A stretch of 37,015 bases of DNA from Parvularculaceae bacterium (GTDB lineage: Bacteria > Pseudomonadota > Alphaproteobacteria > Caulobacterales > Parvularculaceae). Made by a program: the position numbers and the translations under genes. Location of the stretch: contig JAJFFW010000060.1 of NCBI GenBank assembly GCA_021776435.1, forward strand, positions 1-37,015. The letters are read 5' to 3'. The notes beneath the pieces are model-generated. The model searched no databases. It saw nothing but the letters and a program-made list of their open reading frames with translations, and was not told the origin of the DNA. Shown piece by piece: positions 1 through 37,015 of the stretch. Position 1 is the first letter of the stretch. Each line of letters starts with the position of its first letter.

Positions 1-735
1 TGGCTGAACACCGGCGTACTCGGACCGGATGTCAACTGGATCATGCGCGGCGCGGACGAAGAAACAGCAGCGGCGGCAGATTTTTTTAAAGGCGCAATGA
101 TGGCCGCGATGTTCATGATCGCACTCATTCTGCTGTTGGAATTTAATAGCTTTTATCACGCCGCTCTAACGCTCTCAGCCGTTGTTTTATCCGTCATCGG
201 CGTATTGCTGGGGATCGCTCTGACCGGACAATATCTCAGCATTATCATGACAGGAACCGGCATTGTCGCACTCGCCGGTATTGTAGTGAATAATAACATT
301 GTGCTGATCGACACTTATCAACACCTCCGGCGAAAAGGCCTTGCTGTTGAAGACGCCGTCATCCGCACTGCCGCACAGCGCCTTCGTCCAGTCATGCTGA
401 CGACCGTCACGACAATTCTCGGATTGTTGCCTATGGTGTTCGAGCTGAATGTGAATTTTGCAGCTGGAACCATCACCCGCGGATCGAGCACATCTGACTG
501 GTGGGTATTGCTGTCTTCCGCGGTTGTTTATGGCCTCGCCTTTTCGACCATTCTCACGCTGATCCTGACACCGGTAATGCTCGCCGCGCCGACCGTATTG
601 CGAAAACGAACACCCGCAGCAATCGCCGTCATCGTTGCAATTTGCGCACGACTGACAGGACGTCGAGACGCTCAAGGGACCGTTCTTTTACCTCCGAGCG
701 AAGCGGAAGAGGCTTTTCAGCGCGCCGCTGAATAA
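1..735 (+). CDS. RND family efflux transporter permease, C-terminal part (5' truncated by window edge)
   Basis: The frame is open from base 1, so the start lies upstream. The visible 244 residues are the last transmembrane bundle of an inner-membrane RND (AcrB/MexB-like) permease, which exports solutes by proton antiport together with a membrane-fusion protein and an outer-membrane channel. Hydrophobic helices run almost continuously from the FFKGAMMAAMFMIAL stretch. The family signature GIVVNNNIVLID is followed by the conserved cytoplasmic loop with RLRPVMLTT and then the GLLPMVFE helix. The protein ends with a polar tail of about 45 residues. The substrate cannot be told from this fragment. 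The next gene is on the opposite strand and its stop lies 15 bp away. Confidence 0.9.
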   Translation, partial: WLNTGVLGPDVNWIMRGADEETAAAADFFKGAMMAAMFMIALILLLEFNSFYHAALTLSAVVLSVIGVLLGIALTGQYLSIIMTGTGIVALAGIVVNNNIVLIDTYQHLRRKGLAVEDAVIRTAAQRLRPVMLTTVTTILGLLPMVFELNVNFAAGTITRGSSTSDWWVLLSSAVVYGLAFSTILTLILTPVMLAAPTVLRKRTPAAIAVIVAICARLTGRRDAQGTVLLPPSEAEEAFQRAAE

Positions 736-750
736 AGCCGCCATTGGTTA

Positions 751-1746
751 TTATTGGTCCGACTTATCTTCGGCGTCTTCGGCGTCTTCGGCGTCTTCAG
801 CGTCTTCATCCGGTACGACAAATATCTGTCCCGGATAGATCAGATCGGGATCGCGGATTTGGTCTGCGTTGGCTTCAAAGATAATCGTATATTGCGCGCC
901 GCGCCCGTATGCCCGCCGCGAAATGCGCCATAGGCTATTGCCAGGCTGAACAATAACCTTGCCGTCGCGAAGCTCTACCTGGTTTGCCGACGCACGCTCA
1001 AACGGTAACTCTATAGCGAAAACCGGCCGGCCGTTTTCATCGAGCTGAACGATATGCAATGTATACACGCCCGCCATCATATTGGATGCGGCCAAAGACC
1101 AGCGCCCGTCGTCATCAGACGTTGTCTGGCCCACAGGCTGACTGTTTGCGAAAATCTGAACAACGCGTTGAGGCTCAGCGTGTCCGGTAAAGATGACACT
1201 GCCGGAATCATCATAATCGATCGTATCGAGCGTTAATGGACCCAACCCCGCATCCGGATCGCGTGGGTTTTGCAATACTTCTGTCGCGCCACCTGGCGTC
1301 GTACGCAACACCAGCGGCAAATCGCCTTCCCTATCCGGCACATAAATAACGATGGTTTCTTCTGATCGCACCGTGAGACCATCTTCGGTCGTCATCGACA
1401 AGCTAAGTTCAACAGGGCCGGATTGCAGGGGGGTTTCCGTCGCAACCGACCAGTCGCCATTTGCAATGGCGACCGTCGAAATGAGCTCATCGTCATTGGC
1501 GAAGACAGTGACAGTGGCGCCTGGCTTAGCGCGCCCGGCGATGACTGCATAACCACCGCGGGTAACCCGAACAATATCGAAGCTCGGAAGAGACGCTTCG
1601 ACCGCTGAGCTTGGGTCCGTTCCGTCGGGTTGGGCTTCAGTCGCAGTCGTTTCGACCGGCGCATCAATAATATTATAATGCTCAGCCGCTTTCCAGGCGA
1701 TGAAGCCCAGAATCATCAGCAACAGGAATATGATAATAACACGCAC
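751..1746 (-). CDS. Membrane-anchored LysM-domain protein with acidic repeat tail
   Basis: 331 residues, starting at GTG with a well-placed GGAGG (6-nt spacer). Residues 3-20 form a single N-terminal membrane anchor, so the rest is probably periplasmic. A Pro/Thr/Ser/Glu-rich linker is followed by two Ig-like beta-sandwich segments (about 58-135 and 175-255), each with a similar VTVFANDDE / VQIFANSQP core. A LysM domain follows at about 264-312 (PGNSLWRISRRAYGRG ... IYPGQIFVVP) and should bind peptidoglycan. The extreme C-terminus is a run of Glu-Asp-Ala repeats encoded by a 9-bp tandem repeat. LysM proteins with this N-anchor plus Ig-like layout are common in Alphaproteobacteria; a cell-envelope scaffolding role is inferred, not shown. 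Confidence 0.85.
   Translation of the reverse strand: MRVIIIFLLLMILGFIAWKAAEHYNIIDAPVETTATEAQPDGTDPSSAVEASLPSFDIVRVTRGGYAVIAGRAKPGATVTVFANDDELISTVAIANGDWSVATETPLQSGPVELSLSMTTEDGLTVRSEETIVIYVPDREGDLPLVLRTTPGGATEVLQNPRDPDAGLGPLTLDTIDYDDSGSVIFTGHAEPQRVVQIFANSQPVGQTTSDDDGRWSLAASNMMAGVYTLHIVQLDENGRPVFAIELPFERASANQVELRDGKVIVQPGNSLWRISRRAYGRGAQYTIIFEANADQIRDPDLIYPGQIFVVPDEDAEDAEDAEDAEDKSDQ
767..807. repeat. 9-bp tandem repeat inside the LysM-protein gene
   Basis: The unit TCTTCGGCG occurs three times exactly (767-775, 776-784, 785-793), once with one change (794-802) and once in part (803-807). It is in frame and encodes Glu-Asp-Ala repeats on the minus strand. Because the unit is a multiple of three, slippage would change tail length without breaking the frame. 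Confidence 0.9.
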
Positions 1747-1847
1747 AATTGTCCTCCCGGCGATCCTTGCAGCGAACCCAAATTAACACTATCAACAAGG
1801 TTTGACGGATACAATGTGCATTGGTTCCCTTAATCACGCGTAAGTCC

Positions 1848-2402
1848 ATGAAATCTTTATGTGTTTATTGCGGCTCAAATCCGGGCGATGACCCGGCCTT
1901 CGGTGAAGCCGCCCGTTTTGTCGGTACAGACGCCGCCAAACGCGGCTGTAGAATCGTCTATGGCGGGGGCAAGCTCGGACTGATGGGCGCGACCGCTGGC
2001 GCCGCACGCGACGCGGGCGGCAAGGTTTTCGGAGTCATCCCGGAATTCCTGGTTGAACTCGAAGGCATCCTTGAAGGCGTCGATCACAAGGTCGTGGAAA
2101 CGATGCATGAGCGCAAAATGTTGATGTTCGAGGAATCGGATGCCATTTGTGCATTGCCTGGCGGTATTGGCACATTGGAAGAGCTGATTGAAACTCTGTC
2201 CTGGGCGCGTCTGTCACTCCACCAAAAGCCAATTATCGTCTTGAACCTGAAGGGCTTCTGGTCGCCATTGCAAGACCTGTTTGAGCATATCGTCGAGCGG
2301 GGTTTCGCCCCGCCTGCTCTCCTCAGGGAAGTAATTTTCGTCGATCGGCCTGAGGAGGTCATCCCGGCTGCAGAAAAGCGCCTGCTGCGCACGGTCGTTT
2401 AG
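1848..2402 (+). CDS. LOG family protein (TIGR00730, cytokinin riboside 5'-monophosphate phosphoribohydrolase-like)
   Basis: 184 residues. The chosen ATG gives the canonical family N-terminus MKSLCVYCGSNPG; an upstream in-frame TTG at 1821 would only add nine non-conserved residues. Family signatures are present: GGGKLGLMG in the first Rossmann part, the ERK motif in MHERKMLMFEESD, and PGGIGTLEELIE, the PGGxGTxxE motif that binds the phosphoribosyl group and catalyses N-glycosidic cleavage. Such enzymes hydrolyse nucleoside 5'-monophosphates (AMP or cytokinin nucleotides) to the base and ribose 5-phosphate; the real substrate in bacteria is often unknown. The stop is one base from the stop of convergent gltX, leaving no room for a separate terminator. 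Confidence 0.9.
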   Translation: MKSLCVYCGSNPGDDPAFGEAARFVGTDAAKRGCRIVYGGGKLGLMGATAGAARDAGGKVFGVIPEFLVELEGILEGVDHKVVETMHERKMLMFEESDAICALPGGIGTLEELIETLSWARLSLHQKPIIVLNLKGFWSPLQDLFEHIVERGFAPPALLREVIFVDRPEEVIPAAEKRLLRTVV

Positions 2403-2403
2403 A

Positions 2404-3735
2404 TTACGACTTGTCACCGGCGAGTCGCGAACGCGCCTTCACCGAACCGATCAGCGGAAAAAGCAACGCCATCTCAGGACCACGCGCGCGCCCAGTCAGC
2501 GCAATCCGCAATGGCATGAAGAGGTTCTTCCCTTTCACACCGGTTTTTTCCTTCAATGCGGACGTAAATTGCGCCCAACTTTCCCCTGTAAGCGGATCAT
2601 CCGGGACAAGTTCCGCGGCTTGCTTCAGAAATGCCGCATCTTCGATATCCGGGTTGATCTCGCCCTCAACCACATCGCGCCACTCAGCGGCTTCATCGAG
2701 ACGCAAGATATTCCCTCTCACAACGTCCCACAGCGGTTTTGAGACCCCCAGCGCGTCCAGCCGGTCAGAGACGGATTCATAATCCGTCTCATGCAGCAAA
2801 CGCGCGTTAATCGCTTCAAGCTCGGCCATATCAAAGCGCGCCGGAGCGCGCCCCATTTTGGCAAAATCAAAACCCTCCGCCAGACGATCGAGATCGGATT
2901 CCGGAACCACCGGATCTGATGTGCCAAGCTTGGCCAGGTGACTGGTTATGGCTGCGGCCTCCAGCCCGTCATCGCGCATCGCCTCGATAGAAAGTGCGCC
3001 GAACCGTTTGGACAGCCCGTGCCCATCGGCGCCGATAAGAAGGGAATGATGGGCGAATGCAGGCGGCTCACCCTTGAGTGCGCGGATCAGTTCGATCTGC
3101 ACCGCCGTATTGGTGACATGGTCCTCACCGCGGATCACATGCGTGATCTTGAGCTCCATATCATCGACGCAACTCGGCAAAGTATAAAGATACTGGCCGT
3201 CTTCACGTATAAGCACAGGGTCGGAAACACTCACAGTATCGACCACCGTATGCCCGCGAATGAGGTCATTCCACTCGATCGGCTTATGGGACAGCTTGAA
3301 GCGCCAGTGCGGCTTTCGACCCTCGGCCTCGAATTGTTCGATTTGGTCCTGCGAATACGCCAACCCAGCGCGGTCATATACCGGCGGCAGGCTTCTCGCA
3401 CGCTGCAGCTTGCGCTTACGGTCGAGTTCCTCGCTGGTCTCATAACAGGCGTAGAGCAGGCCCAGGCTTTTCAATTTCTCAACGGCGGCGTCATACTGAT
3501 CGAACCGCGCAGACTGACGCACACTGTCATCGTCAAAAAGCCCGAGCCATGCCAGATCCGTTCGGATCAAATCTTCATAGGCCTTCGTCGAACGCTCACG
3601 ATCTGTATCGTCAATGCGCAAGATAAACTTGCCGCCCGACTGGCGCGCGAAGAGCCAGTTCCACAATGCAGCGCGGACATTACCCACATGGAGCTTGCCG
3701 GTGGGTGACGGCGCAAAACGAACGGTTACTGTCAT
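2404..3735 (-). CDS. gltX: Glutamate--tRNA ligase
   Basis: 443 residues. A cytoplasmic class I aminoacyl-tRNA synthetase that charges tRNA-Glu (and, in many Alphaproteobacteria, tRNA-Gln for later amidation). The HIGH-type motif is HVGN at residues 16-19, preceded by RFAPSPTG. The KMSKS equivalent is GLSKR at 240-244. DDTDRERS (42-49) and HVIRGEDHVTN (199-209) are typical GluRS active-site blocks. The protein is somewhat shorter than the usual 465-490 residues, with a compact C-terminal anticodon-binding region. The start ATG matches the family N-terminus; I see no strong Shine-Dalgarno. It lies downstream of the CocE-like gene on the same strand, with 86 bp between them including a hairpin. 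Confidence 0.96.
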   Translation of the reverse strand: MTVTVRFAPSPTGKLHVGNVRAALWNWLFARQSGGKFILRIDDTDRERSTKAYEDLIRTDLAWLGLFDDDSVRQSARFDQYDAAVEKLKSLGLLYACYETSEELDRKRKLQRARSLPPVYDRAGLAYSQDQIEQFEAEGRKPHWRFKLSHKPIEWNDLIRGHTVVDTVSVSDPVLIREDGQYLYTLPSCVDDMELKITHVIRGEDHVTNTAVQIELIRALKGEPPAFAHHSLLIGADGHGLSKRFGALSIEAMRDDGLEAAAITSHLAKLGTSDPVVPESDLDRLAEGFDFAKMGRAPARFDMAELEAINARLLHETDYESVSDRLDALGVSKPLWDVVRGNILRLDEAAEWRDVVEGEINPDIEDAAFLKQAAELVPDDPLTGESWAQFTSALKEKTGVKGKNLFMPLRIALTGRARGPEMALLFPLIGSVKARSRLAGDKS

Positions 3736-3759
3736 GAGATTAGATTATGAATGCCTAAA

Positions 3760-3787
3760 CTGAAGGGCGAGTGGTTACGCTCTTCAG
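3760..3787 (-). terminator. Hairpin between the CocE-like gene and gltX, possible weak terminator or attenuator
   Basis: A 10-bp stem (3760-3769 with 3778-3787, one G-U pair on the plus strand) encloses an 8-nt loop. On the minus strand it is followed only by TTTAGG, so termination may be weak. It sits about 25 bp before the gltX start and could allow partial read-through. Confidence 0.4.
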
Positions 3788-3821
3788 TCGAAAGGGTCAA
3801 ATACCCTGAAAGCCGATGCGC

Positions 3822-5738
3822 CTAACGGGGCGCAACGGTCAATGTCAGGCGCGAAGGATGCGCCGTCGAGTGATGCACGCTATTGCGGGCGATCCGAGGA
3901 TCAGCCTGATCAGGGACCGGCTCCGCCGTATTCAGATTGCGTGAAAAGCGTGGAAAATTGGACGAGGTCACCTCAAGCCGGATGCGGTGGCCGGGTGCAA
4001 AGTAATTCGCCGTCACCATGGGTTGGATGGTCACCTCATAAACGCCGCCCTCCTCCATCATCACCGGCGCCTTTTCGTAGCCTTCTCGCCAGCGCGTACG
4101 CTGGGCCGTCTCATCAAGATTATACGCCGTCCCATCAGGGAACACATCCACAAGCTTGACCATGAAGTCCGTATCCGGCGCATCTGACGATACATTCAAT
4201 GTCAATTTGACCGGCCCCGCCACATGCATTCCCTCTTCCAAAGGCTCGCTTGTATAAACGAGGACATCATTGCGCGCCTCATTGGGTCGCTGATCGAAGA
4301 CACCGCCCTCAACAGCATTACCAATACAACAAATACCGCCGCCCAGTGATGGCACCGGATTCATCGGATCGTAGGTAAAGCTATCCATAAGTGAACCACC
4401 ATCAACAGGCATCTCACGCATCAAGACACCGTCGCCAAAAACACTATTCGCTGCTTTATTTGAGTCGAGATAGAACGTAACTTCGCTGGCGCCGCGCGGT
4501 GGCCAGCTTTGATCACTCCTCCATTCATCCGCACCCATTTCATAATATTGAACTGCTGGCGTTTTACGTTCAAAACCGTTGCGCTCACCCTTCACATAAC
4601 GATCAAAGAAATCGAATACGAGATCGAAATAATCAAGTGCTGCATTATCGAATGTCCGATCACCAACCTCACCGACTTTATCCCGGTAAAACCGGCAATG
4701 CAGATTGGGTCCGACGGCGGCGTATTGATTGCGCCCGGCTTCGCGATCCTCGGTGTTTTTGCGAGCATGGTTGAAGAGAGCAAGGTTGGGGGCAATCGAG
4801 ACATCGAACCAGGAAAATATCCATAGGGCGGGTGCGTGAATATTGCTGTCATCGTAAAAAAGCCCGCCTTCGCGCCAGCCCGCATCCCCCGGCCCACGCG
4901 ATGCAAAGGCGTCCATCGTGGCGTTCGGCGCATCGACTGCGTTCAACATATCTTTCAGCGGTAAATGTTTGATGGCCTTATCCCAATTCACCTCAGGCGC
5001 ATCGGGGTCCAGGTCATACCAATCGGCCAGCCGCGCACGGTCTTCGCGCGAAAGCTCTTTGGGAATCTCAGGTCTGAGCGTGGTTTGAAGACTCCCATAT
5101 AACCAGGGTGGATAGAACATTTGCTCTGCGCCGCCGCGGTACCAATTGCCCTGCTCCCAATAATCGCCAACCTTGCCAATGCCCGCGCCCGGCGCCATCG
5201 GCACAATCGCGGCCAGAGCAGGATGGTTTTGGGTAGCGAGCGCCAATTGCCATTCAGCCGGCGAAGAACACCCAACGGTCCCGACTTTGCCTGTGGACCA
5301 ATCCTGCTCGGAGAACCAGTCCAGCGCATCCACACCATCCGTCTGCGGAAACCCTAAAATCTCCCACTTACCTTCGGAATAATATTTTCCCCGTTCATTT
5401 TGAATGGCGAATGCGTATCCCCTACGGAGGGCTTTGAGCGCGAAACGCATCTGCGTCGCGCCGAGCGGGTTATAATTATAAGGTGTTTTCCACCAGATAA
5501 TCGGCACTTTTCCACGCCTGTTCTTGGGAAGGTAAATGTCTGTCGATAGCCCTACGCCGTCACGCATGGGCACAAGAACTTGCTTCGTAACATCGGCGAT
5601 TTCGGAGAGCTCACCAGAAAGTTGCTCTGTGGATTTGTTCCGATCCGGGTCCGGCGCCGCGTCATATCCTTGAGAAAAGGCTGAAGCCGGTGCAAGCACT
5701 GCAATAAGCAGAGCGACTGTCATCATTCGAACTGTCAT
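3822..5738 (-). CDS. Secreted CocE/NonD (S15-like) alpha/beta hydrolase
   Basis: 638 residues with a signal peptide (about 1-23, ending ASAFSQG), so exported. The strong GGAGG before the ATG supports the start. The order is the CocE/X-Pro dipeptidyl-peptidase type: an alpha/beta-hydrolase core from VPMRDGVGLSTDIYLP, a helical cap inserted at about 180-290, and a C-terminal jelly-roll domain (about 420-630). The likely triad is Ser158 in GCSSPAEWQ, Asp312 in FSWFDVSIAPN and His347 in VGPNLHC. The nucleophile elbow is GxSS rather than the GxSYxG common in CocE. Family members cleave esters or amides (cocaine esterase, cephalosporin acylase, X-Pro peptidases); the substrate here is unknown. It is downstream of nadE on the same strand, 83 bp away. 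Confidence 0.88.
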   Translation of the reverse strand: MTVRMMTVALLIAVLAPASAFSQGYDAAPDPDRNKSTEQLSGELSEIADVTKQVLVPMRDGVGLSTDIYLPKNRRGKVPIIWWKTPYNYNPLGATQMRFALKALRRGYAFAIQNERGKYYSEGKWEILGFPQTDGVDALDWFSEQDWSTGKVGTVGCSSPAEWQLALATQNHPALAAIVPMAPGAGIGKVGDYWEQGNWYRGGAEQMFYPPWLYGSLQTTLRPEIPKELSREDRARLADWYDLDPDAPEVNWDKAIKHLPLKDMLNAVDAPNATMDAFASRGPGDAGWREGGLFYDDSNIHAPALWIFSWFDVSIAPNLALFNHARKNTEDREAGRNQYAAVGPNLHCRFYRDKVGEVGDRTFDNAALDYFDLVFDFFDRYVKGERNGFERKTPAVQYYEMGADEWRSDQSWPPRGASEVTFYLDSNKAANSVFGDGVLMREMPVDGGSLMDSFTYDPMNPVPSLGGGICCIGNAVEGGVFDQRPNEARNDVLVYTSEPLEEGMHVAGPVKLTLNVSSDAPDTDFMVKLVDVFPDGTAYNLDETAQRTRWREGYEKAPVMMEEGGVYEVTIQPMVTANYFAPGHRIRLEVTSSNFPRFSRNLNTAEPVPDQADPRIARNSVHHSTAHPSRLTLTVAPR

Positions 5739-5821
5739 GGACCCCTCCGGTTTACGGCAAATCCATCGCCGCGATTGGACTCAAAGAGTATGAGCCAGAT
5801 AGGGCCGTGCTTCAATCGCAG

Positions 5822-7480
5822 TTATCGATCCCGCCAACCATTTGTGATCGGATACCGCCGATCTCGACCGAAATTAACAGTCGTGATCTTGGGTCCGGGC
5901 GGGGCCTGACGGCGTTTATATTCGGCAATATAAAGCATGTGCTCAACGCGTCTCACCGTCGCTTCGTCGAACCCTTGATGGACAATTTCGTGCACGGCCA
6001 TTTCTTTCTCGACCAGATTTTCAATTATTCGGTCCAGAATGTCATAAGGCGGCAAGCTGTCTTCATCTTTTTGATCCTCGCGAAGTTCAGCCGATGGCGG
6101 TTTATGGATGACCCGCTGAGGAACAACTTCACCCACAGGGCCTTTCAGGCCTTTCGCATAATGAGCGTTTCGCCAACCACATAAATCAAATATTTCGGTT
6201 TTATAAAGATCTTTTAACGGATTATATCCGCCATTCATATCTCCATAAAGCGTGGCGTAACCGGTTGACATCTCCGACTTGTTACCGGTCGTCAAAACCA
6301 TGGAGCCAAATTTATTTGAGAGCGCCATCAAAATCACGCCGCGGATGCGCGACTGAATATTTTCCTCAGTCGTGTCGGCCGCCACGCCTTCAAATGCGGG
6401 TGTGAGCATGTCTCGGAACGCCGCTACAGCTGGTTCAATCGCAATATCCTCATAAGAAACACCAAGCGCTCGAGCACAAGCAATGGCATCTTCTACGCTC
6501 TGCTTAGACGTATATCGTGAGCTCATCATCACACAGCGAACGTTTTCCGCGCCCAACGCATCGACGGCGATTGCCGCCGTCAACGCAGAATCAACGCCGC
6601 CGGAAAGCCCGATGACAACACCGGGGAAGCGGTTCTTATTCACATAATCGCGCACGCCTAAAGTGACTGCCCGATAAACCGCTTCCGAACCTTTTGGCCA
6701 TGTTGCGTCAGGGCCGGAGATGCAGGACCAACCTTTATCGCCCTTATGCCATTCGGTGATAAACACGCCATTCTCGAATTGCGGCGCACAAAAATCGACG
6801 ACGCCATCTGCGTTCATTACGAAGCTGGCTCCGTCAAAAATGACTTCGTCTTGACCGGCGAGCTGGTTGACGAAGATCAATGGCAGGCCGGTCGCAATAA
6901 CGCGATCACGGGAAGCACAGACCCGTTCATCGAGCGCCGTTTTGCGAAATGGAGAGCCATGGGGTACGATGAACAACTCAGCGCCCGCCTCAGCCAGTGA
7001 TTCACCAGCCCCCGGCAGCCACATATCCTCACAAATCATCAATCCAAGTTTGACGCCCTTGAACAGGCATGGCGCCGGGCCGGGCCCCGGTGTGAACCAG
7101 CGTGGCTCATCAAAAACACCGTAGTTCGGAAGCCGGGCCTTAAAAATGGTCTCCGCGATATTCCCTTCAGCAAGCAAGAATGCAGCATTATAAAGTGCGC
7201 CTCCCTCAACCCACGGCGCCCCGACAATCATCGCAGGGCCGCCATCGGCAGTATCATCTGCAAGCGCCTTCACCGCAGCACGGCAGGCTCTCTGATAGGC
7301 CGGCTTATTAACCAGGTCCTCCGGCGGATAGCCGGAAACGACGAGTTCGCAGAAAATAGCGAGATCGGCGCCTTTAACAGCAGCCTCAGCGCGCGCCGCT
7401 CGGATCCGCGCGATATTGCCATCAATATCACCAACCCATGGTTCAATCTGCGCAATTGCGATTTTGAGGACGTCAGTCAT
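5822..7480 (-). CDS. nadE: Glutamine-dependent NAD+ synthetase
   Basis: 552 residues, a normal length for the two-domain form. It amidates nicotinic acid adenine dinucleotide to NAD+ with ATP and ammonia released from glutamine. The N-terminal nitrilase-fold glutaminase domain carries the Glu45-Lys114-Cys150 triad (in FCELVVSGYPPEDL, FKARLPNYGVFDE and MICEDMW). The C-terminal synthetase domain has the ATP P-loop SGGVDSA at 293-299, TTGNKSEMSTGYATLYGDM, and the LPPYDILDRII segment. All key residues are intact. Only 41 bp separate it from the upstream transaminase gene on the same strand, so the two may share a transcript, although no obvious Shine-Dalgarno is seen before the ATG. Confidence 0.96.
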   Translation of the reverse strand: MTDVLKIAIAQIEPWVGDIDGNIARIRAARAEAAVKGADLAIFCELVVSGYPPEDLVNKPAYQRACRAAVKALADDTADGGPAMIVGAPWVEGGALYNAAFLLAEGNIAETIFKARLPNYGVFDEPRWFTPGPGPAPCLFKGVKLGLMICEDMWLPGAGESLAEAGAELFIVPHGSPFRKTALDERVCASRDRVIATGLPLIFVNQLAGQDEVIFDGASFVMNADGVVDFCAPQFENGVFITEWHKGDKGWSCISGPDATWPKGSEAVYRAVTLGVRDYVNKNRFPGVVIGLSGGVDSALTAAIAVDALGAENVRCVMMSSRYTSKQSVEDAIACARALGVSYEDIAIEPAVAAFRDMLTPAFEGVAADTTEENIQSRIRGVILMALSNKFGSMVLTTGNKSEMSTGYATLYGDMNGGYNPLKDLYKTEIFDLCGWRNAHYAKGLKGPVGEVVPQRVIHKPPSAELREDQKDEDSLPPYDILDRIIENLVEKEMAVHEIVHQGFDEATVRRVEHMLYIAEYKRRQAPPGPKITTVNFGRDRRYPITNGWRDR

Positions 7481-7521
7481 AGGATTGATTTAAGCCGCGC
7501 ACATATCTCCTTGCAAGCGAC

Positions 7522-8694
7522 TTATTCAACCGCCGCGACAGCTTCTTCAAAAGTACAGCAAATGAAGTCGACCTGGGCTGGCGTCAGATAGGGGTGCATT
7601 GGCAGGGCAAGAATTTCCGCCGCCACTCTTTCTGTGGCCGGTAACCCACCGTCTGGCGCAAATATCGAGAAAGCAGGCATCATGTGTAGCGGCGTATTAT
7701 AATAAATTGCCGTTGGCACCCCTATTGTGTTCAACCGCGCTGCAACTGCATCACGGTTTTTCAAACACAAGGAGTAATATCCGTAGCCAGAACGTGCTTC
7801 GTCAAAGTGAACTTGCGGCTTCGCGAATTTGGAGAGTCTGTCATTATAGACAGCCGCAACGCGGTGACGCGCCTCCAACTCTTCGTCAAAGATCTCGAGC
7901 TTCTCAAGCAACACAGCGGCTTGAAAACTGTCCATACGTCCGTTGAAGCCGAACCGAATGGACTCTTTGCGTCCAGAATCCGTCCCGTGCCACCGAATAG
8001 ACGCCCAAATCTCTAGATCCTCCAAATTTTGGGTCAGTACGGCGCCGGCATCTCCATATGCCCCCAAGGCCTTACCGGGGAAGAAACTCGTCGCCGTCGC
8101 GGGCGCCAGATCTCCCACCCAGCGCCCATCAAGCTGTCCGCCAAAGCTTTGCGCGCCGTCGGCCACAAGGAACAAATCTTCCCGTTCAGCAATGGTTGAT
8201 AGTGTTGGATAATCTGCAGGCGAACCGAAAAGATCAACCGGGACCACTCCGCGAGGATTTAACTTGCCGGCGGCGCGCACCTGCGCGATTCTCCGTTCGA
8301 GGTCCTCAGGGCAAATATTGAATGTCGCCGGATCAATATCGACGAAAACGGGTGTCGCTCCCGTCACCAGAACGGCATTGGCTGTGGCGTTATAGCTGAA
8401 CGCGGGTATGAAAACAGCGTCCCCCGCCTTTAAACCCTGCGCCAGGAGGGGAATGATCAGCGCCGCTGTACCGCTGGCGCAGGCAATGGCGCCTTTGGCG
8501 CCAGTTCGCGCCACCAGACATTCTTCCAGCTCTTCGATCTCCGGGCCAGCAATGTAACGCCCATGATCAAGCACGGCCTTCAGGCGCGCTTCGAGGCGTC
8601 CACGAATACGGCTCTGCTGCGCCTTCAAATCGATAAAAGCAATCTCCCCAACCTGGGAATTGCTTGCTAATGACAAATTGGCGACCCCATTCAT
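7522..8694 (-). CDS. DegT/DnrJ/EryC1/StrS aminotransferase, GnnB- or WbpE-like
   Basis: 390 residues from the ATG that overlaps the upstream stop as ATGA (bases 8691-8694), which is better than the longer upstream start. A PLP-dependent nucleotide-sugar aminotransferase: the cofactor Lys is K208 in SFFPGKALGAYGDAGA, and Asp179 in ADGAQSFGG should contact the pyridine nitrogen. The N-terminus FIDLKAQQSRIRGRLE and YIAGPEIEELE are typical of enzymes that aminate 3-keto UDP-sugars. Coupled with the Gfo/Idh gene immediately upstream, the pair matches GnnA/GnnB (UDP-GlcNAc to UDP-GlcNAc3N for lipid A with 2,3-diaminoglucose) or WbpB/WbpE (UDP-GlcNAc3NA for O-antigen). The sequence alone does not settle which. 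Confidence 0.9.
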   Translation of the reverse strand: MNGVANLSLASNSQVGEIAFIDLKAQQSRIRGRLEARLKAVLDHGRYIAGPEIEELEECLVARTGAKGAIACASGTAALIIPLLAQGLKAGDAVFIPAFSYNATANAVLVTGATPVFVDIDPATFNICPEDLERRIAQVRAAGKLNPRGVVPVDLFGSPADYPTLSTIAEREDLFLVADGAQSFGGQLDGRWVGDLAPATATSFFPGKALGAYGDAGAVLTQNLEDLEIWASIRWHGTDSGRKESIRFGFNGRMDSFQAAVLLEKLEIFDEELEARHRVAAVYNDRLSKFAKPQVHFDEARSGYGYYSLCLKNRDAVAARLNTIGVPTAIYYNTPLHMMPAFSIFAPDGGLPATERVAAEILALPMHPYLTPAQVDFICCTFEEAVAAVE

Positions 8695-9650
8695 GCTGAT
8701 ACCTGTATGTCTGCCGCCTTCGCTTCGACAGCGCCAGCAGCCGAGTCGATCATGATCGCCCAATTGAGAGCGTCGCGCGCTTGCTCACCCGTCACTGGCG
8801 GCGTCCCGTTGGTCTGGACCGTTTCTAGAAACTGCTTCACCCCATAGCGCAATGGATCGGAGATCGAAAGTGGTTGGCCGATGTCATCAAAACCCCAAAC
8901 AACTGGCGAAGGGGTCGTGTTCAGGATCCGCCGCGCCACAAAATCGATTTCAATAACCCCATCCTCATAAGAGAGCCGCATCACCCGTTCACGCTGGGGC
9001 GCACGGCGGCTGGCGACACATTCCACACGAAGTCCACTCTCAAAGCACATCTTGGCTTCGACCTCATGGGCGAGCGTTGCTTGGCCTTGAATGGTCCGAG
9101 CTCTAACACTAGCGGGTTCGTCAGGCGTCAATCGCCGGATCAAGTCGAGATCGTGGATCATCAAATCGTACACAACCGAAACATCCTCCCCCCGTCCACT
9201 CTCCGGTCCACAGCGGCGACACTCTATAAGAGTAAGACGGTCTTTGCGACCAAATATTCCCAACGTATCAACAATGTACCGCTCTTGATGCCCGGCCTGT
9301 AACACCAGACCGCCCTCCCGCGCTAACTCAATCAACCCATCAGCATCCTCTAAAGAGAGAGCGATCGGTTTTTCAACCAATACATGCTTCCCGGCGGCGA
9401 GCGCTTGCGAGGCGAGTTCAAAATGCTTTCCTGCAGGCGCCGCCACAGTCAAAGCATCAACTGCATTCAGAAACGCAACATAATCTTTGTAAGGGCTAGC
9501 GCCATAAATATGCGCAAGGTGTTGAGCGCGTTCAAAATCAATATCATAAACAGCCGTAAGCGACGCCTGCTGGCAAGCAGCATATTTCGCCGCATGAAAG
9601 GCGCCAAAAACGCCGGCGCCCACAACCCCCGCTCTAATCTTTATAGGCAA
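8691..9650 (-). CDS. Gfo/Idh/MocA oxidoreductase, GnnA- or WbpB-like
   Basis: 319 residues from a TTG with GAGG six bases upstream; other in-frame starts are GTG at 9662 and TTG at 9680, so the N-terminus is uncertain. No in-frame ATG is near. A Rossmann NAD(P)-binding fold begins GVVGAGVFG (GxGxxG at 11-16), followed by AAPAGKH and the family EKP motif in VLVEKPIALSLEDA. The catalytic HxxxD-type region is YDLMIHDLDLI. It should oxidise the 3-hydroxyl of a UDP-sugar to the ketone for the coupled transaminase. The 4-bp ATGA overlap with that gene implies translational coupling and a joint pathway step. Confidence 0.88.
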   Translation of the reverse strand: MPIKIRAGVVGAGVFGAFHAAKYAACQQASLTAVYDIDFERAQHLAHIYGASPYKDYVAFLNAVDALTVAAPAGKHFELASQALAAGKHVLVEKPIALSLEDADGLIELAREGGLVLQAGHQERYIVDTLGIFGRKDRLTLIECRRCGPESGRGEDVSVVYDLMIHDLDLIRRLTPDEPASVRARTIQGQATLAHEVEAKMCFESGLRVECVASRRAPQRERVMRLSYEDGVIEIDFVARRILNTTPSPVVWGFDDIGQPLSISDPLRYGVKQFLETVQTNGTPPVTGEQARDALNWAIMIDSAAGAVEAKAADIQVSA

Positions 9651-9786
9651 TGAAAACCTCACGCTCGCATCCCACAGCAACTTTAGTCTGATACCCGGTT
9701 TATAGAAATGATGGGACGCGATCGCGCCTTCAAACTATATTTCGTGCTGTTTCAAAACCCTGGCGACAGTACTCTCGCCTGAGTCC

Positions 9787-11154
9787 TTATAGGGTTTTAA
9801 GCCCGGCGTCACGATCACCTCTCAGCTTATCGGCCAGAATAAAGGCGAGCTCAAGGGATTGGCTGGCGTTAAGCCGAGGGTCGCAATGGGTATGATATCG
9901 CGAGGACAGATCTGCTTCGGAAATTGCATGGGCCCCTCCCAGACATTCTGTCACATTTTGACCCGTCATCTCGAAATGCACGCCACCTGGGTGAACGCCC
10001 TCAGCCCGGCAAACGTCAAAAAACGCCGCAACTTCTGTAAGAATTGCGTCAAATTGCCGGGTTTTGTAACCGCCATTCGTTTTGATGGTATTGCCGTGCA
10101 TGGGATCACAAGACCAGACGACATTGCGCCCCTCTGAAGCAAGGCGGTGCACAATCTTAGGCAGTCCGTCTCTGACTTTCTCAGCGCCAAACCGTGCAAT
10201 TAAGACAATCCGTCCCGGTTCGTTTTGTGGGTCCAGTATATCAAGAAGCGTCAAGAGCTCATCGGAATCCAAGCTCGGCCCGCACTTAATGCCGATCGGA
10301 TTTTCCACACCACGACAAAACTCAACATGAGCGCCATCGGGTTGGCGCGTGCGGTCACCGATCCAGACCATATGTGCAGACGTGTCGTACCAATGGCCCG
10401 TCGTTGAATCGACGCGGGTCATGGCCTGCTCATAACCCAACAGCAAGGCTTCGTGGCTTGTGAAGAAATCGACTTCGCGGATAGCCCTCACCTCACGCCC
10501 GGTGACGCCGCATGCCTCCATAAATGTTATGGTTTCTGAAATCCGGTCAGCAAGTGCGCTGTAACGATCTCCTTGAGGATTATCAGCAACAAATTCGAGA
10601 TTCCATCTATGCACGTTGTGCAGGTCGGCATAACCCCCCGTCGCGAATGCGCGGATCAGGTTCAAGGTCGACGCCGCCTGCCCATACGCCTTTAAGAGCC
10701 GTTGCGGATCAGGCGTCCTTGCCGCTGCATCAAATTCCATGGCATTGATGTTGTCGCCTCGATAGCTCGGCAGGGTCACGCCGTTCTGGGTTTCCGTCGA
10801 TGTCGACCGTGGTTTGGCAAACTGCCCTGCGATACGACCGACTTTAACGACGGGCACCGCAGCGCCAAAAGTAAGCGCCACCGACATCTGCAAAAGCACG
10901 CGAAACGTATCGCGAATATTATCAGGGTGAAATTCTTTAAAGCTTTCGGCGCAGTCACCTCCTTGCAGCAAAAACGCCTCTCCGCACGTAACTTTTGCAA
11001 GAGACGCACGAAGGGTGCGCACTTCGCCGGCGAAGACCAGTGGCGGATAGCCGGATAATTCTTTCTCGACCGCGTCCAGGGCCTCTTGATCCGGATATTC
11101 GGTTGGCAATTGACGGGCTGGCTTTGACCGCCAGTTTTCGGGACACCACGGCAT
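9787..11154 (-). CDS. aroG: Class II 3-deoxy-7-phosphoheptulonate (DAHP) synthase
   Basis: 455 residues, a usual length for the plant/Mycobacterium-type class II enzyme. It condenses phosphoenolpyruvate with erythrose 4-phosphate, the first committed step of the shikimate pathway, in the cytoplasm. Family blocks include the N-terminal [27 protein letters not shown] (with the metal-ligand Cys), [12 protein letters not shown], and the C-terminal DPMHGNT and [15 protein letters not shown]. The start ATG has AAGGAG at good spacing. It is transcribed away from the MBL-fold gene across a 155-bp divergent promoter region and has 136 bp before the oxidoreductase start downstream. The symbol follows mycobacterial usage. 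Confidence 0.95.
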
Positions 11155-11309
11155 CTTTCACTCCTTGTAGAGGTGGTCTTTAGCTTGCGCGATAATCAGT
11201 CGCAACATTTAGATTTTTAGCCATAAAGCTGCGCTCTTCTTCGTGACTTCTCGTTTCGCCAACGCCCTGCTAGAAAACCTATATCAGCTAGGGATCTAGG
11301 GAGGGATTT

Positions 11310-12200
11310 ATGAACCGCTATGCAATTAGCGTACTTGCGCTTTGCTTAACTGTTGGGCCGGCGGCGGCGCAAAACGACTTTTCAGACGTGAAGATAACGA
11401 CCACCATGATCGCGGACGGCGTTTACATGCTGCAGGGAGCAGGAGGTAATATCGGTTTGTCAGTGGGCGAAGACGGCGCTTTCGTCATTGATGACCAATT
11501 CGCACCATTAACGGATAAGATTATTGCCGCCATCAAAACAGTTACCGACCAGCCGGTTGAGTACGTCTTGAATACGCATTATCACGGCGACCATACGGGC
11601 GGAAATGAGAATTTCGGCGATGCTGGCGCGACAATCGTCGCCCACGACAATGTACGAAAGCGCATGAGCCAAGGCGTTGAACGGCAGGGACGCAGCATTC
11701 CACCCTCTCCCGACGGCGCTCTCCCCGTCATTACCTTTTCCGATCGTGTGACTTTCCATTGGAACGGGCATGACATTTATATCACTCACGTAGACAATGC
11801 GCATACGGACGGTGACGCCATTGTCTATTTTAAGGACATCAATGTTCTCCATATGGGTGACGTTTTCTTCAACGGCGGCTACCCGTTCATCGACATCGAC
11901 GGTGGCGGCAACCTTAAAGGCTATATCGCCGCCTATAAGACGGTTCTGAGCAAAACGAACGACGAAACTAAAATCATTCCCGGCCATGGCGAATTGGCGG
12001 ATAAAGGTGACCTTCAGCGAACGCTTGTTATGCTGGAAACCGTTCGTGACCGTATTCAGACCTTAATTGATCAGGGCCTCGATGTTGAAGCCGTAGTAAA
12101 GGCTGACGCTTTGAAGGACCTCAACGAGACCTGGGGTCAGGGTTTCATCAAAGGCGAGGCCATGGCGCGCCAGGCTTATCGCTCGCTGAGCGCCAAATAA
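11310..12200 (+). CDS. Exported metallo-beta-lactamase-fold hydrolase
   Basis: 296 residues with a signal peptide cleaved after about Ala20 (GPAAA-QND), so periplasmic. The start has a strong AGGGAGGG. The zinc site of the MBL superfamily is complete: HxHxDH as H90, H92, D94 and H95 in NTHYHGDHTGGNE, then H165 (DNAHTDGD), D184 (HMGDVFF) and H226 (IIPGHGE). This subgroup resembles the quinoprotein-relay/subclass-B3-like exported MBL proteins; whether it is a beta-lactamase, lactonase or other hydrolase cannot be decided. It is a single-gene unit ending at a strong hairpin shared with the next, convergent gene. Confidence 0.9.
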   Translation: MNRYAISVLALCLTVGPAAAQNDFSDVKITTTMIADGVYMLQGAGGNIGLSVGEDGAFVIDDQFAPLTDKIIAAIKTVTDQPVEYVLNTHYHGDHTGGNENFGDAGATIVAHDNVRKRMSQGVERQGRSIPPSPDGALPVITFSDRVTFHWNGHDIYITHVDNAHTDGDAIVYFKDINVLHMGDVFFNGGYPFIDIDGGGNLKGYIAAYKTVLSKTNDETKIIPGHGELADKGDLQRTLVMLETVRDRIQTLIDQGLDVEAVVKADALKDLNETWGQGFIKGEAMARQAYRSLSAK

Positions 12201-12230
12201 TCTTCCCACGACGCTATTTCGAACAAAGGA

Positions 12231-12259
12231 AAACGCCCGCTCGTGAGCGGGCGTTTTTT
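12231..12259 (+). terminator. Strong intrinsic terminator after the MBL-fold gene
   Basis: An A-run precedes a GC-rich inverted repeat (ACGCCCGCTC paired with GAGCGGGCGT, 12233-12254) followed by six T. The flanking A and T runs make it usable from both sides, so it probably also stops the convergent small gene at 12293-12580. Confidence 0.88.
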
Positions 12260-12292
12260 GTTTGGTAATTTGGGCGGAAAACCGTGTGTCTT

Positions 12293-12580
12293 TTAAGCTT
12301 TCACAGACACATCGACGACTTCTCCGCGACGAATTTTGCATTCCGCAATAATCGGCTCGGCGCCATCAGCCGTCGAGGTCATTTTTACGGTGACACGTTT
12401 GGTCGAGCCATCTCGAACATTTTGGAGCTTCGGACGATATGTCTGTGATGAAGCAATGCCCTGCTCGTCCAGAGCAGCCGCACAGAGCGCTACGTTTTCG
12501 GTCCAATTGGTTGCGCCGGCAGACGTGGTTGCACCAAGTACGCCGGTGGCGACGACAGAGAAAATGAGATTTTTGATCAT
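12293..12580 (-). CDS. Small exported protein of unknown function
   Basis: 95 residues from an ATG with AGGAG seven bases upstream; longer in-frame starts lack such a site and would bury the signal peptide. Residues 1-23 (MIKNLIFSVVATGVLGATTSAGA) are a clear signal peptide. The mature part of about 72 residues has two cysteines (in ALCAAAL and AECKIRRGE) that could form a disulfide, and a basic beta-strand-like stretch RVTVKMTS. I do not recognise the family. It is divergent from an HxlR-type regulator across an AT-rich 188-bp region and shares a terminator with the MBL-fold gene, so regulation by the HxlR protein is plausible but inferred. Confidence 0.75.
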   Translation of the reverse strand: MIKNLIFSVVATGVLGATTSAGATNWTENVALCAAALDEQGIASSQTYRPKLQNVRDGSTKRVTVKMTSTADGAEPIIAECKIRRGEVVDVSVKA

Positions 12581-12768
12581 AACTGAGCTCCTGCGAATGT
12601 TTGGCAAATGCGTGGTTGAATACGCCGTATTTGCTATACCATAGAGTTTACTATATAATTTTAAAGTGTCAAATATATTTTTAAGGTCTCTGTGATTTGT
12701 TAGAGTCACCTAAAAGAACCGCCGAATCGCCTCCGCAGCGACACGCGCTGAAAGCAAAAAGGGTTTAA

Positions 12769-13470
12769 ATGGCAAGGACTTATAATCAGGAATGTGTGCT
12801 TGCCTTCGCCCTGGATCTTTTGGGCGAACGATGGACGCTGCTCATTATCCGTGAATTATTCCTGGGCCCGCGCCGTTTCGCGGATTTGCAGGAAGCCCTT
12901 CCAGGCATTGGAACGAATTTACTAAGCAAGCGTTTGAAGGAGCTGGTAGAGGCCGAACTGATCCTGGCGCCGGCCACCAACGAAATGCGCAGCCAATACA
13001 GATTAGCCCCAAAGGGCGATCAACTGCGACCGGCAATCAGATCCCTCATGTGCTGGTCGATTGAATATTTTATGGATCTGCCTGAGAGCACGCCAGCGCG
13101 AGACTGTATTTACTGCGACAACCTGCAACCAGACTCAGTCGCGCTCGCGATTGAACTCTTCGCCAATTACCAACCGGTAGATCCACTCAACTATGTAACG
13201 CACGCATTCATTGATGGTCATCCGTATACGTTTTACTATATGAATGGAGAGATGATCACCAAGCGCGGCGCTGACACACCGGCCGTGGCGAGGATCGAAA
13301 CCGATGTCGCAACAATCATGCAAGCCCTCCGCAAGGAAATTTCGCCAGCTGAAACGCGTGCGCGATTAAAGGCAGACGGTGACGAAACAGTTTTGAAACA
13401 TTTTATCAGTTGTTTCGCCCTTGAAGGGCATATGCCAGACCACAATACACAAGATAAACTCGCCGGATAA
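12769..13470 (+). CDS. HxlR family winged-helix transcriptional regulator
   Basis: 233 residues. The N-terminal 100 residues are an HxlR (DUF24) winged helix: Cys9 in the family position, LLGERWTLLIIRELFLGPRRFADLQEALPGIG split over helices 1-3, then the recognition segment GTNLLSKRLKEL and the wing MRSQYRLAPKG. The extra C-terminal domain of about 125 residues contains a CxxC (DCIYCDN) and an SCP2-like alpha/beta segment; many longer HxlR proteins have such a putative effector domain. It could sense thiol oxidation or electrophiles through Cys9 or the CxxC, but this is inference. The likely targets are itself and the divergent small exported protein. Confidence 0.88.
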   Translation: MARTYNQECVLAFALDLLGERWTLLIIRELFLGPRRFADLQEALPGIGTNLLSKRLKELVEAELILAPATNEMRSQYRLAPKGDQLRPAIRSLMCWSIEYFMDLPESTPARDCIYCDNLQPDSVALAIELFANYQPVDPLNYVTHAFIDGHPYTFYYMNGEMITKRGADTPAVARIETDVATIMQALRKEISPAETRARLKADGDETVLKHFISCFALEGHMPDHNTQDKLAG

Positions 13471-13512
13471 CCTGGTGACCAGCCTACAACCCGAAACAGT
13501 CTGTCACCGGAA

Positions 13513-13547
13513 CAAAAAAACAGGCGATCCCGGAAGACCGCCTGTTC
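13513..13547 (-). terminator. Intrinsic terminator of the TonB-dependent receptor gene
   Basis: The arms AACAGGCG (13519-13526) and CGCCTGTT (13539-13546) enclose a 12-nt loop. On the minus strand the stem is followed by a run of seven T. It lies about 27 bp past the receptor stop. In the plus direction a TTTTT run further on (13553-13557) could help stop the HxlR transcript. Confidence 0.82.
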
Positions 13548-13573
13548 AAAATTTTTACTCGGTGGCCGGGAAA

Positions 13574-16500
13574 CTAGAATTTCAAGCCAACAGCAACACC
13601 GTACCGGCGCGGCTCCACCAGGAAGACATTGGTGAAGTTACCCGCCGTCTGGCCGAGATTGGCTAGTCCGGTGACCGCGTTCTTATCCGTAAAGTTCTGG
13701 ATAAAGCCACGGATATACCAGTTGCCTTCTTCCGGCGCGATCGTGATCTGGGCGTTACCGATGATGTAATTATCAATGCGGTCCTGCGCTTGATTAAAGA
13801 TCGTCGAGAAGGACTGGCCTTGATAATAGGCGTCAACACGCGGTGTTACTGTCACATTGTTTCCAACACGCATGGTGTATTGCGCACCGGCGCTAACAGA
13901 AACATTCGGCGAACCAGGCAGTTCATTGCCGGTAACGTTGGTCAAGAGACCAGTCTGGGTGATCGTGAAGTTCACCGGAGTCGCGAAGGCGCCAGAAAGA
14001 ATGGTATTCAACCCGGCCGGCAAAATTCCAGCGCCGTTTGTGAGCAGTGCGCTCAGCGTCGAGCAGACAGTGAATTCATCATCGATGAACGAATTCACTG
14101 CGGCCAACGCCGGACTAATGGCGCCAAGATCAAAGCCGATCAGATTGATCGGCGCGCCGTTCGACTGCAAAACGCAGTTTGTGGCGTTGGTGATATCCGC
14201 CAGGACCGTAGCGTCCGCAACACCGGCCGCCGGATTGGCTGAGTTGATCGACTGGAAATTATCGATGTCGGTGTTCAGATAAGAAACGGTGGAATTGAAA
14301 ATCAGATCGTCCACTGGTTGCCAGACGAATTCACCCTCGAGTCCCCATACGGTTGCGTCAATGTTCTCGTTGACGGTCGTCTGGTTGACAAAATTGGCGA
14401 CCTGTAACCCGCCATAATCATAGTAGAAGCCGGTTAAGTTCGCCTGAACTGTGCCATTGAAGATATTAGATTTAATCCCCGCCTCAATGGAGTTGATGTT
14501 CTCCTCGTCAAAGGTGAGAGGCACGCCGGCTGCGAGCGCCTGGCTCGGGCGCGGGTTGAAGCCGCCCGGCTTATAACCGCGTGTATATGAGACATAAATA
14601 TTTGCATTGTCGCTCGGCGCCCATTCCAGCACCGCACGGCCCGTCGTGGCGTTGAAATCATCCTCAACAATCCGGAAATCGTTGATGGCCCCGGGGGTGC
14701 CGGCGACTTCTTCTTCAGCATCGAGGAAGGGACGGACATTTGTCGTACCAATCGGGACAAACGGCACTGCCGCTCCAGGCACTTGAATGGACTCAAGGAA
14801 GTTGCCGCGATCGCGGACACCCTTATCATCCCAATTGCGACGGATACCGCCGGTGAATTTCACGCTATCAGTCAGATCGAGATAGAATTCGCCGAAGACC
14901 GAGAAGGACTCCGTGAAGGCGTCATCTGTGTCGTTGAAGAAGAACGGCACAAAGGCGGAAATGCCGTCAACGGCATTTAAATTGTCAACTGCGGTTTGAA
15001 TATTCGCAGGATCAAGTCGCGATGCCGCGGCCGCCGCATCCGCTTGCGCCTGCGTACCGCTATTCGCGAGCACGAAGGCAGCCGTCCCAGCTGCAATGGC
15101 GTCGAGCGTGCCGGTGTAAGTCGCACCACGCACCGCCGTCACCGCTCCCGCTGCTGCAAAATAGTCGAGCGTGTTTGCATTCACGGAGAAGTCAGCAAAA
15201 CCGTTGCGCTCGAGATAATTGACCCCAGCGAGGAAATTGAGGCGGCCGTCAAAATCGGAATTGACGATGGCTTCAACCGACCAATAGTCGGCCTCACCAA
15301 TCGACAGATTGGCTGACGCGAAATTGCTCGTACGCAAAAGTTCCTTACCGCCGATAGCGCCAGCGAGCCCTTCGAAGTCAAAAGCCGATGTCGGGAAGGT
15401 GCCGCCCGCGAAAAGCGTATTGGCAAGGATCGGTACGCCGGCAACCGCCGGTGAGGAAGGCGATCCGGGGAACAGCGCATTCGGCGGCAGACCAAACGGG
15501 AAACCCGTTGCGAATACAGGCGACAGAGAAAGTTCTGGTCCGACCGTGCCATCGAAATCCTGAGTCTGGGCAATTTTCGAATTCCCCCAACCCGCATTCA
15601 ATCGGACCGTCATCTTTTCGAAATCGTGACGCGCATTGACCAAAAAGATGGTCTCTTCTGCATTGTAAATCGGATCAAAATCGAACGCCACTTTGCGTGG
15701 ATCGGTTGGTTGCGCAACTTGTGCAGTTAAAGGCCCGGCGCCGATCGGGAAAAGGCCAAGGACAGCGGCGTTGGCGATCGCAATATTTTGCGGGAGACCA
15801 GCCTGGATGCCGAGCAAGGTCAGTGTATCGGAGGACGCCAACGCGAGTGTCGTCGCTCTGAGATCCGGTCCTAACCCGCCGAAGGAGAGCGCGCCAGGCG
15901 CACACCCCAGGGCCGGATCCGGATTACACTGCAATCCACTGGCGCGCTGGCGATTATCGTCTTCGCGCATATAACTGGCGGTGAAATCGACGGTCGTGTT
16001 GTCCGTTGGCTCCCAACGTACGGAACCACGCAAGGCGTAAATATCACGGTCGTCAATTTCGCGGCCGGTGACGATATTATCTGTAAAGCCATCCCGTTGA
16101 ATGACCGTGCCGGCGAGGCGCGCCGCTAATCTTTCCGTAATCGGAACATTAAGCGCACCCTTGAGTTTAATGGATTCAAAATTACCATATTCCAGGTCAA
16201 TATGACCGCCAACCGCGCTCGTATCCGCTTTGTTAGTAATAACATTCAAAACGCCGCCCGTGGCGTTGCGACCAAACAGCGTGCCTTGCGGACCGCGCAG
16301 AATTTCAAGGCGTTCGACATCGAAAAATTCAGTCTCGAAAAGGCGCGGCGTGTCGATGAACACATCATTGATGTGCACCGAAACTGCTGGCTCCGTAGAA
16401 GAACCAACCGCCAGCGCGCCAATACCGCGCAGAGATATGGCCGACCCAGTAAAATTCGTACGCGAAAATGAAAAGTTCGGGATGTTGAACTGGATGTCGG

Positions 16501-16714
16501 TGAAGCTCTCGATCTGGCGCGCGTCAAGCTCTTCGCCGCCAAATGCCGACACGGCGATAGGCACATCTTGCACCGATTGCTCAGTTCTTTGCGAGGTAAC
16601 GATGATTTCATCGTTAATGGATTGCGCTAGAGCACCGCCTGCGATCATAGCGGATACCGCAACGCCAGACATAAGGCGACCTGCCATCGCTTGAATTGTC
16701 GGATTGAATTTCAT
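13574..16714 (-). CDS. TonB-dependent outer-membrane receptor
   Basis: 1046 residues from the ATG with AAGGGG eight bases upstream; a GTG three codons earlier overlaps that site. A signal peptide (about 1-31, ending GGALAQS) is followed by a TonB-box-like EIIVTSQR, then the plug domain (about 45-160) with ERLEILRGPQGTLFGRNATGGVLNVITN, and a long 22-strand barrel ending in the terminal aromatic RYGVAVGLKF. The size and plug resemble the large siderophore/complex-substrate receptors common in Caulobacter and sphingomonads. Long Ala/Asn-rich extracellular loops (for example around 515-560) are present. The ligand is unknown, and no TonB/ExbBD or degradation gene is adjacent. It has its own terminator and a large, structured upstream region. 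Confidence 0.93.
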   Translation of the reverse strand: MKFNPTIQAMAGRLMSGVAVSAMIAGGALAQSINDEIIVTSQRTEQSVQDVPIAVSAFGGEELDARQIESFTDIQFNIPNFSFSRTNFTGSAISLRGIGALAVGSSTEPAVSVHINDVFIDTPRLFETEFFDVERLEILRGPQGTLFGRNATGGVLNVITNKADTSAVGGHIDLEYGNFESIKLKGALNVPITERLAARLAGTVIQRDGFTDNIVTGREIDDRDIYALRGSVRWEPTDNTTVDFTASYMREDDNRQRASGLQCNPDPALGCAPGALSFGGLGPDLRATTLALASSDTLTLLGIQAGLPQNIAIANAAVLGLFPIGAGPLTAQVAQPTDPRKVAFDFDPIYNAEETIFLVNARHDFEKMTVRLNAGWGNSKIAQTQDFDGTVGPELSLSPVFATGFPFGLPPNALFPGSPSSPAVAGVPILANTLFAGGTFPTSAFDFEGLAGAIGGKELLRTSNFASANLSIGEADYWSVEAIVNSDFDGRLNFLAGVNYLERNGFADFSVNANTLDYFAAAGAVTAVRGATYTGTLDAIAAGTAAFVLANSGTQAQADAAAAASRLDPANIQTAVDNLNAVDGISAFVPFFFNDTDDAFTESFSVFGEFYLDLTDSVKFTGGIRRNWDDKGVRDRGNFLESIQVPGAAVPFVPIGTTNVRPFLDAEEEVAGTPGAINDFRIVEDDFNATTGRAVLEWAPSDNANIYVSYTRGYKPGGFNPRPSQALAAGVPLTFDEENINSIEAGIKSNIFNGTVQANLTGFYYDYGGLQVANFVNQTTVNENIDATVWGLEGEFVWQPVDDLIFNSTVSYLNTDIDNFQSINSANPAAGVADATVLADITNATNCVLQSNGAPINLIGFDLGAISPALAAVNSFIDDEFTVCSTLSALLTNGAGILPAGLNTILSGAFATPVNFTITQTGLLTNVTGNELPGSPNVSVSAGAQYTMRVGNNVTVTPRVDAYYQGQSFSTIFNQAQDRIDNYIIGNAQITIAPEEGNWYIRGFIQNFTDKNAVTGLANLGQTAGNFTNVFLVEPRRYGVAVGLKF

Positions 16715-16799
16715 CTGGTTCACCCCTTATTCGCCCCTCGCTGTGGGGGCTGGAATTATCACTCGCCTAAAAGCGCCGCCACGGCAACACTTGCCCATA

Positions 16800-16828
16800 T
16801 CCTATAGTCCCGGTCCTATAGTTCCCGG
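16800..16828. repeat. Direct repeat TCCTATAGTCCCGG / TCCTATAGTTCCCGG
   Basis: Two head-to-tail copies of about 14-15 bp (16800-16813 and 16814-16828) differ by one inserted T. They lie 86-114 bp upstream of the receptor ATG, a position suited to an operator or to an element overlapping the promoter. Confidence 0.6.
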
Positions 16829-16880
16829 TCACCGGCGCTCCGTCCAGTATCCTCTGCATCTCACGGGTACGCCACGCCAA

Positions 16881-16919
16881 ACCGTTACAAAATTACAACA
16901 AACCACACATTCTAACGGT
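16881..16919. promoter_or_regulatory. Inverted half-sites ACCGTTA ... TAACGGT
   Basis: Perfect 7-bp inverted repeats lie at 16881-16887 and 16913-16919. The centres are 32 bp apart, about three helical turns, so both would face the same side of the DNA. They could be a dimer-of-dimers or looping site. No protein is assigned. Confidence 0.4.
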
Positions 16920-17002
16920 CGTTCTCACGAGGAATCTCATCCCGATACGCGAAATAAACCCTCAAAAGATGCGGGGGGAAATTAACCTGACTTCATAAAC
17001 AG

Positions 17003-17020
17003 CGTGTTAACATTAACACG
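17003..17020. promoter_or_regulatory. Perfect 18-bp palindrome CGTGTTAACATTAACACG, candidate operator
   Basis: The arms CGTGTTAA and TTAACACG match perfectly around a central CA. With a two-base centre it cannot form a stable hairpin loop, so protein binding is more likely than termination. It lies 290 bp upstream of the TonB receptor start and 73 bp beyond the end of the REC-kinase gene. Confidence 0.5.
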
Positions 17021-17021
17021 G

Positions 17022-17035
17022 GCGCACCAGTGCGC
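17022..17035. promoter_or_regulatory. Second adjacent palindrome GCGCACCAGTGCGC
   Basis: The 6-bp arms GCGCAC and GTGCGC flank a central CA, the same layout as the palindrome one base to its left. It could be a second site of the same cluster, or part of a GC-rich hairpin at the end of the REC-kinase transcript; no T-run follows on the minus strand. Confidence 0.35.
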
Positions 17036-17092
17036 TTCAGGGCGCTTCTCATTCCTCTAGGCATTGGGAAATTTTGGTCCCAGCGGAGATCG

Positions 17093-18283
17093 TCAGGCTG
17101 CCCCAACCCGCTCCTCGCCGATCCGCGCCTCAACGCCGCGCGTAACAAGACGGTTGGTCGGAAAGAGCAAAAGCGCCCTGGTACCACGTTTTTGTTGGGA
17201 GTTTACCCTGAAAACAGCCCCATGCGCCTTCGCAATAGCACTCACCAGCGGCAAACCTAGACCCAGCCCCTGAACCGGGCCACGCTGGGAAAGCTCCGAC
17301 TGGGCGAAAGAATCGAGCGCTCTTCGCAGTTTATCGCTAGGTATCCCCGGTCCATCGTCTAGAACCATCACCGCCAATTTTCCGGATTTCGTAAAGGAGC
17401 TCGCGACAACGACATTAACGCCGCGGGGACAATATTTGATGGCATTGTCAATCAGTTTGGCGATCGCGCGAGCCACCAGGGCGCGATCACAACAAATTTC
17501 GACTTCGCCGTCTCGAAGAGCCATACTTAGATTTGCCCCTGATGTGGCAATTGTTTGCTCAAGACCTTTTCTTGCAAGATTAACGATTTCGCTAATTGTT
17601 GCATCTGTTTCGTAAATCGAAATCGGCCCTGAGCGCGCATCGCACGCCAACAACATATCGGAAATTGAATCGAGGAGTCTGCGTCCCCCTTCAACTACAT
17701 AATCGGCGTATTCCTTATGAAGATTGTCATCAGTAGACGCGAATTTTTCCGATAAAATTTGCCCGAATCCAATGATCGCATTGAGTGGCGTTCTAAGCTC
17801 GTGGCTCATCAGTGACATCAAGCTGTCTTTAAACTTGCCACCGGCTTCAGCCTGATCACGAGCTAAGCGCAGGGCGTTTTCGACCGCACTCGCCCTCAAC
17901 ACAAACCGGACGGAGTGATTGAACAGCGCCCAATTGATTGGTTTCGCCAAAAATGACGTGGCGCCCGCTGCGAATGCCTCATCAACAGCGCTCTCGTGTC
18001 CACTTCCGGTAATAACAATAACCGGTGTATGTTTTAGCGCTTCTTCGCTGCGGATATAGCGGGTCAGCTCGAAACCGCTCATCACCGGCATGTCCAAATC
18101 GGATATGACCAGATCGATTCTTTCACGAGTGAGAATTTCAAGGGCCTGATCGCCATCACCAACCGAAAAGACCTGATGACCGCTTTCTTCAAGACGCGCG
18201 CGTGCCAGCTCCAGCATAATAGGGTCGTCATCGACGACGAGAATTTGTGATTTCCCTATCTGTTTTAAGGCGTTATCCGCCAC
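17093..18283 (-). CDS. Soluble REC-HisKA-HATPase histidine kinase (response-regulator-type input)
   Basis: 396 residues from a GTG preceded by GAGAGG at eight bases. The order is receiver first: REC at about 12-130 with acidic pocket D18-D20, phospho-acceptor Asp62 in ISDLDMPVMSG, and Lys114 in FLAKPIN. HisKA follows with His161 in MSHELRTPLNAIIGF, then HATPase_c with N-box IDNAIKY, G1 DDGPGIP and G2 GLGLGLP. There is no membrane segment. The N-terminal REC probably receives a phosphate or controls the kinase part. It is divergent from a complete membrane hybrid kinase 149 bp away, which makes a phosphorelay between them plausible. No DNA-binding output domain is present. Confidence 0.93.
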   Translation of the reverse strand: MADNALKQIGKSQILVVDDDPIMLELARARLEESGHQVFSVGDGDQALEILTRERIDLVISDLDMPVMSGFELTRYIRSEEALKHTPVIVITGSGHESAVDEAFAAGATSFLAKPINWALFNHSVRFVLRASAVENALRLARDQAEAGGKFKDSLMSLMSHELRTPLNAIIGFGQILSEKFASTDDNLHKEYADYVVEGGRRLLDSISDMLLACDARSGPISIYETDATISEIVNLARKGLEQTIATSGANLSMALRDGEVEICCDRALVARAIAKLIDNAIKYCPRGVNVVVASSFTKSGKLAVMVLDDGPGIPSDKLRRALDSFAQSELSQRGPVQGLGLGLPLVSAIAKAHGAVFRVNSQQKRGTRALLLFPTNRLVTRGVEARIGEERVGAA

Positions 18284-18432
18284 AGCGCTTACCTCTCCCC
18301 TTTTAAGACCTCAGTAATATTATCGCATAATCTTAAGAAAATATTTCACCAAAGCGGCGGTGCAATCAATTCTCAAGCAATTCATGCCATCTCTACACAA
18401 CAAAAACGTAGAACTTGAGCCCAGACAGAAAC

Positions 18433-21210
18433 ATGACTCAGCGAAAAACTTCTATACGCAACCGTTTAACGTCATTGGTCGTGGTTTCAGTATTTGGCGC
18501 TGTCGCTATCGTTACAGCTTCATCGATCTTACGGGAAATTGTCCATTACGGAACTGCGAAGTCTACTGAGCTTCAAACAACCGCAAGTGTTATCGCCTCG
18601 GCTATTTCAAAACATATACAAACCAATGACGCCGAAGCCGCACGCAAAGACCTGAGCATAATCGCACAATCTCCTTCCATTCAATACATGAAGGTCACCT
18701 CCCTAAATGGGGATCCTCTCGTGGAAATCGGTGAACCCAACGACAAGGTCCGCGAGGACTTTATCAAGAGGGAACGGTCTAGCGCCGCATCGCTCGCGTT
18801 TTCAATACTCTCAACAAAGATGGTCAGCACCACAACGCCAATTTTTGCTGACGGAATTAATGTCGGCTCTCTATCGATACAATCCGATGCGTCAGATCTG
18901 TCAGCTCGGTTGGGCGTTTTACTCTATGATGCATTTGTCGCCAGCATTTTCGCAGCAGGCATAGGCGTATTAATCGCCGCAAGAATGCAGCGCTCAGTAA
19001 CCAACCCGATTCGCGATCTCGTCAACGTTATGAGCATTGTACAGAAATCTGGTGAGGTTCAGGCGCGTGCAAAACGAACAAGCAATGACGAAACGGGCGC
19101 GCTGGTCGATTCGTTTAACGACATGCTTGACCAGATTCAAGAACGCGATGCACGTCTGAAAACGCACCAGCGAAACCTGAAGAAAATCGTCCATCGCCGC
19201 ACACGGGAATTGGAGAAAGCAAAGGAAACCGCAGAGACCGCCAACCTCGCCAAATCGGAATTTCTTGCCGCCATGAGCCATGAGATCCGCACTCCAATGA
19301 ATGGCATGCTCGTGATGGCGGAACTGCTGAACAACGCTCATTTGGCCCCACGCCAGAAACGTTACGCGGACGTGATTGTAAAGTCCGGCCAAAGCCTATT
19401 GGCCATTATCAATGATATCCTTGATTTTTCAAAAATTGAAGCTGGCCGTTTAAGCCTGGAAATTATCCCCATTAAGCCAGTTGAGCTGATTGACGACGTG
19501 GTGGGGTTATTTTGGGAACGCGCCACTTCGGTCGGTGTCGATCTTACGGCCTATATTGCACCAAATGTGCCGGAAGAAATCTTGGGAGATCCCGTCCGAA
19601 TTAGCCAAATTCTTTCTAATCTTGTTAACAACGCCCTCAAATTTACAACACAAGGTTATGTATCCGTCAGTGCGCGTCGGATAATGAAAGGCACCGGCGA
19701 ATGCACTATTGAGTTCTCTGTGAGTGACTCTGGCGTCGGAATACCAAAAGAAAAGCAGACGACAATTTTTGAATCCTTTTCGCAAGCCGATCAGTCGACT
19801 ACTCGCAAATTCGGAGGAACTGGACTAGGACTTGCGATCTGTCAAAAACTCGTTGAAGCGATGGAAGGCATCATCTCAGTGACGAGCGCTGAGGGAAAAG
19901 GATCACGCTTTTCATTCAGCTTTCCTTCCGCAGTTATTAAGCCCGCACGCGCAGCCCCCAAAACCAATATTGATAAACGCGCCATCATCGCCATTGGTGG
20001 CAGCGCCACACCGAAGATGCTAGCGCGTTATCTTCAAGAAGCTGGCGTCACGCCTCAAATCGTCGATAGCGAAAATGACGTTGGACCTTTTCTGGCGTAT
20101 GCGGATATTATTTTTGCATCTCCAGATTTTCTCAATACATATCATCGCAGCGCACAAGAGAATTCGGACCGGTGGATCCCCGCTCGCGTATGCGTTAGCG
20201 AGCTTGGTGATTCAGAATCCGATCGGTTGCTCGAACTCGGCGTCGCCGAGGACCTTCTGATCAAACCGTTGTCTCGACGCGAAGTCATGAACCAGCTCGG
20301 ACGCCTCTTCGACGGCCGCCTGCGCCGTCAAGGCGCGGTGGGAGACGCGGGGCGTAACGACGTCGAGTTTCCTTCTTTTGCCGGCAAACGCATTCTTGCC
20401 GCCGACGATAACGCCGTAAACCGTTTGGTCATTCAAGAATCGCTGACGCGATTAGGTGTAGAGGCGACCCTGGTTGAAGACGGGAAAGCCGCCGTCACTG
20501 AAATTATGACCGGCGCTTATGATCTTGTTCTCATGGATTGCTCAATGCCCGTTATGGACGGCTTTGAGGCGACCGGCGCCATCCGAAAGTGGGAAACGCA
20601 AGACGGTCGTGAGCGGTTGCCGATCATCGCCTTGACGGCTCATGTGGCAGGCGATGATGAGGCTTGGCGTAAAGCCGGTATGGATTGCTATGTGACTAAG
20701 CCCTTCACGCTCGCAGCTTTGGTTGATGCGCTTAGCGAATTTCTTGCTCCAAACGCATCTGCCGATCAAGGCCGATCACCTGCAAGGGCGACAACGGTCG
20801 CAAGCGACGAAGAAGACACGTCGACGCCTGCCACAACCGGAAATGAAATATTCGATACGACAGTCCTGGACAATCTGGTTCAAATGCAATCCGAAAAAAC
20901 CGATCTCGTTGTACGGGCGCTCGATCTCTTCGAAGTCCATTCAAAACCCGCTATCTTGAACCTCGCCCACGCGACGCAATCCAAGGATAACACGCAAATC
21001 GCCAAAGCGGCGCACGCGCTGAAATCTATGAGCCTGAACGTAGGCGCGCGCCTTCTCGCCCAAACCTGCCAGAAAATCGAGACGAAAGCCGCCGGTGGCG
21101 CCAACACACGTTCGCTCGCGGAACTTTTCTTAACGGCGCAAAACGAATATGAGGCCGCGTTGGCAATGATCCCCGCGATGCAGGCAAAATACACTCCGAA
21201 AGCTGCTTGA
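18433..21210 (+). CDS. Membrane hybrid sensor histidine kinase (GacS/BarA-like: HAMP-HisKA-HATPase-pseudoREC-REC-HPt)
   Basis: 925 residues from the first ATG; an upstream TTG at 18415 is less likely, and neither has a strong Shine-Dalgarno. TM1 (about 10-34) and TM2 (about 163-184) flank a periplasmic sensor of about 130 residues. HAMP (185-240) and a coiled coil lead to HisKA with His283 ([13 protein letters not shown]). HATPase_c has [17 protein letters not shown] and [10 protein letters not shown] first REC-like domain (about 510-620) lacks the phospho-acceptor Asp (IIFASPDF) but keeps an LLIKPLS end. A normal REC (about 650-775) has Asp702 in [13 protein letters not shown] and Lys756. 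A C-terminal HPt carries His861 in [14 protein letters not shown]. This is a full four-step phosphorelay in one protein; the signal is unknown. Confidence 0.95.
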
Positions 21211-21288
21211 TACAGCACGCAATGACATGACCGCCTTTACCTACCGGATAAACCGCACAGCGATGACTGCGTGCACTGACGGCGGAAT

Positions 21289-21945
21289 TTAATGTACGCG
21301 GATCGACACACGAGCGCACCCGATGATCAGCGCGGCGTCGCGCATATAGACCGTTTCATGATCGGGATCACTCGAGCAGGGCTCCAATCGCGATGGCGAT
21401 TCCTTCCATCTGCGCAAGATCGGGATAGCCCCCACTGCAGCCAAACAATATCCACCATCAAGCGGCCGACGGTCCCCATAATCGATGACCACTAACGTAT
21501 TTTTTGGGAATACCAGATCGACTGCATTGTCAGTCACAAAAATTGCAAACAATTTCGAAGACCCGAAGGTTACCGAAATATAGTCTTCCGCCGTCGCGTG
21601 CGGATCGGCATCCACATCACTGAGCAATCGGGCCGCATCATGTAACCCAATGACCGGCACATGCTGAACCGGTCGGCGCAGATAAGCTGCGGCCGGTTGC
21701 TTGTCTCGCTCGACTTCAGACCGTGCGCCCTCCGCCAGCCATTCTGCGGAGACGCCAAGCGCCTCCGCCAGCTTGGCCATCATCAGTCGGCGCGGATCAT
21801 GGATACCGCTTTCCCAATTGGCGATCGCAGGCTGGCTGACGCCAACACGTAATGCGAGATTGGCCTGATTGAGATTGAGTGACTTTCGCGTACTGCGAAT
21901 GCGCTCCCCGATTGAGTATGGTTTTTCCACAGTTTCCGAACGCAT
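21289..21945 (-). CDS. XRE-family repressor with degenerate S24/LexA-like C-terminal domain
   Basis: 218 residues from the ATG; in-frame GTG (21954) and TTG (22002) are alternatives. An N-terminal lambda-repressor-type helix-turn-helix (about 13-70; NQANLALRVGVSQPAIANWESG contains helices 2-3) is followed by a linker and an S24-like domain (about 95-215). Aligned by eye with lambda CI, VEGNSM becomes VTDNAV and FTFKK becomes PILRR, so the catalytic Ser is Ala141 and the Lys is Arg178/179. The protein should therefore not self-cleave in a RecA/SOS manner; the domain may instead dimerise or bind a ligand. A perfect dyad 24 bp upstream of the start suggests autoregulation. No phage genes are nearby. 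Confidence 0.88.
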   Translation of the reverse strand: MRSETVEKPYSIGERIRSTRKSLNLNQANLALRVGVSQPAIANWESGIHDPRRLMMAKLAEALGVSAEWLAEGARSEVERDKQPAAAYLRRPVQHVPVIGLHDAARLLSDVDADPHATAEDYISVTFGSSKLFAIFVTDNAVDLVFPKNTLVVIDYGDRRPLDGGYCLAAVGAIPILRRWKESPSRLEPCSSDPDHETVYMRDAALIIGCARVSIRVH

Positions 21946-21968
21946 CAGGGTCACGACCTCGCCCACAA

Positions 21969-21989
21969 AATATAAGCATAACTTATATT
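21969..21989. promoter_or_regulatory. Perfect 8-bp-arm dyad upstream of the XRE repressor, candidate operator
   Basis: The arms AATATAAG (21969-21976) and CTTATATT (21982-21989) are exact reverse complements around CATAA. The 21-bp site lies 24 bp before the repressor ATG, where a bound repressor would overlap the promoter or early transcript. Size and symmetry suit an XRE dimer. Confidence 0.6.
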
Positions 21990-22090
21990 CACTATCCGTC
22001 AAAGTCGTTTCTATTTCGATATATCGCCCTTGCCCAGCATTTTATGCCATTCCGAGTAAACTAGACGGTATATAATTTTAATGGAGCCCC

Positions 22091-22117
22091 TTGAAAAACA
22101 TCAGACGGCCTTATAAT
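22091..22117 (+). promoter_or_regulatory. Putative sigma-70-type promoter for the 67-residue protein
   Basis: TTGAAA (22091-22096) and a perfect TATAAT (22112-22117) are separated by 15 bp, shorter than the ideal 17. The -10 ends 47 bp before the ATG at 22165. Confidence 0.4.
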
Positions 22118-22164
22118 ATCAATCATTATCAGGTTGCATCCGTTGCTATTCCTTGAGGTGATTT

Positions 22165-22368
22165 ATGTCCGAATTCTGCTCCCGTGACGGGGCGTCACAT
22201 CTCGCTGTGAAAATCCAGGACTTCTGGCGAAAGCGCGGTTTTGATGTCTCGGTTGAAATGCGCAGCGAGGGCTTTGTTTCAACCATGCGCTCAGCAAGGA
22301 CGGATGTCCGGAGCGACATGATCAACGGAATGCCGCGTCGCATCATGGTTGAGGCCGTGGCCAGTTAG
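22165..22368 (+). CDS. Small protein of unknown function (67 residues)
   Basis: The ATG has a good TTGAGGTG seven or so bases upstream and a promoter-like TTGAAA/TATAAT pair before it. The protein is soluble, with no signal peptide or membrane segment. It begins with SEFCSRDGASHLAVKIQDFWRKRG over two helices, then a beta-like FDVSVEMR, and ends in a basic, Arg-rich part (MRSARTDVRSDMINGMPRR). The charged, ordered look and the strong ribosome-binding site favour a real gene. I do not recognise a characterised family. It is transcribed away from the XRE repressor and converges on gph with 22 bp between stops. It might be a regulatory target of the XRE protein; this is inference. Confidence 0.75.
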   Translation: MSEFCSRDGASHLAVKIQDFWRKRGFDVSVEMRSEGFVSTMRSARTDVRSDMINGMPRRIMVEAVAS

Positions 22369-22390
22369 AGAGAGCCGCGTAGAGAACCGT

Positions 22391-23068
22391 TCACTTGCCA
22401 ACCGCACGATGAACCAGCTCAGGCAAAACTCGATAATCATCAAATAGCGCAAATGCATCGGTGGCCGTTTCGAACGGGCCATAGCCGAGAGTCGCGACCA
22501 GACAGGGAATACTCACAGCAGCAGCGGCGGCAATATCGGTGTCGCTGTCCCCCACAAAAACACCGCGCGCCATGCCTGTCTTCTCTAAACACAATCGGAC
22601 CGGCGCCGGATCCGGCTTTGGCGCGCTGGCCGTGTCTGCACCCACAACAACGCTGGTCAACGATTGCAGCGACAATGCCTCTAGCAAGCGTTTTGCCAGT
22701 CTTTCTCTCTTGTTGGTGCAGATAGCGATTGCGGCGCCTGCATCGCGGAGGGTCTCAATTGCCTGAAGCGCATGAGGAAATGGCCGGGAGCGAACAGCAA
22801 TATTCGCCTCGTAATGCTCCAGAAATTGCAACAAATGATCATCCATTTCAGCGGGCGCTGGGGCCATGCCGGACATTTGTTCGAATCCATGCTCCAGCAT
22901 CTTGCGCGCGCCGCGCCCGACCAAATGCCGAACGCTGTCCGGGGCCAGAGAGTGAAAGCCATTGTGAATCAGGACATGGTTCAACGAAGCCGCGAGATCA
23001 TCAGCAGTATCGATCAACGTTCCGTCCAGATCGAAGATGACGGCCGTATCCTTCAGTGCTTTCGGCAT
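22391..23068 (-). CDS. gph: HAD-superfamily phosphoglycolate phosphatase
   Basis: 225 residues, normal for Gph. A cytoplasmic phosphatase that removes phosphate from 2-phosphoglycolate formed in DNA repair or by oxygenation reactions. HAD motif I is DLDGTLID (nucleophile Asp13, acid/base Asp15), motif II is the Thr in AICTNKRERLAKRLLE, the Lys of motif III is in SAPKPDPAP, and motif IV is VGDSDTDIAAA. The helical cap lies between motifs I and II (about 20-85). The ATG has GGAG at a good distance. It is divergent from glmU across 129 bp. Gph members are hard to separate from other HAD phosphatases by sequence, so the substrate is likely but not certain. Confidence 0.88.
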   Translation of the reverse strand: MPKALKDTAVIFDLDGTLIDTADDLAASLNHVLIHNGFHSLAPDSVRHLVGRGARKMLEHGFEQMSGMAPAPAEMDDHLLQFLEHYEANIAVRSRPFPHALQAIETLRDAGAAIAICTNKRERLAKRLLEALSLQSLTSVVVGADTASAPKPDPAPVRLCLEKTGMARGVFVGDSDTDIAAAAAVSIPCLVATLGYGPFETATDAFALFDDYRVLPELVHRAVGK

Positions 23069-23197
23069 TTACATCTCCGTAAGCGGCGATCAAAACAATC
23101 CCGCAGGGCATGGGACGCGAATCGCGCCAAGGCCTTTATGTGTGCGCCGTAAGTATAAGGCGCGCGCCGACATGTGAAGAGCGACTGGCGAGGAGAT

Positions 23198-24568
23198 ATG
23201 AAGAAAACAGCGATCGCAGCCATTGTGCTCGCCGCCGGTCAGGGGGTGCGGATGAGATCGGCCCTGCCCAAAGTGCTCCATCCGGTCGGTGGGCGCTCGA
23301 TGCTGGCGCATGCGATCGACGCCGTCAGCGCGCTCTCCCCGCAAAAGCTCGTCGTTGTCGTCAGCGATCAAGGGCAAGAAATCGGCGATACCGCAAAAGC
23401 GCTGAAAGCGAACGCAGAAATTGCCGTACAATCACCACCGCGAGGGACAGCAGACGCCGTGGCGAAAGCCATGCCGCTGATCGAGGGTTTCGAGGGCACT
23501 GCGCTGGTTATCTACGCCGACACGCCGCTGATCGAGCCGGAAACACTGATGGCTTTGCGCGATACATTGGCGACCGGGGCGAGTGCGGCGGTATTGGGGT
23601 TTCGCTCAACAAACCCAGGCGGATATGGACGCCTGAAACTCGATGGGCACGGGGCGCTGACGGCTATCATCGAAGCGAAAGACGCTTCTCGCGAAGAATT
23701 GCAGATCGATCTTTGTAATTCTGGCGTGATGGCGATCGAAGTCGACTTTTTACGTCAGGCCCTGCCGCAGATCGACGCGAATAATGCAAAGGGCGAATAT
23801 TATCTCACCGACATCATTGCTCTGGCTGTTCAGGCAGGGCGGACCTGCGCCGTCATCGAGAGAGATGAAGAAGAAGTGCTCGGCGTCAACTCACGCAGTG
23901 AACTGGCTCTGGCGGAAGCGATTTTCCAAAATCGGATGCGGCGCAAAGCCATGGCTGCAGGCGTCACACTCCTTGATCCGTCAACGGTGTATTTTTCGTT
24001 CGACACCGAGATTGGCGAAGACGTAACCATCGGACAGCATGTCGTATTGAATCCCGGCGTCAAAATTGCCAGCGGAACCGAGATACGGGCGTTTTCTCAC
24101 ATTGAAGGCGCCACCATCGGTTCAAACGCGATCGTCGGACCCTTTGCACGTCTGCGTCCGGGAACTGATATTGCCCCCGATGCGAGAGTCGGCAATTTTG
24201 TTGAGATAAAAAAGGCGGTCATCGGCGAAGGCGCGAAAATCAATCATCTCACCTATATCGGCGATGCCCAAATCGGCGCCCGCGCCAATATCGGCGCCGG
24301 AACAATCACTTGCAATTATGATGGCTTCAACAAACATACGACCGTGATCGGTGATGATGCTTTTATAGGATCGAACACCGCACTGGTCGCGCCAGTCACG
24401 GTGGCGCGCGGCGCTTATATTGGATCCGGCTCTGTCATCACGAAAAACGTCGATGAAGACGCACTAGCGGTGGCGCGTAGCAGACAATCTCTTATCAAGG
24501 GCTGGGCTGTGCGTTTTCGCCAATCCAATAAAGCCAACCAGACAAACAAAACCAAGAAATCCACCTGA
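23198..24568 (+). CDS. glmU: Bifunctional UDP-N-acetylglucosamine diphosphorylase / glucosamine-1-phosphate N-acetyltransferase
   Basis: 456 residues from the ATG at 23198, giving MKKTAIAAIVLAAGQG as expected; an in-frame GTG at 23174 is less likely. A GAGGAG sits very close to the ATG. The N-terminal pyrophosphorylase domain (about 1-230) has LAAGQGVRMRSALPKVLHP with Lys25, and the sugar-binding YADTPLI. The C-terminal left-handed beta-helix acetyltransferase has hexapeptide repeats (from about 250) and GAGTITCNYDGFNKH with the catalytic His. The enzyme makes UDP-GlcNAc for peptidoglycan and LPS. It starts a same-strand run with rpiA (10-bp gap), an unknown gene and gor. Confidence 0.96.
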   Translation: MKKTAIAAIVLAAGQGVRMRSALPKVLHPVGGRSMLAHAIDAVSALSPQKLVVVVSDQGQEIGDTAKALKANAEIAVQSPPRGTADAVAKAMPLIEGFEGTALVIYADTPLIEPETLMALRDTLATGASAAVLGFRSTNPGGYGRLKLDGHGALTAIIEAKDASREELQIDLCNSGVMAIEVDFLRQALPQIDANNAKGEYYLTDIIALAVQAGRTCAVIERDEEEVLGVNSRSELALAEAIFQNRMRRKAMAAGVTLLDPSTVYFSFDTEIGEDVTIGQHVVLNPGVKIASGTEIRAFSHIEGATIGSNAIVGPFARLRPGTDIAPDARVGNFVEIKKAVIGEGAKINHLTYIGDAQIGARANIGAGTITCNYDGFNKHTTVIGDDAFIGSNTALVAPVTVARGAYIGSGSVITKNVDEDALAVARSRQSLIKGWAVRFRQSNKANQTNKTKKST

Positions 24569-24578
24569 CAGGAAGACA

Positions 24579-25274
24579 ATGAGTGCTGACGAAAACAAAC
24601 GCCGCGCCGCAGCCGAAGCCGTAAAGCTGGTCGATCCGGAAATGACCCTCGGTCTGGGCACTGGCTCAACGGCGGCGCATTTCATCGACCTTCTCGGCGA
24701 ACGCGTACGCGACGGCTTGTATGTTCGCGGGATTCCGACTTCGCGCGAGACCGCTCAACGCGCCCTCAAAGCGGGGATCCCCCTCATCGAACCTGATGAA
24801 ACGACCATTATTGACCTCGCTGTGGACGGAACCGATGAAGCTGACGGTCACCTCAACCTTATCAAGGGCGGCGGCGGCGCCTTGTTGCGCGAAAAGATTA
24901 TCGCCTCATCTGCAAAGCGCTTCGTGGTGATCGCCGATGAAAGCAAGCGCGTGGATACCTTAGGGGCATTCCCGTTGCCTGTCGAAATCGACACTTTCAG
25001 CTGGGCGCTTTCAGTGCAGCGATTGCGAAGCGCCCTTGCTGATCTCGGATATCCGAATGCGCCAGTCACACTACGCCCTTCTGATGATGGCGTGTTTATG
25101 AGCGATGGCGGTCACTTTATTGTCGATTGCCAACTTGGCCGAATTGCCAACGCCGCAGCCTTAGACACCGCCCTTCAGGCGATTCCTGGCATCGTGGAAA
25201 CCGGACTTTTTGTCGGCGTGGTTGAGCGTATCATCTTCGCAGGCGCGTCCGGCATCGACACCATTACAAGATGA
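24579..25274 (+). CDS. rpiA: Ribose-5-phosphate isomerase A
   Basis: 231 residues, with AGGAAG seven bases before the ATG. It interconverts ribose 5-phosphate and ribulose 5-phosphate in the pentose phosphate pathway. Family signatures are all present: the phosphate-binding GLGTGSTAAHF (25-35), DGTDEAD (83-89), KGGGGALLREKI (96-107, with the catalytic Glu105) and the ADESK Lys. It is 10 bp downstream of glmU and almost certainly on the same transcript. The link between the two is sugar-phosphate supply rather than a shared pathway step. Confidence 0.96.
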   Translation: MSADENKRRAAAEAVKLVDPEMTLGLGTGSTAAHFIDLLGERVRDGLYVRGIPTSRETAQRALKAGIPLIEPDETTIIDLAVDGTDEADGHLNLIKGGGGALLREKIIASSAKRFVVIADESKRVDTLGAFPLPVEIDTFSWALSVQRLRSALADLGYPNAPVTLRPSDDGVFMSDGGHFIVDCQLGRIANAAALDTALQAIPGIVETGLFVGVVERIIFAGASGIDTITR

Positions 25275-25348
25275 CTGCTGACCGACTTGGCGGCTCTTGA
25301 TCAACCGAGCTACTATGCGCCCCATACTCGCAACAATCGGATAACGCC

Positions 25349-25861
25349 ATGACAGCAACGAAATACGAAGTGCTTCAAAACGCAATCCGTAATTACGGCG
25401 CCGCTGCTTTTGAGAACCTGTTACGATGCAAAGCGATCGGTGAAGCGATCATTTCAGAATTCCATGAATATCTTGGCTGTGACAGGGCCTGCGTTGGTGG
25501 AGTCCCGGCAGAAGGTCCCTTCGACCCACGTCGCGATTATGGTGATGAGGCGTTTAGTTTTAACGGCCGTGAGGTCATCATTCTCGAGCCAGTGCGTTTC
25601 GGCGTGTCATTAATCGTGCAAAATGCAGAAGACGCCGGCGCATTGTGGCTTCGAACTGTCGTTTCTGTTGAGATAACAGGCGACACATTCGACGTCTTTG
25701 TCGCTTCTCAACCTATAATCCGTATACCTCTGGTTTTTAACGGTCAATTACATCCAGTATATGAGGCCATTCACCGCGAATTTCTCAATACGTTCGAAAT
25801 AGAAGTCATGGAATTCAACGATGCCCGGTTCAAGACAGGCATTGGCTTTTTACCCAGATAG
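25349..25861 (+). CDS. Protein of unknown function between rpiA and gor
   Basis: 170 residues, ATG start with only a weak GGAT upstream. There is no signal peptide or membrane helix. The N-terminal 45 residues look helical (NAIRNYGAAAFENLLRCKAIGEAIISEFHEYLG); the rest alternates beta-strands and loops (REVIILEPVRFGVSLIVQ, WLRTVVSVEITGDTFDVFVAS, IIRIPLVFNG), ending in a helix that precedes EIEVMEFND. This suggests a compact cytoplasmic alpha/beta domain. I do not recognise the family. Its place between rpiA (74-bp gap) and gor (36-bp gap) makes co-transcription likely, but gives no clear function. Confidence 0.8.
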   Translation: MTATKYEVLQNAIRNYGAAAFENLLRCKAIGEAIISEFHEYLGCDRACVGGVPAEGPFDPRRDYGDEAFSFNGREVIILEPVRFGVSLIVQNAEDAGALWLRTVVSVEITGDTFDVFVASQPIIRIPLVFNGQLHPVYEAIHREFLNTFEIEVMEFNDARFKTGIGFLPR

Positions 25862-25897
25862 ATCCTTTCCCAACGAAAACAAAAACGCAGGTTTACT

Positions 25898-27271
25898 ATG
25901 ACAAAGTATGATTATGACCTTTTCACAATTGGCGCAGGATCAGGCGGCGTGCGCGCCGCACGCGTTGCCGCCGGTTATGGCGCCCGCGTCGGGATTGCGG
26001 AAGAATTCCGCGTCGGCGGCACTTGTGTCATTCGCGGTTGCGTACCAAAAAAACTGTTCGTTTACGCCAGCGAATTCGGTCACGGATTTCGCGAAGCTCG
26101 CGGCTTTGGCTGGAGCGCGGATAATGTGCGTTTCGACTGGTCCAAACTGATAGAAAATAAGGACGACGAAATTGACCGCCTGAACGGGGTTTATATTCGA
26201 AATCTGAAGAATTCCGGCGTCGATATTGTTGACTCTCGCGCGACGGTAAAAGACCAACACACTGTCCACCTCGTTAAAGAAAACCGCGACATCACCGCGG
26301 ACAAGATCCTCATCGCCACAGGTGGCGCGCCCTTTATCGATCAAAACGTCCCGGGCCATGACCTTGGGATCACGTCCAATGACGTCTTTCACCTTGAAAA
26401 AATGCCCCATCACGTCGTCGTCGTTGGCGGCGGGTATATCGCGATTGAGTTCGCCTGCATTTTCCGCGGGCTTGGATGCGAGGTCTGTCTGGTCTATCGC
26501 GGCGAAGATATTTTGCGATATTTTGACCGTGACATTTCCGTCCAGGTGCATGAAGAGTTAAAGCGTCAAGGTGTTCGAGTCATAACACAAACCACCCTTG
26601 AAAAGATTGAACCGTTAAACGGTGAAGAAAAACGTATTCACCTCTCAAACGGCAATCACATTGACGCCGACCTCATCTTTTGGGCAGTCGGACGCAACCC
26701 TGCAACCAAGGACCTCGGCTTGGAAAAAGCAGGTGTTGAGCTGACCAAAAACGGCGCCGTCATGGTGGATGAATATTCAAAATCCTCCGTTGACAACATA
26801 TATGCCGTTGGCGACGTCACTGATCGCGTCGCCCTCACGCCCGTCGCTATCCGCGAAGGTTCCGCTTTTGCTGAAACATGTTTTAATGATAATCCGACCG
26901 ACGTCGATTACAGGTTCATCCCCAAAGCGGTGTTCAGCCAACCGCCTGTGGGTACAGTTGGATATGCCGAACATGAAGCCCGTAAGAAGTTCAAAGCCGT
27001 CGATATCTACAAGTCCGACTTCCGCCCGATGAAAAACACGCTAAGCGGTAGTGAGGCGCGTACATTAATGAAAATCGTCGTGAATGCCGAAAACGATCAG
27101 GTCGTCGGATGTCATATTGTCGGACACGATGCCGCCGAAATGATTCAGTGTATCGCTATCGCCATAAAAGCAGGCGTCACTAAAAAACAGTTCGACGACA
27201 CGGTCGCTCTACACCCGACAGCAGCGGAAGAGCTCGTCACTATGCGAGAGAAATACAAACCGAACGTCTAG
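25898..27271 (+). CDS. gor: Glutathione-disulfide reductase
   Basis: 457 residues. A cytoplasmic FAD flavoenzyme that reduces oxidised glutathione with NADPH. The FAD site GAGSGGVRAAR lies at 12-22, and the redox-active disulfide Cys43-Cys48 is in GGTCVIRGCVPKK. The NADPH-binding Rossmann fold has VVVGGGYIAIEFA followed by an Arg (LVYRG) expected for NADPH preference. The second FAD motif is YAVGDVTDRVALTPVA. The dimer-interface catalytic pair His439/Glu444 is in HPTAAEE. All key residues are intact. It probably ends the glmU-rpiA operon and is followed by a strong terminator. Confidence 0.97.
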   Translation: MTKYDYDLFTIGAGSGGVRAARVAAGYGARVGIAEEFRVGGTCVIRGCVPKKLFVYASEFGHGFREARGFGWSADNVRFDWSKLIENKDDEIDRLNGVYIRNLKNSGVDIVDSRATVKDQHTVHLVKENRDITADKILIATGGAPFIDQNVPGHDLGITSNDVFHLEKMPHHVVVVGGGYIAIEFACIFRGLGCEVCLVYRGEDILRYFDRDISVQVHEELKRQGVRVITQTTLEKIEPLNGEEKRIHLSNGNHIDADLIFWAVGRNPATKDLGLEKAGVELTKNGAVMVDEYSKSSVDNIYAVGDVTDRVALTPVAIREGSAFAETCFNDNPTDVDYRFIPKAVFSQPPVGTVGYAEHEARKKFKAVDIYKSDFRPMKNTLSGSEARTLMKIVVNAENDQVVGCHIVGHDAAEMIQCIAIAIKAGVTKKQFDDTVALHPTAAEELVTMREKYKPNV

Positions 27272-27370
27272 ATTTAAATGCGATTCACGCATTTTTCTCC
27301 AGTTTATTGAGCGCGCACCGTTCCACGCGAAAGCCGCAACACATCCTTCGCTTGGCGATTGAACATCTAA

Positions 27371-27400
27371 AAAAAAGCGCCCATGAGCGGGCGCTTTTTT
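27371..27400. terminator. Strong bidirectional intrinsic terminator
   Basis: Twelve-base arms, AAAAAAGCGCCC and GGGCGCTTTTTT, pair perfectly around a 6-nt loop (ATGAGC). It lies between the convergent gor and YbjN-like genes and has a T-run in both directions. Confidence 0.93.
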
Positions 27401-27428
27401 CAGGTCTTCCGAGAACGAATGACTTTTC

Positions 27429-28142
27429 CTAAAAATTCTTGATCTTATTTCGTGGTGTTCTCTTATCCGCGATAAGATTCTTAATCTGCAACGCAGATTC
27501 TTCGAAACCAATCTGATGGCGCGCAAAGTCCGTCTCTAACACCGCCTCTACGCCGGTCAATGTCGTCAAAGCATGGCGATTGAGAAGCAGGGAAGAGAGG
27601 TCGTCCGAATAACCATCAAGGCTAACCGTCTGAGCCGAAGTAAACAAATCATTGCGCAGCTGCTCCGCGAGCGCTGCAAAAACCGTAACGCTTGTGGCAA
27701 AATTTCCACGTGGCATGCCATAATCAGCGATCTCATAACGACTGATATACGCGGCCCCCGATGGGTCTAGCCCGGAAGAAGCAAAAGCGTAATGGTCGTT
27801 GAACGCATAAACGGTTTGCGAGTTCGCTTTGCCTTCAAACAAAGCAATCATATTCATGCCTACACAATTGACCTGACCAGGACCGCGACAGGCCGTTGGT
27901 TCGATTAAGAATGTCAACTGTCCCCCGATATTGGCCGATATATAGGTCTTGCCATCTTCTGTCGCTCTTGGTTGCCAGACAATGCCGAGTTCGCTGAGGG
28001 TCGGTCCAAGCGTTTCAACATCAAAATTTGGAAGAGTAGACGAAGGATTGCTGATCAGCTCAGATTGAGCGGAGGCCGAACCCGCGATCAGTAAACCAGC
28101 AATAGCGCCCGCTTTAATGGCGATTGCGAAATTCTTTTTCAT
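27429..28142 (-). CDS. Exported YbjN-domain-like protein
   Basis: 237 residues with a signal peptide (1-25, GSASAQS), so probably periplasmic. The middle of the mature protein (about 40-165) resembles the YbjN/type III-chaperone-like fold: a helix, antiparallel strands, then YISRYEIADYGMPRGNFATSVTVFAALAEQLR, which matches the family's L-x-R-Y ... G-x-x-R-x-N pattern by eye. Two cysteines (TACRGPGQVNC) may form a disulfide. The C-terminal 50 residues are helical and basic. YbjN proteins have no agreed biochemical role. It has an AGGAGG and a GGGG upstream of the ATG, stands alone, and is divergent from rsmB over 140 bp. Confidence 0.72.
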   Translation of the reverse strand: MKKNFAIAIKAGAIAGLLIAGSASAQSELISNPSSTLPNFDVETLGPTLSELGIVWQPRATEDGKTYISANIGGQLTFLIEPTACRGPGQVNCVGMNMIALFEGKANSQTVYAFNDHYAFASSGLDPSGAAYISRYEIADYGMPRGNFATSVTVFAALAEQLRNDLFTSAQTVSLDGYSDDLSSLLLNRHALTTLTGVEAVLETDFARHQIGFEESALQIKNLIADKRTPRNKIKNF

Positions 28143-28282
28143 GTTTCCCCATACCTCCTGATATTAGAGCATTTGCGGCTTGGCCGCCCCCAACTCTGAC
28201 CGATCATAGAACGGGAAAGCCACGACGCCAAGCGTCACGAAGCGCGTGACAGTTACAGCTTAGAGCGCTAAGCCCGGCGGCC

Positions 28283-29632
28283 ATGATCAAAGACACACAA
28301 AAGCCGCACCGCCCGATCCCCGAACCTTCCGGGATGGCGTCACGACGCGCAAGTCTCGATATCCTCTCCCTGGTGGGCAAAGGACGCAGCCTCGACGACG
28401 CATTGGCCTCGTGCCGCACATTCGACGCCCTTATCGGCCCGGACCGGGGCTTCGCCCGCGCCCTCGCAACAACCGTATTGCGGCGGCGGGGAACGCTTGA
28501 CCATATTATAGGCCCCTATCTCGACCGGCCTTTACCAGCGCGCGCGGCGCGGGTGATGGAAATTTTGAGGCTGGCGGGCGCCCAAATTTTGTTGATGGAA
28601 ATCCCTGCCCACGCGGCAGTTTCAACGTCTGTCACACTCTGCGCGGACCGACAGGAAACCGGCGGTTATGGCGGGCTTGTGAACGCCATCTCCCGCAAGC
28701 TTGTTAAGTCAGGACCAGTTGCACTCGCGAAGCTCCCAGCACGCGTGGATACTCCAGGCTGGATGTGGCGCGCATGGGAACGCGCCTATGGCCCGGCTAA
28801 AGCGCGCGCCATCGCCGCCGCAAACGCAGTCGAGCCATCGCTCGACCTGACGCTCAAAAAGGGAGAAGACGCCACAGACTGGGCGGCGAAATTTGCTGCC
28901 GCTGACATCCCTGCAAAGGTTCTAGGAACTGGCTCACTCAGACTTAAGGGCGCAAGCGACATCACTGCATTGCCAGGTTTTGATGATGGCGCATGGTGGG
29001 TGCAAGACGCCGCCGCCGCCCTTCCGGTTCGCCTTCTCGGGGACGTGGCGGGAAAACATATTTACGATCTTTGCGCAGCGCCGGGCGGGAAAACACTTCA
29101 ACTTGCATCGGCCGGCGCACGCGTCATCGCGGTTGATAAATCTGGCGACCGTCAAAAACGCGTGCAGGAAAACCTCAAGCGTATCGGTTTGACCGCAGAA
29201 ACGATCACAGAAGACATTTTGAGGTGGAAACCCGCGGACAAAGCAGACGCGATATTACTTGATGCGCCGTGCTCCGCCACTGGCACGATCCGCCGCCACC
29301 CGGATATTCTCTGGTCAAAGTCTCAAGACGATGTCGATGGCTTGACACAATTGCAGTCCGAAATGATCGACCACGCTGTTCGATTTCTAAAACCTGAAGG
29401 GGTAATAATTTATTGCACCTGTTCACTGCAATCCGAGGAAAACGAACGTCAGATTGACGCTGCGCTCAAACGCCATACGCAACTTAGCCGTGTTCCGATA
29501 ACGCCCGATGCGCTTCCCGGCCTCCCCGAGGCGGTGACGTCCAAGGGCGACATGAGGACGTTCCCTTCAATGCTGAAAGAGGAGGGCGGGTTGGACGGAT
29601 TTTTTGCGGCCCGCCTGATCAAAACTTCGTGA
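28283..29632 (+). CDS. rsmB: 16S rRNA (cytosine-967-C5) methyltransferase RsmB
   Basis: 449 residues. The N-terminal NusB-like RNA-binding domain (about 18-145) is followed by the RsmB/NOP2 methyltransferase domain. SAM motif I is DLCAAPGGKT (262-271), motif IV is DAPCSATGTIRRHPD with Cys330, and motif VI is YCTCSLQSEENE with the nucleophile Cys380. Both catalytic cysteines are intact. The alphaproteobacterial version usually has the PGGKTLQLASAGARVIAVDKS spacing seen here. The start could also be Met18 (MASRRASLDIL), since the first 17 residues look disordered and the ribosome site is weak. It is transcribed with no close partner; the next gene starts 161 bp later. Confidence 0.95.
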   Translation: MIKDTQKPHRPIPEPSGMASRRASLDILSLVGKGRSLDDALASCRTFDALIGPDRGFARALATTVLRRRGTLDHIIGPYLDRPLPARAARVMEILRLAGAQILLMEIPAHAAVSTSVTLCADRQETGGYGGLVNAISRKLVKSGPVALAKLPARVDTPGWMWRAWERAYGPAKARAIAAANAVEPSLDLTLKKGEDATDWAAKFAAADIPAKVLGTGSLRLKGASDITALPGFDDGAWWVQDAAAALPVRLLGDVAGKHIYDLCAAPGGKTLQLASAGARVIAVDKSGDRQKRVQENLKRIGLTAETITEDILRWKPADKADAILLDAPCSATGTIRRHPDILWSKSQDDVDGLTQLQSEMIDHAVRFLKPEGVIIYCTCSLQSEENERQIDAALKRHTQLSRVPITPDALPGLPEAVTSKGDMRTFPSMLKEEGGLDGFFAARLIKTS

Positions 29633-29793
29633 CTTGGAAAGCACGAATTTTCAACGGGTTAACCCTACGCATTCTTGTCAGAGATTAAGGTTTCAGGCCT
29701 TGATCCCACGGCCATGGCAACCGATATTACGATCCACGCAGCAGCCCCATGCCAGTTGAACCTCGGCTGCGACAGAAAGAGACGGATGGATTC

Positions 29794-30516
29794 ATGAACG
29801 ACTTTCGTAGAGAAACTGCCGCCACCACCATAGGCAACGCCGCCATCGACCAGGGCCTCCGAAGCTACATGCTCGGAGTTTATAATTATATGGCAGTCGC
29901 TATCGCAGCGACCGGGTTGATGTCGCTCTATGTCGCAAGCAATCCAGCGCTGATTAATACGATTGCCGGCACCCCCCTGCGCTGGGTTATCTTCGCAGCA
30001 ATTCTCGGGCTTGGATGGTTCGCACCGCGTGTCATCTTTTCCGGCTCAAAGTTCGCAGCACATATCATGTTCTGGTCCTATGCTGCGTTGTGGGGTCTGC
30101 TGATCGCACCGATGCTTTATGCGTTCCAGCAACAAGGCGCCGCCCAGGAAATCTATCGCGCGTTCTTTATCACGGCGACAGTCTTCGGCAGCATGAGCCT
30201 TCTTGGCTATACCACCAAACGGGACCTCTCGGGTATGGCGAGCTTTCTCGTCATGGCGGTCATAGGTCTTTTGGTCGCCATTATCGTCAATGCACTGATC
30301 TTCAAGAGCGGCATGATGAGCCTGATCGTGTCCTCGCTTGTGGTGCTGGTCTTCTCAGCCGTCACAGCCTATGAGACGCAAATGATCAAATCGCTTTATA
30401 GCGAGGGAAGCGCAACCAACGAACGAGCCGCTATCTTCGGTGCTTTCGCACTCTATGGTTCGTTTGTAACATTGTTTATCCACATCCTGAATATCCTGGG
30501 AATTATGCGTGATTAA
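29794..30516 (+). CDS. Bax inhibitor-1/YccA family inner-membrane protein
   Basis: 240 residues from the internal ATG with GGATGGA upstream, giving the usual polar N-terminus (MNDFRRETAATT); a longer in-frame start at 29749 is less likely. Seven hydrophobic helices are visible, from SYMLGVYNYMAVAIAATGLMSLYVA to FVTLFIHILNILGI. Family features are the N-terminal LRSYMLGVYNYMA, the central LLGYTTKRDLSGMASFL, and the last-third SAVTAYETQMIKSLY with the acidic pore residue. BI-1/YccA proteins are putative calcium-leak channels or modulators of FtsH-type proteolysis. The gene is followed by a moderate hairpin. Confidence 0.93.
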   Translation: MNDFRRETAATTIGNAAIDQGLRSYMLGVYNYMAVAIAATGLMSLYVASNPALINTIAGTPLRWVIFAAILGLGWFAPRVIFSGSKFAAHIMFWSYAALWGLLIAPMLYAFQQQGAAQEIYRAFFITATVFGSMSLLGYTTKRDLSGMASFLVMAVIGLLVAIIVNALIFKSGMMSLIVSSLVVLVFSAVTAYETQMIKSLYSEGSATNERAAIFGAFALYGSFVTLFIHILNILGIMRD

Positions 30517-30542
30517 TTTCGGCATTAATCGTCGTCAACCAA

Positions 30543-30569
30543 AACCCCTGCCCTGTGCAGGGGTTCGTT
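30543..30569 (+). terminator. Probable intrinsic terminator after the Bax inhibitor-1 gene
   Basis: Arms AACCCCTGC and GCAGGGGTT (30543-30551 with 30557-30565) form a 9-bp stem with a 5-nt loop. The following TTCGTT is a weak T-tract, so efficiency may be modest. Confidence 0.6.
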
Positions 30570-30651
30570 CCATTGCACCCCAACCAGACGTGGCCTTGTG
30601 TCACAGCGTTTTGGTTCGTCGCCTTAATTTCCGCAGCCTAGGTTAGGGCCC

Positions 30652-31896
30652 ATGTCAGTACGAGATTGTTTTGATCTGCCCATTGCAGACGCCGACCCGG
30701 CGGTTGCAATAGGCTATGATCAATATGTTCATGAATTCCTGAGCTACGGCGCTGATCTGCGTAGCCTGTTTGCAATTGCAGATGCAGCCCCGGCATGCAC
30801 ACACACAAACGCACATGCTGCAGCATTGCACCTCGCCTTCGAGGGCGCGGAAGGCTGGGTCAGCGCGGCGCCTTATCTCGAACGCATGCGGCGCTCGCGT
30901 GACGGGCTTGCCTGCGAGCGCCAGAAACTGTTTTGCGACGCCGTCGAAGCTTGGTCGGGGCGCGATTTTCACAAGGCCTTCTCCACTCTCGACGAGCTGA
31001 CAGTGCGCTGGCCGGCTGATTTATGCGCCCTAAAATGGGCGCAGTATCACGCCTTTAATCTCGGCGATCAGGCCGGACTACTGCGTCTTGGCACGCGCGC
31101 CATGATTGTCCACGAAGATCGGCCCTACGCCCACGGAATGATTGCATTTGCGCTTGAGCAAAACCACCGCCTGCGCGAAGCGGAAGAGGAAGGTCTGAAA
31201 GCAACCGAGATTGCGATCGACGACGCCTGGGCTCATCACGCCGTTGCTCATGTACTTGAAACCGAAGGCCGCGCAATCGAGGGCGCGCGCTGGATGCGGC
31301 GATGCTCGCATACCTGGGACAAAAAAGGTGTTTTTATACGCGACCACAATTGGTGGCATGTGGGCCTTTTCCATATCAGACTTGGCGAGCCTGACGAAGC
31401 GCTTAAAATCTTTGACGAGCGGCTTTGGGGCGCTTGGCCTGAATTCCCGCAAGAACAAATCGGCGCAGCATCCATGTTATGGCGACTTGAACTTCACGGT
31501 GTCGAAGTTGGCGATCGGTGGAAACCGGTTCTCGAGCAAGTTCGCACACGCGTCGAGGAACACGTCTTTCCATTCCATGACCTTCATTACCTGATGGTGT
31601 TATCACGGGCGGGCGCACCGGGTGAAGCAGATCAGTTTATTCGCTCACTGACGACATATGCTGAACGTCAATCAGGCGCCGCGCATGAAATTTGGGCTGG
31701 CGCCTGTCTGCCGGCAGCGCGCGGAATCAAGGCTTTCGCCGAAGGCGCTTTCGAAGACGCGACGCGCGACCTCGCCGATGTCATACCGCGTCTACATTGT
31801 ATCGGCGGAAGTCATGCTCAACGGCAGATATTTATCGAAACCTGTGATGCGGCGCTCACTGCGCTCGAATCCGGTGCGGTGCGCTCCAGTCACTAA
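30652..31896 (+). CDS. TPR-repeat protein, TTC38-like
   Basis: 414 residues, cytoplasmic, no signal peptide. It is almost all helical, in pairs typical of a tetratricopeptide solenoid: for example RALEIx-type segments at 45-75, 115-160, 165-200 and 235-265 (GLFHIRLGEPDEALKIFDERL). The conserved HHAVAHVLETEGRAIEGARWM and HNWWHVGLFHI blocks are the marks I associate with the TTC38-like family found in bacteria and animals, whose function is unknown. The clustered histidines (HHAVAH, HNWWH) are unusual for a plain scaffold and could bind metal or be catalytic. The stop overlaps by four bases that of the convergent DUF2794 gene. Confidence 0.85.
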   Translation: MSVRDCFDLPIADADPAVAIGYDQYVHEFLSYGADLRSLFAIADAAPACTHTNAHAAALHLAFEGAEGWVSAAPYLERMRRSRDGLACERQKLFCDAVEAWSGRDFHKAFSTLDELTVRWPADLCALKWAQYHAFNLGDQAGLLRLGTRAMIVHEDRPYAHGMIAFALEQNHRLREAEEEGLKATEIAIDDAWAHHAVAHVLETEGRAIEGARWMRRCSHTWDKKGVFIRDHNWWHVGLFHIRLGEPDEALKIFDERLWGAWPEFPQEQIGAASMLWRLELHGVEVGDRWKPVLEQVRTRVEEHVFPFHDLHYLMVLSRAGAPGEADQFIRSLTTYAERQSGAAHEIWAGACLPAARGIKAFAEGAFEDATRDLADVIPRLHCIGGSHAQRQIFIETCDAALTALESGAVRSSH

Positions 31897-32231
31897 GTCG
31901 CCAGCTTAAGGCGGCGACGGTCGAAGACCCTCAAGACTTGCCCAAGATCTTGTCCCCGATTCAAAATGGCGCCGGTCACCGACACCACGACATAGGCCCC
32001 TTGACGGCGCGCCAGCGCGGGTCGTTTTTCGATCCGATAAAGCGGGGCCTCGCAAGCGCGGCGAAAGACACTGAAAACCGCTGCATCTCCCAATGAATCG
32101 ATAGCATAGTCGCGCCACTCACCGGCGCCGACGAAATAGCCGTAAACGGAGAGGATGCGCATTAATTCGGCGCGCGTGAATGAGACCTTCCCCCGGCGCG
32201 CCGCAGGCTGGGCCTGTGCTGAATCAAGCAT
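31893..32231 (-). CDS. DUF2794 family protein
   Basis: 112 residues, normal for the family. After a short variable N-terminus the whole length matches the DUF2794 pattern: SFTRAELMRILSVYGYFVGAGEWRDYAID, FSVFRRACEAPLYRIEK and ARRQGAYVVVSVTGAILNRG, ending in VLRVFDRRRLKL. Soluble, basic, no known activity. I know the family only from Alphaproteobacteria, which supports the taxonomic guess. Upstream, at 32324-32338, is a perfect TTAA-N7-TTAA. The stop overlaps that of the TPR gene by four bases. Confidence 0.93.
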   Translation of the reverse strand: MLDSAQAQPAARRGKVSFTRAELMRILSVYGYFVGAGEWRDYAIDSLGDAAVFSVFRRACEAPLYRIEKRPALARRQGAYVVVSVTGAILNRGQDLGQVLRVFDRRRLKLAT

Positions 32232-32539
32232 TTCAATGAAGTCTCTAACGCCTGCTCCCCGATGACAAGCCCTTTGCGTAAACTGTCACGGTTTAATCCG
32301 ATATCAGCGGCGGAGATTCTACCTTAAAAAAGCCTTAATTGGCCCGTGTCTCCGCCCTATTCCAACCGCATGATCATTAGGTCGGACGGGCTTGATTGTT
32401 AGAAATTCCGGTTTCAACCATCGCCCCCAGCCCCCGGGAGGACAGACCTTTCATAGCCCGTCCGACGTATTCCCCGCCTTGACCAGCGAGACCAACCGAC
32501 CGAGACAGTGCCAGTGCGTAACTTTTCCGGTCTTGCCCC
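32232..32539. other. 308-bp intergenic region between DUF2794 and the AEC transporter
   Basis: The divergent control region for two genes. It contains a CtrA-box-like motif and a 54-codon minus-strand reading frame of doubtful status (both listed separately). No hairpin with a T-run or structured RNA was recognised. Confidence 0.5.
32324..32338. promoter_or_regulatory. TTAA-N7-TTAA motif (CtrA-box-like) with a nearby GANTC site
   Basis: TTAA at 32324-32327 and 32335-32338 are separated by exactly seven bases, the spacing of the alphaproteobacterial cell-cycle regulator CtrA. A GATTC (a CcrM methylation-type GANTC) lies at 32315-32319. The site is about 93 bp upstream of the DUF2794 start. 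Confidence 0.5.
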
Positions 32540-32541
32540 AT
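32377..32541 (-). CDS. Possible 54-residue small protein (doubtful)
   Basis: A minus-strand frame opens at an ATG whose CAT overlaps the ATG of the AEC transporter, with TGAGGAC nine or so bases upstream. It would encode a Gly- and Arg-rich soluble peptide containing SRSVGLAGQGGEYVGRAM. For it: it fills an otherwise empty 308-bp gap, has a Shine-Dalgarno-like site and reads towards DUF2794. Against it: no recognised family, and the frame also continues upstream through the transporter gene. Unproven. Confidence 0.3.
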   Translation of the reverse strand: MGQDRKSYALALSRSVGLAGQGGEYVGRAMKGLSSRGLGAMVETGISNNQARPT

Positions 32542-33472
32542 GAATGCCGTCCTCAGTGTCGCGATTCCAGTTTTCGCCGTGATTGGCGCCGGTCTGGTTG
32601 CCGGACACCTGAAATTTGTCGAAGCGCGAGACAGCGAGGCGCTCAATCGCTTTGTTTTTCGATTTGCCATGCCAGCCGCTTTGTTTGGACTGACATCGAA
32701 CGCCGCCCCGCCCGGACTGGCCGACGCACGTTTTGCAAGCGTCTATGCATTTGCTGCAATAACAGTGATTTTTGGCAGCTATGCGCTGGGGCGAAGATTG
32801 TTCTTATTGAGTGGCCAGGACGCCGGCGCCCATGCCTTTGCTTCCACGCTCGGCAATGCTGTGTTTCTTGGACTCCCGATTGCACTCAGCATTGAAGGTT
32901 GGGCGCGGCCCTTTATCTTCCTGATGCTGACCGAGGGCCTCGTTATCATTTCCATTGCTTCGGCGATGATGGCGGCGCCCGCGCGGACGACAACAAATCG
33001 GCAGGCTTTTGCAGACATATTAAAACGGCCGTTCGGCAATCCCTTGGTCGTCGCCATGTTAGCCGGACTTGCCATTTCAGCGATCGGTGTAGGTCTCCCC
33101 GCACCAGTGGTCACTTTCTTTGACATCCTTGGCCGTGCCGCCGGACCAACTGCCCTATTTTCTCTGGGGCTGTTTCTGGCAACTCATCCGATGCCCGCAT
33201 TCAAAGCCATGGCGGGTCGAGTATCTGCAATTTTTATAGCGAAAATGTTTGTACTGCCTGCGCTCACCATGGGGGGCGTATACGCTCTGGGCATTCGCAC
33301 GCCCGAATATCTGGGTGCAGCAGCACTTTTCACTGCTGTACCGACGGGCGTCGGAGCGTACATCATGGCCAGTCAGTATAAACACTATACGACCGAAATC
33401 GCAGCCGCCATCAGCCTGACGACCCTTCTGTCTGTTTTTACGATCAGCGCCGTTCTCGCGCAGCTCGCGTGA
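32540..33472 (+). CDS. AEC (auxin efflux carrier) family transporter
   Basis: 310 residues, an inner-membrane protein with eight to ten hydrophobic helices in two halves, typical of the AEC/BASS-fold family. It begins directly in a helix (VLSVAIPVFAVIGAGLVAGHLKF). The family RFVFRFAMPAALF follows, and the N-terminal half has TLGNAVFLGLPIALS, with the broken helix (GN-x-x-x-GLP) that forms the substrate crossover. The last part contains FTAVPTGVGAYIMASQY, the equivalent second crossover. Relatives export or import malate, malonate or other carboxylates, and auxin in plants; the substrate here is not known. It lies nine bp before mnmC, so the two are probably co-transcribed, though their functions look unrelated. 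Confidence 0.92.
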   Translation: MNAVLSVAIPVFAVIGAGLVAGHLKFVEARDSEALNRFVFRFAMPAALFGLTSNAAPPGLADARFASVYAFAAITVIFGSYALGRRLFLLSGQDAGAHAFASTLGNAVFLGLPIALSIEGWARPFIFLMLTEGLVIISIASAMMAAPARTTTNRQAFADILKRPFGNPLVVAMLAGLAISAIGVGLPAPVVTFFDILGRAAGPTALFSLGLFLATHPMPAFKAMAGRVSAIFIAKMFVLPALTMGGVYALGIRTPEYLGAAALFTAVPTGVGAYIMASQYKHYTTEIAAAISLTTLLSVFTISAVLAQLA

Positions 33473-33481
33473 GGTTCCGTA

Positions 33482-35422
33482 GTGCCCCGCAAAAAACACA
33501 TCGAACAGGCCAAATTAAACTGGAACACAGGCGCGCCCGTCTCCCGTCAGTATAACGACATCTATTTCTCCAATGACGGCGTGGCGGAGTCTGACCACGT
33601 ATTCCTGCGCGGTAACGCGTTCGCTGAACGATTTCCTTGTGCGTCAACGTTTTCGATCGGTGAGCTTGGTTTTGGCGCCGGCTTGAACATTCTTGCAGCG
33701 TGGGACGAATGGCGGCGCGCCCATAAACTGGCTGGTGCGAAACTGAGATTTTTCTCTGTTGAATACTTTCCTCTGTCACATGATGACCTTGAACGCGCTC
33801 ATGAAAAATGGCCGGCTTTGTCACAGCTCTCATCGAGATTGCGGGCTCTTTATCCCCCGCCTCACCCAGGGTTCCATCGGTTGGAGCTCGATGACGACGT
33901 TTCGCTTACGCTTTTTTACGGCGATGTGGTGACGGGATTAGAAATTGCCGAAGGAGAAATCGACGCCTGGTTTCTCGACGGTTTCGCACCATCCCAAAAC
34001 CCCGACATGTGGTCTCCGAAAGTTATGCAGAATGTAGCAAGGCTTTCAAAACCGGGAGCGACTTACGCAACTTTCACCGTCGCGGGTGCGGTGCGTCGCG
34101 CATTAGGCGAAGCCGGATTCACGATTGAAAGACGGCCGGGGTATGGCGCCAAACGAGAAATGCTCGCTGGAAAGATAGACACTCCGCCTCAAGACCAAAC
34201 CCAACGGTCACCCTGGTTCAATACACGGGGCAAAGCGCGTCTCAAGCCAGGGTGCTCGGTCGCTATCATCGGCGCCGGAATTGCCGGCGCCAGCCTCACT
34301 CATGCATTGCGGTGCGCTGGCTTTAAACCGACCGTCTTTGACGCCGACGAACCAGCAAGCGGCGCATCAGGCAATCCGGCGGGTTTGATAATGCCGCGCC
34401 TTGACGTTGAAGATTCACCGCAAGGAAGATTTCATGACGCGGCTTATCTTTATACGCTTCGTCTCCTCAACGCGTTGGACGCGCAAGCTGAAAAGCTATT
34501 CAATCCCTGTGGCGTAACACTGGCCGCACCAGATGCATCCGGACAAGAACGACTTTCAAAACTGCTGAACGCGCAAGCATTGCCTCACGGGTGGATGAAG
34601 CCCGACACAAACGGTATTTTCTTTCCACAAGCGGGTGTTGTTTCCCCATCGCGCTTTGTGCGTGCGCTCTTAGGCGACGCGCCTTTCATCAAGGCCAAGG
34701 TGAATGCAATTGACCGTCACGATGGGTGCTTCATCCTTCAGACAACTGGCCAAGACGGTGTTACTAACGGCAGCGAGACCTACGACGCAGTCGTTCTGGC
34801 GAATGGAGTTGACGCATTACGGTTTTATCAAGCCCGTTCACTACCGCTCGCTGGTTCCGCAGGGCAAATAGACTGGTTTCGGGATATGCCCACATCAGCC
34901 CCCCTCCTCAAGCGCGCTATCGTCAATGGTTCGTACGCGGCGACGGCGCCGGATGGCGGGCTCGTCATCGGGGCCACTTATGAGCCGTGTGCGCTGGGCG
35001 AGCAACCACAAACCACTATTGAATCGACCCTGGCGAATATCGACGCACTCGCGCAATTCGCGCCGGAGATGGCAAATCAACTCCAAGCAGCCACCTCCCA
35101 TCCTCGGGCCAGCGTGAGATGCGTGACACCCGATCAAATGCCGGTCGCCGGACCCTTACCAGATTGGTCTCATTACGGCGCGGTTTATGATGGTTTGCGC
35201 CACGGCGTCACAACCGGGTTCTCCCCAGGCGATTCGCAACCCGGTCTCTACATTCTTTCGGGTCTTGGCTCACGCGGGATGGTGACGGCCCCACTGGCGG
35301 CGGCGGCCATAGTGGCTGAAATAACTGGTGAAGTGGCGCCAATTGACTACAAAGTCGCAGAAGCCTTGCATCCGGCGCGATTTTTTATCCGAAATCTTAA
35401 ACGCCCGAACCGGTCTCATTAG
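33482..35422 (+). CDS. mnmC: Bifunctional tRNA mnm5(s2)U34 biosynthesis protein MnmC
   Basis: 646 residues from GTG with GAGG seven bases upstream. MnmC finishes the wobble-uridine modification of certain tRNAs: the FAD domain removes the carboxymethyl group of cmnm5U and the methyltransferase domain makes mnm5U. The N-terminal MnmD domain (about 1-235) has SAM motif IGELGFGAGLNIL and WFLDGFAPSQNPDMWS, whose Asp is catalytic. The C-terminal MnmC1 oxidoreductase starts with the FAD GxGxxG in AIIGAGIAGAS (about 260-272), then GASGNPAGLIMPRLD, and ends with LSGLGSRGMVTAPLAA. The fused form is complete. MnmE/MnmG must be encoded elsewhere. Confidence 0.95.
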   Translation: MPRKKHIEQAKLNWNTGAPVSRQYNDIYFSNDGVAESDHVFLRGNAFAERFPCASTFSIGELGFGAGLNILAAWDEWRRAHKLAGAKLRFFSVEYFPLSHDDLERAHEKWPALSQLSSRLRALYPPPHPGFHRLELDDDVSLTLFYGDVVTGLEIAEGEIDAWFLDGFAPSQNPDMWSPKVMQNVARLSKPGATYATFTVAGAVRRALGEAGFTIERRPGYGAKREMLAGKIDTPPQDQTQRSPWFNTRGKARLKPGCSVAIIGAGIAGASLTHALRCAGFKPTVFDADEPASGASGNPAGLIMPRLDVEDSPQGRFHDAAYLYTLRLLNALDAQAEKLFNPCGVTLAAPDASGQERLSKLLNAQALPHGWMKPDTNGIFFPQAGVVSPSRFVRALLGDAPFIKAKVNAIDRHDGCFILQTTGQDGVTNGSETYDAVVLANGVDALRFYQARSLPLAGSAGQIDWFRDMPTSAPLLKRAIVNGSYAATAPDGGLVIGATYEPCALGEQPQTTIESTLANIDALAQFAPEMANQLQAATSHPRASVRCVTPDQMPVAGPLPDWSHYGAVYDGLRHGVTTGFSPGDSQPGLYILSGLGSRGMVTAPLAAAAIVAEITGEVAPIDYKVAEALHPARFFIRNLKRPNRSH

Positions 35423-35600
35423 CCGCAAAGCACACCGCTTGCAGGAAAGCGACGCATGGGCTTTAGTCAAAATCACGTTCGCACAATCTATACTGTCAAA
35501 GAACGTGGTCTGGAGTCTTTGGTGGTTGCGCATTCAAGCCCAAAAATCGCACACACTTTTTGTGATTGCGCTCTAACTCAAAATTAGCGGAGATTTTCTA

Positions 35601-36989
35601 ATGAGGGACACACCCTTCGGTCCTGTTTTCGACAATGTGCTGGAAGGCATCGGGCGTACGCCCATGGTGCGCGTTTCGAATATCGATACGGGTTACTGTG
35701 AGCTATTTCTGAAACTGGAGGCGCAAAACCCCGGCGGATCGATCAAGGACCGCATCGGCCTTGCGATGATCGAGCAGGCTGAAAAAGACGGTAAGTTGAA
35801 GCCCGGCGGCGCCATCGTTGAAGCCACAGCCGGTAATACCGGTCTCTCGCTCGCGCTTGTCGCCGCACAAAAGGGCTATCCTCTCACCATCATTGTGCCC
35901 GACAAGATGGCGCAGGAGAAAATTTTTCACCTGAAAGCGCTCGGCGCCGATGTGCGCTTGACGCGCTCAGACGTTGGCAAGGGGCACCCCGAATATTATC
36001 AGGACGTGGCGCAGGCGATCGCTGATGAAACCGGCGCCTTTTACGTCAATCAGTTCGCCAATGAGGCAAACCCTGCCGCCCATGAAACCCAGACCGGCCC
36101 TGAAATCTGGGGACAGATGGGCGAGGACATGGACGCGATTGTCGCTGGCGTCGGCTCTGGCGGCACGATCGCAGGGCTTTCGCATTTCTTCGAAAAGGCC
36201 GCGCCGCATGTGGAAATTATTCTCGCCGACCCAAAAGGCTCCATACTGACGGACTATGTCAATACGGGCGCTATCCCGAACGAGGTCGGTTCGTGGCTGG
36301 TCGAGGGCATCGGCGAGGATTTCATTCCCGATATTGCTGACCTGACGCGCGTCAAAAAAGCCTTTGGCATTAGTGACAAGGAAAGCTTTGAAGCGGCGCG
36401 CGATCTGTTGCGTAAAGAAGGCGTGCTTGGCGGCTCGTCAACGGGAACGATCCTCGCCGCGGCGCTCAAATATTGCCGGGAACAGACGACCAAGAGACGC
36501 GTCGTCGCTTTTGTTTGTGATCGCGGCGACAAATATCTCTCGAAGATGTTCAATGATTACTGGATGTATGATCAGGGTTTCCTGAAGCGCCCGCCCAGAG
36601 GCGATCTGACGGATTTGATATCGCGCAAGCATTCTGAACACGCGACGGTGACGGTGGCCCCTGACGATACGTTGATGGTCGCCTATGGCCGCATGAAGCT
36701 TTACGACATCTCGCAGCTTCCGGTGCTCAACGAGGACGGCTCGGTCGCCGGCATTCTCGATGAGGAAGATATTCTGTTCTCTGTCGTCAGGAACCGTGAC
36801 AAATTCAAGGACCCGGTGAAATCGGCGATGACCTACCGCGTCCAGACGCTGAACGCGTCCCTGCCGATGGAAGAACTCCTGCCGGTCTTCGCCAAGGGCC
36901 ATGTCGCGGTGGTGTTGAAAGGCGATAAATTCGAAGGGCTTATCACGCGTACGGATTTGTTAAATTATCTGAGATTGCAGGTGGCTTGA
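35601..36989 (+). CDS. Cystathionine beta-synthase-like PLP enzyme with C-terminal CBS pair
   Basis: 462 residues. GGAG eight bases before the ATG supports the start. A fold-type II PLP enzyme that should condense serine (or O-acetylserine) with homocysteine or sulfide. PLP Lys49 is in NPGGSIKDRIG. The substrate loop is EATAGNTGLSLA, and the phosphate-binding loop is GVGSGGTIAGLS. The C-terminal 120 residues (about 335-462) form two CBS motifs (VTVAPDDTLMVAYGRMKLYDISQLPVL and the SLPMEELLPVFAKGHVAVVL region), a Bateman module for regulation by S-adenosylmethionine or nucleotides in relatives. There is no N-terminal heme domain, as in other bacterial enzymes. The next gene appears to begin four bases later with a good ribosome site, suggesting a transsulfuration operon. 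Confidence 0.93.
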   Translation: MRDTPFGPVFDNVLEGIGRTPMVRVSNIDTGYCELFLKLEAQNPGGSIKDRIGLAMIEQAEKDGKLKPGGAIVEATAGNTGLSLALVAAQKGYPLTIIVPDKMAQEKIFHLKALGADVRLTRSDVGKGHPEYYQDVAQAIADETGAFYVNQFANEANPAAHETQTGPEIWGQMGEDMDAIVAGVGSGGTIAGLSHFFEKAAPHVEIILADPKGSILTDYVNTGAIPNEVGSWLVEGIGEDFIPDIADLTRVKKAFGISDKESFEAARDLLRKEGVLGGSSTGTILAAALKYCREQTTKRRVVAFVCDRGDKYLSKMFNDYWMYDQGFLKRPPRGDLTDLISRKHSEHATVTVAPDDTLMVAYGRMKLYDISQLPVLNEDGSVAGILDEEDILFSVVRNRDKFKDPVKSAMTYRVQTLNASLPMEELLPVFAKGHVAVVLKGDKFEGLITRTDLLNYLRLQVA

Positions 36990-36992
36990 TAA

Positions 36993-37015
36993 ATGCCTCT
37001 AACACTCCACGGCCT
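36993..37015 (+). CDS. Start of a further gene, cut by the window end
   Basis: An ATG at 36993 follows the previous stop by three bases and has AGGTGG eight bases upstream. Only seven codons are visible (MPLTLHG). Downstream of a cystathionine beta-synthase-like gene, a cystathionine gamma-lyase or related transsulfuration enzyme is common, but the visible residues cannot confirm this. Confidence 0.45.

Follow-up and report, generated by a model that had tools for sequence, protein, structure and literature searches.

How is a repressor of the CI/LexA type released from its operators when the residues with which its relatives cleave themselves are gone? The question is raised by REP, a gene in a window of 37,015 nucleotides (the whole stretch of DNA that was analysed) from a Parvularculaceae bacterium. 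In our view REP is likely to be a vertically inherited chromosomal repressor of the lambda-CI/P22-c2 type with a pseudoprotease C-terminal domain, autorepressing a two-gene divergon and released otherwise than by self-cleavage. The features on which this reading is built are as follows (positions within the window):

21289..21945, minus strand: REP, CI/LexA-like repressor gene, 218 aa plus stop, probable start ATG 21945
21721..21912, minus strand: HTH domain of REP, aa 12-75, P22 c2/434 repressor type (Pfam HTH_3, E 2.4e-14)
21292..21660, minus strand: C-terminal LexA/CI-fold (S24-like) domain of REP, aa 96-218, catalytically dead as judged by sequence
21631..21636, minus strand: Ala104-Ala105, at the place of the LexA/CI Ala-Gly scissile bond (47-ortholog alignment)
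21523..21525, minus strand: Ala141 codon GCA, at the catalytic Ser position (alignments)
21412..21414, minus strand: Arg178 codon CGC, at the catalytic Lys position (alignments)
21969..21989, no strand: putative operator O1, AATATAAG-N5-CTTATATT, overlapping the predicted REP promoter
21975..22002, minus strand: predicted REP promoter TTGACG-N16-TATGCT, a consensus match only
22091..22119, plus strand: predicted orf67 promoter TTGAAA-N17-TAATAT, a consensus match
22099..22115, no strand: putative operator O2, TATAAG-N5-CTGATG (minus-strand reading), 2 mismatches, inside the predicted orf67 promoter
22165..22368, plus strand: orf67, conserved divergent small gene, 67 aa, without a named family

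The translation of REP from ATG 21945 to the stop at 21289 on the minus strand begins MRSETVEKPYSIGERIRSTRKS. The frame is open up to TTG 22002, the longest ORF being 21289-22002. ATG 21945 is the likelier start, since a start at TTG 22002 would include both dyad and predicted promoter in the coding region; it is further supported by most orthologs, in which the ATG lies about 30 bp past the start of the dyad. REP carries the N-terminal Cro/CI-type HTH that characterizes CI/c2-type XRE repressors, closest to those of the P22 c2 and 434 repressors (P22 c2 match, E 2.7e-12). In an AF2 model of REP, built on a 28-sequence alignment (mean pLDDT 89), this HTH matches P22 c2 with Z 13.2 and rmsd 1.4 over 65 residues, and the best PHROG match of REP is a phage repressor. 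The Pfam S24 match is weak (E 0.008, below the cutoff), and several orthologs exceed that cutoff by themselves. According to the model, REP possesses the LexA/CI C-terminal fold of S24 peptidases, its C-terminal 114 residues matching LexA 3k2z (Z 14.7, rmsd 2.5) and its C-terminal domain lambda CI (Z 14.6). Superposition of the predicted structure thus bears out the initial annotation, which had suggested by eye that the fold is kept. Estimated from ortholog pairs with dS below 1.5 only, dN/dS is about 0.21 for the HTH and 0.31 for the S24 domain, and both domains are by this measure under purifying selection.

REP lacks the Ser-Lys dyad of S24 peptidases, and our alignments agree with the earlier assignment of the catalytic Ser to Ala141 and the catalytic Lys to Arg178. 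In an hhalign alignment with an intact XRE-S24 protein of another alphaproteobacterial family, which is short and weak for homology and ungapped in register, FVTDNAV/YVVGESM pairs Ala141 with Ser; the same-register stretch reads FVTDNAVDLVFPKNTLVVID in REP and YVVGESMMPRFRPAQLLHVN in the intact protein. The profile alignment with the LexA of the same genome (hhalign) pairs PILRRWK with ATLKRIR and thereby places Arg178 at the catalytic Lys. The spacing between A141 and R178 is identical to that between Ser and Lys in the intact XRE-S24 protein (37 residues). When REP is aligned with M. tuberculosis LexA by HMMER, the Lys again falls on Arg178 and the Ser loop is one residue off, because this loop is one residue longer in M. 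tuberculosis LexA. Among the 47 orthologs, position 141 is occupied by Ala in 40, Pro in three, and Thr, Glu, Val or a gap in one each, but never by Ser, which is likewise never found at the neighbouring column N140. Position 178 is Arg in 42, Gln in two, His in two and Ser in one, but never Lys, and the dyad is therefore missing from all 47 as it is from REP. The initial annotation had missed that the Ala-Gly bond is lost as well: its Gly is present in one of the 47 orthologs, and REP has Ala104-Ala105 in its place, in a register inferred from the preceding strand. A canonical LexA coexists with REP in the same genome, and the LexA proteins of the genomes compared retain the GESM/GDSM, LKR and Ala-Gly elements.

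In view of the missing dyad, which was looked for, we do not class REP among the S24 peptidases. With Ser, Lys and the Ala-Gly bond gone, REP is not expected to be released by the known type of RecA-stimulated self-cleavage. As judged from the orthologs, the loss of the dyad is older than the family and fixed, in a domain that is still under purifying selection. Throughout the family, REP clearly represents a CI/LexA-type repressor deprived of its built-in off switch and still under selection.

O1 is an exact dyad of 21 bp, AATATAAG-CATAA-CTTATATT, at 23 bp from ATG 21945, and the sole exact repeat of this kind in the 219-bp intergenic region; the site with exact 8-bp arms that had been described beside the start of REP is confirmed at 21969-21989. 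The repeat alone is weak evidence, because a perfect 8-bp-arm repeat occurs in 2.5% of simulated copies of the intergenic region, and it is the conservation among orthologs that makes O1 real. Of 40 orthologous intergenic regions, 37 contain an O1-like site with at most two mismatches in 12 positions, in most cases 27-38 bp upstream of the ATG. By this conservation the putative O1 corresponds to the palindromic operator that CI/c2-type repressors have in their own promoter region. Neither of the two observations that the initial annotation had named as speaking against it, Ser and Lys in homologs at a misaligned position or a dyad not conserved upstream of orthologs, was made.

The genome search for the dyad that had been proposed at the outset returned about one perfect site per genome. 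In 60 Parvularculaceae genomes of about 3 Mb each, 25 perfect palindromes were found, at least 21 of them beside REP/orf67; of the 23 whose surroundings were retrieved, two lie elsewhere. The genome of REP itself contains two 1-mismatch sites, both overlapping predicted ORFs. A broad regulon is rejected on these two results, and by its distribution the putative O1 is essentially a single-locus operator and REP would act locally, a property that had not been anticipated. With such a tiny and well-defined target set, the induction of a pseudo-S24 repressor becomes testable in cultured Parvularculaceae. The off-locus palindromes are L183:1501-1517 and L178:1501-1517; one is intergenic, with TonB-receptor-like and LysR-like genes around it, and the other lies inside an ORF.

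O1 and O2 each overlap one of only two promoter-like matches in the intergenic region. O2, which was also absent from the initial annotation, is a second copy of the putative operator whose right half is degenerate. About 29 of the 40 orthologous regions contain the form TATAAG-N5-CT[GA]ATT...TTTCAA at 34-56 bp from the small ORF, and the orf67 promoter element TTTTTTCAAG (other strand CTTGAAAAAA) is conserved in orthologs. Against the reading of O2 as an operator count the degeneracy of this half and the conserved T-tract, which may be retained for promoter function only.

We posit that the C-terminal domain has kept its LexA-fold architecture presumably for dimerisation; oligomerisation of REP is plausible because this is the role of the domain in CI and LexA. 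A REP dimer bound to O1 would cover its own promoter and thus bring about negative autoregulation, and a dimer on O2 would repress orf67 from inside the orf67 promoter, both promoters then being occluded. Derepression would require a ligand or a partner protein, degradation by a separate protease, or no more than control by dosage. The CI protein of phage 186, a repressor of related fold, is relieved by an antirepressor.

REP shares the HTH type and the CI/LexA-fold C-terminal domain with lambda CI, P22 c2 and the 434 repressor, and it probably resembles them in autoregulating through palindromic operators between divergent promoters. Unlike these repressors, it has neither the Ser-Lys dyad nor the Ala-Gly bond, is chromosomal, has a near single-locus operator and is not surrounded by phage genes. 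A precedent for a pseudo-S24 regulator is Synechocystis LexA (Sll1626), a protein of LexA fold that reportedly has neither the nucleophile nor the cleavage bond and is not induced by damage (PMC2921402). REP shares both losses, but Sll1626 is a LexA from another lineage, whereas REP is of the XRE/CI type and stands beside a canonical LexA. Gifsy repressors of the GfoR/GtgR type are CI-like, are thought not to self-cleave and are released by antirepressors (PMC3121763). Like them, REP would need another release route; they are prophage-borne and without the bipartite CI structure, whereas REP keeps a full LexA-fold domain. New with respect to the known cases is that REP is chromosomal, XRE-type, family-wide, near single-locus and accompanied by an unnamed small divergent gene. 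A literature search for XRE regulators with an inactive S24 domain and for LexA of cyanobacteria gave no match in a limited collection, which says little.

The small gene, not mentioned in the initial annotation, has no family match in Pfam, NCBIfam or PHROG. Wherever the sequence extends far enough to show it (24 loci), the gene adjoins REP divergently; its dN/dS is about 0.2, and its family has the near-invariant pattern C, GA, W, G, F, MRSAR-D-RS-M-NG-P. The layout is that of Acinetobacter UmuDAb-DdrR, where the divergent small protein DdrR binds the S24 repressor and enhances its DNA binding (PMC11332147). In both systems an S24-fold repressor is divergent from a small lineage-restricted protein, with an operator in the shared promoter region. 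The main rival to our reading is therefore a module of this kind, in which the 67-aa protein would bind REP as corepressor or antirepressor and the dead S24 domain would serve as docking site. Besides the divergent layout, the shared operators and the lack of a named family, this is favoured by distant orf67 homologs that lie directly downstream of a different, intact XRE-S24 gene in every one of 24 loci from an Azospirillum-like genus (genus name inferred), apparently an independent association. These loci are L190:1480-1743 with L190:1878-2654, plus L195-L217, and their XRE-S24 protein carries GESMMP ... LVKEF. The small protein, unnamed and deeply conserved, is associated with regulators of LexA fold in two distinct lineages. 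However, UmuDAb is self-cleaving and bound by DdrR, whereas REP is a pseudoprotease and orf67 persists without REP in other families, where it is conserved beside gph-glmU. As orf67 is kept where REP is absent, its function is independent of REP, which weakens the comparison, and the AF2 model of the 67-aa protein is poor (pLDDT 69). We regard such a module as unlikely. Also unlikely is the wider proposal that proteins of the orf67 family serve LexA-fold repressors as partners widely in the alphaproteobacteria; they would modulate or be controlled by cleavage in the Azospirillum-like genus, and the Parvularculaceae pseudoprotease would be switched by the small protein or another ligand at the dead active site.

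Of 25 family genomes, 20 carry full-length REP and three a diverged form, and none was found in the other two; a second Caulobacterales family has REP in a few genomes as well. In comparison, 158 of 200 genomes from the order Caulobacterales contain orf67, though none of the listed genomes of one family (f3, probably Caulobacteraceae) does, and the gene is nearly absent from the rest of the class (one genome outside the order among 289). REP is adjacent in 45 of 80 named orf67 loci, missing in 32, and cut off by a contig end in three; in the inspected REP-less loci, orf67 stays beside gph and/or glmU. Operator and repressor co-occur: 32 of 33 upstream regions of REP-less loci have at least three mismatches to the operator, and in the single exception the contig is cut before the place of the repressor. 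In other REP-less families the absence of the site is weak evidence, because their upstream regions are wholly different. The informative case is L064, a REP-less Parvularculaceae locus in which the TATAAG half has decayed and the promoter tract is kept.

That the locus is a domesticated or decayed prophage immunity region, with REP a former CI and orf67 the gene in the former Cro position, is very unlikely. The divergent arrangement of repressor and small ORF, the HTH nearest P22 c2 and 434 and the PHROG match to a phage repressor fit such an origin, as do viral contigs (L220, L221, L222, L223 and seven more) that encode relatives of the small protein. However, no REP-like repressor lies beside these relatives in the stretches covered, and no copy of orf67 was found in annotated phage or plasmid records. 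The small protein is also without a Pfam HTH match and more widely spread in the order than REP. In the window no phage genes were recognised, the neighbours are housekeeping genes, and synteny with gph-glmU is conserved across the family, so that the initial view of a chromosomal regulator stands. A phage origin of REP/orf67 would be ancient at most.

Self-cleavage of REP after all, by a misaligned dyad or a different nucleophile, is extremely improbable: Arg179 is Lys in two of the 47 orthologs and other Ser residues lie nearby, but the alignments fix the register, position 140 is never Ser, and 46 orthologs lack the scissile-bond Gly.

As a partner of REP, the histidine kinase gene at 18415-21210 was rejected, being convergent and adjacent in only part of the orthologs. 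Three long ORFs of the window (25349-25861, 27429-28142 and 30652-31896) are without a Pfam match at E 1e-5, and an Rfam search identified no RNA families. Between the operators, at 22031-22070 and in orthologous intergenic regions, two more motifs are conserved, GTTTAC (minus strand) and a TGCTGCA.CGCA-like block, the latter seen in many orthologs.
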